Shown here one piece after another: positions 1-64,000 of a DNA stretch of 64,000 nucleotides. Every line of letters begins with the position of its first letter. Within the stretch, counting starts at the first letter, position 1. The position numbers and the translations under genes are program-made. The notes beneath the pieces were generated by a model. The model saw nothing but the letters and a program-made list of their open reading frames with translations, was not told the origin of the DNA and did not search any database. Source of the DNA: Bacillota bacterium. Lineage in GTDB: Bacteria; Bacillota; Sulfobacillia; Sulfobacillales; Sulfobacillaceae. The stretch lies in contig JAJYHT010000002.1 in the NCBI GenBank assembly GCA_021784595.1, forward strand, positions 35,186-99,185. The letters are read 5' to 3'.

Positions 1-1
1 C

Positions 2-1441
2 TGTCAGGCCAGTCAGGCATTGACCCGGAGCGGTATCGAGATCAATCAGCGGGTGCTGTTTTTTGGCACAGACAGTTTAGAGTATTTATCAGCGTGGCTG
101 GGCGCAATCCGTGCGGGCATTGTACCTGTGGTCATTTCGGATTTGTTTAAGGCCCACAATCTGGAGTACTTTCTTCAAGACCTGGAAGCTTCCGCTTTGT
201 TTATTGATGCCGAGAATGTGCCAAAGCTATTGGAGATCAAGTCGACCCTGCCCAAAAGCCTCAGCCATGTATTTGTGCGCGGACGCCATGCGGGAGGACT
301 AATTCAGGTGCCGATGTCAAACTGGAACGATTTGTTAGCACAACAATCCACAACTTTTGAGGCGGTGCTGCGCAATTGTGACGATATCTGCTACATGTTT
401 TATTCTGGCGGCACTACTGGCACTCCTAAAGGAATATGCCATCTGGCCCGCGACTTTGAGCTGGTCCCGTCGCGCCATGGCGCGTATTGGCACTATGAAA
501 AGGACGATGTGGTGTATGCTACGTCGAAAAAGTACTTTACTCATGGGTTATGGCCCGGGGTATTGATTCCTCTTTATCATGGCGCGACTTCAGTCATCCA
601 CCGGGAACCTGCCTCCCCAGACCGGGTGCTTGATACCTTAGAGCGTTATCAGGTAACCAAGTGGATCACGGTTCCCACTGCCATCAAAGGAGTCCTAGCA
701 CGATGGGGGAGTGAGTCGGGCGCTATCAATCTGCCCGCTTTAAAGATGGCGGTGTCGGCATCGGAAAAGATGCCTCCCGAATTATTCGAGCGATTTCACC
801 AAGTTTTTGGTCTAGAGGTACTCGATTCGATAGGAAGCTCTGAAATCACTTACGAGTGGATTGCCAATCGCCCAGAAGAATTCAAGCGAGGAAGCTTGGG
901 CAAGCCGGTCTTTGGGTGCGATGTTCGGCTGGTCTCGCCTGATGGCCAGGAGATTGACCGGCCCTATGAGCCCGGTGAGGCGTGGGTGAAGAGTGCGACG
1001 AGCCCCCTATTTTATTGGAGAAAATTCGAAAAGTCGCAAGAAACGTTTATTGGGTCTTGGACCAGAACGAAAGACTCTCTTTATTTTGACGATGAGGGAT
1101 TTTTCTGGTTCGCCGGCAGAGTCGATGATCTTTTTAAAGTTCATGGTTTGTGGGTGTCACCGGTAGAGGTGGAGGCCGCAGTGACAGAGCATCCGGCTGT
1201 GCTGGAAGCGGCAGTGACGCCATGGGAAACCTCGCAGGGAACTGAAGTCAAAGTGTGGGTAGTGTTAAGACCGGGTTACACTCCCTCGGACGACTTGACC
1301 CAACAAATCTGCAAGAACGTGAGGAAAATTGGCGGGTATAAGGTTCCCAATCAATGTGAGTATTTAGAGCAGTTGCCGCGTACGCCATTGCTTAAAATTG
1401 ACCGCCGCGCATTGCGCCACTTGGCAGAAGACGGGTCCTGA
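2..1441 (+). CDS. Acyl-CoA ligase, benzoate-CoA ligase-like (5' end outside window)
   Basis: Adenylate-forming enzyme that would activate an aromatic or other carboxylic acid to its CoA thioester with ATP. The ATP-binding P-loop YSGGTTGTPKG lies about 130 residues in. The later motif GSSEITYEW and the hinge region FAGRVDDLFKVHGLWVSP follow in the usual order, and a C-terminal lysine in the LLKIDRR stretch is the expected catalytic Lys. The frame is open to base 2 with no convincing start or ribosome site, and the N-terminal part usual for the family is missing, so the gene begins upstream. The PaaX-like regulator and CoxG-like gene that follow suggest an aromatic-acid or carboxylate catabolic locus. 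The substrate cannot be told from the sequence. Confidence 0.85.
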   Translation, partial: CQASQALTRSGIEINQRVLFFGTDSLEYLSAWLGAIRAGIVPVVISDLFKAHNLEYFLQDLEASALFIDAENVPKLLEIKSTLPKSLSHVFVRGRHAGGLIQVPMSNWNDLLAQQSTTFEAVLRNCDDICYMFYSGGTTGTPKGICHLARDFELVPSRHGAYWHYEKDDVVYATSKKYFTHGLWPGVLIPLYHGATSVIHREPASPDRVLDTLERYQVTKWITVPTAIKGVLARWGSESGAINLPALKMAVSASEKMPPELFERFHQVFGLEVLDSIGSSEITYEWIANRPEEFKRGSLGKPVFGCDVRLVSPDGQEIDRPYEPGEAWVKSATSPLFYWRKFEKSQETFIGSWTRTKDSLYFDDEGFFWFAGRVDDLFKVHGLWVSPVEVEAAVTEHPAVLEAAVTPWETSQGTEVKVWVVLRPGYTPSDDLTQQICKNVRKIGGYKVPNQCEYLEQLPRTPLLKIDRRALRHLAEDGS

Positions 1442-1542
1442 AGTGCGGGTAAAATAAACTGATGTCTTCCCAATCCTAGCGTGGCAGTGTACCCTAGGAA
1501 AGACTAGGCAGGACCAGTTCAAGATCTTTGGGAGGCACAGCG

Positions 1543-2331
1543 TTGCGATCACAATCCTTGATCTTCACGATATTCGGGGACTACATTCTGCAACATGGGG
1601 GGACCATTCGGGCGGCCAGTTTAGTGCGGTTGATGGCGGAATTTGGGATTACCGAAACGGCAGTGCGAGCTGAGCTTTTTCGCATGCGTCAAAAGGGCGT
1701 AGCCGTGGTGCAACGGACCGGCAAGCACAGTCATTATACGCTGTCGCGTGCCGGGCTGCGCAGGCTGAAGGATGGCACCCACAGACTGTATTACCCTGAA
1801 CCGCATCCATGGGATGGTAAATGGCGTGTCTTTGTCTATAATGTGGCAGAAACCCGGCATGCTCTGCGCGATCAACTGCGCAAAGAGTTGGTTTGGTACG
1901 GAATGGGGCAGGTTGCTCAATCCACTTGGTTATCGCCGAATGCTATTGAAGCCATGCTGCAAACGGTGATTGACGAATACCTAGGGCAAGACGAAGCCAG
2001 TCTGTTTTTGGCCGAACATTTAGGGGATCCGGTGCAATTGGTGGGACGCTGCTGGGATCTCGGCATGATACAGTCGTTATATCAGCAGTTTATTGACCAA
2101 TGGCAGCCGGTGCACCAACAAGTGATGGATTGGGGAGACAACCAAGCATTTGCCCACCGCATTCAACTGGTTCATGAGTTTCGGAAATTTTTCAATGTCG
2201 ATCCTCAACTGCCTCAAAGCCTCCTGCCCCAAGAATGGGCGGGTTATGCGGCGGGAAGATTGTTTCGCGAATTGCGTGAAGCGCTAAGCCCGGGCGCGGA
2301 CCGATTTTTTCAAGAGATATTTGAAGCCTAG
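1543..2331 (+). CDS. PaaX-family transcriptional repressor
   Basis: Winged-helix repressor of the phenylacetate-catabolism type. The N-terminal HTH covers about residues 10-70 (ITETAVRAELFRMRQKG followed by a SHYTLS wing). The PaaX central domain follows (WDGKWRVFVYNV) and then the C-terminal helical domain. TTG at 1543 is chosen because GGGAGG lies 7 bases upstream; an upstream in-frame TTG at 1528 overlaps that ribosome site. Known PaaX proteins bind phenylacetyl-CoA, so the neighbouring acyl-CoA ligase could make the inducer; this is inference. The family assignment is firm. Confidence 0.85.
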   Translation: MRSQSLIFTIFGDYILQHGGTIRAASLVRLMAEFGITETAVRAELFRMRQKGVAVVQRTGKHSHYTLSRAGLRRLKDGTHRLYYPEPHPWDGKWRVFVYNVAETRHALRDQLRKELVWYGMGQVAQSTWLSPNAIEAMLQTVIDEYLGQDEASLFLAEHLGDPVQLVGRCWDLGMIQSLYQQFIDQWQPVHQQVMDWGDNQAFAHRIQLVHEFRKFFNVDPQLPQSLLPQEWAGYAAGRLFRELREALSPGADRFFQEIFEA

Positions 2332-2367
2332 CAGGTCATGAATGAAGCAAAAAGGAGACGATGGACG

Positions 2368-2817
2368 ATGAAACTGGACGGTCATAAAGTCATTCCAACG
2401 ACCCCCGCAAAAGCCTACGGTCTACTAATCGATCCCGAGGTGCTGGTACGTACCATGCCTGGATTGAAATCTCTCATCCCAAGCGGCGAGAATGTCTATA
2501 AGGCCGAAATGGAAATGGGGGTGGCTGCCATCAAAGGAAAATACTCTGGGGAGATGCGGATGGAAGACATGGTAGAAGGTCTCTCCTACCGATTGCGGAT
2601 GCATGGTCAGGGTCCCGGCGGCTTTGTCGATGTGAACATGACGGTATCTTTATCTCCAGCTTCGGGGGGAGCAGATCTCCATTATCAAGGAGACGCTAAT
2701 GTCGGGGGTACCGTGGCCGGAGTAGGTCAACGCGTCCTATCAGGGGTAGCCAACATTATTATCGGCCAGTTCTTCACGGCCATGGCCAAAGAAGCTGGCA
2801 AGTTGGACGCGCAATAA
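2368..2817 (+). CDS. CoxG-like SRPBCC protein (CO dehydrogenase subunit G family)
   Basis: About 149 residues of the CoxG/SRPBCC fold: an N-terminal MKLDGHKVIP strand, LVRTMPGLKSL after the first helix, a GKYSGEMRM strand and a C-terminal amphipathic helix. CoxG proteins are implicated in membrane attachment or maturation of molybdenum hydroxylases. The coxLMS genes of this window lie 27 kb away, so this copy may serve another enzyme or act with the neighbouring ligase and PaaX genes. ATG 2368 is chosen over an in-frame ATG at 2338 because AAAGGAGA lies about 10 bases upstream of it. Confidence 0.8.
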   Translation: MKLDGHKVIPTTPAKAYGLLIDPEVLVRTMPGLKSLIPSGENVYKAEMEMGVAAIKGKYSGEMRMEDMVEGLSYRLRMHGQGPGGFVDVNMTVSLSPASGGADLHYQGDANVGGTVAGVGQRVLSGVANIIIGQFFTAMAKEAGKLDAQ

Positions 2818-2897
2818 GCAACCCGTGACGGAGAAACACGCGCCAGGAGAGCATCTGTTATCCGAAATGGCCTCGTTGGCGCGCAGGTGGTGATGGG

Positions 2898-4979
2898 CTA
2901 ACGTTTCTTGGCGCGTTTGGTGGTGGAGGGCGGCGCAAACACAAAACTGATATTGCCAGTCGCCCGATCCATGACCAGACGAGCGCTAAAAGACTTGCCT
3001 GCTTTACTGGTAAACCCTTTAAGCGGACTAGTGGTCTTGCCGGCCAAAAGAGTTTTGACCTGATTCTCGGTGAGCTTTTTTCCGGCCACCTCTTTCCAAA
3101 TGGTAAAGTGACATCCTTCTTTCCATCGGGTGCACCCCCAACCTTTTTTACCTGCAATGATGCGTCCTGTGGCGCACGCGGGGCAGGGGCCAAGATCGCT
3201 GGACACAACGTGAGGGGCTTGTTCCTTGGCCACATTCACCAGCGCCACAGTATATTGACGGATATCGGATAGAAACTGTTTGTCATCATTACTTCCGCCA
3301 GCGATTTCCTCCAAGCGGGCTTCCCATTGGCCGGTCATCTCAGGACTTTGAATATCCCAGGGAACCACGGTTAAAAGAGCTTGTCCCTTCTCTGTAGTCA
3401 CCAAGGTTTTTTTAATGCGTTCTACATATCCGCGCAACAGCAGAACTTCTAAAATGCGGGCCCGGGTGGCGGGAGTGCCCAGTCCATGCTTTTCCATTAA
3501 GGCGAGAAGACTGGCATCATTGATCTTAGGGGGAGCCTTGGTTTCCTTTTCTTCCACGGTACTTTTTATCACTGTGACAGATTCTCCTGCTTTTAAGCCG
3601 GGGGGAATCAGAGCGTCATCGGTTTCTGGATCCTCTTCGTGGGTCGGTTTCAGTGTATGAAGAGCCAAACGCCACCCAGCAGTCAGTACGGTGGTGCCGC
3701 GTGTGCGAAACGTCTCACCTCCAGCCACCGTAATGACCAAGGTGCGCTCGTCAGTTCCTTTGGGCATCAACGAAGCGATAAAGCGGCGCACAACGATGTC
3801 GAACACTTTAGCTTCGCGATCTGGCAAAGACTTAGACAAGTGGCCGGTCGGAATGATGGCATAATGTCCTGCTGCGGCCACCTTTTTGTCGTCGACCAAC
3901 CGCTTTGTGGGCAACGGTTGAGGCATAGCCTGGATCAGGGCGGCATAATCATTTTGAGCGCGCAAGCCACTTATGCGTTGATGGATAGTGGACGCGATTT
4001 CTTCTGTAATATGCTTAGCGTCAGTACGAGGATAGCTGATGAGATGTTTTTCATAAAGCGACTGAGCGGTATCCAACATTTGTTGGGCTGTCAGGCCAAA
4101 GCGTCGGTTTCCCTCTTTTTGAAGGTCGTTTAACGAAAACAATAACGGGGGATGAATGGCTACACGCTTTGTTTCGACGCTCTTGATGACACCCTGGGTA
4201 CCGGGCGGCACCTTTAATGCCAGTGCCGTGGCCTCTGCTTTTTGCAAGATGCGGTCACTGGTGTCCTTGTCCTCAACATTAAACCAATGGCCAACATATT
4301 CTCCTGGGGAGGATTGAAAGGTGACCGCCAATTGCCAGAACGGGGTCGTCTGAAACTCCGCTATTTCTTTGTCGCGATCTGCAATCAGGCGCAAAGTCGG
4401 GGTTTGCACCCGACCGACCGATAGGGCGCCTTGACCGGTCTGTCCATGCTTTAAAGTAAAGGCTCGGGTGGCATTGATGCCTACCAGCCAATCGGCTTGA
4501 CTGCGAGCCTCGGCGGCTCGGGCCAGCGCATCATAAGCGCTCGACGGTTTCAACGCCTGCAGCGCGGATTGGATGGCCTGCGGAGTGTTTTCCGATAACC
4601 AAAGGCGTTTGACAGGGATGTTTATGCCGGCGAGTCGATAAATATATCGAAAGATCAGCTCGCCTTCGCGGTCAGCATCGGTAGCGCAGACAATGAGGTC
4701 AGCCGCGCGCATTAAACGTGTTACGGTTTTTAATTGGGCGGCCGTTTTCTTGACCGGCTCCAACCGGAATTCATCGGGCAACATGGGAAGGCTGTTTAAG
4801 TTCCAGTGCCGCCAAGCGGCTTGATAGGCTTCGGGTGCGGCCAAGGCCACCAGGTGGCCGAAACCCCAGGTAATGGTTGTAGCGCCCACCGTCAAGTACC
4901 CTTCGTGCCGGGCTACGGGTTGGCCTAAGGTATGGGCAATGTCTCTGCCGACCGAAGGTTTTTCTGTCACAATTAGCAT
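2898..4979 (-). CDS. topB: DNA topoisomerase III (type IA)
   Basis: A 693-residue type IA topoisomerase. The N-terminal TOPRIM domain has the catalytic Glu in MLIVTEKPSVGRD and the metal-binding DADREGE about residue 100. The active-site tyrosine is in ISYPRTD, about residue 313. The C terminus has a zinc-ribbon-like CPACATGR/WGCTRWKEGC segment and a TopoIII repeat. It relaxes negative supercoils and decatenates DNA through a 5'-phosphotyrosine intermediate. The ribosome site AAAGGA precedes ATG 4979. It stands alone, convergent with the CoxG-like gene. Confidence 0.95.
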   Translation of the reverse strand: MLIVTEKPSVGRDIAHTLGQPVARHEGYLTVGATTITWGFGHLVALAAPEAYQAAWRHWNLNSLPMLPDEFRLEPVKKTAAQLKTVTRLMRAADLIVCATDADREGELIFRYIYRLAGINIPVKRLWLSENTPQAIQSALQALKPSSAYDALARAAEARSQADWLVGINATRAFTLKHGQTGQGALSVGRVQTPTLRLIADRDKEIAEFQTTPFWQLAVTFQSSPGEYVGHWFNVEDKDTSDRILQKAEATALALKVPPGTQGVIKSVETKRVAIHPPLLFSLNDLQKEGNRRFGLTAQQMLDTAQSLYEKHLISYPRTDAKHITEEIASTIHQRISGLRAQNDYAALIQAMPQPLPTKRLVDDKKVAAAGHYAIIPTGHLSKSLPDREAKVFDIVVRRFIASLMPKGTDERTLVITVAGGETFRTRGTTVLTAGWRLALHTLKPTHEEDPETDDALIPPGLKAGESVTVIKSTVEEKETKAPPKINDASLLALMEKHGLGTPATRARILEVLLLRGYVERIKKTLVTTEKGQALLTVVPWDIQSPEMTGQWEARLEEIAGGSNDDKQFLSDIRQYTVALVNVAKEQAPHVVSSDLGPCPACATGRIIAGKKGWGCTRWKEGCHFTIWKEVAGKKLTENQVKTLLAGKTTSPLKGFTSKAGKSFSARLVMDRATGNISFVFAPPSTTKRAKKR

Positions 4980-5400
4980 GGAAATAAAATCCTTTCGTCA
5001 AAATATGCAGAGCCTAGATGCTATTTTGTCTGGCCGAAGTCTTCAGCAGGATCCTAACATCGATTGCGCCAAATGGCCACCCTAAGAGGAAGCAGCGTGG
5101 TCGCAATATGCAGATGCATCGTACAAAAATTCTATCCAAAGAGGCTATCACGAAAAACTATGAGCGTTCTCCAACACGGAGTTATACAGGTTTCAAAGAG
5201 GTTTTGTATCACATGGGTAGGAAGCGACAAAAAGACAGCATGCGGTATTTGTAGAGCGACTTATGGCTCTTAATAATTGGTCAAACGGCCCTAGATTGGG
5301 CGGAGCCGTTCACTTAAAATGTTAATATAGGACGTAGATGCCATTATGGCTTTTTGTCATGAACAAAGGCTTTTCATGTCGGAGAGGGCGGTGAGCTCAC
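4980..5400. other. Intergenic region between divergent topB and the methyltransferase-UspA gene
   Basis: No supported gene is seen. It must hold promoters for both divergent genes. An inverted repeat AACGGC/GCCGTT spans about 5285-5311; it has no T-run, so its role is unclear. Confidence 0.4.
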
Positions 5401-6516
5401 ATGGACGGAACTCCAGAACTCTTTAATCATATTGCAGAAGGTTATGACCGATGGAGTCTCATTTTATCAGCAGCGGGAATTCATTTTTGGCATCATAGCG
5501 CAATGGATGCATTGGCCATACAGTCTGGCCAGACAATATTAGATGTTGGATGTGGCACGGGAACTGAAACCAGGGCCCTGGCTTCTCGCGTTGGCAAACA
5601 TGGCCGAGTGGTCGGTTTAGATCCTGCGCGAGAAATGTTGGATGTCGCTCGTAGCATGGCCCATCTAAAGGACGACTCGGCACCTATCGATTGGACTCTG
5701 GGAGACGCCGAACACATGCCTTTTTCGGATCAGAGTTTTGATGGAGTGACCGCCCAGTTTTCCTTGCGCAATATGGAAAATTGGCGGCAAGGCTTAAGGC
5801 ATATGATTCGGGTATTAAAACCAAATGGACGATTAGTGATCTTGGAAATGGTCCAGCCTGTCACAACGGAAGGATCGCTGGCGTGGCGAAGCTTGAGTAA
5901 AGTAACCCAGGCGTTGCCATCGTCTTCTTTAACGCCTTACCAGTGGTTGGGAGAGTCCTTATGGCATGCTCCCACCGCTCACGAATTAACGGTGGCCGCC
6001 AAAGAGTATGGTTTGGTTCTTCAAGTAACGCAAAGCTGGTTGGGAGGACTGGTAGTGGTGCTTACCGGCACTCCCTCACTTGAAAAGAAGATCCCAAAGT
6101 CGAACGATCCCATCGCGGTCTGGGCAGTGGATGGCTCTTTGACAGCGCAGCAGGGTGGACGATGGATGAGCCAATTGCTGCCCCATCAATTCACCATCCA
6201 TCTGGTGACCGTCATTGCATCCAAAAGCGCCGGTTCTGCCATGCGCGATGCTAATATTGAGGCTTGGCATCGTGCCCAAAGGCACGCCTTGGCAGATTGG
6301 CCATCGGATTCACAAAAGCTTGTACCCATTGTTCTAGATGGGGAGCCGGCCAAGCAAATTGTGGACTACGCCCAAAAAGTTGGCGCTGACTTGATTGTGA
6401 TCGGACATAAGCGCCGGGAACCCTACGCAGAGCGCATGGCGGGTGGATTGACGCAATATGTTTTGGACCATGCACCCTGTCCAGTATTAACGGTAGGTCT
6501 CCCTGATGTAAGATAA
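5401..6516 (+). CDS. UbiE/MenG-like methyltransferase fused to a UspA domain
   Basis: A 371-residue two-domain protein. Residues about 1-220 form a class I SAM methyltransferase: motif I DVGCGTGTE, motif II acidic GLDPAREML, post-I GDAEHMPFSDQSFDGV and a VLKPNGRLVILE strand, closest in layout to UbiE/MenG. Residues about 225-371 form a universal stress protein domain beginning IAVWAVDGS and ending in a nucleotide-binding loop (VIGHKRREPYAER) and APCPVLTVG. GGAGAGGG lies about 14-20 bases before ATG 5401. The fusion is unusual. The methyl acceptor is unknown; a quinone is possible by family resemblance. Confidence 0.8.
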   Translation: MDGTPELFNHIAEGYDRWSLILSAAGIHFWHHSAMDALAIQSGQTILDVGCGTGTETRALASRVGKHGRVVGLDPAREMLDVARSMAHLKDDSAPIDWTLGDAEHMPFSDQSFDGVTAQFSLRNMENWRQGLRHMIRVLKPNGRLVILEMVQPVTTEGSLAWRSLSKVTQALPSSSLTPYQWLGESLWHAPTAHELTVAAKEYGLVLQVTQSWLGGLVVVLTGTPSLEKKIPKSNDPIAVWAVDGSLTAQQGGRWMSQLLPHQFTIHLVTVIASKSAGSAMRDANIEAWHRAQRHALADWPSDSQKLVPIVLDGEPAKQIVDYAQKVGADLIVIGHKRREPYAERMAGGLTQYVLDHAPCPVLTVGLPDVR

Positions 6517-6632
6517 TCTGTCGATGAACCTCGGGTCGGCTTTGAGAATACAGGCCAAATGTTCTTGCGTTCTTAATGGGATGTTCTCTCCGCCTTAATG
6601 GCGTACTGCTACATTGAGGCGGGGGGTGTGGC

Positions 6633-6776
6633 ATGAAGCCGATGCTGGTGGTTATGGCCGGCACTATGGTGATGATGCTGGCGGCAGGATCGCAATGCCT
6701 TACAGCGTTCATGGCAGGAGTTGTGGCTTCACTGACTGTTGTTGGGTTGAAAGCTGCGGGAATCGTGGGGGACTAG
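6633..6776 (+). CDS. Small hydrophobic protein (47 aa)
   Basis: A short frame preceded by GAGGCGGGGGG, with an almost wholly hydrophobic product (MKPMLVVMAGTMVMMLAAG then VVASLTVVGLKAAG) that would make one or two membrane spans. No family is recognised. The ribosome-site-like sequence and the composition are the only support. Confidence 0.4.
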   Translation: MKPMLVVMAGTMVMMLAAGSQCLTAFMAGVVASLTVVGLKAAGIVGD

Positions 6777-6905
6777 TGGACCAGAGCGTGTGGGGAAAGT
6801 GGCCTTGCCCATCGTCAGCTCAATGAACGCCCATGACGTGACTGCAAAGCCACCCAGGGCTCCGGCCGTACATCTGCGCCCGCCAACACAGCCATTCACT
6901 AGAGC

Positions 6906-7571
6906 TTAAGAGGCGGGGGTGTTTTTGGGCACGGGAAAAGGCGCGATCCCGCCTACTTGGGTAATCTCGAACTCGCTGGACAACTGGGTCGTGCCATCGG
7001 TAGTGTGCTGTCCGAGTGAAAGCAGCCAGCCGTGTTGGGTATCAATGCAGGCTTGCCAATTTTGTTGCAGTCCAGCCCCCGAAAATCCGATCCTGTAGAG
7101 GGTGCCAGCCTGATGAGCCACGACGCATCCCCCCGCCTGATGCACCTTGTCACCGGTGACGTGCAACAGACCCAAAAGTTGTTGGCTCACCTGGGCTAAA
7201 GGATTGATAGGATTGTTTTGGACAACGCTCGCCCACCCCAAACTTCCTAGGTTGGTATAGATGCGTCCGTTCACATTGACTTGGGTCAACCCATTGAGGG
7301 TTTGGGTGTAGTTGCTCAAACTGGCAAATCGGAAGGTCATACCCGAATAGGTCGCTGCATAATTGGTTAAACCAGACAAACTCTGCAACGAATTCGGGTT
7401 AGGAAAAAACGACGTTGTAGAGCGAGATGGGGTACTAGTGTGTTGGGCTGTTGGAGAATGCGCCGATCCAGCGGCTGCTGAGTGGGTTCCACATCCAGCA
7501 ACAGTGCCAGCCAAACCACAGCACAGGAGTATCTTTACTATTCTCATTATCGTATGCACGCTCTTTCTCAT
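6906..7571 (-). CDS. Putative lipoprotein
   Basis: Signal peptide with lipobox TVAGC, followed by a Ser/Thr/Ala-rich linker (about residues 30-60) and a globular domain of about 150 residues with a Gly/Asn-rich beta pattern. Expected to be lipidated and held on the outer face of the membrane; LspA is encoded at 19760-20245. An in-frame ATG at 7547 would give a tighter 19-residue signal peptide and may be the true start. No function is recognised. Confidence 0.65.
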   Translation of the reverse strand: MRKSVHTIMRIVKILLCCGLAGTVAGCGTHSAAAGSAHSPTAQHTSTPSRSTTSFFPNPNSLQSLSGLTNYAATYSGMTFRFASLSNYTQTLNGLTQVNVNGRIYTNLGSLGWASVVQNNPINPLAQVSQQLLGLLHVTGDKVHQAGGCVVAHQAGTLYRIGFSGAGLQQNWQACIDTQHGWLLSLGQHTTDGTTQLSSEFEITQVGGIAPFPVPKNTPAS

Positions 7572-7624
7572 GTTAATTATTGGGTATATTGAAATTTAAT
7601 GTCAGGACCAGACATACTGTACCA

Positions 7625-7860
7625 CAAATTAAATTTCAGTCAATATGGTGTGCGCCGTATATTAATGCGAATTAACAGACTGCCCGAGCCGCCTATGGCG
7701 GCGGGAGACAGCCCTGCTTGATAAGGGTTTTTCCCCGTGCCGACACGCGGTAGCCATAATCGGCGGTTACGCTTAAAATCGGGCTGGGGAACCCTAGTAG
7801 ATAGCGCGTAGGCAGGTGTTAGCGCCCGCCTACCCACTTTAAACAGACTAGCGTCTTACA
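7625..7860 (-). other. Structured non-coding segment, possible IS200/IS605 (TnpB/omega-RNA) end remnant
   Basis: Dense in hairpins: GTAGGC..GCCTAC around 7807-7832 extended by an inner GGTG/CGCC, and GCCGCC-TAT-GGCGGC around 7689-7703. Read on the minus strand, the first hairpin with GCTAACACC in its loop arm resembles the RNA scaffold at the 3' end of tnpB genes. No intact tnpB is present. The identification is by resemblance only. Confidence 0.25.
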
Positions 7861-7888
7861 CCCGCTGAGTGAGCAAGACTTCAGCGGG
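7861..7888 (-). terminator. Inverted repeat at the end of the membrane protein gene
   Basis: CCCGCTGA pairs with TCAGCGGG across a 12-base loop. The repeat overlaps the stop codon of the minus-strand gene ending at 7881. No clear T-run follows, so termination is tentative. Confidence 0.35.
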
Positions 7889-8627
7889 CGGCAGGTGTTG
7901 TCACCTCATAAGCGGCAAACGCCCAAATGCCTCCCACCACTTCTATCACGATGTCCAACGCCAACACCAGTAGGAACCCAATCAAAGGAATGTGGCCGAG
8001 TACTATGGATACCAGTAAAAGCACGATGAATGCGATGACGGCATAGGCGGCCAACGCAAGCCACAGCTCGCCCCATCCGGTTAACGTCAAGCTTTGCCTG
8101 ACGCTTTCGCTCCAAGATAAGCGGCGACTGAACAACCCCCCCGTCATACGCATGATGACAGGCAGTGTGGCAATCACCCAGGCGAAGCCCAGCACAATGC
8201 CCAACGCGTGCAACAGGAGCCCAAAGACCAGCATGATGATATCTATTGAGAGGGCCCAAAGCGCAGAAAATCCTATAAGCCCCCAGCCCCGGCCATAGAG
8301 AATACGGGCATTGCGCCAGAATGTGCTCCAGGTAATGGTTTGGCCATTAACGGCATCCGCTAGTGTGCCATAGATGCCGGCGATCCAAAAAGGGCCCGCT
8401 AATATGGCAACCAACATTAATAACAGCATGGCACCGCCTACCCGGCTTAAGGCAGCCATTCCTGTCAGTCCGACCGGTGACATCATCAAAGGAATCAGAC
8501 TGCCGCCGATCATTGCTCCGCCTAATAACAAAATGATGGCGATCAGCACGGCGGACCATACTGCCACGCTCCATACAGCAGTTTGTTTCAAGGCATTCTC
8601 GCTTCTTCGTATAATTTCACTAAACAT
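7881..8627 (-). CDS. Polytopic membrane protein of unknown function
   Basis: About 248 residues with some six hydrophobic segments (for example AVWSAVLIAIILLLGGAMIG, LLLMLVAILAGPFWIAGI and VIAFIVLLLVSIVLG). The layout resembles DUF975/YciC or GlpQ-membrane-domain proteins, but no diagnostic motif is visible. The start follows AAAGGGG. It is monocistronic by context. Confidence 0.7.
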   Translation of the reverse strand: MFSEIIRRSENALKQTAVWSVAVWSAVLIAIILLLGGAMIGGSLIPLMMSPVGLTGMAALSRVGGAMLLLMLVAILAGPFWIAGIYGTLADAVNGQTITWSTFWRNARILYGRGWGLIGFSALWALSIDIIMLVFGLLLHALGIVLGFAWVIATLPVIMRMTGGLFSRRLSWSESVRQSLTLTGWGELWLALAAYAVIAFIVLLLVSIVLGHIPLIGFLLVLALDIVIEVVGGIWAFAAYEVTTPAAR

Positions 8628-8912
8628 CTTGTCGCCCCTTTAACATACCCGCTCTTGCAAAATCTACCCACTAACTGGGAAATTTACCAATCAAACCACT
8701 TCGACAGTGTAAAAACAGTTGGGTTCGCTTTTTACAATACATCGTATGACGGAGTGCGCAAAAATTTATAGGCAGTTATAGCGACAATTTTATTTCGCGG
8801 GCTGACCATAGCTCGGAGGCGACCCAAGTATAGTTGATGATGAAAAGGCTAAAAGGGAGGACAATCGCCCGGGTCGTAAGGCTAGAACGCCGGGCGAGCA
8901 TCGAGATTAAAG

Positions 8913-10046
8913 CTAAAACAATGCTTGCTGGAAATCCTCTATTAAGTCATCGACGTCTTCGATTCCTGCGGAGATCCTTAGCAACTGGTCTGTTACTCCT
9001 ATCGCTTGCCGGTCTATAGGCGCCATTTTGGCGTGAGACATGGTGGCCGGATGGCTTACGATAGTCTCCACTCCACCCAGGCTTACGGCATAAATCGCAT
9101 AATGAAGGCGCGACACAAATTCTTTGACGGGCAGTTGGGGGTCCAGTTCAAATGACAACACGGCGCCTGGACCAAGGGCTTGGCTTTCATGCAAGGATTT
9201 TTGAGAATGGGTAAAAAGGCCAGGATAGTACACGCGGTTGACTAGCGGATGGTGGGAGAGAAACTGTGCCAGGGTCATGGCGTTGGATTGGGCGCGGTCT
9301 AGACGGATAGCCAGGGTTTTAATGCCGCGAATGGTGAGCCAACTGTCATCCGGGCCCAAGATGGCGCCCCAGGTCACTTGAATTTGCTCCAGTTGAGTTT
9401 TGATAGCAGGGGAGTTCACTACCACTAAACCCGCTATGACATCACTGTGTCCGGCGAGAAACTTAGTAGCACTATGAATTACGATGTCCAATCCTAATTT
9501 CAGCGGCTGTTGCAGATAAGGAGACATAAAGGTATTGTCCGCGATGGTGACTAAATGGTGCTGGGCCGCCAAGGCCCCAATAGCGCGCAAGTCGGTGATG
9601 GTTAGAGTGGGATTGGACGGCGTTTCGATATAAATAGCGCGTGTGCGCGGACCAATCTGTGAAGCGACGTTCACTAGATCCGTCATATCAACATAGGTCA
9701 CCTCTAACCCAAATCGTTGTGACAGTTGTTTTAGTATTTGGTCAGTACCGCCATATAAATCCTTGGCCACAATGAGGTGATCTCCTGAGGAAAACAGCAT
9801 TAATACGGCAGCAATCGCTGCCATCCCGGAGGCAAAGGCAAATCCCGCTATACCTTCCTCCAATTCCGCAATGGTGTCCTCTAAAATGGACCGGGTAGGA
9901 TTTTTGCTGCGGCTATAGACGAAACGAGCAGCACCATTAGCGGGATCTTGATGGAAGGTGGATGCATGGTGAATGGGTGGGCTCGCCGCTCCGGTTGCTG
10001 GGTCAATGGTAGACGCATTATGAATCAGTTTTGTCGAAAAACGCAT
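8913..10046 (-). CDS. Cys/Met metabolism PLP-dependent enzyme (cystathionine gamma-synthase/lyase family)
   Basis: A PLP fold-type I trans-sulfuration enzyme of about 377 residues. Typical landmarks are YSRSKNPTR, FASGMAAIAAVL, YIETPSNPTL, the PLP lysine in HSATKFLAGHSD and SLGGVETIVSHPA near the C terminus. It acts on cystathionine, O-acyl-homoserine or methionine; the sequence alone does not separate these. ATG 10046 is chosen because AGGGAGT lies just upstream; the frame extends 18 codons further without a ribosome site. It follows the MocR-like gene on the same strand across a 26-base hairpin. Confidence 0.85.
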   Translation of the reverse strand: MRFSTKLIHNASTIDPATGAASPPIHHASTFHQDPANGAARFVYSRSKNPTRSILEDTIAELEEGIAGFAFASGMAAIAAVLMLFSSGDHLIVAKDLYGGTDQILKQLSQRFGLEVTYVDMTDLVNVASQIGPRTRAIYIETPSNPTLTITDLRAIGALAAQHHLVTIADNTFMSPYLQQPLKLGLDIVIHSATKFLAGHSDVIAGLVVVNSPAIKTQLEQIQVTWGAILGPDDSWLTIRGIKTLAIRLDRAQSNAMTLAQFLSHHPLVNRVYYPGLFTHSQKSLHESQALGPGAVLSFELDPQLPVKEFVSRLHYAIYAVSLGGVETIVSHPATMSHAKMAPIDRQAIGVTDQLLRISAGIEDVDDLIEDFQQALF

Positions 10047-10124
10047 ACGGCAGCACTCCCTACAGTAGTTACTGCACCATAGCATAAACTTCCGATGCAT
10101 ACGCTACTAGAGCCAAACTCCGGC

Positions 10125-10150
10125 CTTTGGTCCCTCGTTAGGGACCAAAG
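10125..10150 (-). terminator. Perfect 11-bp inverted repeat between MocR and the PLP enzyme gene
   Basis: CTTTGGTCCCT pairs perfectly with its complement across a CGTT loop, just after the MocR stop. It may end the MocR transcript or serve as an operator for the downstream gene. There is no T-run. Confidence 0.5.
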
Positions 10151-10156
10151 GAACCA

Positions 10157-11563
10157 CTAGAGAAGATCGTCGATAAGGCGCGCCAAACGTCGTATTCCTG
10201 TTTCAATTTGGGCGGTGGGCTGAGCGCTGACAGCCAGTCGGATCCATTGACTGAAATCACCATGGGGACTGAATGGTTCACCGGGTGCAAACAAGATATC
10301 GCGTTCGGATGCCCGGTTGTGCAGCCTCTGTGCGGAAATCCCCGCAGGAAGTTGAGCAAATACATAAAATCCATGGGACGGTTCAGCAAAGGGTGTGAGT
10401 TCCGACACGCTCTTCAGTACTTTGGACACGGTCTTTAATCGCGCGCCGTAGACCGTGCGGGCTCTTTGGATATGCGCGTCCACGCGCCCTTGGCGCAACC
10501 ATCCTTCGGCAACCAACTGGCTCAAGGTGCCAGTATGCAAATCGCTCAGTTGTTTTAGGGAGACGAGTTGACGGATAAGGTCGGAAGGTGCTGTCAGGAA
10601 ACCCACTCGGATGCCCGGCGCCAGAATCTTGGAAAAAGTGTTTAAGTACACGATGGGGACTCCGACTGCGTCTGCACTCAAAGGCGGAGCCCCGGTTTCC
10701 GCGAGAAAGCCATAGGCGTCATCTTCCACCAGAGGGACACCCGATTTTTTGGCCCACGCCATAAGTTGCGCCTGCCGCTCCCGGGACATGGTGACGCCCG
10801 TAGGGTTTTGGCCTACCGGTTGAACGTAAACAAACCGGGGCTGGATGGTTCGTAGCGAAGATTCCAATACATCCACCCGGATTCCGGATGCATCGATGGG
10901 AATTCCGATCACCTCCGCTCCGTGAGAGCGAAAAACGTGAAGCGCTCCTGCAAAAGTTGGCGATTCGGTGACGATCACGTCGCCTCGGCGCACCCAGAGC
11001 CGGGTCAACAAGTCTAGTCCTTGGAGTGAACCAGCTGTCACCAGCACGTTGGCCGGCGGGACGGCAAATCCGCGGCGCATTATGAACTCCTCGACGATGG
11101 CGCGTCTGACGCGCTCCAAGCCTAGTGTCGGGGAATAGCCAAACACCTCACGAGAGGGATACGAAAATAGTTCTCGAAGAATTTGCTGAAAGTCTTGGAT
11201 CGGCAACAAGTCGGGATCGGGCATGCCGATTTCGAAATTGTACCGAGCAGAACTCACGGCTGCTTGCATCAAGTCACCGAGAAAAGTGGGGGAAGTGTCG
11301 TAAGCCAGCCGCCCGGCCGCTGAGCGTTCAACGCGCTGGGGCCATTGCGGGGGACGAACCACTATCGGTGTAGATTGGTCGGACCACATGATGTATCCCA
11401 TCGCTTCCAACTCTCGCCAGGCCCGTCGCACCGTCGACCGACTTACAGCATACTGGCCGGCGGTCGCCCGTTCTGGCGGCAGCTTGGATCCAATACCGAA
11501 GTGCCCTTGCAAGATGTTCTCGGCAATCGCGTGGGCAACCACTTCGTACTGCCTTGTTGCCAT
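10157..11563 (-). CDS. MocR/GntR-type regulator with aminotransferase domain
   Basis: A 468-residue fusion. The N-terminal GntR winged helix has LPPERATAGQYAVSRSTVRR about residues 28-47. It joins a class I aminotransferase-like domain with VTAGSLQGLDLL, PVGQNPTG, the PLP Lys in NTFSKILAPGIRVG and a C-terminal RLAVS. MocR proteins sense PLP or amino compounds and often control a divergent operon. Here the aldolase and alcohol dehydrogenase genes start 237 bp away in the opposite direction and are the likely target. GGGAGGG precedes ATG 11563. Confidence 0.9.
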   Translation of the reverse strand: MATRQYEVVAHAIAENILQGHFGIGSKLPPERATAGQYAVSRSTVRRAWRELEAMGYIMWSDQSTPIVVRPPQWPQRVERSAAGRLAYDTSPTFLGDLMQAAVSSARYNFEIGMPDPDLLPIQDFQQILRELFSYPSREVFGYSPTLGLERVRRAIVEEFIMRRGFAVPPANVLVTAGSLQGLDLLTRLWVRRGDVIVTESPTFAGALHVFRSHGAEVIGIPIDASGIRVDVLESSLRTIQPRFVYVQPVGQNPTGVTMSRERQAQLMAWAKKSGVPLVEDDAYGFLAETGAPPLSADAVGVPIVYLNTFSKILAPGIRVGFLTAPSDLIRQLVSLKQLSDLHTGTLSQLVAEGWLRQGRVDAHIQRARTVYGARLKTVSKVLKSVSELTPFAEPSHGFYVFAQLPAGISAQRLHNRASERDILFAPGEPFSPHGDFSQWIRLAVSAQPTAQIETGIRRLARLIDDLL

Positions 11564-11799
11564 AATGGCACCCTCCCTGGGCCCGCTAATGTCGTGCTGT
11601 CCTCACCTATAGGGACGCCCCTAGAGACTTGATGGGCAGTTTCATTATAACGATACCTGAAAAATTCAGAGCTTCTTTGGAGAAGATCTTGAAAAATGGG
11701 TCCTTAGATCTGCAAATACTGACCTAATGGCCGTAGGGAAAATTGACCAACGCGTAGTATATTAAATGATGAGTCTGTCAATTTTGAAGGAGGAGAATC

Positions 11800-12900
11800 A
11801 TGACCACCTATGCTTGGGTGCCATCTGCCAATTTGGACGCTTTTGAGGCTCGCGACTTTGTGAGTGCTATGGATCGTGCCTTGTTGGAAGAAAATTTTGT
11901 TCCCAGTCCACTGGAAGAGGCACGATTGGCCATACAGCAAGTAGATGACCAGTCGCGGCCGTTTCGACGAAAGAATCATGCAGTTTATGTCCTAGGGATT
12001 CATTTCGTGGAAAAGATTGATCCAACCAAGCCTTTGCTGGTGCAATTTTACCCATATCTCATACGGTCATTGTCTAATTTGCTGGTAGTCGTGGCAGGTC
12101 CAGCGGCATCTCCTCGCCTTTACGTAACTACGCTGGAGCGTGGCGTTTATGAGATTTCGGCCTCCAGTGCAGACTCTGCCTCGGCCGAGTCCTTATATCG
12201 CCAATTGACGCGACGTATCGCGCCTTTGGCGCGTTCGCACCTGATTGTAAAAAACCGTTTTGATCCCGATTTGCCGTCCTCGCTATGGACCGGCACCGAG
12301 GCGTCCGACAGCCTGCGCGAAGGCGGCCGGGCACTGGACAGTTGGGACCTGCTGCCCACGCCATTTCCCATGGCCGAATTATTGTCGGCTGAAGATTTCC
12401 GCCACGTTCAGCGAATGTTTAACATTGGTGGTCTCAGTTATGGCAATTTAAGCGCGCGGCATGATGAAGAAAGTTTTTGGATGAGCGCCAGTGGTGTCAA
12501 CAAGGGACGGCTCAACGAGATCGGGCGCGACATCTTATTGGTCAAAGACTATGATGAAGAAGAACAGGGAATGGTGCTCAGTGTGCCGGAGCATGTAAGC
12601 CCGCGCCGAGTGTCCGTGGATGCGATTGAGCACTGGCGCATTTATCGGGCTCACCCAGAAGTCGGGGCCATTATACACGTTCATGCGTGGATGGCTGATG
12701 TCCCGTCCACGGACATCAATTATCCGTGCGGAACAATCGAATTGGCCAAGGCGGTCAGTGATACCATCGACCAGGCGCCAGACCCCTCAAGAACTGTAGT
12801 GGGACTGAGAAATCATGGATTGACCATCACCGGGCGCAGCGTAGAAGACATTCTGAATCGGATTGATGGGCAAATTATTCGGGAGGTACCCATGTCTTGA
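11800..12900 (+). CDS. Protein with C-terminal class II aldolase/adducin domain
   Basis: A 366-residue protein. Residues about 195-366 match the class II aldolase/adducin fold: GNLSAR, the zinc-binding HVHAW and the RNHGLTITG motif. This family cleaves or epimerises sugar phosphates such as fuculose- or ribulose-phosphate. Residues 1-190 form a separate unrecognised domain, which is unusual because ordinary family members are about 220 residues long. AAGGAGGAG precedes the start. The stop overlaps the TTG start of the alcohol dehydrogenase gene, so the two are translationally coupled. Confidence 0.8.
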   Translation: MTTYAWVPSANLDAFEARDFVSAMDRALLEENFVPSPLEEARLAIQQVDDQSRPFRRKNHAVYVLGIHFVEKIDPTKPLLVQFYPYLIRSLSNLLVVVAGPAASPRLYVTTLERGVYEISASSADSASAESLYRQLTRRIAPLARSHLIVKNRFDPDLPSSLWTGTEASDSLREGGRALDSWDLLPTPFPMAELLSAEDFRHVQRMFNIGGLSYGNLSARHDEESFWMSASGVNKGRLNEIGRDILLVKDYDEEEQGMVLSVPEHVSPRRVSVDAIEHWRIYRAHPEVGAIIHVHAWMADVPSTDINYPCGTIELAKAVSDTIDQAPDPSRTVVGLRNHGLTITGRSVEDILNRIDGQIIREVPMS

Positions 12901-14105
12901 GTTCTGACCAACGGTTTAAGGCCTTGCGCTACTCGTTGAATCTGGCCAGATTAGGCGTGCAGCGAAGCATGCCGCGTGCCCGAAAACCCTTGGCTACAGG
13001 CGCTCTTCATTATGGTGAGCAACGCTTGGCCTTGCCAACGTTCAAAACGCCATGGATACGCCTTAAACCAATTATGTCGGGAATTTGCGGTTCGGACCTC
13101 AGCTTGCTGCAAGGGGCTAGCTCACCTTACCTAGCTCCTTTAACATCATTTCCTATGGTACCTGGTCATGAAATTGTCGCGGAAGTCGACGAGGAGGGCA
13201 CACCTTGGCCGCGTGGCACCACGGTCGTGGTTGAACCCAGTCTATCGTGCGCCGCTCGCGGCTTGGAGCTCTGTCCCATGTGCAAACTTAAGCGCCCTGA
13301 CGCATGTGAAAACCGGGCCCACGCAGACTTGGGTCCCGGCTTATTGCTAGGATTTAATCATCGGATGCCTGGCGGGTGGTCGGAGCGAATGTGGGCGCCT
13401 GCCAGTCAAGTGATTGCGATTCCTCCCCAGATGAGCACACGGCGTGCGGTATTGGCGGAACCGGCCAGCATCGTGGACAATGCGCTCAAGCAAGTTGATT
13501 GGACCGCTGTATCGACAGTACTGGTGATTGGCGCTGGAACCATCGGGCTCTTGGCGACGGCGCGCTTGCACGACTTGCGTCCAGATCTGACTATCGCAGT
13601 ACGCGGACGTTATACGAGCCAGACAACATTGGCCCGTGAGTTGGGGGCATCGACGGTATTTGATGATGCTGGTGACGCTCAATTTTTGCGTAGCAAGAGT
13701 TTGGATACATGGGCGGGGAGAGCTTTGACCGCAAAATTTGGAGCCGCTCCATTTCGCTTGGAAGGGTTTGATCTGGTGATTGATGCGGTGGGTAATCGAA
13801 GTTCGTTGCGACTCGGGCTCGGCTTGACGCGGCCGCTAGGACAATTGCTGCTAATCGGCGGAGCGGGAGAGGTATCGGTCGACTGGACACCGCTGTGGTC
13901 GCGTCAGATTAAGGTCGTCGGCAGCTACGGCTATGGCGAGGATGGCGTGCAAACATTTCGCGATGTCTTAACCTGGTTAAATGTTACACCTCTTCCCATG
14001 GATAATTTGGTCACGCACCAATTTCGTCTCGATGCCTTTCGACAAGCTCTTCAAACATCATTTCACCATGAATCCGGCGCAATAAAAGTGGTTTTCACGC
14101 CCTAG
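12897..14105 (+). CDS. Zinc-dependent alcohol/sorbitol dehydrogenase-family protein
   Basis: Medium-chain dehydrogenase with catalytic-zinc motif SGICGSDL, the PGHEIVAEV glutamate, a cysteine cluster (CAARGLELCPMC..C) in the position of the structural zinc, and Rossmann VLVIGAGTIGLLA about residue 205. It probably oxidises a polyol or sugar alcohol with NAD(P). It starts at TTG 12897, overlapping the previous stop by four bases (TTGA), with GGGAGG upstream. The pair suggests a sugar or polyol route under control of the divergent MocR protein. Confidence 0.85.
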   Translation: MSSDQRFKALRYSLNLARLGVQRSMPRARKPLATGALHYGEQRLALPTFKTPWIRLKPIMSGICGSDLSLLQGASSPYLAPLTSFPMVPGHEIVAEVDEEGTPWPRGTTVVVEPSLSCAARGLELCPMCKLKRPDACENRAHADLGPGLLLGFNHRMPGGWSERMWAPASQVIAIPPQMSTRRAVLAEPASIVDNALKQVDWTAVSTVLVIGAGTIGLLATARLHDLRPDLTIAVRGRYTSQTTLARELGASTVFDDAGDAQFLRSKSLDTWAGRALTAKFGAAPFRLEGFDLVIDAVGNRSSLRLGLGLTRPLGQLLLIGGAGEVSVDWTPLWSRQIKVVGSYGYGEDGVQTFRDVLTWLNVTPLPMDNLVTHQFRLDAFRQALQTSFHHESGAIKVVFTP

Positions 14106-14174
14106 TGCTAGGGTAAACGAGAGCGCGTGCACCAGTCGGTTGACGCACGCGCTCCCTCTCACTGCAAAGACTAG

Positions 14175-14336
14175 TTCGCCGCGAAGGCGCACGGCTTGGG
14201 AGCAGGCCTTCGTCATGCGGAGGCAAATCCGGATTATGTGATTGATTCGGGTGCCTATTTGGCCGACGGCACGAATTCGATGCTAGCAATCATCCTTAGC
14301 GGATTGAACGGGCCGGATAGCAAGTTAGCCAAATAG
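14175..14336 (+). pseudogene. HAD-like C-terminal remnant
   Basis: A 54-codon open stretch between stops with no start. It reads FAAKAHGLGAGLR, NPDYVIDSGAYLADG and a final hydrophobic helix, resembling the C-terminal end of haloacid-dehalogenase phosphatases. The rest of such a gene is absent. Identification is by resemblance. Confidence 0.3.
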
Positions 14337-14406
14337 TCTGAGAAAACGCGAGGAAACCTTGATTTGCTGGGCGCACGCCGTATGATAAGAGTAGGAGGGA
14401 CGTTGT

Positions 14407-14736
14407 ATGCCGCAGACCGTGAATATTCCTGAACGCTTACCGATCTCGATCGATCCGGACGGCTTGACGGCACTGTGTCATCGCTATGGGATTCGGGAGT
14501 TGGCGCTCTTTGGGTCGGTCTTGCGCGACGATTTTACGTCCCAGAGTGACGTCGACGTGCTCTATGAAATGGGCCCCAAGTCACCCATCCGGTCGCTGTT
14601 TGACGTGGGGCGTTTGGTCGGAGACCTCGAGGATCTGTTGGGACGCCGTGTCGATGTGGCCAACAAGCAACGGCTCTATCCCGTATTGCGGGAGGAAATT
14701 CTTTCGACTCGGCGCGTGATTTATGCCGAAACGTGA
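14407..14736 (+). CDS. mntA: MntA-type nucleotidyltransferase antitoxin
   Basis: A small nucleotidyltransferase with the signature GSVLRDDFTSQSDVDVLYE (GSxxR..SDxDxL). In HEPN/MNT modules this protein neutralises the HepT toxin, in known cases by adding AMP groups to it. GTAGGAGGGACG precedes the ATG. It overlaps hepT by 14 bases, as expected of a toxin-antitoxin operon. Confidence 0.85.
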   Translation: MPQTVNIPERLPISIDPDGLTALCHRYGIRELALFGSVLRDDFTSQSDVDVLYEMGPKSPIRSLFDVGRLVGDLEDLLGRRVDVANKQRLYPVLREEILSTRRVIYAET

Positions 14737-15091
14737 TAACTTCAGCACGTTGACCCATATCGCGGAGGCTGTCGAACGTATCAAGCGCTGGACGGAGGGG
14801 ATTGCGCCCGAAGAGTTCCGGGATGATGAACTCCGGCAAAGCGCTATAATGCGCCAACTGGAAATCATCGGGGAAGCGACAGGCCGGCTGACGGCGGAAT
14901 TCCTGCAGACTCATGCGGACGTCCTACCCTGGAACGTCATGAAGAACATGCGAAACGTGCTTATTCATGGGTACGATGAGGTCGATATCGACATTGTATG
15001 GATGACAGCCACGCAGGACATTCCCGGGATTCATGCGCCACTCCAAGATCTTCTCTCGGAGGTCGCAGACGCATCGCGCGACGACCAGTAA
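14723..15091 (+). CDS. hepT: HepT-like HEPN toxin (DUF86)
   Basis: A 122-residue helical HEPN protein. The RNase-type motif RNVLIHGY (Rx4H) lies about residues 76-83, after MKNM and before the DEVDIDIVW segment, as in HepT. It is expected to cleave RNA when free of its partner. It overlaps mntA and sits in a region of worn-out genes, which is usual for mobile toxin-antitoxin pairs. Confidence 0.85.
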   Translation: MPKRDNFSTLTHIAEAVERIKRWTEGIAPEEFRDDELRQSAIMRQLEIIGEATGRLTAEFLQTHADVLPWNVMKNMRNVLIHGYDEVDIDIVWMTATQDIPGIHAPLQDLLSEVADASRDDQ

Positions 15092-15367
15092 GCACTCTTC
15101 CCACCGCATTGATGTCTTGTCCGACATACAACCGGCCGCAAACTGAAATCCGTTGCAGCGGGCTGACACATGGGCTGCGGGGAGTGGGAGTTAAGGCGTT
15201 CTTGGGGACAATAATGCATCTAGACCAATGATGTTCCGGCGCCGGGTGGTCCCCGGCCATACACAACTGAACTTGGCCTTTCTTCCAGTGCCAGCTATAA
15301 TGGTGGACCGCCGCCTGTGCTGGTGACACGGAGACAGGATACGGGCGCAAGGGCGGAGGAGACCAAC

Positions 15368-16066
15368 ATGAAGGCAGCTCCCATCATTCTGGTTCCGGGT
15401 TTTTGGCTCGGTGCATGGGCTTGGGACCAGGTGGAGGCGATATTGCGATCACAGGACCACCGGGTACGCTCCCTGACACTGCCGGGTTTGGAGACGCTCG
15501 AGGACAATCGGTCAGCAGTGTCTTTGACCAGCCATATTGACGCCATTTGCGACGCGTTGTTGGAAGCCGTGGAACCCGCGGTGCTGGCTGTGCACAGTGC
15601 GGCGGGTTTTTCCGGGTATGCGGCCAGCGACCGCATGCCAGAACATGGTCTACGTCGACACCGCCCCCGGGAAAGGCGCCCTGAATCCCGCCTTTGATGC
15701 GGTTGACTACCCGCTTCCACCGTGGGAGGGCATGGATCCCGCAAGACATTGCCCTTCTCAACCCGGACGAACGACGCCTTCTCCGCGATCGGGCTGTTCC
15801 CGAGCCTGGTGCGGTTTTGCGCGAAGCCGTTCAACTGACCAATTCGAAACGGCAGGATATCCCGAGTATTGTGATCTGCACCAGTCGCCAGCAAGAGGAG
15901 ATAAAGGCGGGGGCCAATCAAGGCTATAGTTTTTCTGGCGGGCCTGCCGGAATTGCACCGCGTCGCCTATATCGATCTACCCACGCACCATTGGCCGATG
16001 TGGTCACGGCCGGACGACATCGCGCACATTCTCGCGGAGGCGGCGCAGGGACACCTGCCTCGCTGA
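15368..16066 (+). pseudogene. Alpha/beta hydrolase pseudogene with several frameshifts
   Basis: Starts as a normal hydrolase (ILVPGFWLGAWAWDQV, then the nucleophile elbow HSAAGF, about residue 79). The frame shifts soon after the elbow. Further homologous pieces (VYVDTAPGKGALNP, then IPQDIALLNPDERRLL, then a C-terminal VAYIDLPTHHWPMWSRPDDIA) lie in successive other frames up to a TGA at 16064. At least two frameshifts break the gene. It was probably a small esterase or lyase-like hydrolase. Confidence 0.75.
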
Positions 16067-16531
16067 GAAACTTTCTTCGAGGCCAGTGGGACCGAGCGTG
16101 ATCGTCGCGGGGGTGCACGCCAATGCGCATGACCGGCGCGACGTTTCAGGACATCTCACCTAGCCAACGCACGAATCGTCTCGGAATGTTCACTGTAAGC
16201 GTCCTATATTCCCCAGCCTTCGGCGGCAACCGATATATAATGGCTTGCCGCATACATGCGGGTGTTCCATGCGGCCCCTGGCATCTGTTCAGGATGCGAT
16301 CAGGGAGATGCGGGGGCGTTAATACCGTATTAGTTGCCCCCGATGTGCATTGTTGCGTTGCCTCATGATTAACACCCACCGTTGCGGCCTGGGTTTGGCC
16401 GAGTCGCGGCCATGCTATTAGCGCGTCGCATGGAGACTGGCAGCAGACTCGTCCATTGATGAATCCCCTCATTGCGCGGTACCGAAGGGCAGGGTAAATT
16501 GTTCATAAACGCGTGAAAGGAATGATGTTCT
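16067..16531. other. Gene-free stretch
   Basis: No supported gene is seen between the hydrolase pseudogene and the acetyltransferase. It contains a possible promoter region for the latter. Confidence 0.4.
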
Positions 16532-17014
16532 GTGGACAATACCGTGACGGTGACGCTGCGAGATGTAGTCGAGAGCGACCTAACGGTCTTCTTTCAACAC
16601 CAGCAGGACTCCGTGGCCCAACAGATGGCGGCGTTCACCGCCGAGGATCCCAGCAATTGGGTCGCCTTTCAGAACCACTGGTCGCGCATTCTGGCCGATG
16701 AGGGCATCATGACGCAATCCATCCTGCTGGATCAGGAGGTGGTGGGCCACGTGGGGACGTTCGAGCAGTTGGGCGAGCAAGAGATTACCTATTGGATTGC
16801 ACGCGAGCATTGGAACAACGGCATTGCCACCGCCGCCCTGTCGCAATTTCTGCCGCGGATACCGACCCGCCCGCTACATGCCCGGACCGCCAAAGACAAC
16901 ATCGCATCGCGGCGAGTGCTAGAAAAATGCGGGTTTGCCATTACCGGCAAGGACCACGGATTCGCGAACGCCCGCCAGGCGGAGACGGAGGAATTCATTT
17001 TTACCTTAGTGTAA
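16532..17014 (+). CDS. GNAT-family N-acetyltransferase
   Basis: A 160-residue GNAT fold: LRDVVESDL at the N terminus, a VVGHVGTFEQ beta-4 region, WIAREHWNNGIATAAL for the CoA pyrophosphate loop, and NIASRRVLEKCGF in the C-terminal helix, close to the RimJ/RimL subgroup. The acetyl acceptor is unknown. GTG start with AAAGGA 12 bases upstream. Confidence 0.85.
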   Translation: MDNTVTVTLRDVVESDLTVFFQHQQDSVAQQMAAFTAEDPSNWVAFQNHWSRILADEGIMTQSILLDQEVVGHVGTFEQLGEQEITYWIAREHWNNGIATAALSQFLPRIPTRPLHARTAKDNIASRRVLEKCGFAITGKDHGFANARQAETEEFIFTLV

Positions 17015-17115
17015 CGTCGTGATCTCGCCCGTGCAGCCCTCCGGGTTGGAGGATGCGGTTTGACAATGAGACCACAACTAATGCCGCTAAAATGGGCAAT
17101 TCCGACTTTGATTGA

Positions 17116-17328
17116 TCAATCACAGAATCCGAATACCAAAAAAATGATTAATAATCCGGCTCCGAAATAACTCCGGTGGCCGCTGCGGCAGTAGAGCACA
17201 ATGTCAGCGGGCATTGGGCAGCATACCAGTTTCCGCAATTCATCGGCATCCCTGACGTCGATGACGACGGGACTGTTTGCTTGGTTGTTAAGCAATTGGG
17301 CTAATTGAGGAAGATTGATGGAAGACAC
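17116..17328 (-). pseudogene. Rhodanese-domain remnant
   Basis: Begins as a rhodanese (VVIDVRDADELRKL) and then jumps to the catalytic loop VLYCRSGHRS. The intervening secondary structure is missing and the tail is a foreign hydrophobic stretch. The CRSGHRS loop keeps the Cys, but the internal deletion makes a working fold unlikely. Confidence 0.55.
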
Positions 17329-17545
17329 TTAAGCATGGAAAAACGTTTGCTCGAGATAACGGGGAATCATCCCGAACTTTTTTGGGACGGTTTGGGAAAA
17401 AGCAAACACTGATCAATATACCCTAGTGGGTTGGGTATATGTTCGATGGCGCAGGCAGTCTGCAAAAGAATGTGTCGTCACGTGCAGGAAAACTACGGTA
17501 AGATACAGTTGTTTTTAGCACCAAGTTAGGCTCTACCATGACTTT

Positions 17546-19117
17546 GTGGATCGTAGTGATGATAATGCCGATAGTGTACCAATAGATGGAGACAATGAAA
17601 GGCGGGAGCGTGTGTCCGGGATCGGCGCGAGTAATGGCTGGATTCTCGATATCATTCATGGCACTTTGTTGGCCGGGCTCTTAGTGGGCGTGTGGGAATG
17701 GGACGGCCTGGTTCTCAAGGACCGCTGGCCATTCGTGGATTCGTATGTGTTGGCGTTTGGAGGTCCAACCACACTCTTGGTGGTTGTCCTCTGGGGCCAC
17801 ATGATGGTGCCCTTCGGAGTCTTTGTGATCTCCCTGGTTTCCATGTGGTATCTTCTGGCCTCTTGGAGATGGTCTTTGATTGGCAGCCTCGCCGTATGGG
17901 CGGCCACTGCAGTGACTTCACTCACAGTCCATGGCTACTCTAGCCATATGGTGTTTGATGTGTCAATAATGTTGGGGTTTCTATTAGGGTTGGCGATCAC
18001 CAGCCACCGGGTGGCGAATTTCCGCCGCATGATGGCATTGTACGGTGGGGCAGTGGTGGTCGCAGCAACGGCCATGATATTGAATCGCGATGGTGTGCAT
18101 GACATTGTGGTGTCACTCACCGCTGCCGCATTGGCAGGCGGTTACCTAGTGGGTCGGGCTCGTCGTGAATCGCGGTGGGCCAAAGATATTGAACGAGCGG
18201 AACATGACCCGCTGACAGGAGCTTTGACGAGGTATGGACTTGGCTCGTGGCAGCGGAAATTTGCTGGCAAAGACGTATTGGGGCTGATTGTGGCCTGTGA
18301 TCTTGATGATTTCAAGTCTTTTAATGACACCTGGGGCCATCACTTAGGCGATGAAGTCCTAAAGATGTTTACTGACCGGCTACGGACAGCGTGTCGTCAA
18401 GATGATGCTATCGTGCGCACGGGCGGTGATGAATTTGTGGTATGGATGCCAGGACTTATGGAGGAGACGTCGGCCCAAGTGGTGGCCGAAAAACTTCACC
18501 AGGCCGTGATCGGCCTTCCCTATGACGTGTCTATCGGATCTGTCAGACTAGGAGTGTCCATGGGCTGGGCCCTGGGGATTTTGGGCGAGGAAACTGCTAA
18601 GCGAGCCGACCGTCGTTTGTTAGTGGCTAAACGGCGTGGAAAAAATCGGGTGATTGCTAAGGAGCCTAACCATGCACCGCGCGACTCAGGAAACAGAAAT
18701 CCTGAGCTATCGACTGCGGAGCTGGGCTGGCTCGGCGACGCCGCTCGCGTGTTGTGGAAAGACTGGCCAGTGGCAGCGTTGTTGACTAATCGCAACGGTC
18801 GTATTGTGGCTGCTAATGACGCCTACCAAAAACTCACCGGTCGTACCTGGAGTGAACTTTCTGATCGAAAACCGTCTATTAACAGCGCCGGCACCACACC
18901 TCCAAAAACATATGAAGATTTATGGCACACTTTGGACCAAGGGTTGCCCTGGGAAGGCACACTTCAGAACCAACGCCCGAATGGGGATCGATGGTGGGCG
19001 CACGAGCAGATTGTTCCGGTACGAATAGGCTCGCAAGTGGTTGGCTACTGGGCTGCAATTGAAGAACAATTGGACACATCTTCTAAGACTGGTAATGAGA
19101 TGATGTCAGAGACATGA
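17546..19117 (+). CDS. Membrane-bound diguanylate cyclase (GGDEF-PAS)
   Basis: A 523-residue protein: about six membrane segments (residues 30-205), then a GGDEF domain (HDPLTGALTRYGL to about residue 375), then a C-terminal PAS domain beginning about residue 400. The active loop is an intact GGDEF, and the product-inhibition I-site RQDD lies five residues before it. It should make cyclic di-GMP. PAS after GGDEF is the reverse of the common order. GTG 17546 has a weak ribosome site; an in-frame GTG at 17612 is the alternative. Confidence 0.9.
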   Translation: MDRSDDNADSVPIDGDNERRERVSGIGASNGWILDIIHGTLLAGLLVGVWEWDGLVLKDRWPFVDSYVLAFGGPTTLLVVVLWGHMMVPFGVFVISLVSMWYLLASWRWSLIGSLAVWAATAVTSLTVHGYSSHMVFDVSIMLGFLLGLAITSHRVANFRRMMALYGGAVVVAATAMILNRDGVHDIVVSLTAAALAGGYLVGRARRESRWAKDIERAEHDPLTGALTRYGLGSWQRKFAGKDVLGLIVACDLDDFKSFNDTWGHHLGDEVLKMFTDRLRTACRQDDAIVRTGGDEFVVWMPGLMEETSAQVVAEKLHQAVIGLPYDVSIGSVRLGVSMGWALGILGEETAKRADRRLLVAKRRGKNRVIAKEPNHAPRDSGNRNPELSTAELGWLGDAARVLWKDWPVAALLTNRNGRIVAANDAYQKLTGRTWSELSDRKPSINSAGTTPPKTYEDLWHTLDQGLPWEGTLQNQRPNGDRWWAHEQIVPVRIGSQVVGYWAAIEEQLDTSSKTGNEMMSET

Positions 19118-19139
19118 TGGACTGCGCGCCATTGATGAC

Positions 19140-19718
19140 ATGATGTGGGGGGCCATTTTGGAGTACGAAATAGGATTGGGATTCGCAGCGGGATTCGCGA
19201 GCTTCTTAGCAGTGGCGGCAATTTTGGGTCTTACCCATCAAGTGGAACAGAAAACACCCGATCGGACGATGCCGTTTGGGCTGTTTTTGGGCTTGATCGT
19301 CCTGATTGTGTTTATGGCCTTTGTGGAAGAAGGCATTTTTCGTTGGCTGCTGGTTGGCGTGGCCAGCCGCTGGGTCGGGTTTCTTCCAGCTCTCACGGGT
19401 TCTTCCATATTGTTTACAATTGCCCATCGTCCCAACGGGGCTCTCTCATTCCGTGCCATTCTTAATCTCATGTTAGTCGGTGTCATATTGGGAGTTGTTT
19501 TTTGGTGGTGGGGATTTTGGGTGGCTGTGGCTGCCCATGCTGGATGGAATCTTGCCGAATGGGGACTTGGCTACACGGTGAGCGGAGAAAAAACACGGAA
19601 CGTTTTGCCTTCGCCCGCGATCCGCATCATTACGGGAGAGCCTTTTGGGCCGGAAGCGCACTGGGCAGCGACCGTGGTATTGTTTGTAGTGGCTTTGGCG
19701 CTGCATTTTCGTGTATAA
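19140..19718 (+). CDS. CPBP-family intramembrane protease (Abi/CaaX-like)
   Basis: A 192-residue membrane protein with the three CPBP motifs: EEGIFRWLL (EExxxR), FTIAH and HAGWN, spread over several membrane helices. These are glutamate/histidine-type intramembrane proteases, often linked to peptide maturation or self-immunity. There is no clear ribosome site. It lies 22 bases after the diguanylate cyclase and 41 before lspA, probably in one operon. Confidence 0.85.
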   Translation: MMWGAILEYEIGLGFAAGFASFLAVAAILGLTHQVEQKTPDRTMPFGLFLGLIVLIVFMAFVEEGIFRWLLVGVASRWVGFLPALTGSSILFTIAHRPNGALSFRAILNLMLVGVILGVVFWWWGFWVAVAAHAGWNLAEWGLGYTVSGEKTRNVLPSPAIRIITGEPFGPEAHWAATVVLFVVALALHFRV

Positions 19719-19759
19719 GGCAGTGCCCTAAACTGATGGCCGAAAAAGGTGGGAGAGAC

Positions 19760-20245
19760 GTGGGCAATTCCAGTCGTTTAACCAAGTTGTCGGTTATCGG
19801 TCTTCTGGCACTTGTGGATCAGGGAGTGGGATGGTGGGCTAAGATACACTTAAAGCGACATGCCGTGTTATGGGTAGTGCGGCCTTGGCTTGGGTGGCAT
19901 TTGTTATACAACTCAGGAGCTATGCTAAGCTTGGGTTCTCAAAGGCCGGATTTGGTGACCGCGATCGGGGTGATAGGCACGTTAGTGCTGGCCGGTCTAT
20001 CACTATATTCCAAGAAATTTGGGTTGCCGGCGGCTTTGATGGCCGGGGGCGCACTGGGAAACCTGTTGAATCGCTTGGCTTTGGGTCATGTCATCGACTA
20101 CGTGCAAGTGTGGGGCTGGCCCGGGATTTTTAATTTGGCTGATGTATGTTTGCGGTTGGGGGTTTTGTGGATGGTGTGGGTGATGTGGCGGCAACGAACA
20201 CCGCGCCCGCCACAGTGGTCAAAAATTGTTACTGATCCTAAATAG
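19760..20245 (+). CDS. lspA: Lipoprotein signal peptidase (signal peptidase II)
   Basis: Four-helix aspartic protease that cuts lipoprotein signal peptides at the lipobox. Visible motifs are LLYNSGAMLSL, GGALGNLLNRLALGHVIDYV with the first catalytic Asp, and FNLADV with the second. GTG 19760 is chosen for AGGTGGGAGA upstream; ATG 19736 is in frame but lacks a ribosome site. Substrates would include the lipoproteins at 6906-7571 and 26665-27561. Confidence 0.88.
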   Translation: MGNSSRLTKLSVIGLLALVDQGVGWWAKIHLKRHAVLWVVRPWLGWHLLYNSGAMLSLGSQRPDLVTAIGVIGTLVLAGLSLYSKKFGLPAALMAGGALGNLLNRLALGHVIDYVQVWGWPGIFNLADVCLRLGVLWMVWVMWRQRTPRPPQWSKIVTDPK

Positions 20246-20295
20246 CCACGTGCCACCATTGAGTCGCGGCGGCACATGGCTCGGTTGCTCCGGAA

Positions 20296-20772
20296 CTAGT
20301 CGATGTGAGCTTCTAAAAACCAAAGATCCTTATCCAATTGGCGTGACACCTCTGTGAACAAATCCGCGGTGTCGGCATCTTCGAGCTCTGCGGCTTGATC
20401 AATTCCGCTGCGAATGGCATTGCCTACTTGTCCGATAAGATCGGCGAGTCGTGCGATTACTGCCCGGTCTTGGCGATGTTCTCCTGACCAGGCGGACAAT
20501 TGGGTGGTGCCAGCAACCGTTTGCACAGATGTATTAACGGCTCCACCTAGAGCTGTAACCCGTTCAGCCATGGTATCAATGGCCTCTAAAACGTGATCGG
20601 CAATGTCATCAAAGAGTTCATGATAGGCGATGAAATGCGGGCCGATAACATTCCAGTGCGACAGCTTGGTTTGCAAATAAAGGTCAGTCATCATAACCAA
20701 ATCTTCGTTAAGCAGTGCGGTTAAAGTCGTGCGGTGTGCTTCGGAAAGGCCGATGCGTGTATGACGTAACAT
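20296..20772 (-). CDS. dps: Dps-family DNA-binding/ferroxidase protein
   Basis: A ferritin-like miniferritin of about 158 residues. The ferroxidase centre is complete: SHWNVIGPHF, then FDDIADHVLEAIDTMAER with the conserved D and E ligands. It stores iron and protects DNA from peroxide. ATG 20772 is chosen because GAGAGGAT lies upstream. An AT-rich region to 20930 separates it from the divergent DUF2142 gene and should hold both promoters. Confidence 0.92.
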   Translation of the reverse strand: MLRHTRIGLSEAHRTTLTALLNEDLVMMTDLYLQTKLSHWNVIGPHFIAYHELFDDIADHVLEAIDTMAERVTALGGAVNTSVQTVAGTTQLSAWSGEHRQDRAVIARLADLIGQVGNAIRSGIDQAAELEDADTADLFTEVSRQLDKDLWFLEAHID

Positions 20773-20930
20773 GGGATGATCATCCTCTCTATAGGGATTT
20801 AACACTATGAATTGTATCCTATATAGGACGATGTGTCAACTAATCAACAGATAGTGATTATCCAATCCAATAGTAACACCGTGATTCGTTGGAGATCTGT
20901 TCATATGGGTGTTAGAATAAGATAATTTGT

Positions 20931-22562
20931 ATGGTTTTGGGGGAACTCGTGGCAAAGATTAGATGGCCTGAACGCATGATGGCATTCTTTTTTTGTTTTG
21001 CGCTCGGACTCGTGTGGATGGGAGTTATGCCGTTGTGGCAGGGGCCTGATGAACCCGCCCATTTCGCTTATGTCCAATATATGGAGGGACATGGTGTGCC
21101 GCCGAGGCAAATTATTGTGGCTCCGGGTCGCGCCGCATGGCAATTTAGCCCATCCCCAGCGGAACTTGCATCCATTGATTTGACCCAACGAAACCAAATC
21201 TTAACTAATCCGCAAAGGGGGCTGTCGATAACGGCCCACGAGCGCGCGCGAGTCCTGGAGCAGATTGCGGCAGCCAGTCACAACCGGTACGCCAATCAAC
21301 CTGGTAGCCAGAACTACGTAGCCATTTACCCTCCGTTGTATTACCAGACGATAGCGCTCGCCATTCGAGGCTTCGATATTGTTAATGTGACTACCCAAGC
21401 CTATCTGGCCAGGATGATCACGGCTCTGTGGTTGGGGATGGCTGGAGTACTCTGGGATATCGTGTTAGCATTTATTGTTTTCTCACGTCCCCTACGACTA
21501 GCTATGTTAAGTTTTTTTGTGCTGATGTTTCCCACATTCCAAATGCTCGGTGGTGTGATCGGTAATGACATGCCGGCAGATGCGGCAAGCCTAGCCATTT
21601 TTGCGCTGGCTCTGTGGGCAATCGCTAAACCAAAAACGCTAGTGACGCCAAAATCGGCCATCGTCTTTGGAGTGGTGACCGGATTGGCGATCTTGACCAA
21701 AGAAGAGGCCTACATTGCTCTGGTGGTTTCGTTGCCTTTTGTAATATGGAGTGTATGGTCTGAACACTTGAGTTCGGCAAGGAAATGGCTCTGGTTGGGC
21801 ACAGTGGCTGTTAGCGCATCGATTTTGGCCGGTCCCTGGTTGGCTTTGACCTTCTATCGCTATCATGCCTTGGTGCCTCCATTAACTTATCAAGGTCTGG
21901 GGTCCTCTCCCCATTCATTAGCCTGGGTGTTGGGAAGTGAATTTTTGAGTGGGTCTTTCGAGCTCAATCTGTTGGTGACGCAAACGGTATTTGGCGTTGA
22001 CTTTCCTTGGTGGGTGCCATGGCATGCGTCATTATGGCGTTATCGAGGTTTGGCCATGATATGGATAGTGCTTTTGGTCGGCGGGTTTTATGTATCCCGA
22101 AAACAAAAGGGCTGGGGGCTGTCATTGGCATGGATTGTCGTTGGGGTGATGTTTTTGTGGGGTGTGCAATGGCAGTATGACATGACGACAGGCGCTCCAT
22201 TTCTCCAAGGGCGTTATTTCTTTTTTTTACTAGCTCCAGTTGGTTGGATAGGGGGGCAATTAATGATTCGCCTGCCCCACTGGGGACGCACTGTACTGTT
22301 TGTTTTAGCCTTCGTGCTGTCGGGTCTGGTCATAAACCATACTCTTTGGAGATATTACCATGCATCCATCGGCGAATTCGTATTAGGACGGATCGTCATG
22401 TTCGCTCCTCATGGCATTCTTTTAATAAGTCGGATAGGGGTCTTAACGTCGGTCGGGATAATGGCCACTATTATGGTTCAGAATGTGTTTTCGAAATCGA
22501 ATAAGCAGGAATTGGATCGAGAAAGCGCGAATACCCTCTCAAATAGTAATGGCGAGCATTAG
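20931..22562 (+). CDS. DUF2142-like polytopic membrane protein
   Basis: A 543-residue protein with about twelve membrane segments. The early loop WQGPDEPAHFAYVQYMEGHG is typical of DUF2142, a GT-C-like family with a conserved DEPAH near the first helix. It probably transfers a sugar from a polyprenyl-phosphate carrier outside the membrane. GTG 20949 with GGGGGA upstream is a possible alternative start. It overlaps the next gene by 14 bases; together with the GT2 and GtrA proteins it forms a glycan-export-type cluster. Confidence 0.75.
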   Translation: MVLGELVAKIRWPERMMAFFFCFALGLVWMGVMPLWQGPDEPAHFAYVQYMEGHGVPPRQIIVAPGRAAWQFSPSPAELASIDLTQRNQILTNPQRGLSITAHERARVLEQIAAASHNRYANQPGSQNYVAIYPPLYYQTIALAIRGFDIVNVTTQAYLARMITALWLGMAGVLWDIVLAFIVFSRPLRLAMLSFFVLMFPTFQMLGGVIGNDMPADAASLAIFALALWAIAKPKTLVTPKSAIVFGVVTGLAILTKEEAYIALVVSLPFVIWSVWSEHLSSARKWLWLGTVAVSASILAGPWLALTFYRYHALVPPLTYQGLGSSPHSLAWVLGSEFLSGSFELNLLVTQTVFGVDFPWWVPWHASLWRYRGLAMIWIVLLVGGFYVSRKQKGWGLSLAWIVVGVMFLWGVQWQYDMTTGAPFLQGRYFFFLLAPVGWIGGQLMIRLPHWGRTVLFVLAFVLSGLVINHTLWRYYHASIGEFVLGRIVMFAPHGILLISRIGVLTSVGIMATIMVQNVFSKSNKQELDRESANTLSNSNGEH

Positions 22563-23571
22563 GGAGGCCTGCGGCTTGGTTACGGCAAAGAGATTGTCTT
22601 ATGGGAAAGAGGACAGCCAATCTTGGCCAAAGATTGCCGTGCTTGTGCCATGTTATAACGAGGCGGCCACTGTGGGTCGGGTTGTGCACGATTTTTTAAC
22701 GTTCCTTCCCCAAGCACAGGTCTTTGTTTATGACAATAATTCGACGGACCGCACGGTGCAAGTGGCGCTGGAAGCCGGAGCGACCGTACGGTCCGTAATG
22801 AAGCAAGGGAAAGGCCATGTAATAAGGCGCATGTTCTCCGATGTCGAGGCGGACATTTTTATCCTAGTGGATGGGGACGATACCTATAGTGCCCATGAGG
22901 CACCATTAATGGTTGAGAAGTTGGTGGTAAATCGATTGGACATGGTCGTCGGGGTGCGAACGACTGAGGATGGCGATGCGTATCGCACAGGTCACCGCTT
23001 TGGTAACAAGGTATTGACGTGGATGGTCACGAGGATATTTGGCAATGCGTTTAGCGATATTCTATCCGGATATCGTGTCCTCTCGCGTCGTTTTGTGAAA
23101 TCATTCCCAGCTTTGGCCAATGGATTTGAAACTGAAACCGAGATTACTGTTCATGCACTGGAACTGAACATGCCGGTAGGCGAGGTTCCCACCAATTATC
23201 GCAGTCGTCCAACAGGATCATTGAGCAAGTTGCATACTTACCGGGATGGTTGGCGAATATTCCGAACGATAATTTCACTCATTAAAGCTGAACGACCGTT
23301 GGTGTTTTTTTCGTTTTTGGCTGGGTTGCTGTCCGCTGTCGCCATCGTGCTCATCATACCGATTCTGATTACCTACCAAAAGACTGGGCAAGTGCCTCGG
23401 TTTCCCACCGCGATCTTGAGCATGGGCTTGTTTCTGGCAGCATTTTTGAGCGTAACCTCGGGGCTTGTGCTAGACACCATCACACGGGGGCGGCGTGAGA
23501 TGAAGAGGCTGTTTTACCTGTCAATTCCGCATCACGGGAGCATGGTTGAATACGAAAGAGACGAGCGATGA
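22549..23571 (+). CDS. GT2 polyprenyl-phosphate glycosyltransferase
   Basis: Family 2 glycosyltransferase of the dolichol-phosphate-mannose synthase kind: IAVLVPCYNEAATV, YDNNSTDRT, KQGKGHVIRRMF and the metal-binding VDGDDTYS, followed by two C-terminal membrane helices. It would load a sugar onto a polyprenyl phosphate for use by the GT-C protein upstream. The start overlaps the previous gene and the stop overlaps GtrA (ATGA), so the three are co-translated. Confidence 0.9.
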   Translation: MASIREACGLVTAKRLSYGKEDSQSWPKIAVLVPCYNEAATVGRVVHDFLTFLPQAQVFVYDNNSTDRTVQVALEAGATVRSVMKQGKGHVIRRMFSDVEADIFILVDGDDTYSAHEAPLMVEKLVVNRLDMVVGVRTTEDGDAYRTGHRFGNKVLTWMVTRIFGNAFSDILSGYRVLSRRFVKSFPALANGFETETEITVHALELNMPVGEVPTNYRSRPTGSLSKLHTYRDGWRIFRTIISLIKAERPLVFFSFLAGLLSAVAIVLIIPILITYQKTGQVPRFPTAILSMGLFLAAFLSVTSGLVLDTITRGRREMKRLFYLSIPHHGSMVEYERDER

Positions 23572-23978
23572 AGGTTTCGCTGTCCAGGATTCAAAGGGTC
23601 TTTCCTAAATTTATTAAATATGGAATGGTGGGAGGGGTCGCCGCAAGCCTGGCCTGGATCAGCGGGATTTTGACGTATTCTAATCTCGATTGGCCTTATG
23701 CTGTCAGTCAACTGGCGGGATTTTTAGTTGGCACGGCAACGAGCTACCCCCTGAGCCGATTGTGGGCATTTCGCAATCAATACCCAAAAATCCCTAAACA
23801 GGCCATGGTATTTCTCGTGGTTTCAATTGGGGGATTGGTAGTGAATGAACTGAGCTTAATATTCGCCGTGCGTATTTTGCATTTATGGGTTTGGCTTAGT
23901 ATGGGAGTAGGGTTAGGGGTTGGATTTCTTTGGAATTTTTCGATCCATAATTGGATAACGTTCGGTAAATTATCGTGA
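23568..23978 (+). CDS. GtrA-family membrane protein
   Basis: A 136-residue protein with four membrane helices and the GtrA pattern (FIKYGMVGGVAASLAW, then SYPLSRLWAFRNQ, then GFLWNFSIHNWITF). GtrA proteins are thought to flip polyprenyl-linked sugars. The gene overlaps the GT2 gene by four bases. Confidence 0.9.
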   Translation: MKVSLSRIQRVFPKFIKYGMVGGVAASLAWISGILTYSNLDWPYAVSQLAGFLVGTATSYPLSRLWAFRNQYPKIPKQAMVFLVVSIGGLVVNELSLIFAVRILHLWVWLSMGVGLGVGFLWNFSIHNWITFGKLS

Positions 23979-24443
23979 TCCATCAAGATGGAAGCCGTGC
24001 ACCATCAGCTATCGCACCGATCCAGTGATTTACCGCCGGATTTGGTCACCGGGTGGTGAATTCGTGCGATGGGTCGGGTCAACCCCAACAATTTGCATGA
24101 TGATGCTTCCTGTCACTTTGAATGCGGGTCCCTTAGAATCCTAAAGAACTATCCAATATAGAGCGTACAATCCAAATGTCAAGAGAAGTCGATTGCGGAT
24201 TCGTCAGGTAAGCACCGCTGAGTCAGGAGTCAAAGTGACGTTCTCCTCACATGTTCTGTACTCGTATGGGGTTGTGTTGCATGCTCGGCCAATACATGGA
24301 CATATTTTAGGTTTCTTGCCCCCGCAATTCAGGTCTAGGATGACGGCAATTTCTGACAGCATTCTCTATAATGGGGTATGGGGTGGCTGATAATTGCACT
24401 CATGAGGCACTTATCTTATCCAGACTACATTTGCGGGGCCATA
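23979..24443. other. Gene-free stretch
   Basis: No supported gene is seen. The segment separates the GT2/GtrA operon from the PIG-V-like gene and probably holds its promoter. Confidence 0.4.
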
Positions 24444-25565
24444 ATGAATTTCTTGACAGATTTTCGTCGCAGAAATATTTATCGATATGTGATGATTGCT
24501 TTGCTCCATGATGCTTTGCTTTTGTTGGCAACGGCAATTGCAGGGCGCGTTCATCCGTCGTTGCAATACCTGACGCATTCGGAGAACTGGTACTGGAGGG
24601 CCCATTTTTGGTTTCAATGGGATGTTCTCTGGTACCAACACATTGCGCAAAGTGGCTACACGGCGAGCAGCACGGCGTTTTTTCCGTGGATCCCGTTGAC
24701 TCTTCATGTGATTCCTAATTTATGGGTATGGCTTGGAATAATGCAAATAGTATTTGTTGGAATTTTGTGGGGACTAAATCAGACTTTAGCGTATTATGGA
24801 ATTCGCGACGAGGTGCGAGTCCTGACAATGGTAATGTGGGCATTAAATCCTGCAGCCATTTTTTTCACTACGTTATATCCCGAACCTTGGACACTTTTTT
24901 GGGGGCTCCTGTCATTTGTTGGTTTTGTGCGCGGCAACCTTTGGGTTTCCTTTTTTTCCGCTTTGCTTGCTAGTCTGACCCATGGCACAGCCATGCTGTG
25001 GGGCATTTTTCCCTTAGTAATAGCAATCGGAACCATAATCAACCGACATTGGAAACAATTTACGGCGGCTCTGATTTGGGGAAGTGGATTTGGAGCGGGG
25101 TTTTTATCCTATATGGCCTATTGCTGGTGGAAATTTGGCAAACCACTAATCTTTTTGGAAGTTGAACACTCTCAGTGGGGCAATCATTGGGTGTGGCCGT
25201 GGCATCAATGGGTTGCACTAATAGTAACACCAGGATTGTCCGCTTTATCTGTCTTTTTCGGATTGCTGGCCGCGATTATGGTTTTCGGCTGGTTGAGCTT
25301 GATTCAAGTGCCTAAAAACACAGACCGAACGATGTGGCTAGCCCTGCAAATCTTTGGTGGGATGGCAGCTTTGGTATCATTGGGGTTTGATAGGACAGGG
25401 ATACCATTTCACAGCACGCTTAGATTATTGGGTGGTGATTTTCCTTTATATTTAGGGTGGGCAAAATTGCCGTCACTTCGCATTAAGCGAATCATCGTAG
25501 TCATTTTTGCGTTAGCCGCTTTTTTGGGAGCGTATTGGTTTTCCCACGGATTTTTCTATCAATAG
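24444..25565 (+). CDS. PIG-V-like membrane mannosyltransferase family protein
   Basis: A polytopic membrane protein of about 373 residues. The first large loop has WDVLWYQHIAQSGY and TAFFPWIPL, a pattern seen in bacterial relatives of GPI mannosyltransferase 2 (PIG-V), where the Asp is thought to be catalytic. It probably uses a polyprenyl-linked sugar on the outer face, in line with the preceding cluster. ATG 24444 has only a weak GGGG upstream; the frame opens at 24378. Confidence 0.7.
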   Translation: MNFLTDFRRRNIYRYVMIALLHDALLLLATAIAGRVHPSLQYLTHSENWYWRAHFWFQWDVLWYQHIAQSGYTASSTAFFPWIPLTLHVIPNLWVWLGIMQIVFVGILWGLNQTLAYYGIRDEVRVLTMVMWALNPAAIFFTTLYPEPWTLFWGLLSFVGFVRGNLWVSFFSALLASLTHGTAMLWGIFPLVIAIGTIINRHWKQFTAALIWGSGFGAGFLSYMAYCWWKFGKPLIFLEVEHSQWGNHWVWPWHQWVALIVTPGLSALSVFFGLLAAIMVFGWLSLIQVPKNTDRTMWLALQIFGGMAALVSLGFDRTGIPFHSTLRLLGGDFPLYLGWAKLPSLRIKRIIVVIFALAAFLGAYWFSHGFFYQ

Positions 25566-25733
25566 GTCCGACCCATGGATAACATCGAGCAATCCATGAA
25601 CTAACCCTACTGGCCGCGGTATTACTAAAGCATCATTAAACTAAACCGGGTTGAGTGGTTGACTAGTATGTTGTGGAAAACGGTGACGGACAATTCGCCC
25701 AGTCTCCTGGTCGGGAAATAAACCCACGCCATC

Positions 25734-25776
25734 ACCCCCAGTCCATCTGTCCGAGACAATGGCTGGGGGTTTTTTG
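25734..25776 (+). terminator. Rho-independent terminator
   Basis: ACCCCCAG pairs with CTGGGGGT across a roughly 20-base arm and loop, followed directly by a T-run (TTTTTT). It lies about 170 bp after the PIG-V-like gene and just beyond the convergent O-methyltransferase gene. Confidence 0.8.
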
Positions 25777-25789
25777 ATAGGTCTGCATG

Positions 25790-26428
25790 CTATGAATTGC
25801 TGTTGACGCGTGCAACGGCTAAACCATCGCCCATGGTAATCAACATGGCGGTTAAGAGGGGATGATGGGCCATGGTTTCATTAAATTTTCGCATCGCCAG
25901 AGCACTTGCGGACAAATCCTCATGATTCGTCACTCGTCCATGCAATAACGCATTATCCGCAGCAATAATGGCGCCAGGATTGGCCAACGCGATAGCGTAG
26001 GTCAAATAGGCAGGATAGTTTTCTTTGTCGGCATCAATCAAAAAGAAGTCGTAGCGCTTTTGTTCTTGCTCTAGGTGCTTTAAGGATTCTAAAGCAGGTC
26101 CAGTCAGATACTGAACTTTGTCACCGAGATTTGCCCGTTGCAAGTTATTCATGGCGACATTGGCATACTCTGGATTGAGTTCCAATGAGGTCAAATGCCC
26201 GTCTAAAGGCAATCCCCGAGCCAGCCATATTCCCGAATAGCCTCCTAACGCACCAATTTCCAGCGCTTCACGGCTATGGTTCATCTTAATCAGCAAAGAC
26301 AATAGTTGGCCAATATGGGGCGGCACAAAAATTGGCGGCATTCCCCGTTCGACAATATCGCGGCGCACTGCCGCCAAAGTTTCATCTTCATGCACAAATA
26401 ACTGCTGGACATATTCTTCCGCATTCAT
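25790..26428 (-). CDS. SAM-dependent O-methyltransferase (caffeoyl-CoA OMT family)
   Basis: A 212-residue class I methyltransferase: SAM motif ALEIGALGGYSGIWLARG, LTSLELNPEYA for the acidic residue, and the metal-site IDADKENYPAYL characteristic of the cation-dependent OMT_3 family. The acceptor is probably a catechol-like compound. GAGAGGGG precedes ATG 26428. Confidence 0.9.
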   Translation of the reverse strand: MNAEEYVQQLFVHEDETLAAVRRDIVERGMPPIFVPPHIGQLLSLLIKMNHSREALEIGALGGYSGIWLARGLPLDGHLTSLELNPEYANVAMNNLQRANLGDKVQYLTGPALESLKHLEQEQKRYDFFLIDADKENYPAYLTYAIALANPGAIIAADNALLHGRVTNHEDLSASALAMRKFNETMAHHPLLTAMLITMGDGLAVARVNSNS

Positions 26429-26664
26429 AGAGGTCCCCTCTCCAGATATGGATCACTCACGGTCTGAGGTGCATGCGATCATCCAAATGCCATTATATAC
26501 CTGGTGATAAAGCTATATCACAACCTTTGGCGATTGTTTGCAGGTACGCTTGGCCCTATTCGGATGCGTGGCATAACCAGCCAGAAGTAGCTATTTATTA
26601 GTACTACAGCACGTAGTAATATGAAACTAGCGAATTAAATTCATGATCAGGAGGTTTCAGTGAT

Positions 26665-27561
26665 ATGGTTAAAGCGACCCACATGAGTTTAGCGGCGCTA
26701 GCTACCCTAGCGCTGGCAGGATGCGGCGCCAGTGCTGCGCCGACTGCAAGCCAGTCCTCAAGCCCCAAACCTAGCCCAAGCGCTAGTTCAACGATGACTT
26801 CTTCGACAACGCCCGCGAGCACGACTTCTCAAAGTGCCACGGCTCCCGAGGTATATTCGATAGAGGCGAATAAAACGGCTCAAATGGTTCAGGCGGGCCA
26901 AGAGGCCACCTTTACCATTACGGCTGCGACTAGTTCCGGACAACCAGCAGCAGATCAAGCGGTCACCTTTTATATTGGTCCCATGGTTCCTTTAAGTGGG
27001 AATCCCCCGAAAGCCTGGTACCAATCGGGAACTACCACCGGAAGTAATTATATTGCTTCATACTCGAAGACGACGAACAGTCAAGGACAAGCCACTTTGG
27101 TTTTGCGTGGCCAGCCGACTAAGAGTATGGAAATGGTTGGCATTTCAGTGGGAGATCTTAGCAGCTACGTGGCGGGCAAGGGAGCTTTGGGCAGTATGGA
27201 TGCTTGGTGGACCACATCATCCACGATGCCGTCGGGTCCAGTGGGCGATTATGTGACGGTTTCACCCTTCATAACTCGGGTTTCCTCCGCCAGCAGTTCT
27301 CCACAGCTTTCGGTGATGGCTGGTTCCCCAACAGGTGCGATTCCCAACGCCTCCGTGGATTTTATCCCCAAACCGACATCAATGGGTGCTGGCATGTCCT
27401 CTTCGGGAGGCATGATGGCCACCACCGGCAGTACCGGGAAGGCCGCTTATTCGGTGATGATGCCGTCCCAGGGGATGTTGCCGATCCGCATCGTGGTCAC
27501 GCAAGGATCCGCGATGACCAGGGTAGCGGGCGGTATGAATGCCCTTTTTGTGGGGCCCTAG
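26665..27561 (+). CDS. Putative lipoprotein with Ig-like (Big) domain
   Basis: Signal peptide with lipobox LALAGCG, then a Ser/Thr/Pro-rich linker (about residues 25-65), then an adhesin-like beta domain (QEATFTITAATSSGQPA, AVTFYIGPM, NSQGQATLVLRG) of bacterial Ig type 1, then a Gly/Met-rich C-terminal domain. It is probably a surface lipoprotein. CAGGAGG precedes the ATG. The role is unknown. Confidence 0.75.
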   Translation: MVKATHMSLAALATLALAGCGASAAPTASQSSSPKPSPSASSTMTSSTTPASTTSQSATAPEVYSIEANKTAQMVQAGQEATFTITAATSSGQPAADQAVTFYIGPMVPLSGNPPKAWYQSGTTTGSNYIASYSKTTNSQGQATLVLRGQPTKSMEMVGISVGDLSSYVAGKGALGSMDAWWTTSSTMPSGPVGDYVTVSPFITRVSSASSSPQLSVMAGSPTGAIPNASVDFIPKPTSMGAGMSSSGGMMATTGSTGKAAYSVMMPSQGMLPIRIVVTQGSAMTRVAGGMNALFVGP

Positions 27562-28391
27562 TGGCACCAGAAAATAATGCCTTGGCCTACGGTGAGCGCT
27601 AGCGCTAAGAGCGGGGATGTGGCAGTATGAGCCCAAAGGCGCCTACCATCCATGGGTACGGTGCCTTTGGCCATGTAATCAATGCGGGATTCCAAAGACC
27701 CAGACCATCCCGGGAGAGGGAGCGCTGTCGACTGTTTGCTGGTGGCTACTAACATGGCTTCGGCCAAGGCGGTGAAGTCGCCGTTTGCCGCTCGAATGGC
27801 GAAAGCATCGGCTCGAATCTCCCGTAGAGCGATGTAGTGGCGGAAAAGAGCATGAAAGGGCGGCAGTGGAACCGCATGGGTGATGCTTTGAATAATGCTT
27901 TGACGCAAGGGATCGTGTGCCAGGATATGATGATATTCATGGTAGCATACTGCTCGGCGCTGTGAAGCGGTCAGAGAGTTCCACAAGCCATTCGAGATAA
28001 TGACCATGGGTGAGAAGATCCCCATGCTGAAAGCATACCTTTCATTATCCGGCGATATAAACCACTGGTTGGCTTTAGTCAAACCCGCTTGGTCTGCAAA
28101 CGGTAAAGGCTCCAAGACGGGCGCCAGTTGTTGGAATAAGTGACGGATTGCACGATGCTGGTGCCACCAGGATTGGGTCAATCGAGCCCAAAACCAGAGA
28201 GCTAAGGCCAGTTCTGCCATTAGCAACATTTCAGTTGACAAGGGAGTTGGTCCCATCGACCTCATTTTCTGCCATGCCAAATGATGCCAAGTGATGCTAA
28301 TTGCCACAATGACAGCCACGCCAGCCAGGCCAGCTAAAACGAAAACCAGTTCTGACAGCACCTGGGATATCCAAAGTGTTTTAGTTTTCAT
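27558..28391 (-). CDS. BlaR1/M56-family membrane metalloprotease
   Basis: A membrane protein of about 277 residues with two N-terminal helices, a zinc-protease HEYHH motif about residue 180 and the downstream acidic ligand in ALREIRADAFAIRAA. In BlaR1-type systems the M56 domain triggers loss of the BlaI repressor. No penicillin-sensor domain follows, so the signal here is not a beta-lactam by this route. The start overlaps the stop of the upstream repressor gene, which marks a two-gene operon. Confidence 0.85.
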   Translation of the reverse strand: MKTKTLWISQVLSELVFVLAGLAGVAVIVAISITWHHLAWQKMRSMGPTPLSTEMLLMAELALALWFWARLTQSWWHQHRAIRHLFQQLAPVLEPLPFADQAGLTKANQWFISPDNERYAFSMGIFSPMVIISNGLWNSLTASQRRAVCYHEYHHILAHDPLRQSIIQSITHAVPLPPFHALFRHYIALREIRADAFAIRAANGDFTALAEAMLVATSKQSTALPLPGWSGSLESRIDYMAKGTVPMDGRRLWAHTATSPLLALALTVGQGIIFWCH

Positions 28392-28785
28392 GGGAATGCT
28401 TTTCCTCTTGGACAGCACGTTGATTTTCCTCGCGCCGCAGGGCCAGCAAAGATTCTAGTTTTTGAATCGATTCGGGCTGAATCCGATCAACCGCTTCCAC
28501 AAAATGAACGAGACCAGCTTCTCCTGCTTCACTTAAGAGGGCTTTCACGGTGCGCACTGCACGATCCTGAATAACGGTTTCCGATGGGTTAAAATGATAT
28601 AGGTAATGGCGAGCCTGTCCTTGACGCAACAAAATTTCTTGTTCGACCAATCGATTCATCACGGTGGCTACGGCATTAAGAGAGATGGCCCGCTGTTGAT
28701 TCAACAGCTGGTGGACATCTCGCACCGTTAGGGGCCCGTTGTCTCGAATGATGTCGAGTACCTCATATTTGAGGCTGGCTGACAT
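28381..28785 (-). CDS. BlaI/MecI/CopY-family repressor
   Basis: A 134-residue Penicillinase_R winged helix: LTVRDVHQLLNQ, SLNAVATVMNRLVEQEIL and a C-terminal dimerisation helix. It should repress its own operon until cleaved through the partner M56 protease. AAAGGGG precedes the ATG. A dyad TTACA-TAG-TGTAA lies 31-43 bases upstream and fits the BlaI/CopY TACAnnTGTA operator type. Confidence 0.9.
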   Translation of the reverse strand: MSASLKYEVLDIIRDNGPLTVRDVHQLLNQQRAISLNAVATVMNRLVEQEILLRQGQARHYLYHFNPSETVIQDRAVRTVKALLSEAGEAGLVHFVEAVDRIQPESIQKLESLLALRREENQRAVQEEKHSHEN

Positions 28786-28815
28786 GATGTGGCAACCCCT
28801 TTCGCGTGGGTTATA

Positions 28816-28828
28816 TTACATAGTGTAA
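28816..28828. promoter_or_regulatory. BlaI-type operator
   Basis: Perfect dyad TTACA-TAG-TGTAA just upstream of the BlaI-family gene. It matches the TACA/TGTA half-sites bound by this repressor family and lies where the minus-strand promoter should be. Confidence 0.65.
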
Positions 28829-29142
28829 GATTGTTGGGTTGTGATGTCAATGTGCGTGGGAGTACGTCCGATGGAGAGAAAAAGGCTATCCTGGATCCCC
28901 ATTCGTCAGCCGGAACAGTGCGCCCAGGTGCGAGCTTTGCTTGTGTTAGGGGAGATGCCCCGGGAGTTTCGTCCAAAGCTGGGATGGCGAGGATGTCTAG
29001 TGGATGGCAATTGATATGGTCGTATCCGTTCCATTACGGAAGTTTGCAAGAATAGGATCTAACGGACAGTCCAGTTGGCACTTTACTTTAGGGGACATTG
29101 CGTCATGATTAAAGTGTAATCAAACATGAGGAGGCGGCGGGG
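28829..29142. other. Gene-free stretch between the BlaI operon and uspA
   Basis: No gene is supported here. The 3' part, with an AGGAGG site just before 29143, must hold the uspA promoter. Confidence 0.4.
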
Positions 29143-29619
29143 ATGTTGAAACGTGTAGTGGTAGCGGTCGATGGTTCGGAGGCCAGCTGGGAGGCCTTGG
29201 CATATGCTACGCGGATAGTGGGACATGGCGGTTCGCTCGCGTTGGTTGATGTTAAAGATCTGATGTCATTTTTTCAAGCGACAGCAGGCGTCAGTTATAA
29301 CATGTCGATTGGTGTGGATGTTTCGGAATATGTCAAAGAGTGGGACACTGATGCGGAATTGGTGAAAAAGAAGGCATTAGAGCAGACCAAAGATTTTGAT
29401 GGTCAGGTCGAATGGCATGTCGTGGAATCCACTGACGGCAAGGGCGGTCCGGCAGAGGCTTTAGATTCGTTTGCGCGCAACTGGAACGCAGAGGCTATAG
29501 TGGTGGGACGTCACCATGGGTCTACGTTGATGGAGGGGATGTTTGGAAGCTTTCCACGCTGGCTTGCAACTCACAGCCACTTTCCAACCACTGTAGTGCC
29601 AGTGTCTAAAAAAGACTAA
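29143..29619 (+). CDS. Universal stress protein (UspA family)
   Basis: A 158-residue single UspA domain: VVVAVDGSEASWEAL at the N terminus, AEAIVVGRHHGSTLMEGMFGS for the nucleotide-binding loop, and a final TTVVPVSK strand. The G-2x-G-9x-S pattern is only partly kept, so ATP binding is uncertain. AGGAGGCGG precedes the start. It is followed by a hairpin terminator. Confidence 0.88.
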   Translation: MLKRVVVAVDGSEASWEALAYATRIVGHGGSLALVDVKDLMSFFQATAGVSYNMSIGVDVSEYVKEWDTDAELVKKKALEQTKDFDGQVEWHVVESTDGKGGPAEALDSFARNWNAEAIVVGRHHGSTLMEGMFGSFPRWLATHSHFPTTVVPVSKKD

Positions 29620-29653
29620 CCGAAATGCCGACCATCACCTGTATCGCGGTCAT

Positions 29654-29683
29654 AAAAGGGAGCCATTGGACGAGCTCCCTTTA
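29654..29683. terminator. Hairpin terminator after uspA
   Basis: AAAGGGAGC pairs with GCTCCCTTT across a 10-base loop. The A-rich and T-rich flanks suit either direction, but only the plus-strand gene ends here. Confidence 0.6.
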
Positions 29684-30000
29684 TGTTTATGGTGGATAGG
29701 CAAGGGCCGGATGTCTGGCTTCTTTGCCAGTCCAACGTGAGAATGGGCGATCAGATACCTCGGTGGTATCGAGTTGTGGTTCGTCCTACTACTCCAACCA
29801 TACTCAGCAGCGCAAGAAGCTCGGCCCAACGCACAATTCTCTTTCCCGGTTGAAAACGATGAGTAGCCTTGCCATGTGTCCGTAATGCGATATTGCGCTG
29901 GCAGGGTGGATGGGCTACAAATTTTGGGACGCAAACTCCCATTGATTCCTTTGATGGAGTGGGCGATGATGAAGATGGATAAAGAGAATGGAGGGCAATT
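29684..30000. other. Leader region of the coxLMS operon
   Basis: No supported gene is seen. The ribosome site of coxL (GGAGGG) lies at its right edge, and the operon promoter should be within. Confidence 0.4.
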
Positions 30001-32295
30001 ATGGCATACATTGGGCAACGAATGACCCGTGTGGAAGATGAACGCCTAGTCACCGGCCAGGGTCAATATGTGAGTGATATAACACCCTCGGGAACTCTTC
30101 ATCTGGCTGTGGTTCGCAGCCTTCACGCGCATGCTCGCATCACTCATCTTGATCTGAGCAGTGCACAATGTCTGGATGGAGTCATTGGCGTTTATGGGCC
30201 TGATGACGTACTGCCGATTATGAAGCCTTTCCCGCCAGGAATGGTCGATGCTCGCCTTCAAGCCCGGATGCCTACTCCGCTTGCCACGGGGCGAGTCCAT
30301 TATGTAGGGGAACCAGTGGCCGTGGTCGTGGCGTTGAGCCGGTATATTGCTGAGGACGCCGTCAGACTGGTTGAAGTGAATTATGAACCGTTGCCGGCGG
30401 TGACCGATCCCGTGGCTGGCGAGTATGCCGATCCGATTCACGACGGAGCGGACAGCAACCTGGCGGCCGAGATCGCATACCGGGTAGGTGCAGGAGCCGA
30501 TGCTTTGAAGGATGCCGATCTGGTCGTACAAACCTCTCTGCGCTTGGGCCGCGTGGTGGGACATCCGATGGAGCCCCGCGGCATTGTCGCCATATATGAC
30601 TCGGAGCAGCAAAACCTTTCGGTTTATGCGGGGACGCAGGGAGTGCATGGGTTTAGAAAATCATTGGCAGACATGTTAGGGTTGTCGGAATCTAGGATTC
30701 GTGTGGTGGCGCCGGATACCGGAGGAGGATTTGGGCTTAAAACCCGCATCTATCCTGAGGATGTGCTGGCGGCATATTTGGCCATGCGATTGAACCGTCC
30801 AGTGAAGTGGCAAGGGGACCGCTATGAGGAATTTATTAGCACCAATCAAGAACGCGACCAATGGCATCGTGCAAAAATAGGCGTGAAGCGAGATGGGCGG
30901 ATCGTCGCGGTGGTTGATGAATATTATCAGGATCAGGGCGCCTATACTCCTTCTGGAATCATTGTTGCGGATACCACTGCGGTATCCATCATGGGTCCTT
31001 ACCGAGTGCCTAACTTTGAGGCGGTGGGCAAAGTGGTGGTGACCAATAAAGTCCCGGTCGGGCCCTATCGTGGTGCAGGCAGGCCGCAAGGCACGTTTGT
31101 TATGGAGCGGCTTATGGACCACGCGGCGGATGCCTTAGGGATGGATCGCGTTCAAATTCGACGCATCAATCTTCTCACTCCTGATCAATTGCCCTATCAA
31201 AATGGCATATCATCACGGGGGGCACTGATGACACTACCTTATGGCGAATATCAAAAAACTATGGAGCAGGTCGTGGACGCGATACAATATGAGCAATATC
31301 GAGATACGGTGCGCTGTGAGGGAGATTGGCGGCTTGGGATCGGCATTGCCAATTACTTGGAAATGTCTGGCGGAGTAGGGTTTGAAGGTGCCAAAATGCG
31401 TCTGTTGAGCGATGGCCGAGTTCAAATTGCCACTGGAGCCTCAGGTCAAGGGCAAGGGCATCGCACGGCGATAGGGCAAGTGGCGGCCGATCGGCTGGGA
31501 CTGCCCTTTGAACAAATTGTGGTGGTCGAAGGGGACACCGCCGCCATTGAACGCGGCATAGGTACCTTTGGCAGCCGTACGATGATTATGGCGGGCAATG
31601 CCACGACGCAGGCGGCGAAGGGCTTTCGCCAACGGCTGTTGGCCTTTGCCGCCGACCTGTTCGAGGCTTCGCCAGAGGACTTGATGTGGCAACATGGCAC
31701 TATTTCCGTGTCGGGAGTCCCGGCGCGCGCTCTGTCGTTGGCTCAAATAGCCGAAGAAGCCTTGACTCGTCAACAGGAACTGGAATATGAGGCATACTTT
31801 GATGCGTCGGGGCCAGCGTTTGGAATGGGAACCCACGGGGTGGAGGTAGCGGTAAACACCAAAACCTGGGAAGTCAAGATTCGACAATATCGCATTTGCC
31901 ATGATGGCGGTGTCATCGTCAACCCGCTTTTAGTGGAAGGCCAGACCATCGGGGGCACTGTTCAGGGCCTAGGCACAGCCTTATTTGAAGCGCTGATCAT
32001 CGATCCTGATTCTGGTCAGCCGCAGAACGCGTCCTTTCTTGATTATTTGTTGCCTGGTGCTGGCGAGATGCCAGACTTTATGATTACCGAAGTTGAATAC
32101 CCCGATCCCACCAACCCAGAAGGATTCAAAGGAGTCGCGGAAGGCGGAGTGATGCCCCCGATGGCAGCCGTTTGTGCTGCGATTGAAGATGCTTTGAAAG
32201 AATGGCATGTTAGGGCGGACGTCTTGCCAATAACACCCAATGACATATTTCTGCAAGTGACCAGGGGGGGCGCGCATGAAACCCGCAGCATTTGA
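30001..32295 (+). CDS. coxL: Molybdenum hydroxylase large subunit, form II CoxL-like
   Basis: A 764-residue large subunit of the xanthine oxidase/CO dehydrogenase family, which binds the Mo-cytosine dinucleotide cofactor. The active-site loop reads PYRGAGR, the form II pattern, not the AYXCSFR of proven form I CO dehydrogenases. Other landmarks are IGQRMTRVEDERLVTGQGQYV at the N terminus, GGGFGLKTRIYPED, and VAEGGVMPP with the late Glu. The true substrate may be CO or another small molecule. The stop overlaps coxM by 20 bases. Confidence 0.9.
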   Translation: MAYIGQRMTRVEDERLVTGQGQYVSDITPSGTLHLAVVRSLHAHARITHLDLSSAQCLDGVIGVYGPDDVLPIMKPFPPGMVDARLQARMPTPLATGRVHYVGEPVAVVVALSRYIAEDAVRLVEVNYEPLPAVTDPVAGEYADPIHDGADSNLAAEIAYRVGAGADALKDADLVVQTSLRLGRVVGHPMEPRGIVAIYDSEQQNLSVYAGTQGVHGFRKSLADMLGLSESRIRVVAPDTGGGFGLKTRIYPEDVLAAYLAMRLNRPVKWQGDRYEEFISTNQERDQWHRAKIGVKRDGRIVAVVDEYYQDQGAYTPSGIIVADTTAVSIMGPYRVPNFEAVGKVVVTNKVPVGPYRGAGRPQGTFVMERLMDHAADALGMDRVQIRRINLLTPDQLPYQNGISSRGALMTLPYGEYQKTMEQVVDAIQYEQYRDTVRCEGDWRLGIGIANYLEMSGGVGFEGAKMRLLSDGRVQIATGASGQGQGHRTAIGQVAADRLGLPFEQIVVVEGDTAAIERGIGTFGSRTMIMAGNATTQAAKGFRQRLLAFAADLFEASPEDLMWQHGTISVSGVPARALSLAQIAEEALTRQQELEYEAYFDASGPAFGMGTHGVEVAVNTKTWEVKIRQYRICHDGGVIVNPLLVEGQTIGGTVQGLGTALFEALIIDPDSGQPQNASFLDYLLPGAGEMPDFMITEVEYPDPTNPEGFKGVAEGGVMPPMAAVCAAIEDALKEWHVRADVLPITPNDIFLQVTRGGAHETRSI

Positions 32296-33163
32296 ATATG
32301 TTTGTCCAGACACTCTGGAGGAAGCTTTAAGCTATTTGGACTTGTGGGGAGATTCGGCGAAAATTCTGGCGGGGGGACAAAGTTTAGTGCCCCTGCTAAA
32401 CATGCGTCTAGCTCAACCGCAATATATCATCGACATTAATCGATTGCCTGGTTTAAGCGGCATCACGCGCCATCCCGACACTCGCACCGTAGAGATCGGA
32501 GCTTTGGTGCGACATCATCAACTGATTTCAAATCCTATTCTGCTAGCCCATGCATCCCTTTTAAGCGAAGCGGCTCGATATATTGGACATATAGCCATAC
32601 GCAGTCGCGGAACCATTGGCGGTTCGATTGCGCATGCAGATCCGTCAGGGGAATTGCCACTAGCCGTGACCGCTTTAAGAGGACACCTGAAGGTGCGTTC
32701 TCGACACAGCCAGCGGACTATCCCCATTGAGGATTTTTTTGGAGGCTATTATATGACGGCGTTGGAGCCAAATGAATTGATCTATGCCGTTGAAGTGTTG
32801 GAGTCGCCGATAAGGACCGGGTGTGCGGTGAAAGAATTTCAACGTCGTCATGGAGATTTCGCCTTAGCCTCAGCAGCAGCGGCGATTACTGTTGATGAAT
32901 CCGGAGCGGTCCTGCAAGCCCGAGTAGCGGTGGGGGGAGTAGCCCCAAATGCCGTCACCTGTTCCAAGGTCGAAGAGGCTTTATGCGGCCAGACCAACAA
33001 CAATCAGTTCTCCCTGGCGGCAGAACTGGTCGCTCAGCACATTGATCCGCCTGAGGATATCCAGGCGAGTGCCGATTACCGGCGCCATTTAGCGATTGCA
33101 TTAGCAGCAGAAGCGATTGACAGCGCTTATGAACGGGCACTGTGGGCAAAGGAGGAGGCATAG
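32276..33163 (+). CDS. coxM: Molybdenum hydroxylase FAD subunit, CoxM-like
   Basis: A 295-residue FAD-binding subunit: AGGQSLVPLLNMRLAQP for the first FAD motif and RSRGTIGGSIAHADPSGELP for the second, followed by the CO-dehydrogenase flavoprotein C-terminal domain. It passes electrons from the Fe-S subunit to the acceptor. It is overlapped with coxL and followed after two bases by coxS, an L-M-S order. Confidence 0.92.
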   Translation: MKPAAFEYVCPDTLEEALSYLDLWGDSAKILAGGQSLVPLLNMRLAQPQYIIDINRLPGLSGITRHPDTRTVEIGALVRHHQLISNPILLAHASLLSEAARYIGHIAIRSRGTIGGSIAHADPSGELPLAVTALRGHLKVRSRHSQRTIPIEDFFGGYYMTALEPNELIYAVEVLESPIRTGCAVKEFQRRHGDFALASAAAAITVDESGAVLQARVAVGGVAPNAVTCSKVEEALCGQTNNNQFSLAAELVAQHIDPPEDIQASADYRRHLAIALAAEAIDSAYERALWAKEEA

Positions 33164-33165
33164 GC

Positions 33166-33648
33166 GTGGAAATCACATGTGAAGTCAACGGGCAGCCCGT
33201 AACAGTGGAAGTGGAACCGCACTGGCTTTTGGCCGATGTGTTGAGAAATCAACTTGGTCTGACCGGCTTGCACCTAGGGTGTGAATATGGTGTATGTGGG
33301 GCATGTACCGTGTTGATGGATGGCGAACCGGTGAGATCCTGCTTAAGTTTTGCGTCGCAGGTGGCCGGGCATCAAATCACAACTGTCGAAGGGCTGGCTG
33401 TAGATGGCAAATTAAATCGTGTGCAGACGGCGTTTATTAATCATCACGCGTTGCAATGCGGATTTTGCACCCCGGGATTTTTGGTCACCGGCACCTATCT
33501 GCTGCAACAAGGGAAATTATTAAATAGGGAAGAAATTCGCGAGGCGTTGAGCGGAAACTTATGTCGATGTACGGGATATCAACAAATTGTTGATGCGGTG
33601 GAAGAGGCTGTGAATCAACAGTCGGCTAATGCGGTGGAGTGCGAGTAG
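33166..33648 (+). CDS. coxS: Molybdenum hydroxylase [2Fe-2S] subunit, CoxS-like
   Basis: A 160-residue subunit with two [2Fe-2S] clusters: the plant-ferredoxin-type CEYGVCGACTVLMDG and the C-terminal CGFCTPG with CRCTGYQ. It carries electrons between the molybdenum site and FAD. GTG 33166 is chosen for the strong AAAGGAGGAGG upstream. Confidence 0.93.
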   Translation: MEITCEVNGQPVTVEVEPHWLLADVLRNQLGLTGLHLGCEYGVCGACTVLMDGEPVRSCLSFASQVAGHQITTVEGLAVDGKLNRVQTAFINHHALQCGFCTPGFLVTGTYLLQQGKLLNREEIREALSGNLCRCTGYQQIVDAVEEAVNQQSANAVECE

Positions 33649-33657
33649 AAAGTTAAC

Positions 33658-33679
33658 AGGGGGACCGCGTAGGCCCCCT
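33658..33679 (+). terminator. Hairpin terminator after coxS
   Basis: AGGGGG pairs with CCCCCT across a 10-base loop, followed by TTATTAG. It closes the coxLMS operon. Confidence 0.6.
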
Positions 33680-33774
33680 TTATTAGTATTAGCAATTCGT
33701 ATTAGTGATCATGATGTCATTTGGTGTGATTTCAATATAAGGCATTTTGTCCCGTTCGGCGTCTCAAAAATGTC

Positions 33775-35787
33775 TCAATCTATCACATTATGCTGAAGGC
33801 ATTGCGAGAGATGGGTCAAAGCCTCATTAAGATAGCGGTAGTAGGTTGCTCGGCTTACGTGCAAAGCTTGGGCGCATTCAGTGGCCGATGATCGATAAGG
33901 ATAAAAAGACAATCGCAACACTTCACGATCACGAGGGGTTAGGGGCGCCTTGGGAGGGCCGTCTAATTCCTGGATAAGGCGATCGGCCAGCTTGGAACCA
34001 TCCAACCCCATGTGCAGGGCTACCAAGGATTGGGAAAGCTTAGGTCGATCATGCAGAACGGAGAGGGCATCTTGAAGATCGTTCACGGTAAAGTCTGGCA
34101 TGCCAACTTGTGGTTGGCTCAAGCCTAGCAGATGGGTTACCCAGTCTCCAAAATGTTGGTGCCGCATGTCCAGCGTAAACAGTTCTTCATGGGTGTCTTG
34201 TTCGCAAGAAATATGAAATGGTTGGCTGACAAATCCAAGAGACCGCAGAAAGTCTTTCAGATCGGGGTGTGTAATCAACACCAAAACGATCAAGCCAGCA
34301 CTCAAGGAGAACTGGTCGCGCGCCATGGCCCCCACTAACTCTTGGGTGGAGTATGTGGATTGCCTCTGGTTGACGCCCACCATGACGGTGTAGCTGGCAA
34401 TGGCCTCTTGTTGCGGACAGCGGGTGATCCCTAGTTCACTAGCCAGGAGCCTCTGAACGACTTGGGGATGATACTTTTCAATCAAGGCTAAGGTTTGATC
34501 GTAAAGCGGCAAACCGCAAAACATGGCCTGCGGCGCCCCAGCGCCGTCTCGTGTAACCCGAATGCTCGAGGAGAAGTGCTCGATCACCTCATCGAGTAAT
34601 AGCAGGCTTTGTTCTACCGCCAACGGCAAACTTTGGCGCTGCCAATCACGGACGAATTGGCGTACTGCGGGTGCGTCGTTGGGCTCAAATCCAGTGGTTC
34701 TGAGTTCAGAAGAAGCCATCGTAAGGTCGGCATAGGCCTTGGGAGGAGAAAAAACATCGCGGCAAATCCATAAGAGCTGCTGTACGACAGCGCCTCGTCC
34801 TATTTCGGGCACAGCCTCAAGATCTTTCAGCAGCACCCGGACGGTGCGCTCTCTCATGTTGGAAAACCCGCCCGGGTCACGAACTCTCAGATCGTCAAAC
34901 AGTGCGGACTGTGCTAATTCGTGTAGTCCCACCCCGAGGCGGGTGCGGCGCATAAATGACAATTGCTTGAGTGCGTGATACTGCCGGACAGTGACCCGTC
35001 GGCCGAGAATTCGTTGCAACAAGTCCTGGTTAGCCTCGGCCACTAGAGTGAGAACATCGACCATGGGTTGCAAATCTTCTTCCGTAATCTCTCGAATTAA
35101 CCTGGCACTTAATGCTTCGGCGACTAATGACCGGATGCGTGTTGGATCTTCATCACGATAGCGCGTGATGGCATCGACGGTTAATGCCAACGCAAGAGGG
35201 TGACCCGCTGCGGGACCGACCAATTCATTGATCTGCTCAGCACCGTTCACACTTCGGCGCAACATAAAGTCGGCGACTTCGGAGTTGGACAACGTATCGA
35301 GATGCCAGACGTCGACATAGGCTTGCCAGCCCGGATCGGCCAACCACGTTCGCATAAGATTAGACCGTGAGGCGACAATGAGAAGGACTCCTTGGTCCGG
35401 CATGTTTCCCATAAACACTTCCCGAAGCCAACCTTCTAAAACATGAATCTCTTCGAAGTTGTCTATTCCGATCACCAATTTAGGCCGCGGCAAAGCCAAT
35501 TGGCTCCACGACTGGTAAGATTGAGGCAATGCTTCTTGAAATCCTTTAGGAGTGCGGTAGCAAGTTCTGCCGTCGACCCAGGTCACCACGGCGTTCTCTC
35601 CTGTCGCCAACTGCAATAAACGGATTAAAAGTGTTGATTTCCCAATGCCACCCATTCCTGTAATGGCAATAATGCGGGTCATGGCATCAGGATTGTTCAG
35701 CCAGGTCTGCACAAAATCACATTCCTGTGCTCGACCTACAAACAGCTTAATGCGTTCGTCGGTGATTGCCATCGACAAGGATCGCAA
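33775..35787 (-). CDS. STAND-type P-loop ATPase regulator with C-terminal HTH
   Basis: A protein of about 670 residues. An NTPase domain has Walker A GMGGIGKST and Walker B LVIGIDNFEEI with a sensor VASRSN. A helical region follows, and a C-terminal segment reads TPRDREVLRLSFYPYRSS then AQALHVSRATYYRYLNEAL, a helix-turn-helix. This is the AP-ATPase/MalT-like plan of signal-gated regulators. TTG 35787 is chosen because AAAGGAG lies 9 bases upstream; the frame extends further without support. It converges on coxLMS but need not regulate it. Confidence 0.8.
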   Translation of the reverse strand: MRSLSMAITDERIKLFVGRAQECDFVQTWLNNPDAMTRIIAITGMGGIGKSTLLIRLLQLATGENAVVTWVDGRTCYRTPKGFQEALPQSYQSWSQLALPRPKLVIGIDNFEEIHVLEGWLREVFMGNMPDQGVLLIVASRSNLMRTWLADPGWQAYVDVWHLDTLSNSEVADFMLRRSVNGAEQINELVGPAAGHPLALALTVDAITRYRDEDPTRIRSLVAEALSARLIREITEEDLQPMVDVLTLVAEANQDLLQRILGRRVTVRQYHALKQLSFMRRTRLGVGLHELAQSALFDDLRVRDPGGFSNMRERTVRVLLKDLEAVPEIGRGAVVQQLLWICRDVFSPPKAYADLTMASSELRTTGFEPNDAPAVRQFVRDWQRQSLPLAVEQSLLLLDEVIEHFSSSIRVTRDGAGAPQAMFCGLPLYDQTLALIEKYHPQVVQRLLASELGITRCPQQEAIASYTVMVGVNQRQSTYSTQELVGAMARDQFSLSAGLIVLVLITHPDLKDFLRSLGFVSQPFHISCEQDTHEELFTLDMRHQHFGDWVTHLLGLSQPQVGMPDFTVNDLQDALSVLHDRPKLSQSLVALHMGLDGSKLADRLIQELDGPPKAPLTPRDREVLRLSFYPYRSSATECAQALHVSRATYYRYLNEALTHLSQCLQHNVID

Positions 35788-36097
35788 CCGGCATCGCTCC
35801 TTTGTTTCATGATAGTCTAAAATTCTCCTAAACAGTGCAAAATTCCTGCCAAGTTTACACAATTGAGGCAAAGTCAGCAGAAACCGGATCAATGCCGCGC
35901 ATTGAGGGGCTGATAGAGAGAGGGTTATGGGGTCCTAAATTGCAGGCGTGCCCAGGGATAGTCTCGACATGGGTGTGTTAAAATGATTAAGAACATATGA
36001 TTGCTCGATAGCTCCAGCATATCTTGGGGCGAAGGGAGAATTTGCAAACCTGGAGCAGAACCAAATGCTATACGTTTATTTCAGGGGGTGTGCAAGA
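35788..36097. other. Intergenic region between divergent STAND regulator and isochorismatase genes
   Basis: No supported gene is seen. It should hold divergent promoters. Confidence 0.4.
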
Positions 36098-36622
36098 ATG
36101 TTAGAAGCTCTATTGGTCATTGATGTGCAAATGGCCATGTTTGATCCCAGGGATCCGGTATGGGGCGGTGAGCAGTTGCTGAACCAGATTGCTTATTTGA
36201 TAGAAGAGGCTAGAAAAAAACAGGTATTGGTGGTCTACGTCCAACATGATGGGCCCCCGGGAAGTCCCTTGGACCCTCATTCGGCGGCCCATGCCATTCA
36301 TCCCCGTGTGGCACCTCAGATCGGCGACCCAATAGTCCACAAAACCACGCCTGATAGTTTTTACCGCACCCCATTGGATCAATGGCTGCGGGGCCATGGG
36401 GTTGACAAACTAGTCATCACCGGAATCCAGACGGAAATTTGCATTGATGCCACGTGTAAAAGCGCGGTCAGTCATGACTATGCAGTTACCCTGGCAGGGG
36501 ATGCCCACTCGACCTGGGGACGTGAATCCCTATCGGCAGAAACTATTGTTGCGCACCATAATTCGGTAATTGGCGAATGGTTTGGACGGGTGGCAAGGTC
36601 CAAAGATCTGTGGCAGGGCTAA
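36098..36622 (+). CDS. Isochorismatase-family cysteine hydrolase
   Basis: A 174-residue hydrolase of the nicotinamidase/isochorismatase fold. The catalytic triad is visible: Asp in LLVIDVQ, Lys in IVHKTTPDSFYRT and Cys in GIQTEICIDATCKSA. The substrate could be an amide or isochorismate-like compound. ATG 36098 is chosen over an upstream in-frame ATG at 36065 because CAGGGGGTG precedes it. It overlaps the convergent membrane protein gene by four bases. Confidence 0.9.
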   Translation: MLEALLVIDVQMAMFDPRDPVWGGEQLLNQIAYLIEEARKKQVLVVYVQHDGPPGSPLDPHSAAHAIHPRVAPQIGDPIVHKTTPDSFYRTPLDQWLRGHGVDKLVITGIQTEICIDATCKSAVSHDYAVTLAGDAHSTWGRESLSAETIVAHHNSVIGEWFGRVARSKDLWQG

Positions 36623-37326
36623 TCGACTGGCAAGTCGGTCGTCTCGAGGGAGCTTGGCATTGGGGGGGCTTTAGATTCCGCGTCTTCTCGGGTTTTAGGG
36701 ATAGCCATCATCCATAGGGCGAGGGCGGCGAACCATAAAGGCAGGAAAATTTCCGCGAGCGGCACCAGCACCGCTAACGGGCTCCACAGCACAAAAAGAG
36801 TGCTAATGAGAGTAAGAATGCCCAACGCCAATCCCGACCACGACAACAGATTGGGCAGGGTGCGGTTTCTTAAACCGATTACGGCTATGGCCGAGCCAAG
36901 CACGGTCAGGGACAGCAATGTGATGATAGCGGGGTCTATGGTCCAAAACACTTGATAGCCCGCCAGCACCAAGACAGGAGATTGTGCCTGCGGCAAGTAG
37001 TAACTCACGCTCAATAGGATGGCATTGCTGGCCAAGGCTAGGATGACGTAGGCGTATAAGCCGCCAGATGCCACCGTATGGAGCATTTGATTACCGGCTT
37101 GACCGGAACTGTGGACGGCAGCCATTGCACAACTGGCGAAGATCAAGAACAATAAGGCCACTACAATGCCCCAAAAAGTAGTGATAGTCAGCGCGTTAAA
37201 ATTATAATGCAGATATCTAAGGATATCTTGAGGTGGGGCTCCGGGGCCCGGCGGCACCAGGATGAAATGCATAAATAGCGTATAGACAGACCAAATCAAG
37301 CCAAACCCTGCAATTATTCGTTTCAT
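36619..37326 (-). CDS. Polytopic membrane protein of unknown function
   Basis: A 235-residue protein with about seven hydrophobic segments. The N terminus begins IIAGFGLIWSVYTLFMHF, and the C terminus is a short charged tail. No family motif is seen. GAAGGAG precedes the ATG. It is divergent from the zinc-ribbon protein gene. Confidence 0.7.
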   Translation of the reverse strand: MKRIIAGFGLIWSVYTLFMHFILVPPGPGAPPQDILRYLHYNFNALTITTFWGIVVALLFLIFASCAMAAVHSSGQAGNQMLHTVASGGLYAYVILALASNAILLSVSYYLPQAQSPVLVLAGYQVFWTIDPAIITLLSLTVLGSAIAVIGLRNRTLPNLLSWSGLALGILTLISTLFVLWSPLAVLVPLAEIFLPLWFAALALWMMAIPKTREDAESKAPPMPSSLETTDLPVD

Positions 37327-37503
37327 GAAAGGGCTCCTTCAACGGGAAATTTCATCCGGAATGGTACGAATAATGCTATTGTACGCGAGTTGGCGCAACT
37401 TTTGGCAAAAATGCTGGATCCGGCAACGGTGGGGGCATCTGACCGCTCACGGTTAAACTTGCTACAATATAGCTATAAACACTTATCTGACTGCGGAGGG
37501 TTC

Positions 37504-38175
37504 ATGAGCACGTCTAAGTTCTCTGACTGCCCTGATTGTGGAAAAGTGACACGGTCAGGGGACAATTTTTGCCGATACTGCGGTTTCCAAATTAATTCTG
37601 TGAGCAGACCGGGCAGTCTGCAACGAATTTTTTACGGGATGGCGGTATTGGCGACCGCTGGAATTACTGCAGCGGTCATCATCTATGCGCTAACTTCCCC
37701 GATAGCATTGCATTCTGCGGAGCCTACCACCTCTAAGGTGGGGCGTGTTCAGTCAAGTGTTGCCGCGCCACCCTCTTCAACATCATCCGCGCCGGTGACA
37801 TCCTCTCTTTCAGCGAGCGGGCAGAACAATGCCTGGACCACAGAAACCGAAAATTATCGTGGTGTGACGTTTAATCTTCGATTGCCATCACTGTTGAGTC
37901 ATCTGCACACATCATCACCCACCGAGTGGGTATGGCAGTCCTTGCATGGAACCTACTATGCAATGCTGAAGATATCGTCCAAACCATCGGCTAACGCGAC
38001 ACAGTCGCTTGGTGCCCATGTCTTGGGATCCCCGATAAGTGCAGAGGGCAATGCGCTCACTCAAACGATCAATGTGCAATGGGCGCGGCATAGATGGCTG
38101 AATCTGGTGATGGTAGTTCCCAAAGCGGACATGTCATGGCTGGGTGCCATAGCGCAAAGCCTTCAAATTAGTTGA
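37504..38175 (+). CDS. Zinc-ribbon membrane-anchored protein
   Basis: About 223 residues. The N-terminal cytosolic zinc ribbon has CPDCG and CRYCGF (two CxxC pairs). One membrane helix follows (about residues 40-60), then a Ser/Thr/Ala-rich linker and an extracytoplasmic domain of about 110 residues with FNLRLPSLLSHL and WVWQSLHG. ATG 37504 follows GCGGAGGG. The role is unknown. Confidence 0.7.
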   Translation: MSTSKFSDCPDCGKVTRSGDNFCRYCGFQINSVSRPGSLQRIFYGMAVLATAGITAAVIIYALTSPIALHSAEPTTSKVGRVQSSVAAPPSSTSSAPVTSSLSASGQNNAWTTETENYRGVTFNLRLPSLLSHLHTSSPTEWVWQSLHGTYYAMLKISSKPSANATQSLGAHVLGSPISAEGNALTQTINVQWARHRWLNLVMVVPKADMSWLGAIAQSLQIS

Positions 38176-38340
38176 TAAGGGGAAGCGGTGGATCTGTAAG
38201 CCAGCATGGCGTTGGGCCTAAGTTTTTAGCACGACAATCGAAGTCGCCATCCATCAGAGGCTGATAAGTCTGTCTAAGGCTCTTGCCGAAGTCGTTTTAC
38301 AGGGAGGATCCGCATTGGTTCCATACCCAAACTTAGCGCC

Positions 38341-40125
38341 CTATCCACGCTCGCTCGAGCCGCCTTGTTGCAACAAATACATTTTGTGATACAATCCCTC
38401 GCGGGATAAAAGCTCTTGATGGGTTCCCCGCTCAACGATCTCCCCATGATGTAGAACCAGAATTAGGTCAGCGTCTTGAATGGTGGAGAGCCTATGTGCG
38501 ATCGCAATCGTGGTTCGTCCGTGCCGCATTTTCTGCAAAGCGCTTTGAATGGCCTCTTCGGTTTCTGTATCAACACTGGCGGTGGCTTCGTCAAGCACCA
38601 GCACAATTGGTTCAATGGCCATAGTTCGGGCAAAGGAAATTAATTGGCGTTGACCGGTGGACAGGGTTGCGCCACGCTCGCCGATAGGCGCATGGTAGGC
38701 GGCGGGCAATTTTTCAATAAAACTGGCCGCTTGGACAAATTGGGCGGCTTTCAGAATTTTATCCTGGTCGATGTTCTCATTGCCTAGACGGATGTTGGAG
38801 GAGACATCTCCTACAAACAGAAAGGGGTCTTGGAGCACTAGACCGATCTTTTGGCGCAGCTCATCATTGGAAAACATTTGCAAATCGGCACCATCAATAA
38901 GGATGCGGCCACGTTCAATGGGGTAAAAACGCATAAGAAGATTTACGATCGAGCTTTTGCCACTCCCGGTATGGCCTACGATCGCCACCGTCTGGCCTGG
39001 GTTGGCAGTAAAACTTATGTGCTTTAAGACGTCCGTGACACCATCGTAAGAAAAAGAGACGTCCTCAAACCGAATTTGTCCCAGATGGATTCTTGGGTCT
39101 TCAGTGCCTTCTTGTTTAGGGGCTGCACTGGGGTTGTCTAATATTTGAAAGACCCGCTCGGCGGAGACCATGGCTTGTTGAAAGAAGTTCATCCGCTGCA
39201 GCATATTGTTGACGGGCTCAAAAAACCGGCTTAAGTAGGTTACAAAGGCATATAATACGCCAATGTTGACCGCTTGGGAAAAAGAGGACACCCCGAAGTA
39301 TCCCAATACGAGCATTAATACCATCAGATAGATGACGTCCATAAGCGGGCGGAGCAAAAGACCATTAATCTGGGTGTTGCGAAACCGTATGCGCCGATAA
39401 GCCTCGTTGATGTCGCCGAATTCCTGGCGCAAGCGGTGTTCTTGGCGCATCGACTGAATGACCGGCATGCCGGCTAGCGATTCATTAAGTTTGGCATTTA
39501 AAAGAGCCAGCCGCATCCGGGACTGGTGAAAAATGGGGCTGCTGACTTTTTGATAGAGCACCATGACGCCAATAATTACAGGGATCAGGACCAGGCATAA
39601 GGCAGCCAAACGGGCATCAAGCGCAAACATGGCAATGAGTATGCCCACCAGCATGGTAATGTTTTGCACGAATGACGACAAGACGGTCATAAACATATCC
39701 AAAATAGCTTCCGTGTCGTTGGTGATGCGTGACACTAAGACACCGACCGGGGTGCGGTCAAAGTAGGACAAAGCCATTTCTTGCACCTTGTCAAAGAGTT
39801 CGACGCGAAGTCGTTGAATGATGTCCAAGGCGAGAATTTGGAATAGCAATAGTTGAAAGACATTGAGGAGGGAGGTGGTCACCACCAATCCCATGTAGCC
39901 AATGCCCAGCCAAATCATGATATTCTCTGGGAAGTAGCGGGGGATCAAATATCGATCAATGAAAATCTTAATCAAGATAGGCTGAAACACATCGGTTGCA
40001 GTGGCCGCCAGCAAAATAGCCAGGGAGAGAACGACTTGTCTGCGATAAGGCGCCAGATAGTGCAAAAGGCGAGGAAATGTGCGAGATGAGGGAATTGCCT
40101 GGTACGAGGCGGATTCTGCACTCAA
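38341..40125 (-). CDS. ABC exporter half-transporter, subunit 2 (LSTGQ signature)
   Basis: A six-helix membrane domain fused to an ATPase: Walker A VGHTGSGKS, signature LSTGQRQ (Gly replaced by Thr), Walker B VLVLDEATASVD with the catalytic Glu, and H-loop IAHRLST. It pairs with the next gene as a heterodimer, in which this signature and the partner's Asp-type Walker B make one weakened ATP site. TTG 40125 overlaps the partner's stop (TTGA) and has AAGGAGGAGG upstream. It exports lipids or drugs by family resemblance. Confidence 0.9.
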   Translation of the reverse strand: MSAESASYQAIPSSRTFPRLLHYLAPYRRQVVLSLAILLAATATDVFQPILIKIFIDRYLIPRYFPENIMIWLGIGYMGLVVTTSLLNVFQLLLFQILALDIIQRLRVELFDKVQEMALSYFDRTPVGVLVSRITNDTEAILDMFMTVLSSFVQNITMLVGILIAMFALDARLAALCLVLIPVIIGVMVLYQKVSSPIFHQSRMRLALLNAKLNESLAGMPVIQSMRQEHRLRQEFGDINEAYRRIRFRNTQINGLLLRPLMDVIYLMVLMLVLGYFGVSSFSQAVNIGVLYAFVTYLSRFFEPVNNMLQRMNFFQQAMVSAERVFQILDNPSAAPKQEGTEDPRIHLGQIRFEDVSFSYDGVTDVLKHISFTANPGQTVAIVGHTGSGKSSIVNLLMRFYPIERGRILIDGADLQMFSNDELRQKIGLVLQDPFLFVGDVSSNIRLGNENIDQDKILKAAQFVQAASFIEKLPAAYHAPIGERGATLSTGQRQLISFARTMAIEPIVLVLDEATASVDTETEEAIQSALQKMRHGRTTIAIAHRLSTIQDADLILVLHHGEIVERGTHQELLSREGLYHKMYLLQQGGSSERG

Positions 40126-41879
40126 GATGGTCCTCCTCCTTGGGTTACCAGATTTTCTAATTGTTGTCGCTGATACATATCCCAATAACGTCCGTGACGG
40201 GCTACCAATTCTTGATGGGTACCGTGCTCCACAATCTTACCGCTTTCTAGTACGACGATCAGATCGGCATGTTTAACTGCACTCAATCGGTGAGTGGCAA
40301 TCACGGTGGTTCGACCAGCACGATTCTTTTTCAACTCGTCTAGAATTTCGGATTCAGTGCGCGCATCAACGGCAGACAAGGTATCATCTAGAAGAAGAAT
40401 GGCGGCGTCCTGCAATAGTGCACGGGCAATCGAAATGCGTTGTTTTTGACCGCCCGAGAGCGTAACTCCGCGCTCGCCCACCATCGTGTGATATCCTTGC
40501 GGGAAGCGGAGGATATCATCGTGCATCTGAGCGACGCGAGCAAATCGCTCGATGTCCGCCTCCGATGCGTCAGCACGGGCGAAGGCAATGTTTTCCGCAA
40601 TCGTGGCGGAAAACAAGAAGTCATCTTGCGGGGCATACGCGATAGCTTGCCGCAATGCTTTCAGCGTGAGGTGGTAGATGGAAACGCCGCCAATCTCAAT
40701 GTCCCCATTTTCAATGTCAAATTCTCTCAGCAAGAGGCGCATTAAGGTGGTCTTGCCCGTGCCGGTTCGACCCACAATGCCCAAGGTTTGTCCCTGATGG
40801 ATTGTGAAATGAATCTGGTGCAGGGTGGGTAGTGCGGTCTCGGGATAGTGAAATTCTTCGATCCGATATGAAATGTCGCCATTGGGTGTCACATCGATGG
40901 CGTCGGGTCGGTCTTTCACATTAGGCGCGATGGTTAAAAGGCTCTGAACTCGGTCATAGGAAGCGCTACCGCGCTCTACAATATTAAAGAGAAAGCCAAA
41001 GGCTAGCATTGGCCAAATCAGCTGACCTTGATATAAGGTGAAAGTCGTGAGCTGCCCAATATTCAGCGTGCCATGCACGACAAACAGAGCGCCGACCGCT
41101 ATCGACAAGAAATACGAAAAACCGATAATAACGGAAATGGTCGGATCAAACAGTGAATCGATACGTGCGACTGCCACATTTTTTGCTACCACGTCGCGCG
41201 ACAGCTCCACAAAATTTTTGCGTTCCCAGGCCTCCTGGCCAAATGAACGAACGACACGGATTCCTGAAATATATTCTTGAACCCGATCGTTAATGTCGGA
41301 AAAGGCTCTCTGGGCTAATGCGAATCGTTTGTGCAAGAGCTTTCCATAGTGCGACACCGCCAACGCCATGACCGGTAATGGCAAAAGCGAAATCACCGTG
41401 AGTTTCCAACTAATCGCTAATGCCATCGTGGCGATCACCACTGTCCCGGTGGTGATCGAATCCACCAAGGTCAGCACCCCATCACCTGCCGTCTCCTGTA
41501 TGGCCTGCACATCATTGGTGCAGTGGGCCATTAAGTCGCCGATCCGCTTTTGGTGATAGAATTGAGGCGACATCAGGGTGAAGTGATGGTATAGCTGAGT
41601 TCTCAAATCAGTCGCCAATTGAATGGAACCACCATATAGGAGGATCCGCCACCAATACCGAATGCCGTAGGTAATCACCGCCGTTCCGAAAATCGCCGCC
41701 AGCGCCCACAAAAGATGATCGCGAGTGAGCGAGTGATTGGCCAATTGGTTAACTACGATACCTACAATTTTGGGGGGGATAAGCGATAGCAGAGAGACCG
41801 CAATCAATAGCATAATGCCCCCGAGATATCGGGAGCGATTGCGCTTAAAAAACCACAGCAAGTCAATAAAAACGCGCAC
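40122..41879 (-). CDS. ABC exporter half-transporter, subunit 1 (degenerate Walker B)
   Basis: Half-transporter of about 585 residues: Walker A VGRTGTGKT, canonical LSGGQKQRIS signature, and Walker B ILLLDDTLSAVD in which the catalytic Glu is Asp. That is the hallmark of heterodimeric BmrC/TM287-type exporters. GTG 41879 has AAAGGA 8 bases upstream; an in-frame GTG at 41912 lacks one. Co-transcribed with and overlapping subunit 2. Confidence 0.9.
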   Translation of the reverse strand: MRVFIDLLWFFKRNRSRYLGGIMLLIAVSLLSLIPPKIVGIVVNQLANHSLTRDHLLWALAAIFGTAVITYGIRYWWRILLYGGSIQLATDLRTQLYHHFTLMSPQFYHQKRIGDLMAHCTNDVQAIQETAGDGVLTLVDSITTGTVVIATMALAISWKLTVISLLPLPVMALAVSHYGKLLHKRFALAQRAFSDINDRVQEYISGIRVVRSFGQEAWERKNFVELSRDVVAKNVAVARIDSLFDPTISVIIGFSYFLSIAVGALFVVHGTLNIGQLTTFTLYQGQLIWPMLAFGFLFNIVERGSASYDRVQSLLTIAPNVKDRPDAIDVTPNGDISYRIEEFHYPETALPTLHQIHFTIHQGQTLGIVGRTGTGKTTLMRLLLREFDIENGDIEIGGVSIYHLTLKALRQAIAYAPQDDFLFSATIAENIAFARADASEADIERFARVAQMHDDILRFPQGYHTMVGERGVTLSGGQKQRISIARALLQDAAILLLDDTLSAVDARTESEILDELKKNRAGRTTVIATHRLSAVKHADLIVVLESGKIVEHGTHQELVARHGRYWDMYQRQQLENLVTQGGGPS

Positions 41880-42423
41880 TCGTGCCGTCCTTTCTGAGAC
41901 CTCCGGCTCCACGCTTGAAGCATCAGCAGATTAGCCATTAGGGAGTCCATTGCGCGGAGGCTTAACCCAGCACCATCATGTGTAGAAACATTCGAGGAAC
42001 TATCCTGAACGAGGATAGCACAAAACCGGATATGGCGTCTAATAGTCCAGGTCGCATGGCACTAACAAATGTGTGCCTAATATTGTCATGGGTGCGCCAA
42101 TCATTGCCCCCGCCGCATTCCGTGAAGAGAAATGAAGCTTCGCAACATCTCTATGGTTGTTCCTCCTCCCATGTCATCTCTGGTTGGAATTGACTAGTCA
42201 TACTCTATCGACGCCGTAATCTGAAGGCTTTTCTGATCATTTTCTTAGTGAGAAGTGGCTGGATTAAATATTTGCCATACGCTGGGTATTCCTTTTGATT
42301 GCCTCAGTTTAAGTGATGGGAAAAGTTGAGAAACATAGGGGAACATAGGAAATGGATTTGACAACAATGAAGTAAAGGTGTAAGAGGAAGAGTAAGAGTA
42401 AGAGGAAGAGGTGTTGTAGGAGT
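41880..42423. other. Gene-free stretch with purine-rich tract
   Basis: No supported gene is seen. A tract at about 42376-42410 consists of imperfect AAGAGG/AAGAGT units and ends just before the next start. It may act as an extended purine-rich leader. Confidence 0.45.
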
Positions 42424-42690
42424 ATGCAGTTTATCTTGCGAGGAGAGGCATTTGATTTGACTTCAGAAGGGGTGGCCCGAGTCGTTGAGGGGCTCGTGCC
42501 ACAACCCTTTGCTCGGTATGCGGTCCAAATCGGTTCCACATGGTATCCGCCCAAACAAGTGTTAGCCCAAGCGACAGGCTTGCCGGTAGCGGCCTTTACC
42601 ACGCAAGACGCATATCGGATCATGCACCGTCTGGGTTTTACCGTGGTCCTAGCGACAATGCTGACCGGCTCCTCTGCGCCTCCGGAATAG
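42424..42690 (+). CDS. Small protein with PPKQVLA / LGF motif
   Basis: An 88-residue protein. IGSTWYPPKQVLAQATGL followed by FTTQDAYRIMHRLGF resembles a small domain found at the ends of some restriction-associated proteins, which read a Gly-x-x-Tyr-Pro-x-Lys-x-Val pattern. Here it stands alone. The ribosome site may lie in the purine-rich leader (TGTAGGAGT). The function is unknown. Confidence 0.6.
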   Translation: MQFILRGEAFDLTSEGVARVVEGLVPQPFARYAVQIGSTWYPPKQVLAQATGLPVAAFTTQDAYRIMHRLGFTVVLATMLTGSSAPPE

Positions 42691-42742
42691 AATGAGGGTA
42701 TTTCCTGCAAAAACCTTAGCAATGGGAAAGGAAACGATACAC

Positions 42743-44113
42743 ATGGTTTTACGGCGATTTTGGGAACCCCTATTCATGGGGCGCCAACTTATCTTGTGGC
42801 TAGTGCTAGGATCGCTCACGGGGGGACTCGTGGGACTCGTGGTGACCTACTTTCTTAAACTGTTATTTTGGTCTATTCACGTGACGGCTACATGGCCCTT
42901 ATGGGCATTTGGGCTGGCATTACCAGGCGGAGGACTTCTCACCGGGATCTTGATTTATTATGGGGCTCCCGATGCCGCAGGGCACGGAACCGAGGCAGTC
43001 ATTCGAGCGGTCCATCAGCACGCCGGGAAAATTAATTGGAAAGTGGCTGCGTGCAAAGCTTTGGCGACGATTACTACGATTGCAGCGGGAGGTGCGGCTG
43101 GAAAAGAGGGGCCCTCTGCACAGATCGGGGCAGCAGTGGCGTCGGCCGTGGCGGATATGCTGAAGTTCTCGTCCGAACAGCGTCAGAAAATTGTAATCTG
43201 CGGCATTGGGGCGGGATTTGCGGCTGTATTTGGCACTCCGGTCGCGGGAGCTATACTCGGGATCGAAGTACTGGCCATGGGGGATTTATGGTACGAAATG
43301 TTGCTGCCATCTTTTGCAGCGGCCGTTATGGCCTATGAAGTAGCCCATGGATTGGGCTTGACATGGACATATGCGCAGGCTGCCGTAAGTATTCCATTCA
43401 GTTTGAGTTTGTTCGTACGATTGGTCGTCTTGGGCGTTGTCGCGGGTTTGGCAGCCTACTTATTAGTGTTAATGATGGAGGGCTTTCACCATGGCATGGA
43501 TAGGCTACGGGAAAAACATCGTTGGTGGCCGCCGATATTTCCGGTGCTGGCGGGGGTCTTGCTGTTCGTTTTGTTTGTTGTAGTTGGACGCGAACCGGGT
43601 GGCCTTTCCCTAAGATTGCTAAACCAAGCATTGGCGGGCCATACGGTGGGCGCATTCATGTGGTGGTGGAAAATTGTGTTTGTCGCCATTACGCTGGGTT
43701 TAGGAATGAGCGGTGGCATTATCACGCCTCTCTTTGTCATTGGAGCTACATTGGGATCCGCTTTGGCAGGTCCTTTAGGTCTGCCCATGGCCGACGGAGC
43801 AGCAATTGGCATGATGGCGGTGACGGCGGCGGGGGCCAACGCTCCCATTGCCTCTATTGTCATGGGAATGGAGATTTTCGGAAGCCAATTTGGTCCTGAC
43901 TTTCTTATTGCAGCGGTCCCTGCGTTCATCATGATAGGAAACCACAGTGTATATCCGAGCCAGCGAGTCCGGCTGCAAAAATCGCCATGGGTGCCGATAT
44001 CTTTGGGTGTGGCATTAGAGGATACCCCCGACCGACCTTTGCCGTTGCCATGGATACGTAAACAAAAGACGGTGGTTTCCGAATCCGATCTTCCCCCTGC
44101 GTCGATGTCATGA
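42743..44113 (+). CDS. ClC-family chloride channel/antiporter
   Basis: A protein of about 456 residues with the ClC core: GKEGPSAQIGAAVAS (gating Glu in GKEGP), GFAAVFGTPVAGAILGIEVL, a GMSGGIITPLFVIGA selectivity-filter segment, and a Tyr-containing late helix. A gating Glu is typical of H+/Cl- exchangers, which would suit acid resistance. ATG 42743 is chosen for AAAGGAAA upstream; the frame opens at 42692. No CBS domains. Confidence 0.9.
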   Translation: MVLRRFWEPLFMGRQLILWLVLGSLTGGLVGLVVTYFLKLLFWSIHVTATWPLWAFGLALPGGGLLTGILIYYGAPDAAGHGTEAVIRAVHQHAGKINWKVAACKALATITTIAAGGAAGKEGPSAQIGAAVASAVADMLKFSSEQRQKIVICGIGAGFAAVFGTPVAGAILGIEVLAMGDLWYEMLLPSFAAAVMAYEVAHGLGLTWTYAQAAVSIPFSLSLFVRLVVLGVVAGLAAYLLVLMMEGFHHGMDRLREKHRWWPPIFPVLAGVLLFVLFVVVGREPGGLSLRLLNQALAGHTVGAFMWWWKIVFVAITLGLGMSGGIITPLFVIGATLGSALAGPLGLPMADGAAIGMMAVTAAGANAPIASIVMGMEIFGSQFGPDFLIAAVPAFIMIGNHSVYPSQRVRLQKSPWVPISLGVALEDTPDRPLPLPWIRKQKTVVSESDLPPASMS

Positions 44114-44813
44114 AAACGAAAACAGCGTTCGTTGTCTCAACCTGGTCTGCTGACTTTTTCGTAGTGCTGCCATAACACCATCAAGACGCTAATCAGACCT
44201 TGGGCGAATTCGCACCATCCCAACATAAAGTTCGTCTTATCGCATGAATAGGTCGCACCTGAGCCCATTCATGCGATGGACCAGCCCTATTCGGCATCCT
44301 GTCAAGACCAGAGGCGGTTTCGCGAACCGGCGAATTGCGCATATGCTGAACTGTGGAATTGTCATGGCCCCAGACGCACGTCAATCGGAGATGTTTCTTA
44401 GAAATAGGAACACTTATATTACTGAACCGATTTTTTGGTTATCACCGCATCGGTAGTCGGTTTGAGATTCACATCTGCACGTCTTCTAGCCCGGCTCGAG
44501 CGTATGGCCATCAGACCCTTCATCGCGGGACTCGGTGCGAAGTCATGGGTGTTGGACTGTGGATTGCCAGACCCGGATGCTTGCCGATTCGCTCCATCTT
44601 GACCGAGGTAGTTGAGGTGGCTTATTGAGCTCGCAAAGTTCTACTGCCGCCGATGTTGTAATTATCCGGGGCGGCCAATTCAAGGTATGGTTTTACGGCG
44701 CGTATCAAAAAATGGTCTGTTATTATTCTTCCTAAATTTCGAGGTTCTGTGAAATAGCTTGCATAAGGGTTTAATAATGGATGGTATCGTCATGGCTGGA
44801 GGTGGAATTTGAC
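44114..44813. other. Gene-free stretch
   Basis: About 700 bases with no supported gene. Short open frames exist but have no ribosome site or recognisable product. It may hold eroded sequence and the promoter of the next gene. Confidence 0.4.
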
Positions 44814-45320
44814 ATGACAACAACACAGAAAGCAGCAGTACTTCCGATAGGGCAAGCAATTTTGGGTGGACTGGTCGGTTCTATCGTAATGGCGATGTGG
44901 GCAATGATGGTCTCTCTATTCAGTGGTATGGGATTTTGGACTCCAGTTCAACTGATTGCGGCTACCTGGATGGGATCGCAGGCGATGATGCATGTGACGA
45001 GCGGTGTTATTTTGACCGGATTGATGACCCACATGATGATGGGCGCGATGTTGGGAATTGTACTCGCCGGGGCATTTGCCATATTTCGGATCCCGACCGG
45101 TCCTGCCCGTTTGTTATGGGGCATGGGGTACGCCATCGTCGTGTGGATCGTTAATCAATATGCGGTCTTGCCGATCATCGACCCGATGATGGCTTCTCAC
45201 ATGCCGCCTTGGGCCTTCGCAATTGGCCACGTGATGTTTGGCGTGGTGGCTGCCGCATTTATATTGAACCCGTCTATGGCGAACCAAGGGAATACGGTGT
45301 TGCGCAAGGTTGCCCCATAA
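44814..45320 (+). CDS. Met-rich membrane protein of unknown function
   Basis: A 168-residue protein with four to five membrane helices, unusually rich in Met and His in the loops (GLMTHMMMGAMLG; PMMASHMPPWAFAIGHVMFG), which hints at metal binding. No family is recognised. ATG 44814 follows GGAGGTGG. Confidence 0.65.
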   Translation: MTTTQKAAVLPIGQAILGGLVGSIVMAMWAMMVSLFSGMGFWTPVQLIAATWMGSQAMMHVTSGVILTGLMTHMMMGAMLGIVLAGAFAIFRIPTGPARLLWGMGYAIVVWIVNQYAVLPIIDPMMASHMPPWAFAIGHVMFGVVAAAFILNPSMANQGNTVLRKVAP

Positions 45321-45436
45321 CGCTCTCATGGCTGGCACTCTCTGTAGGGCATTATACGATAAGTTGTCAAGCGGGGATGGGATAATCCTCGCTTGGATTC
45401 TAGTAATAACCGAGTTGTTTGTGAGGAGATGTACGC

Positions 45437-45700
45437 GTGAAGATATCTTTATTGGCATTGATTACGCACAATAACGTGCATGACGCAATGTTGCTGTTAG
45501 CGCTTGCGATATATATAGCCGGGGCTCGAATACTCTGGAAGACTCGGGGATGGCCGGCACGAGGCGCTTATACTTTGGCAGCGGGTTTTTTCGTGTACTA
45601 TGAAATTCATATGCAACTGCTATGGATGGCGCTTGGGGTATTGTCTCTGACACTCGCCTGGATTATGCCGGCGTCCATCTGTGCAGTCCGTCTCCGATGA
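45437..45700 (+). CDS. Small membrane protein
   Basis: An 87-residue protein with two to three hydrophobic helices (AMLLLALAIYIAGARILW; LLWMALGVLSLTLAWIM) and a basic loop. GTG start with GAGGAGA 7 bases upstream. The function is unknown. Confidence 0.55.
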   Translation: MKISLLALITHNNVHDAMLLLALAIYIAGARILWKTRGWPARGAYTLAAGFFVYYEIHMQLLWMALGVLSLTLAWIMPASICAVRLR

Positions 45701-45787
45701 ATGATCTCTTGCCTAGCGGGTGATTGCTCGCAATATCTTGGACAATTCGAAGTATAGCGGACTGTGCGCCAGGGATGGGGATAGCTT

Positions 45788-46102
45788 GTGAAGGAGAACA
45801 CTGAAGAGGTCGTGTGTCACCATTGCGGACGATCACAGCATGGAATGATGTTTCGTGTTGCAAAAGGGCAGTCCACGGTACGACTTTGCGTGAGGGATGC
45901 GATTCTCTATCCACCGTGGATTCGCAATGCAGTCAAAACGGCCATAGTTGTTGGAACCATGCTTGCGCTTATTAACCATGGCGATGCCTATTGGGTAAAG
46001 CCTTGGAGCGCAGGACTGTCCCTGAAAACGGCCCTCACCTATTGCGTTCCGTTTGCGGTGTCGATGTTGGGCGCGCTGACCGCAAGTAGAATTAACTTGT
46101 GA
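45788..46102 (+). CDS. NrtS-like membrane protein with N-terminal zinc finger
   Basis: A 104-residue protein. The C-terminal part (VKTAIVVGTMLALINHGDAYW then LTYCVPFAVSMLGALTASR) matches the two-helix pattern of the NrtS nitrate/nitrite transporter family. The N terminus adds CHHCGRSQ and a later Cys that could bind a metal, which standard NrtS proteins do not have. GTG start with weak GGGGAT upstream. The transport role is inferred from family resemblance only. Confidence 0.6.
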   Translation: MKENTEEVVCHHCGRSQHGMMFRVAKGQSTVRLCVRDAILYPPWIRNAVKTAIVVGTMLALINHGDAYWVKPWSAGLSLKTALTYCVPFAVSMLGALTASRINL

Positions 46103-46305
46103 AAATGTTCTTAGTGTGTGCGCGCCGACGTCTAGTTTTATATGAAGGCTAGAAGCCGCGTGTGCGGGGCAGGCGCGAGACGGGTAAAGCATGGGCTTAT
46201 GGGCCTTCGTCCTTTGGGGGCTGCAGGTAGTAATGCTATAGATTATATAGTATTATGAAATCCAGTTATCATACACTACGCCGCTACTACGGCTTAAGAG
46301 GAGCA

Positions 46306-47583
46306 ATGAGAATGGTCCGACATGATAGGGAGACAGTGCGAGAAAACCGAGAAACAGGGGACCGGCTGCCCGCATCTCGGTGGACGGCTCTGCTGTGGAT
46401 CACTTTCGCCGAATTGTTGGCGATGAGTGTGTGGTTTAGCGCCTCGGCCGTCACCGGAGCCTTAACCCGACAATGGCATCTGTCTGGCATCGCGGTGACC
46501 TGGCTCACCGCGTCCGTCCAGTTGGGATTTGTGGCCGGGGCCTTAATTAGCGCCACGCTGGGACTGGCGGACCGTTTTCGCCCTCGGATGCTGATGGGAT
46601 GGGGGGCCTTGGGAGCCGCCCTCACGACGGCGGCCCTGCTCCTGTTTCCCCGCGGCGGGTGGGGACCTTTTGCTTTACGCGCCCTGACGGGGGCGTTTCT
46701 CGCGGTTTTGTACCGCGTGGCGGTGCAGTGGGTGGCGCGCTGGTTTCCCCACCAACGCGGCCTGGCGGTGGGAATACTGATTGGGGGATTGACGATGGGG
46801 TCCGCCTTGCCGCATCTGTTGGCCGGCATGCCGCTTTTGCAACATTGGCAGGGCGTCTTAGCGGGGAGTGCGGTCTTGGCCGTGGTCTCCTGGGGGTTGG
46901 TATTATGGGTGGTCCCGGAACATCCGGGGCCCTTTCATCCGCCCGCCTTTCGGTGGGATCGGGTAGGGGCGGTGCTGCGTGACCAACCGGTCATGTGGGC
47001 TAACCTCGGATACTGGGGCCACATGTGGGAACTGTATGCCATGTGGACCTGGCTGCCGGCGTTTTTTGTGGCGAGTTGGGCATCCCGTTGGACCGGCACG
47101 GCGCTCATCAGCGTGACGGGGGGCGTGAGTTTTGCCGCCATTGGTCTGGCGGGACTCGCAGGCGCCCTGGCTGGGGGGTGGGCCGCGGATCGGTGGGGCC
47201 GGACGCGGGCTACCATCGGCGCCATGGGCGTCAGTGGCGCCATGGCGCTGCTCATTGGGGCGACGTTTCAGCACGCGCCGTGGATGACGATACTCGTCGC
47301 CCTGGTGTGGGGATTCAGTGTGATTGCCGATTCGGCGCAATTTTCGGCCGCCGTCACGGAACTGGCCCCCACGGCGCTGCAAGGCAGCGCGCTGACCTTG
47401 CAAATGGCGGTCGGCTTTTTAATCACGATTGGATCCATTGATCTGGTGGGATGGCTTGAGCCGCGCATCGGATGGTCTCACGTGCTGATGGTGTTGGCGG
47501 TGGGGCCGGCCATCGGCATTTGGGCGATGGCGCGTTTGCGCCATCGCCCGGAGTCACTGCAACTCGCACACGGCCGACGTTGA
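46306..47583 (+). CDS. Major facilitator superfamily transporter
   Basis: A 12-helix MFS permease of about 425 residues: SVWFSASAVTGALTRQW in helix 1, and the loop 2-3 signature GLADRFRPRMLMGWGALG. The second half repeats it with GGWAADRWGRTRATIG. It is visibly GC-richer than the genes to its left, which may mark the start of an acquired region. ATG 46306 follows AGAGGAG. The substrate is unknown; anion or metabolite transport is typical of this branch. Confidence 0.88.
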   Translation: MRMVRHDRETVRENRETGDRLPASRWTALLWITFAELLAMSVWFSASAVTGALTRQWHLSGIAVTWLTASVQLGFVAGALISATLGLADRFRPRMLMGWGALGAALTTAALLLFPRGGWGPFALRALTGAFLAVLYRVAVQWVARWFPHQRGLAVGILIGGLTMGSALPHLLAGMPLLQHWQGVLAGSAVLAVVSWGLVLWVVPEHPGPFHPPAFRWDRVGAVLRDQPVMWANLGYWGHMWELYAMWTWLPAFFVASWASRWTGTALISVTGGVSFAAIGLAGLAGALAGGWAADRWGRTRATIGAMGVSGAMALLIGATFQHAPWMTILVALVWGFSVIADSAQFSAAVTELAPTALQGSALTLQMAVGFLITIGSIDLVGWLEPRIGWSHVLMVLAVGPAIGIWAMARLRHRPESLQLAHGRR

Positions 47584-47674
47584 AGGCTCGTGGCGTACTG
47601 CGCGCATTGTCGTATTCTGATCGCTATTTCTAAAAAATCGTTGCCAATCTTATTTTCCCTTGAGGAGGGATTCT

Positions 47675-49021
47675 ATGTCCAAACGCATTGTGGTCATCGG
47701 AGGCGATGGGGCCGGGATGAGTGCTGCGTCCCAAGCAAAACGGCGCGACCCATCCCTCGACATTATCGCTTTTGAAAAAGGTGCGATCGTGTCCTATTCG
47801 GCGTGAAGCGTTCCCTATTATGTCGGCAGGTTGGTCGACAACACAGAGGAACTGATTGCGCGCACACCCGAGGAGTTTAAAAGCCGCTTAGGGATTGCGG
47901 TTCGGACCCATCATGAAGTGGTCCAGATCGATCGTTCTCGGCAGCGGGTGGCGGTGCAAGGGAGTGGTGGCACCATGTGGGAAAGTTACGATGAGCTTGT
48001 CATTGCGACGGGGTCTGTGCCCATCGTGCCCGCATGGCCGGGGGTAGATTCGGATGGGATTTTTACGGTCAAAACTCTAGAGAATGGCCGCGCTATTCGC
48101 GACTACATCGAGCAGTATCATCCCCGCCACGCAGTGGTAGTAGGCGCAGGCTATATCGGGTTAGAAATGGCCGAAAATCTCCGCCACTTGGGAATAGAGA
48201 CTACTATTCTGGAGCAAAATGGGCAGGTGATGCCCACCATGGACGCCGATATGGCGGAATTTGTCTCCGATGCCCTAAAAGGATTAGGGGTGCGGGTTCA
48301 TCTTCAGGAAGAGGTGGTGGGCTTTGAAGTGTACAGAGGGCGCGTCCAGGCGGTTCAGACTCGGCATGGCTCGGTGCCCGGAGACCTGGTCGTTTTGGGC
48401 CTGGGAGTTCGCCCACAAACTACATTGGCTCAAGAAGCCGGCATTCCTCTCGGCGTCAAAAACGCGATTAGAGTGACCCCGTATCTTATGACGGAGGTAC
48501 CGCACGTTTGGGCCGTGGGCGATGCCACACAAACCCTTCATCAAGTGACCGGATTGCCCAGTTACGTCGCCCTGGCCACGGTAGCCAATAAACAAGGCCG
48601 CATTGCCGGCATGAACCTCAGTGGCGCTTCGATCGCCTTTCCGGGTGTTTTGGGGACGGCCATTACTCGGGTCGGCTCCACCGAGGTGGCGCGTACCGGA
48701 CTCACGTTGGCCGAGGCCTCGGCGGCCGGGATCCAGGCCATAGAAACTCGGATCCAAGCCGAAACGAAACTGGGATATTTTGAGGATGTGTCACCGATGA
48801 CCGTAAAGATAGTCGCCGAAGTTTCCAGCGGCCGGATTCTAGGAGGACAAATTGTGGGCGGCAGCGGTAGCGGAAAGCGGATTGATACCATTGCCACCGC
48901 CGTCAGCGCCAAAATGACGGCGACCCAAGTTGTCGACCTCGATCTCGCCTACGCACCGCCGTTTTCCGACGTCTGGGATCCGGTGCAAATTGCGGCAAGA
49001 ACCCTGGTCTCCAAGATCTAG
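47675..49021 (+). CDS. Candidate selenoprotein: CoA-disulfide reductase/NADH oxidase family with Sec44
   Basis: A 448-residue flavoprotein disulfide reductase if TGA 47804-47806 is read as Sec44. The N-terminal FAD motif VVIGGDGAGMSAASQA, the second Rossmann AVVVGAGYIGLEMAENL and the FAD/dimerisation motif VWAVGDATQT are all present, and the C terminus AYAPPFSDVWDPVQ is typical. Family members have SYxACGxPYY at the redox Cys; here it reads SYSA-U-SVPYY, so the TGA replaces exactly that Cys. The frame is the same before and after. A SECIS-like hairpin starts at 47821. AGGAGGG precedes ATG 47675. The alternative, a pseudogene with one mutation, is less likely given the hairpin and three similar cases nearby. 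Confidence 0.8.
47821..47840 (+). promoter_or_regulatory. SECIS-like hairpin for Sec44
   Basis: TGTCGGC pairs with GTCGACA (one G-U pair) around an AGGTTG loop. It begins 17 bases after the first base of TGA 47804. The GGT in the loop follows the pattern of the E. coli fdhF SECIS loop (AGGTCTG). Confidence 0.65.
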
Positions 49022-49158
49022 GTCCAAAGCCGTTGTCTTAAACAAGCCCGAAGCTGGGCAGAATCTGCCCGCACCGAAGCTAAGCCATTGCCTTGGTGCG
49101 GCAGAGCGCTGGCAATTTGGGCAAACCGCTCCTCCTGAGCGAGAAAGAAGGAGAACCA

Positions 49159-49944
49159 ATGGATAAAACACCCCAGCTTCCCATTACCCCCATGGCACTG
49201 GATCTGTGGTATGAGGGACCTAGTTTTGTGGTCGCGGACAAACCCCAAGGTATGGCGGTTCATCCCGATCGGGCCGACGGTGAGGACACCTTGGTCAACG
49301 GATTGTTGCAATCGAACCGTTGGCTCGCAGAAATGGAAACGAGTCATGCTCCCGGTGTGATTCACCGACTCATGGCACAAGACCGCGGTTTAGTCTTAGT
49401 CGCAAAGTCCGAGGACATGGCCGAGGCGCTACGCGGACTTTACCGCGAGCAAGCCATTACGTTTTCCTATCGTGTTCGCATGTCTAAAGAGGTAAGGCCT
49501 GTGGCAACGGAACTGGTGACAGTCTTTGACCATCAAGTCTATGACGATATCTCGGTGTGGGATATCGACAGCCCGCTCGGCGATACCGAGCAATTGCGGA
49601 ACGAGTGGCTTGGTGAAGTCAACCATGACGCGTATTTCGTGGGCTACCGGATGGACATTCCGGCGCCGCGCACGCACATTCAGGTGGGATTTGGCGAGCG
49701 GCTTTGGCTTCCCGCCATAGACCTCTACACCGTCCCGACGTGAAGTGTGTGCAACGGGACGAAGGCGTTGCTTTCGTCAAATGGTTTTGCCTATCGCGAC
49801 CACACACTAGACAACGATGCTACCATCGAAGAAATGCGTATGTTGCGCGGGCACGAGCGGGGCATTCCCGTGATTCTGATTAACGGCATAGTCTCCGTGG
49901 GATTTGATCGACATCGATTAAAACGCTCCCTGGGCCTTTATTAA
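49159..49944 (+). CDS. Candidate selenoprotein: RluD-like domain fused to a UxxC glutaredoxin
   Basis: A 261-residue protein if TGA 49741-49743 is read as Sec195. Residues about 12-190 resemble a shortened RluD-type pseudouridine synthase (VVADKPQGMAVHPDRADG; GVIHRLMAQDRG; PRTHIQVGFGERLWLP). Where the family has HRLDxxTSG with the catalytic Asp, this one has HRLMAQDRG. The C-terminal 70 residues are a YruB-like glutaredoxin: DLYTVPT-U-SVC, cis-Pro GIPVILING and GFDRHRLKRSL. The TGA replaces the first Cys of CxxC and lies inside the fold, after its first strand, so it cannot be two separate genes. AAGGAG precedes ATG 49159. A hairpin starts at 49758 and a terminator follows the stop. Confidence 0.8.
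49758..49778 (+). promoter_or_regulatory. SECIS-like hairpin for Sec195
   Basis: A nine-pair stem (GACGAAGGC with GCTTTCGTC, one G-U pair) around a GTT loop. It begins 17 bases after the first base of TGA 49741, which is the spacing expected for a bacterial SECIS. Confidence 0.65.
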
Positions 49945-49978
49945 GCATAGAGCATTACCTCATAGTAAGACCATATTT

Positions 49979-50017
49979 AATGGGGCTCCTGCGGATAACA
50001 CCCGGAGGAGCCCCATT
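49979..50017. terminator. Strong hairpin terminator
   Basis: AATGGGGCTCCT pairs perfectly with its complement over 12 bp. It lies 35 bp after the selenoprotein fusion gene and closes the two-gene unit with the Sec44 flavoprotein. The T-run is weak. Confidence 0.6.
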
Positions 50018-50590
50018 GTAGACCAGAAACGCGTCTAAGTGTCACATGTCTCACGGGAGGGCCTACAGCAATATCTTTTGCGATTAGACATGATGCGCAT
50101 CTGATCGGGAATCAATCGCTGTTGCCACGTTGCAGCCAGACTTACTGACGATCTTGAGTGAAAGGGTCCATGTGTAAAAAGTTGGTCCACCTCGGTGATG
50201 GAGTCGATTACTGGTGATCGGGATGGGAAGTGGGAAGCTGCGTTTTTCGGTGGCAGGGTACATGGTGAGCTTAGTGAGTGTATTTGTTAATACATTGCAT
50301 TATTGGAATATAACAGTATAATTTAGCTTAGAATGCTGAACCGGATGGCAAGACCGAAGGCAGGATGGTCGCCGGAACAGCACGAATTCACGGAACATTC
50401 GTCACCTGAACGGGGATAGGTGTCCTATACCAAGGTTTGATGGGCTCGCAACTGGAGTATGTGTAATCCAAATCACTGTCGGGGTCATCATTGGGGGATA
50501 CAATGCCCTCAGGAATTAACAGTCGGGACATCCAGCGTGGGAACAAAAGTCTCGATGGCTTATCGATTCGACAAGGAGGGGTTATGTACC
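50018..50590. other. Gene-free stretch
   Basis: About 570 bases with no supported gene. An AT-rich promoter-like part (AATACATTGCATTATTGGAATATAAC, about 50289-50314, read in two blocks) precedes the small genes that follow. Confidence 0.4.
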
Positions 50591-50830
50591 ATGGCTCTCA
50601 CACCATTGGGGGAAACGACGCTTGCGACGTTACGGCGTCAGCGCTTCTATGAATTGCCGTTACGACTGGCGGTTTTACGCACAGCGTTAGAATTGGCCGA
50701 ATTTAATAGAACGGATCCCACGCCTTACCGCATTGCCCGGCACTTACAGGAACGCCGGCATGTCCCAATCGCCGTCGAAGCGATGCCGATGCGGTGGCTA
50801 GAAAATTTAACCGATCTCGTCGTGCTATAG
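50591..50830 (+). CDS. Small hypothetical protein (79 aa)
   Basis: Mainly helical, with a basic centre (LRRQRFYELPLRLAVLR) and no known motif. AAGGAGGGG lies about 10-17 bases before ATG 50591. It stops with TAG, so it is not a selenocysteine candidate although the next frame is in phase. The function is unknown. Confidence 0.5.
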   Translation: MALTPLGETTLATLRRQRFYELPLRLAVLRTALELAEFNRTDPTPYRIARHLQERRHVPIAVEAMPMRWLENLTDLVVL

Positions 50831-50944
50831 AGCAGGCGTGTGCTTGGGATGCGTGTATGGGGACTGCCTCTTACCAATACCCTCAGACCTTACACCCTGA
50901 GTCAGTGGACGAAACAGAACGGTAACCAGGAGGAGGAATTTACG

Positions 50945-51448
50945 GTGCAGCAACAGGAAGAGTATCCAATGGCGTCAAGTCAGGAATGGCGCGAACCCGA
51001 GGAGGATATTGTGTTCGTCAAGACCGTCCGCCATCTTGTCGCGAGTCGCAATCTTTTATGCCAAGAGGCGGTTGGTGCGGACGGCCAGCTTCCAGTGAGC
51101 GATGCAATGTTCCGTAATTTACTGAACCGACATGTGAAGGTTGTCGAAGCTCTTTGCGCCGCCTGTGAGGCCACGCCGGGAGACCGACGGTGGATTGACA
51201 ACGCCGCCAAGCACCTCGTTCCCTTGCGGGCATGGCTCACAAGCGGTGCGAGAAGCCGCGACAAGCATTTCACTCGAAAAATTCGCGCGTTAGCGCATGC
51301 TGAGGATACGGTGTTGTTGCCAATGGCAACCTTGCTTATGGAGTCGGACGAGTGGCATGAGTTAGCCGCTGTCGTGGATCACTTGGGACAAGCGATTATG
51401 GAAGAGGAAGCCTCGCGGATGACCAGCATGCGCAGGGACGACCTATGA
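50945..51448 (+). CDS. Hypothetical helical protein upstream of glucoamylase
   Basis: About 167 residues, mainly helical. His and Glu are scattered (NLLNRHVKVVEALC; EDTVLLPMATLLME) in a pattern that loosely recalls hemerythrin-like four-helix proteins, but the ligand set is not clear. GTG 50945 follows CAGGAGGAGG. The stop overlaps the glucoamylase start (ATGA). Confidence 0.55.
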   Translation: MQQQEEYPMASSQEWREPEEDIVFVKTVRHLVASRNLLCQEAVGADGQLPVSDAMFRNLLNRHVKVVEALCAACEATPGDRRWIDNAAKHLVPLRAWLTSGARSRDKHFTRKIRALAHAEDTVLLPMATLLMESDEWHELAAVVDHLGQAIMEEEASRMTSMRRDDL

Positions 51449-53853
51449 TGGCACCGGGATCGCCCGGAGTGGAACCCACATGGACAACGGGCGCTAAAAC
51501 GGCTGTAGGTACGGCGATTGCGCCGATATCGCGAGTATGGTTTACCATTGCCCAGGGCATTATCACGGAAGTGTATTATCCCAGACTGGATAATACGGCG
51601 ATCCGGGATGCCCAGTTTCTGATTCGACACCGGTCTGGGGAATTTTGGGAAGAACAGCGCGATCTTCGGCACACGATTCGCTATTTGACGGATGACGCAC
51701 CCGGCTTTGAAATGGTTAGTGAGGAACGCCATGGCCGCTTTCGCATTATTAAACGGATTGTGACGTGGACTCAGGGGGCAGCGCTGGTGCTACACGTGCG
51801 ATGGGAATGGGGACCAGACGAGAATCCGGCGGATTATCGTTTGTTTTGGTTAGTTGCGCCCCATTTGGAAAATCAAGGGCGGGGCAATTGTGGTCGCACC
51901 ATCACGTTGCGAGAACGACCGGGATTGGTGGCGTGGTGTCACACTACCACACTATGTATGGCTGGGAGTGTACCGTTCCTGGATCGCAGCGTCGGGTATG
52001 TGGGCGTCTCTGATGGGTGGCAGTTGGTACAGGGAGATCGCTGGCAGGCTTATGACGAAGCCATGGATGGCAACATTGCACTTACCGCAGAATTGGATTC
52101 ATTGGTTTCGGAACAAACCTTGGTGTTGGGCTTTGGGCGTACGTTGTCCGAAGCGGCCTTTACCGTCGAATGGGTTTTGTTGGAGCCTTATGCTCGAATT
52201 GAGTCGCAATATTTAGAGGAATGGCGGGGCTATTTTGCGACGTTGCCGGGATTGTTACCCAAAGAGCATCCGCGCAGCCGGAGCCAACGGATTGCCGCCA
52301 TGGTCTTGCGAGTACACCGGGGAAAACTTTTTGCCGGGGGTATGACTGCCTCTCTCTCTATCCCTTGGGGTGAGGCGGCGGGTGATGGGAATCTCGGAGG
52401 CTATCACTTGGTGTGGTCGCGGGACATGGTGGAGGCCGCGCAGGCCTTGGCGGCGTTAGGAGATTGGGAGGGAACGCTTGATGCTGTCAAGTATCTCTGT
52501 GCAACCCAAGCTGCGGATGGTTCATGGCCGCAAAACTTTTGGTTGGACGGGCAGCCCTATTGGCCGGGATCGCAACTGGATGAAACCGCAATGCCAATTC
52601 ATCTGGCCTATCGCTTGGAGCACGCGGGCCAGCTGGCGGCATATCCAGCGGCCTATGACATGGTGCGTAAGGCCATCGGATATTTGGTGCGTTGGGGACC
52701 GGTTACGGAGCAGGACCGTTGGGAAGAGAATGCGGGCTATTCGCCAGCCACGTTAGCTAGTACCATTAGTGCCCTGGTACTGGGAGCGGATCTGATGCGT
52801 GGTCGTGGTCAGGAGGCAGTCGCCCGATATGCGGAAGCTGTGGCGGATTATTGGTCAAACCAGATAGAGGCGTGGACTTTGGTTGAGGACGGAGACCTAG
52901 TCCCCGACCATCCCCGCTATTATGAGCGGATTCATCCCGTGGGCGCAGTGCCGGAAGATCACGTTCATCGGGCTCAGGTGGCCTTGGCCAACCAAGCGCC
53001 TGGCACTGCCGCATCGTCCGCCGACCAATGTCTCGTGGATGGCGGATTTTTACGACTGGTGCGGTATGGTCTGAGGGCACCTGAGGATCAGGGAGTTACC
53101 GACACGCTGGCGGTCTACGATGCATTACTGAAGACCGAGACCCCATATGGACCGGTCTGGCACCGCTATAACGGAGATGGATATGGGGAACCGGATGACG
53201 GATCACCCTATACAGGATGGGGTCGCGGCCGTGGATGGCCTCTTTTGACAGGAGAACGGGGTCATTATGCGTTGGCGGCAGGCCAAGACTCAGCCCCTTA
53301 TCTCGATGCGATGGAACGCATGACCTCGGCTGCTGGGATGCTTCCCGAACAAGTATGGGACGCAGCGGATATGCCAGAACGAGGCCTCTTTCAAGGGCGG
53401 CCAACAGGATCGGCCATGCCCTTGGTGTGGGCGCATGCAGAGTATATTAAACTGCTGAGATCCCAATCCGATGGCGTGGTGTGGGAGTGCTGGCCTTTGG
53501 TGCGAGATCGTTACCGGGACGCGAACCCTAATCGCCGGGTTTTTTGGATGTTTGCTCATCAGCGGCAAACCTGGGCTGCGGATACGCGCTGGGTGCGCAT
53601 CGCCATCGAGGCGCCAGCAAACATCATCTGGACGACCGATGCATGGCAATCTATCCATCAAGTCTCGACTCAGACGACTGATCTGGGAGTGTATTGGCTG
53701 GATATTTCGGTGCAGGGGGTATCCACACTCGAGTGGACATTTTACTGGACTGATGCAGAACGGTGGGAAGGACGCAATTGGACCATGAGGGTTGCAGCAC
53801 CAAAAATGACGTCAACGGACGGAGGGCCAGCAGCATGCGAGCGGTCATCTTAG
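51445..53853 (+). CDS. GH15 glucoamylase (glucan 1,4-alpha-glucosidase)
   Basis: An 802-residue enzyme of the prokaryotic GH15 kind: an N-terminal beta-sandwich domain (about residues 1-270) and an (alpha/alpha)6 barrel. GH15 landmarks are YHLVWSRDMVEAAQAL, QLDETAMP, the catalytic acid in RWEENAGYSPATLAS and the base in LPEQVWD. It releases glucose from the ends of starch or maltodextrin. There is no signal peptide, so it is probably cytosolic. A nucleotidyltransferase gene overlaps its end, pointing to glycogen or trehalose metabolism. Confidence 0.93.
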   Translation: MMAPGSPGVEPTWTTGAKTAVGTAIAPISRVWFTIAQGIITEVYYPRLDNTAIRDAQFLIRHRSGEFWEEQRDLRHTIRYLTDDAPGFEMVSEERHGRFRIIKRIVTWTQGAALVLHVRWEWGPDENPADYRLFWLVAPHLENQGRGNCGRTITLRERPGLVAWCHTTTLCMAGSVPFLDRSVGYVGVSDGWQLVQGDRWQAYDEAMDGNIALTAELDSLVSEQTLVLGFGRTLSEAAFTVEWVLLEPYARIESQYLEEWRGYFATLPGLLPKEHPRSRSQRIAAMVLRVHRGKLFAGGMTASLSIPWGEAAGDGNLGGYHLVWSRDMVEAAQALAALGDWEGTLDAVKYLCATQAADGSWPQNFWLDGQPYWPGSQLDETAMPIHLAYRLEHAGQLAAYPAAYDMVRKAIGYLVRWGPVTEQDRWEENAGYSPATLASTISALVLGADLMRGRGQEAVARYAEAVADYWSNQIEAWTLVEDGDLVPDHPRYYERIHPVGAVPEDHVHRAQVALANQAPGTAASSADQCLVDGGFLRLVRYGLRAPEDQGVTDTLAVYDALLKTETPYGPVWHRYNGDGYGEPDDGSPYTGWGRGRGWPLLTGERGHYALAAGQDSAPYLDAMERMTSAAGMLPEQVWDAADMPERGLFQGRPTGSAMPLVWAHAEYIKLLRSQSDGVVWECWPLVRDRYRDANPNRRVFWMFAHQRQTWAADTRWVRIAIEAPANIIWTTDAWQSIHQVSTQTTDLGVYWLDISVQGVSTLEWTFYWTDAERWEGRNWTMRVAAPKMTSTDGGPAACERSS

Positions 53854-55004
53854 CCGGAGGGCAGGGAACGCGCTTAAAACCCTTGACGGATCGGCGTCCT
53901 AAAGCATTGATGCCCCTGTTCGATCAACCGTTGCTGATGCATACAGTGGACCATTTGGTCAGATATGGCATGGACGATCTCGTGCTGGCTTTGGGACAGG
54001 GAGCCGAGGCTATCATCCAATCTCTCTCGCGTATGTCTACGAAGGTGCGCATCCGTTATTGCCTGGAATCGAAACCGCTAGGCACCGCCGGTGCAGTCCG
54101 GTATACGTTAGGCATTTATCCGACTGCGGAGCCATTTTTGGTGGTGCCGGGAGATGTTGTGACCACGATGGATCTTGGACAGTTTGTCAAGGCGAGTCAG
54201 CACCAGGGGGCCGAGGTTGCCATGGCGTTAGCCCGGGTTGATGACGTGAAAGGTTTTGGCATGGTGGAGCGGGATCAGATGGGATGGATTACCGCGTTCA
54301 GTGAGAAACGGTCGCATGGCCCCAAGGACAGTCTGATCAATACCGGAATTTACTATCTCACGCCACAACATATCGCGCGATTGCCGGCGGGTCCGATCGA
54401 TTTTGGATATGATGTGTTTCCTGCATGGGTTGCCCGGGGCTTGGCGTTATGGTCATGGGAAGGGACGGGATATTGGACAGATTTAGGGACACCGGAGCGT
54501 TACCGCCAGGCCATATTATATGACCTGTTTCCGCGGACAAGCCTGTTGGGAGGTGATCAGGCAGTTGGGGGGAGTCCGTATTGGCCGGGGGTGCGCGTTT
54601 TACCCCCGGTATCGGCGGGACTTAACGTGCAGGTCGAACCGGGGGCGGTCATTGGGCCTTATGTTGTGTTGGGAGAGAACGTGCGCGTAGGCGCCCGCAG
54701 TCGTGTTGCGCATTCTGTTATTGGGCAGGGGGTGACGCTGGGAGCGGACACACGAGTAGTGGGTGCCGTGATTGACAGCGAGGTTGTTGTGGGGACCCGG
54801 GCCGAAATCGGGTTGGGCGCGGTGATTGGCTCCGGCGCACGAATAGGACGGTCTCGGGTTATCGCAAATGGGACCCATGTGGCGGCAGGAGAACATCTAT
54901 TAACGCAACATTTTTCTTTGACATATTGTAATAAAACAATATTATTGTATTATCGGAGATGGCTCCGAACCAACAGCATCCAGAATGACAGTCGGTTTCA
55001 CTGA
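53835..55004 (+). CDS. Sugar nucleotidyltransferase with left-handed beta-helix
   Basis: About 389 residues. The N-terminal nucleotidyltransferase domain has LAGGQGTRLKPLT, KPLGTAGAV and VVPGDVV. The C-terminal part holds hexapeptide repeats (GAVIGPYVVLGENVRVGARS, then further units to about residue 360). It resembles mannose-1-phosphate guanylyl- or glucose-1-phosphate thymidylyl-transferases. The last 25 or so residues run through an AT-rich promoter-like segment and look added, so the original stop may have been lost. ATG 53835 follows GGAGGG and overlaps the glucoamylase gene. Confidence 0.85.
   Translation: MRAVILAGGQGTRLKPLTDRRPKALMPLFDQPLLMHTVDHLVRYGMDDLVLALGQGAEAIIQSLSRMSTKVRIRYCLESKPLGTAGAVRYTLGIYPTAEPFLVVPGDVVTTMDLGQFVKASQHQGAEVAMALARVDDVKGFGMVERDQMGWITAFSEKRSHGPKDSLINTGIYYLTPQHIARLPAGPIDFGYDVFPAWVARGLALWSWEGTGYWTDLGTPERYRQAILYDLFPRTSLLGGDQAVGGSPYWPGVRVLPPVSAGLNVQVEPGAVIGPYVVLGENVRVGARSRVAHSVIGQGVTLGADTRVVGAVIDSEVVVGTRAEIGLGAVIGSGARIGRSRVIANGTHVAAGEHLLTQHFSLTYCNKTILLYYRRWLRTNSIQNDSRFH
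54918..54946 (+). promoter_or_regulatory. Probable mer promoter with overlapping inverted repeats
   Basis: TTGACA at 54918-54923 is followed 16-17 bases later by TATTAT/ATTATT. The spacer contains ATTGT..ACAAT, and a second dyad ACAAT-ATT-ATTGT overlaps the -10 region, as expected for a MerR- or ArsR-type operator. It lies inside the end of the nucleotidyltransferase gene, about 90 bases before the MerP-like start. Confidence 0.5.
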
Positions 55005-55036
55005 ACACAGCAATTCGAAGAAGGAGTGGAGAATAA

Positions 55037-55511
<475 letters not shown>

Positions 55512-55542
55512 TAGTCAAATAGAAATGGACAGTTTCATCACT

Positions 55543-55582
55543 GAAATTCCTCACTTTCAGCGTTTGAAATTCCCCACTTTCA
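55543..55582 (+). repeat. Terminal direct repeats of the IS21 element
   Basis: GAAATTCCTCACTTTCA at 55543-55559 and the same with C for T at 55566-55582. They are spaced 23 bases apart, which is about two helical turns, and are probable transposase-binding sites. Confidence 0.75.
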
Positions 55583-55672
55583 TCATCTAAAAGTTGGAAG
55601 TGACTCTCTTCGCTCGGTAGGGTTGAGTGGGACACTCGTGCCCCATAACAATTCCCCGAGAGGAGTCGGGAT

Positions 55673-57154
55673 GTGAAAAGCATGAAAGATATTGAACGCA
55701 TGGTGGCGATGTATGCCGATGGCTATAACATTTCGGAGATTGCGGAAGCCCTGCAGGTGGACCGCAAGACCGTGCGAAAGTATGTAGACCAGGAAGACTT
55801 CTCCGAACCGTTTCCTGAACCGCCGAGTCGCCGTTCGGAGCTGGATCCCTTTAAGGCCACCATCCAGGGATGGTTGGAAGACGATGCACGGGTGCGTTAC
55901 AAGCAACGGCACACCGCCGAACGGGTCCTGCACCGCCTGCAAGATGAATACGGTGATCGCTTTACGTGCTCTTATTCCACTGTCCAGCGCTATATCAAGC
56001 AGCTGCGGGCCGCACGGCCCGCACAACACACGGGGACCTTAGAACTGGAATGGCCACCGGGCACGGCGGAGGTCGACTTCGGCACGGCGGATGCCTATTG
56101 GCAGGCCGGAGATTCCCACCCGATTGAGGTCAAATACTTGGTCGTGAGTTTCCCCTTTAGCAATGCCGCGTTGCTCCAGTATTTCCCGGGGGAAACGGCC
56201 GAGTGCGTCACCCAGGGTCTGCAGGCCATGTGGCAGCATATTGGCGGCGTGCCTTCCCGGGTGGTGTTCGACAACGCCACGGGGATTGGTCGGCGCCTGG
56301 GCGATGTCATTCGCTATGCCGAACTCTTCGAGCGCTTTAAGGCCCATTATGGGTTTGACGCGACGTTTTGTAATCCCTACGCGGGCCAGGAAAAAGGCAG
56401 CGTCGAGGTCAACGTGGGCTATCTCCGTCGTAACCTGATGGTCCCCCCGCCGGTGCTCGAGAGCTGGGACGCCGCGAATGCCGCGGCGTTCGCGGCGGTG
56501 CCGAAGCTCTGGACGCGAATCCATTACAAGAAAGGGCTACCGATTGCCGCACTCTTCGAAACCGACCGGCAAGCGTTGCGCGCCTTACCGCGTAAAGCCT
56601 TTAATGCGATGCGCTATCTCCGGGTCCAAACTGATGGCTATGGGAAGTTTCATCTGGATGCGCATCATTGGTATTCGTCCAGCCCGGAATGGGCTCGGCA
56701 GGAGTTGACCGTGGGAATCGGCGCATTCACCGTGGTGCCCTACACCCCAGAAGGCACGCCGATTACGATCCATGCCCGACAGTATGGAGAGACCCGCACC
56801 GATACGATCGATCCCCGTACGACCTTACACCGATTATGGCGGAATCCGGGCGCTTTTCGCAATAGTCCGATCCGGCGTACCCTGTCCGAGGACCTCGTGA
56901 CGACGCTGGACGGCTATGCCCGCACGGACCTGAAGGCCTGTCTGCAAGCCCTAGCGGATGTGACAGAGCGCTACGGATTTGACCTGGCCATCCAGGCCTT
57001 GGAGCAGGCGGTACACCATCAGCAAATCGCCTATCCTGACATCCTGGTGCGTGCGACCCGGATGGCACAATGGCCTCACAAGGACACTAAAGCAGTCGAC
57101 TTGAGTCCGTACAATAGTCTCATTCCTCAGACCAAAACGGAGGTCCGATCATGA
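55673..57154 (+). CDS. istA: IS21-family transposase
   Basis: A 493-residue DDE transposase: N-terminal HTH (NISEIAEALQVDRKTVRKYV), then the catalytic core with Asp in VDFGTAD, Asp in VVFDNATG and Glu in KGSVEVNVGY, in the order of the rve fold. GTG start. Its stop overlaps the istB start (ATGA). It looks intact. Confidence 0.92.
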   Translation: MKSMKDIERMVAMYADGYNISEIAEALQVDRKTVRKYVDQEDFSEPFPEPPSRRSELDPFKATIQGWLEDDARVRYKQRHTAERVLHRLQDEYGDRFTCSYSTVQRYIKQLRAARPAQHTGTLELEWPPGTAEVDFGTADAYWQAGDSHPIEVKYLVVSFPFSNAALLQYFPGETAECVTQGLQAMWQHIGGVPSRVVFDNATGIGRRLGDVIRYAELFERFKAHYGFDATFCNPYAGQEKGSVEVNVGYLRRNLMVPPPVLESWDAANAAAFAAVPKLWTRIHYKKGLPIAALFETDRQALRALPRKAFNAMRYLRVQTDGYGKFHLDAHHWYSSSPEWARQELTVGIGAFTVVPYTPEGTPITIHARQYGETRTDTIDPRTTLHRLWRNPGAFRNSPIRRTLSEDLVTTLDGYARTDLKACLQALADVTERYGFDLAIQALEQAVHHQQIAYPDILVRATRMAQWPHKDTKAVDLSPYNSLIPQTKTEVRS

Positions 57155-57903
57155 TGATTACGCCTCAAGAGCGCGCCGCTCGGCGCGCCACCCTTGCGCA
57201 GCACTGCCGCAAACTGGTGCTCACACAGACGGCCGTGCACTTATGTGAAGACGCGACACCGCGGGAAGAAGCGTTTTTACTCACGGTGCTCGAGGCTGAA
57301 CTGGCCCAGCGGGATGTCAATCGGCGGGCCCGTTTGGTGACGCGCGCTGGCTTCCCCGCATACAAGACCTTGGAGGGATTTGAGCGACAGGGCGTGAAGG
57401 TGCCGTCCACGCTGACCTGGGCCGATCTGGAATCCGGCCAATTTATCACCGATCGCCGCAATCTGGTCCTGTATGGTCCCGTGGGGACGGGCAAAACCCA
57501 CTTTAGTGTGGCTTTAGGCTATGCCGCCTGCGCACGAGGGATGACGGTCCGCTTCTTTACGGTGACGGACCTGGTCATGCGGCTCAGTGAAGCCAAGCGG
57601 GTAGGCACCGTGGAGCGGGTACTCCGAGACCTTCAACGGGCCGATTTGGTCGTCCTGGATGAATGGGGCTATGTCCCGGTCGACCACGACGGCGCCCAAC
57701 TCCTCTTTCGGGTCATCGCGGACTCCTACGAAGCCCGCAGTCTCATTATCACCACCAATCTGGAATTTTCCAAGTGGGGCGGCGTATTTACGGACGAACA
57801 AATGACGGCGGCCATTATCGATCGATTAGCCCACCATGGGCATTTGATCGTGTTCGAGGGCGAGAGTTACCGGATGAAGCATGCCCTCATGAAGGAGCGC
57901 TAA
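57151..57903 (+). CDS. istB: IS21-family helper ATPase
   Basis: A 250-residue AAA+ protein with Walker A YGPVGTGKTHFSVALG, Walker B DLVVLDEWGYVPVD and sensor SLIITTNLEFSKW. It selects target sites and activates IstA. It overlaps istA by four bases. Confidence 0.93.
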   Translation: MMITPQERAARRATLAQHCRKLVLTQTAVHLCEDATPREEAFLLTVLEAELAQRDVNRRARLVTRAGFPAYKTLEGFERQGVKVPSTLTWADLESGQFITDRRNLVLYGPVGTGKTHFSVALGYAACARGMTVRFFTVTDLVMRLSEAKRVGTVERVLRDLQRADLVVLDEWGYVPVDHDGAQLLFRVIADSYEARSLIITTNLEFSKWGGVFTDEQMTAAIIDRLAHHGHLIVFEGESYRMKHALMKER

Positions 57904-57904
57904 C

Positions 57905-58285
57905 ATGCGATGGCAATCCTTTGCCTGCCGGCTCACGGTGACGCGCTCCTCTGAGGCGCTCTTTATCGTGGCGCCCCAGGACCGGCGTCCGCGCACCCGG
58001 TGTGCGTACTGTGGTCAAGTCTTACGCCTCGACCACCCGTGGTGGGTGGTCTGGCCCCTCACCCGTGAAGAAGGGTTCCGCACCGTGGTGGCGACGATCC
58101 GATCCAAGGAGAGGCATGGTGCGCAGACTGTGCCCATACCTGGTTTGGGGTCAATCTGGGAGCTACCGACGCGCCCGCGTCGGCGGGGGGATGCTGGGGT
58201 ACTATCATCCGATCCGAAGTGCATGTCCATGACACGCGCCATGGCTTCGCCCACCGTCTCCGGACAGGTTGGCGATCCCCTCTGA
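57905..58285 (+). CDS. IS21 passenger frame 1 (CxxC protein)
   Basis: A frame of up to 126 residues starting two bases after istB. The first 60 residues look protein-like (RCAYCGQVLR, HPWWVVWPLTREEGF), with one CxxC. The rest is low in structure and may not be real. It is probably a small IS accessory protein. The function is unknown. Confidence 0.45.
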   Translation: MRWQSFACRLTVTRSSEALFIVAPQDRRPRTRCAYCGQVLRLDHPWWVVWPLTREEGFRTVVATIRSKERHGAQTVPIPGLGSIWELPTRPRRRGDAGVLSSDPKCMSMTRAMASPTVSGQVGDPL

Positions 58286-58329
58286 TGACACTAAGTGTCA
58301 ATTCTAAAGGAAAGGAGGCACGATCGCCC

Positions 58330-58683
58330 ATGGCCTTTGTTCGATGGCGCGGAAACTGCGCACAACTGCTGGCGACCATCACCGTGGACGGACGTCCACG
58401 GCAACGCCTGCTCGTTAATCTTCAGGGGGCTTATCGCACCACGCCTCAGCTCAGGAAACGCGTTGCCGACTGGTTCCCCGACATCACCGTCGATTGGGCT
58501 GCGGTGGATCGCTCGCTAGCCCAAGGTCCGCCCACCGCCATTCCGCCGTCGCCGGAGCAACTTCAGTGGGCCGATGCGGCCCATCGCCTATCGGTATGGG
58601 CTACGATGAGCAACGATCCGGAAGACCGCCGGGTCCTCACAATGGCGGCAGAAATCCTCACGCGCTGGCAAAGTTATCGATAA
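58330..58683 (+). CDS. IS21 passenger frame 2
   Basis: A protein of about 117 residues (FVRWRGNCAQLLATITVDGR near the N terminus, RRVLTMAAEILTRW near the C terminus) with a strong AAAGGAGG 14-20 bases upstream. A perfect terminator follows. No family is recognised; the DVRWRGNxAxLLATxxxxGR-like opening recalls small proteins that travel with transposons. Confidence 0.6.
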   Translation: MAFVRWRGNCAQLLATITVDGRPRQRLLVNLQGAYRTTPQLRKRVADWFPDITVDWAAVDRSLAQGPPTAIPPSPEQLQWADAAHRLSVWATMSNDPEDRRVLTMAAEILTRWQSYR

Positions 58684-58700
58684 CCGGACACTTGTTCAAC

Positions 58701-58736
58701 AACCCCAGGGAAATGACCCTGGGGTTCGCTTTTTTT
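58701..58736 (+). terminator. Rho-independent terminator inside the IS21 element
   Basis: AACCCCAGGG pairs perfectly with CCCTGGGGTT across AAATGA, followed by CGC and a seven-T run. It ends the ist operon. Confidence 0.85.
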
Positions 58737-58764
58737 CAGGGGTTGCCTCTCAGATCTCAATCGA

Positions 58765-58792
58765 AAAATTCCCCACCTAAGTGGGGAATTTT
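58765..58792. repeat. Perfect palindrome at the right end of the IS21 element
   Basis: AAAATTCCCCAC pairs with its complement over 12 bp around CTAA. The arm AAATTCCCCAC matches the left-end direct repeats, so it is a probable transposase-binding site. Confidence 0.7.
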
Positions 58793-58835
58793 ATTGCTGA
58801 ATTTGTCCATTTCCTCTTGACGAAATACACCGATT

Positions 58836-60014
58836 GATTTTCCCGCTGTGATGGCCGAAAAACAGGCGTTGGTGGATACTTTGCGTCAAGACAAGTATCT
58901 GAACGTGCTCGAGTCCTATCCCCAGGTGACGTGGATTCGGGGACAGGGGGTGATTCACAGTGCGGATCCCGTCACAGTAGCCGTTGGTAACGAGATTTAT
59001 CAGGCACCCCGATTGGTGGTGACCACGGGAGCACATCCGTGGATTCCTGCCATACCGGGATTAAACGAAACGCCATATTGGACGAGTACCGAAGCACTGG
59101 CGGCGGACACTCTTCCCCATGATTTGCTGGTGATTGGCGCGAGTGCTGTGGGGCTTGAAATTGGTCAGCTATACCAACGGTTGGGCAGTCGTGTGACGGT
59201 GCTGGAAGGGTTGGACCGGATTGTGCCGTTAGAAGATGACGCGGTCAGTATCGCTCTTTTGGACTATCTACAGAATGAAGGGATGGCGGTGCATCCGAGC
59301 GTCCAAATCCGTCTCGTCGCGTTTGACCATGGGAATTTCGCAGTGGAGGCTATCGTGGATGGTCACACACGAACTTTTGCCGCGGATCGGGTGCTGGTCG
59401 CAACTGGTCGTCGTCCCAACACTGAGGGATTGGGCCTGCAAGACGTCGGGGTCGGGCTGGATCATCGGGGAGGCATTGTGGTCAATGAACGCATGCAAAC
59501 GGCGGTGCCGACCATCTATGCCGCGGGCGATGTAACCGGTCAAGCCATGTTTGTCTACGTGGCGGCCGAAACGGGGTCCATTGCAGCGACCAATGCCCTC
59601 GGATTGGGCACCCGGGCCTTGGATCTGACAGCACTGCCTAAAGTTACGTTTACGGATCCGCAGGTTGCTAGTGTGGGTTTGACGGATAGTGGAGCCGAGG
59701 CCGCAGGGCTCGACTGCACGTGCTCAACTTTGCCGTTGGCGTATGTACCGCGCGCCTTGGCTAATCGGGATACACGGGGTTTCATCAAATTAGTGGTCGA
59801 GCAAGAAACCGAACGGGTGGTGGGGATGCATGTCGTGGCTGCTGATGCCGGGGAGATCATTCAGGTAGGCACCATGGCGGTTAAATACGAGATGACCCTG
59901 GAAGATTTAACCGGCCTATTCTTCCCGTATCTGACAATGGTCGAAGGAGTGAAACTCGCCGCCATCACTTTTCACAAAGATGTTTCCAAACTGTCCTGTT
60001 GCGCGGGGAGTTGA
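58836..60014 (+). pseudogene. merA: Mercuric reductase, 3' fragment
   Basis: The remaining 392 codons of merA, resuming at PIDFPAVMAEKQ. The NADH-binding motif LLVIGASAVGLEIGQLY, the FAD motif IYAAGDVTGQ and the C-terminal vicinal cysteines LSCCAGS that hand Hg(II) to the active site are intact. Joined to the 5' part it would encode 469 residues with no other lesion. An ATG at 58848 could start a protein without the redox Cys pair, which would not be a reductase. Confidence 0.92.
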
Positions 60015-60017
60015 CGC

Positions 60018-60254
60018 ATGGTGCAGTTAACGCTGCAAGGACCTCGGTCGGAGCGGGACAAGGGCGAAGCGCTCTTAGCTGACGCCATCCAGGCGGCGGG
60101 CTTGGATGGGTGGTTTCATTGTGTCTGGCGCTTGGGACACTGGCAGCTCGTATGGGAGGATCGGTTGATTTGGATCGGGGACTCCTTGGATGTTGTGTCC
60201 TGGACGAACGCTCTCTTGGAAGCTTGGTGGGGTGAGTCCGGGGGCTGCTGCTAG
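60018..60254 (+). CDS. Small protein ending in GGCC, downstream of merA
   Basis: A 78-residue protein starting three bases after merA. It is rich in Trp and ends with a Cys pair (ESGGCC), which recalls the C-terminal CC of MerA that binds mercury. No family is recognised. A ribosome site may lie within the merA end (CGGGGAG). A role in the mer operon is inferred from position only. Confidence 0.6.
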   Translation: MVQLTLQGPRSERDKGEALLADAIQAAGLDGWFHCVWRLGHWQLVWEDRLIWIGDSLDVVSWTNALLEAWWGESGGCC

Positions 60255-60478
60255 TACGGAATCTGTCGTGCGTGGCACGGCATCCACTCTGCTGGGCACC
60301 CCACCCGCCAGCGGTATTGCGCTAAAAAGGTGGCGCGCACCGTGCACGTCATTTCAATGTTGATCAGTCCTAGGCCAGCATCGCCTCGTGAATATCGCAG
60401 GATGCTTCGTTAGACGTTGCTTTCAGCAGCCAACATAGCCCGAGGAAGGACTGCGAATGTAGATAGGAGGGAGTTTTC

Positions 60479-61477
60479 ATGACCGGGACCATTATCAGCG
60501 TGATTCCCAGAAATACACCGACTACCGGCGGCAATGCCACGAGTGCTAGTCGTGTGGCATCACAGTTAGCGACCTTTGGGTGGGCCACGACCATCATACG
60601 AGAAGGAGACCCTCTACCCCCATTTGACGTGATCTTGGCATGGAACGCGATCCAAGTAGGGGACCGGCTAGTTCAAAGAGGCGTCGATCCCCAGCGAATT
60701 GTCGTTGTCTGGACGGGGACTGATCTGTGGGAGGGTCTCGACTACGATCCCGAAGTGCCCACCCGCCTCGATTCTGTTGGCTGCCACATCGTGTTTACCG
60801 AGCAAGCACAAGGGCGTTTGGTGGAACGAAGTCCTCATTGGGTCGACCGCATTCACATTGTTGCACCGGGCGTGGAGGATGCCATGTTCCGGCCCGACCG
60901 CGACGCTGAGATTGAGCCGCCGGTGGTTTTGGTGGCCGGGGGTATCCGGGAGGTCAAACGCACGCATTGGGCGATCGACTTGGTGGATTACGTCCGCTCC
61001 CAGGGTTTGGCGGTCGAGTTGTGGATTGCAGGACCGATGCGGGATACCGTCGAAGAGACATTGGTGAGGGAGCGGGTGGGAAGTCGACCGTGGGTGCGAT
61101 TGTGGGGCGAAGTGGAACGCAGTCTGATGCCATCACTCTACTGTCAGGCCAGCGTGGTCTTGAACACTTCCGCTACGGAAGGCGTCTCAAACGCGCTAAT
61201 GGAGGCTATGGCATGCGGAGCGGCCGTTATCGCCTCGCGGATACCCGGGAATGTTGCGCTGATTGAGGATGGCGAAACCGGATGGCTATTTTGTGACGCG
61301 AACGAGTTTGAAACGATATTGCGTCGGGTTATGAGGGATCGAGCCCTGCGTCATGATGTGGGGTACGCCGCGCGAAAACGTATGGCCATGGAGCACGGAG
61401 CTCTACGGGAAGCCTCAATTTATGCGCATCTATTGGGCCAACTCATCGCTCAGCCGTCCGTGCGGCACATGGCATGA
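60479..61477 (+). CDS. GT4 glycosyltransferase, SenB-like
   Basis: A 332-residue GT-B glycosyltransferase. N-terminal TTGGNATSASRVASQLATFG, central VVVWTGTDLWEGL, GGIREVKRTHWAIDLV and the donor-site TSATEGVSNALMEAMACGAAVIASR. The TGTDL and IREVK motifs resemble the TIGR04348/SenB group, in which SenB makes selenosugars from selenophosphate and UDP-sugar. Ordinary GT4 sugar transfer remains possible. AGGAGGG precedes the ATG. It lies just before two candidate selenoprotein genes. Confidence 0.75.
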   Translation: MTGTIISVIPRNTPTTGGNATSASRVASQLATFGWATTIIREGDPLPPFDVILAWNAIQVGDRLVQRGVDPQRIVVVWTGTDLWEGLDYDPEVPTRLDSVGCHIVFTEQAQGRLVERSPHWVDRIHIVAPGVEDAMFRPDRDAEIEPPVVLVAGGIREVKRTHWAIDLVDYVRSQGLAVELWIAGPMRDTVEETLVRERVGSRPWVRLWGEVERSLMPSLYCQASVVLNTSATEGVSNALMEAMACGAAVIASRIPGNVALIEDGETGWLFCDANEFETILRRVMRDRALRHDVGYAARKRMAMEHGALREASIYAHLLGQLIAQPSVRHMA

Positions 61478-61819
61478 TGAGGTCTGACAGTATGGCACTG
61501 ACCAGCGAAATCGCTACCCTACCCGGCCAAAGGTCGGTGCTGTTGTACACGGGAGTGTACGGTTGGTCCCTAAGTTCGATGTTGACTTCTCACTGCGCCG
61601 ACAGAATGATAAATATAGTGAACGCTTACACCGTGAAGTGGATCGGTTTTCTATCACGTTCCTCACAGATGTGGTCTTAAGCCTGGGGAAAGCGGCCATG
61701 CATAAAGGACACTTTAACTCTTGTCTGTAACTTATATGACAGACGACATGAAATCGGTTAAGGAAAATATTGGCAGACGCAGAGCCACGGTGAGGAATCC
61801 ATCGAAGGAGGCCAGAGTC
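61478..61819. other. Leader of the selenoprotein B-like genes
   Basis: No convincing gene is seen. A 68-residue frame at 61474-61680 has no recognisable product. The promoter for the following gene should lie here. Confidence 0.35.
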
Positions 61820-62689
61820 TTGGAAATCGACAGCTTTCGATATTTACCCCGTAGTCTGGAACGATTGTATCGCGACGCAGTCGTGGCTGCTGTTGCGAAA
61901 ACTCCATTCACTCCGCTAGGAAAACCACTCAATCAAAGCCGCATTGCGTTACTTACCACAGCAGGTATTTGGGACCGGACACGGGACGTGGGCTTTGATT
62001 ACGCACGAGAAAAACGGGAACCTTTCTGGGGCGATCCCTCGGGACGGATCATTCCTGCGGCTATTGAAGGGGACAATGTCGGGACGGGCCACCTGCATAT
62101 CAATAATCTCCATATTCAGAGTGATCTCAACATCGTGTTGCCGCTTGACAGGCTCCGTGAACTCGTCGGGCAAGGAATCGTCGGAGCGATCGCCAAGAAT
62201 CACTATTCCGTGATGGGCTACCAGGGGTTTCCACCGCATTTGGCCGCATGGGAACACGAGACTATTCCCCATTTCATTGGCCAGCTTCGGGCAGACAAGG
62301 TTGACGCCGTGGTGTTGGCCCCGGTGTGACCGGAATGCTGCCGAAACGTGCCCGTGTTGGCACGGACGATAGAAGCGGCGGGCATTGCCACCGTAGTCGT
62401 TACAATGATGCCCTACTGGAGTTCCTTGTACGGAGTTCCGCGAACACTGGGCGTCGAATTTCCGTTTGGTCAGCCCTTTGGTATGCCAAAGGATGATGCA
62501 GGTCAGCGGGCGGTTTTGAGAGCGGCGCTTGATCTGTTGGAGAATGCCGCGCCAGGCATAATCGTGGCGTGGGACCGGCCATGGCCTCAACCGATTGAAG
62601 AAGCGCGGCGCACCTGGCATCCGCCAGACCCGTCTCCTCTCATTGCCTATTGGCTGCAACAGCCAGATAACCCTTTGCGACCACGATAA
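61820..62689 (+). CDS. Candidate selenoprotein: GrdB/PrdB-like (selenoprotein B family), Sec170
   Basis: A 289-residue protein if TGA 62327-62329 is read as Sec170. Family landmarks: RIALLTTAGIW, GHLHINNLHI, LNIVLPLDRLRELV, KNHYSVMGY, then VDAVVLAPV-U-PECC and EAAGIATVVV, FPFGQPFG. Members of this glycine/betaine/D-proline reductase selenoprotein B family have U or C followed by PxC here. The frame is unbroken apart from the TGA and resumes in phase to TAA 62687. TTG 61820 is chosen because AAGGAGG lies 8 bases upstream. A SECIS-like hairpin starts at 62347. Confidence 0.85.
62347..62364 (+). promoter_or_regulatory. SECIS-like hairpin for Sec170
   Basis: CGTGCC pairs perfectly with GGCACG around a CGTGTT loop. 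It begins 20 bases after the first base of TGA 62327, and the loop carries G-T near its 5' side. Confidence 0.65.
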
Positions 62690-62847
62690 TGTGATGTGGC
62701 CAACGACTGCATCGAGGGCGAGAAACACTAGAGAAGTAGAGCGGCTTAGACATTACAATATCAATCGAAGAATTTCATTTTGTCGACGTGGCGGGGCGAT
62801 GGACCTGTCTCATCCCCAAATGCCCCTCAAAGAGAGGAGATATCATC

Positions 62848-63615
62848 ATGAATGGAAACCCTGTTCCCCAGCAATGGGGAACCTCTTACGAAGCATGGAT
62901 AGAGCGCAGCCAAGATGCCTTGCGGGCGCGGGATTGGTCCACCGCCTTCAAAGAGTACCCCTGGCTGAATTTTTCGGACTCTCCCCTGACTCCCTTGCGC
63001 CATTCGTTGGCGGACTCTCGCATTGCATTGATTAGTTCGGGGGGCATCTCGGTGGGGGATCAAAATCCTTTCGATGCAGAGGATCCGTTGGGAGACCACT
63101 CTTTTCGCGTGGTGGCCGCCGAAGGTCCACTGCGATCATGGCGTGTAGATCATGCGCATTATGATGTGGGTCCGCCACGGGTGGATTATAACACGGTGTT
63201 TCCCCTGGATGCGCTGTCCGCATTGGCTGCCCAGGGAGTCATTGGGGCGATTGCGCCCGAGCACTATACCTTTATGGGCTATCAACCAGACCCACGGCCG
63301 TTTTATGAGATATCAGCCCCGAGTATTGCCGACGGATTGTCTAAACACCAGGTGGATGGAGTATTGCTAGTTCCTGGCTGACCCGTATGCCACCAGTCCG
63401 TGGGACTGCTCGCACGCTATCTCGAAGTAGCCGGATTTTCCACCGTGGTGCTAGGAACTCTTAGAATGATTCTTGAGGCGGTCAAACCACCCCGAACGCA
63501 TTTGGTTCGCGCATCACTAGGTAAACTAGCAGGGGATCCTCACGACGCAATTCGCCAGATGGAGCGCGTCAAAGAGGCGTTGGCCTGGTTGGACCCGAAA
63601 ACTGAGACGCCATGA
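62848..63615 (+). CDS. Candidate selenoprotein: second selenoprotein B-family protein, Sec178
   Basis: A 255-residue paralogue of the preceding protein if TGA 63379-63381 is read as Sec178. It shares RIALISSGGI, GDHSFRVV, HAHYDVGPP, YNTVFPLDALSALAAQG, HYTFMGY and VDGVLLVPG-U-PVCHQSVGLLARYLE. The frame resumes in phase to TGA 63613. The C-terminal part after residue 200 has drifted from the usual FPxGxPxG pattern, so its substrate or partner may differ. GAGAGGAG precedes ATG 62848. A hairpin starts at 63394. Confidence 0.83.
63394..63408 (+). promoter_or_regulatory. SECIS-like hairpin for Sec178
   Basis: CAGTCC pairs perfectly with GGACTG around a GTG loop. It begins 15 bases after the first base of TGA 63379. 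Confidence 0.55.
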
Positions 63616-63699
63616 GGGCGCGGAAAGCAGGGACATTTTACAGGGATGGTCGATAGCGAGTTGCTATGCAACTGGCATGTTGGGGAGAGGAGAACCGTC

Positions 63700-64000
63700 G
63701 TGGCAGAGGAATCTGAAGCACGTCACATGAGTTCTGGACAAGCCATGGGAAGTCACCTAGCGCGTCGTCACACCACAGTTAGACCTGTCAAACGATGGAC
63801 GCAACGGGGATGGACACGAGGTCAATTTGTGCGGTGCACCCATTGCGGCATGATGCGAAAATCCAAAAGGTCGGGCGAGGAGGACGCAGCAGGGCGTTGG
63901 TATTGTTGCAATGAGTGCAGAGTCCAAGCTTTCAAACTACAGGAGATTAGCGAGGAAAATCAACGATTACGGAAGATCTTAGATTGCGATCCGGTTACCG
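63700..64000 (+). CDS. Zinc-finger-like protein (3' end outside window)
   Basis: A frame open to the window edge, about 100 residues. GTG 63700 follows GGGGAGAGGAG. After a basic N terminus it has CTHCG and, about 25 residues later, CCNEC, a four-Cys pattern that could hold one zinc. A helical, charged stretch follows (QEISEENQRLRKIL), likely a coiled coil. It could be a small regulator or the start of a longer protein. Confidence 0.55.
   Translation, partial: MAEESEARHMSSGQAMGSHLARRHTTVRPVKRWTQRGWTRGQFVRCTHCGMMRKSKRSGEEDAAGRWYCCNECRVQAFKLQEISEENQRLRKILDCDPVT

Follow-up and report, generated by a model that had tools for sequence, protein, structure and literature searches.

A predicted selenoprotein joining an RluD-like domain to a UxxC glutaredoxin in a Bacillota bacterium

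Within the 64,000-nucleotide stretch of Bacillota DNA analysed here (the window), translation of one reading frame encounters a single in-frame TGA, at codon 195 of 261 (Table 1). This arrangement raises the question of whether the triplet terminates an RluD-like protein or is decoded as selenocysteine (Sec) within a longer product that carries a glutaredoxin domain at its C terminus and, in the latter case, what such a protein might do. The frame is preceded by AAGGAG immediately 5′ of its ATG, and its product scores above the curated cut-offs of both the pseudouridine synthase profile PF00849 (residues 23-109, 35.6 bits versus 26.8) and the glutaredoxin profile PF00462 (residues 189-243, 34.4 bits versus 22.9). 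The original prediction, made from the letters of the window, placed the TGA at the first Cys of the glutaredoxin CxxC and considered the fold to be otherwise complete. Both statements agree with our findings, as homologues carry Cys or TGA at this position and the domain exceeds the PF00462 cut-off while bearing a [CU]xxC motif and a proline (Pro237) at the cis-Pro position. Our preferred reading, to which we assign a probability of roughly two in three, is that an RluD-like domain without its catalytic Asp is joined to a predicted Sec glutaredoxin, which is decoded via a covarying hairpin, and that the whole is likely to function as a selenium-based thiol reductase.

Table 1. Positions of the fusion gene, the flavoprotein gene upstream of it, and their elements, numbered from the first letter of the window
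Feature	Positions	Strand	Basis
CoA-disulfide-reductase-like FAD/NAD(P) oxidoreductase, 448 residues, TGA as predicted Sec44	47675..49021	+	TIGR03385 and homologues
In-frame TGA in place of the flavoprotein's active-site Cys (SYSA-U-SVPYYVG); four of seven adjacent loci encode Cys here	47804..47806	+	comparison
bSECIS-like hairpin of the flavoprotein gene	47822..47839	+	pairing count
RluD-like/glutaredoxin fusion gene, 261 residues, TGA as predicted Sec195	49159..49944	+	frame, profile matches and homologues
RluD-like domain, residues about 1-185, Met72 in the catalytic Asp column, Asp75 invariant in the family	49159..49713	+	PF00849 and alignment
Glutaredoxin domain (residues 186-261) with a PT-U-SVC motif and Pro237 in the cis-Pro position	49714..49941	+	PF00462 and alignment
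In-frame TGA, predicted Sec195; TGC in 6 distinct homologous contexts	49741..49743	+	comparison of contexts
bSECIS-like hairpin with a stem of nine pairs and a GUU loop (49767-49769) 23 nt past the TGA	49758..49778	+	pairing and covariation

Decoding of the in-frame TGA

A protein search with the fusion returned 59 relatives, many of them full-length and many ending near residue 194, and some are stored under the name pseudouridylate synthase. The close set comprised 57 sequences including the query, of which 54 fit the motif pattern and three did not. Among the 54, 23 continue through the site with Cys (22 database proteins plus the query itself, P0001, in which C was written for U), two fall into neither group, and 29 end exactly at the site. 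The last of these groups speaks for an alternative, namely that the UGA is a true stop, that the functional product is an RluD-like protein of 194 residues, and that the glutaredoxin is either vestigial or made separately from GTG 49747. If the UGA is instead decoded, the same 29 entries would mean that the redox half of many members is hidden from annotation.

Several observations bear against termination. A separate glutaredoxin beginning at the GTG was ruled out on domain grounds, since this start would delete the first strand of the fold along with residue 195, in keeping with the earlier argument that the domain requires readthrough. Over the 60 codons past the site, dN/dS ranges from 0.02 to 0.17 in seven usable pairs of ten, which share rows and one of which contains a Cys gene (L003), versus 0.7 or more in the other two frames. 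The excluded pairs were L009/L007, in which an indel shift gave a value of 0.30, and two with saturated synonymous sites. Judged by these ratios, purifying selection acts on the fusion frame 3′ of the TGA. Moreover, the Cys homologues read through the position without interruption.

A scan of named genome contigs recovered 21 loci, mostly from Sulfobacillus and unclassified Bacillota, with a stop at the position of codon 195 in 15, Cys in six and Trp in none, and thus supplied the homologues with Cys or predicted Sec at residue 195 for which the original prediction had called. They include TGA fusions with compensated stems from the Bacillaceae Terrihalobacillus insolitus and Bacillus pinisoli (L020 and L021), at 34-37% identity. 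That all six non-stop rows of the 21 are Cys weighs against another possible explanation, in which the UGA is translated by a route other than Sec insertion, such as near-cognate Trp suppression or an altered genetic code. The open frame is what this explanation has in its favour, and nothing more was found; set against it are also the covarying hairpin and the presence in the genome of selB, selD and a tRNA-Sec with a UCA anticodon (see below), and we consider it scarcely credible. When 48 loci were reduced to 29 distinct contexts, the site proved to be TGA in 23 and TGC in six, with TGA in every one of the 23 stop contexts; the pattern used accepted stop or Cys only, such that any other residue at the site would escape it. 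A chance stop or sequencing error at 49741 was ruled out by the recurrence of TGA in these 23 contexts together with a covarying hairpin.

In the window's family, the fusion is present in 22 of 34 genomes and at 26 places, of which 19 are full-length with exactly one TGA, six are full-length without a stop (Cys) and one is partial. The window's genome carries a second copy (L023, G000:C10:38147-38929) that is 55% identical and likewise has one TGA. When 398 genomes were drawn from the phylum and at most six candidates scored per genome, a full-length fusion was recovered in three, all from the window's family; outside this family the draw gave no fusion, and the best match (7.6e-24) covered the pseudouridine-synthase part only. 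Among 81 genomes around Bacillus pinisoli, none but Bacillus pinisoli itself carries the fusion.

The hairpin that follows the TGA pairs positions 49758-49766 with 49770-49778. Its folding energy is ordinary (z -1.09, with 30 of 200 shuffles as good), and the case for it therefore rests on conservation and covariation. Pairing was counted over the inner eight stem positions, with a three-base loop placed 22 or 23 nt after the TGA and the better-pairing offset taken. At least seven of the eight pairs form in 22 of 23 TGA contexts versus none of the six Cys contexts, which reach five or six pairs (four to six at a fixed 23 nt). The sole TGA exception, with six of eight pairs, is L092, which lies in a broken locus. 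As background, 227 of 26,568 positions over the TGA genes reach seven of eight pairs, a number to which repeated loci and the hairpins themselves contribute.

Covariation was evaluated with 16 distinct 21-base hairpins, in which 93.0% of cells pair and both sides change in six of eight pairs. The covariation score of 0.352 compares with 0.135 in shuffles, none of 500 of which scored as high, while by a different measure of covariation, the number of pair types, the stems are unexceptional (52 of 500 shuffles as high). The double changes stem from few lineages, namely L015/L088, L020/L021 and the window's clade, with L015 and L088 placed at their best-pairing loop offset. In these two loci the hairpin is shifted by one base against the reading frame, with substitutions in both arms of the stem and corresponding differences in the encoded residues, so the protein sequence may be dictated in part by the SECIS. 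The proposal that a hairpin at 49758 lies at SECIS spacing has thus held up well, as this structure behaves as a SECIS, with covarying pairs and a stem that is degraded where the homologue has Cys. A search of the window with Rfam gave nothing at gathering score. The same hairpin appears in the output of a terminator-type scan, yet it is located inside the coding frame. By eye, we found an inverted repeat, GGGGCTCCT...AGGAGCCCC, near positions 49982-50016, about 40 bases past the stop codon of the fusion gene; it may be a terminator, although no run of T follows the repeat.

On a tree that left out L092 (105 residues), the distribution of Sec and Cys requires at least two changes of state, and three appear on the topology shown. 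The window's three Sec rows fall into one strongly supported clade with five Cys rows, the latter without a settled inner order. The stems that L003 and L008 retain in part (six of eight pairs) suggest that Sec may be the older state around these two.

The machinery expected of a Sec-decoding organism was largely recovered in the window's genome. Searches found a tRNA-Sec (72.9 bits, with anticodon tca according to ARAGORN), selB, and selD (L037, G000:C10:22249-23181), the last with an in-frame TGA near its N terminus. For selA, the only full-length match in the genome (L035, G000:C33:64781-65866; 474 bits) has its frame cut by an in-frame TAA in mid-gene in the assembly, and the anticipated set of sel genes therefore stands for the first three components and, for selA, as a full-length match with an interrupted frame. 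This TAA is a further point in favour of a true stop at the UGA. It only slightly lowers our estimate for Sec decoding, because the family evidence is independent of any one genome. All 19 genomes that harbour the named loci encode selB, as do 30 of the 34 family genomes, and the four family genomes without it also lack the fusion; eight of the 30 selB-bearing genomes have no fusion, and the Cys forms sit in genomes that retain selB. Considering the purifying selection, the uninterrupted Cys homologues, and a hairpin that is retained with UGA and degraded with Cys, termination at this codon strikes us as highly improbable, and we predict with strong confidence that UGA 195 is decoded as Sec. 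A second sequence in the same genome (L027, G000:C1:18026-18117) also exceeds the tRNA-Sec cut-off, with 51.7 bits versus 47, and may be another long-arm tRNA.

The RluD-like domain and the proposed redox chemistry

With regard to the N-terminal half, the original prediction was accurate about the identity of the domain, which matches PF00849 and, on this profile evidence, has the fold of the RluA/RluD catalytic module, whereas the catalytic Asp is not conserved. In the motif-pattern alignment, the catalytic column of HRLDxxT holds Asp in one of 54 relatives and another residue in the remaining 53, with Met72 occupying this column in the window protein; P0016 and L020 retain Asp according to the alignment. 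The window protein also falls far below the cut-offs of the more specific models, scoring 45.3 bits with rluA_subfam (cut-off 192.7) and 34.2 bits with NCBIfam RluD (351). An Asp that is invariant across the fusion family, Asp75, is found three residues past the catalytic column, at the Thr of HRLDxxT, and could be a displaced catalytic residue. For the second catalytic motif of pseudouridine synthases, the alignment is uncertain.

Because the catalytic Asp of RluD is missing, the domain is probably not an active pseudouridine synthase, and we would describe it, with good confidence, as a dead member of this enzyme class. A competing interpretation is that the N-terminal domain remains an RNA-modifying or RNA-binding enzyme in which Asp75 or another residue is catalytic, with the Sec glutaredoxin acting as a redox switch or in the repair of thiolated or oxidised RNA. 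The near-complete replacement of Asp in the catalytic column, the location of Asp75 at a different position of the motif, and the low rluA_subfam score all argue against this interpretation, and we deem it unlikely. Returning to a dead synthase, the RluD-like portion would serve as a substrate-holding domain instead, which suggests that a pseudouridine-synthase fold was apparently recruited for redox work once its catalytic residue had been lost.

In UxxC glutaredoxins, the selenolate attacks a disulfide or a persulfide. An equivalent redox role is quite probable for the fusion. By this route, the selenolate of Sec195 would attack a disulfide or persulfide and Cys198 would resolve the intermediate, such that the two residues together might carry out glutaredoxin chemistry by reducing a disulfide, a selenenylsulfide or a persulfide. 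The electrons needed for such a cycle are unlikely to come from bacillithiol, because BshC was found in none of the 34 family genomes.

The upstream flavoprotein gene

Immediately upstream lies the gene for a second predicted selenoprotein, a flavoprotein resembling CoA-disulfide reductase, whose own hairpin shows seven of seven pairs in four TGA sequences and three, four, five and five of seven in four Cys sequences; this count covers eight sequences, with L103 and L104 outside it. Loss of the hairpin with Cys is partial, and its folding energy is weak taken alone (z -1.63). In the seven loci where the two genes are adjacent, either both carry TGA (the window, L001 and L002) or both carry Cys (L003 to L006). 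A close full-length flavoprotein orthologue (at least 50% identical) occurs in 11 family genomes, with TGA at the active site in eight (L094-L096, L100-L102, L103 and L104) and Cys in three (L097-L099), and in all 11 its state is that of at least one fusion copy. One of these genomes, G436, has a TGA flavoprotein together with one TGA and one Cys copy of the fusion.

This correspondence has a limited phylogenetic reach. The flavoprotein adjoins the fusion in seven of 22 compared loci, all within the window's clade, and no operon conserved throughout the family was found; 10 of the 22 fusion genomes have no close orthologue of the flavoprotein. The neighbours at other fusion loci, read by eye, we take to be cytochrome oxidase, ctaA and glyoxylate-cycle-like genes.

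The neighbouring Sec flavoprotein is nonetheless the best candidate for an electron donor among those considered, and electrons could pass from NAD(P)H via FAD and Sec44 to Sec195, either directly or via a small thiol such as CoA, although this step is a weaker proposal than the glutaredoxin chemistry itself. We propose the flavoprotein as donor only tentatively, because the two genes are neighbours in one clade only and the Sec/Cys state that they share may represent one event. More speculative still is a Sec-to-Sec relay in which the pseudouridine-synthase fold would form the substrate-holding half and the adjacent flavoprotein would supply electrons, the two replacing glutathione or bacillithiol chemistry and acting on disulfides and persulfides that are CoA-type or RNA-bound. 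The fusion and the flavoprotein constitute a compact two-gene Sec pair, with a proposed electron path that is directly testable.

Broken flavoprotein frames were seen beside the fusion in L003 and on contig C203 of genome G441 (L092 and L106). In G441 the flavoprotein is represented as fragments only, with TGA; on the same contig the fusion is also partial, and it carries a TGA and the only TGA hairpin with fewer than seven of eight pairs.

Relation to known selenoproteins

Two selenoproteins in tandem, one of them a glutaredoxin, reportedly also occur in the system of Kim et al. (2011), in which a Sec glutaredoxin is said to reduce a Sec-MsrA. The suspected partner in the window differs in being a flavoprotein that would precede the glutaredoxin in the electron path; the glutaredoxin itself differs in its fusion to an RluD-like domain.

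Each redox component of the pair has known Sec relatives. A Sec glutaredoxin (PF00462, UxxC, one Sec) is already among the selenoproteins entered in the main text of PMC13188914, and the window protein resembles it in having a single Sec in a UxxC at the glutaredoxin active site; here, however, the domain forms the C-terminal part of an RluD-like fusion, and the protein scores 38.6 bits with Uxx_star (NF041212), below the cut-off of 66. The same text enters a fusion, HUGP/GUXX-star (NF045501), with two Sec, in which an N-terminal part is likewise followed by a Sec glutaredoxin-like domain, but only the glutaredoxin part of our protein matches this model (positions 169-230 of 236, 23.9 bits versus a cut-off of 325). 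It also includes Sec CoA-disulfide reductase (TIGR03385, UGxP) as a known class. The upstream flavoprotein shares with this class a TGA at the active-site position, whereas its motif is USVP, its full-length score of 425.8 bits lies below the equivalog cut-off of 578.8, and it adjoins the fusion. Compared with RluD, a 23S rRNA pseudouridine synthase, the window fusion has its catalytic Asp replaced and bears a C-terminal Sec/Cys glutaredoxin.

The claim that no selenoprotein with this pairing is known stands for the main text of the reviews PMC13188914 and PMC9312934, where the word "pseudouridine" has no occurrence; absence from print at large is not claimed. Table 1 of PMC13188914, taken whole, lists no pseudouridine-synthase selenoprotein, and the archaeal MSR fusions described in the relevant part of PMC6211008 include none with a pseudouridine synthase. 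A literature search, extending mostly to papers outside subscription journals, returned none that combines a selenoprotein, a pseudouridine synthase and a glutaredoxin, and the passages of PMC5322559 and PMC2746813 that touch on selenoproteins or pseudouridine synthases treat other subjects. Within this scope, the fusion of an RluD-like domain to a predicted Sec glutaredoxin appears to be a new selenoprotein architecture, although Sec forms of glutaredoxin and of CoA-disulfide reductase are individually known. It brings with it the comparative evidence usual for a new selenoprotein family, in the form of Sec/Cys exchange, SECIS covariation and decoding machinery. The same genome also encodes a small stand-alone glutaredoxin (L024, G000:C29:48111-48335) with a TGA in its own UxxC motif (TTPT-U-PHC).
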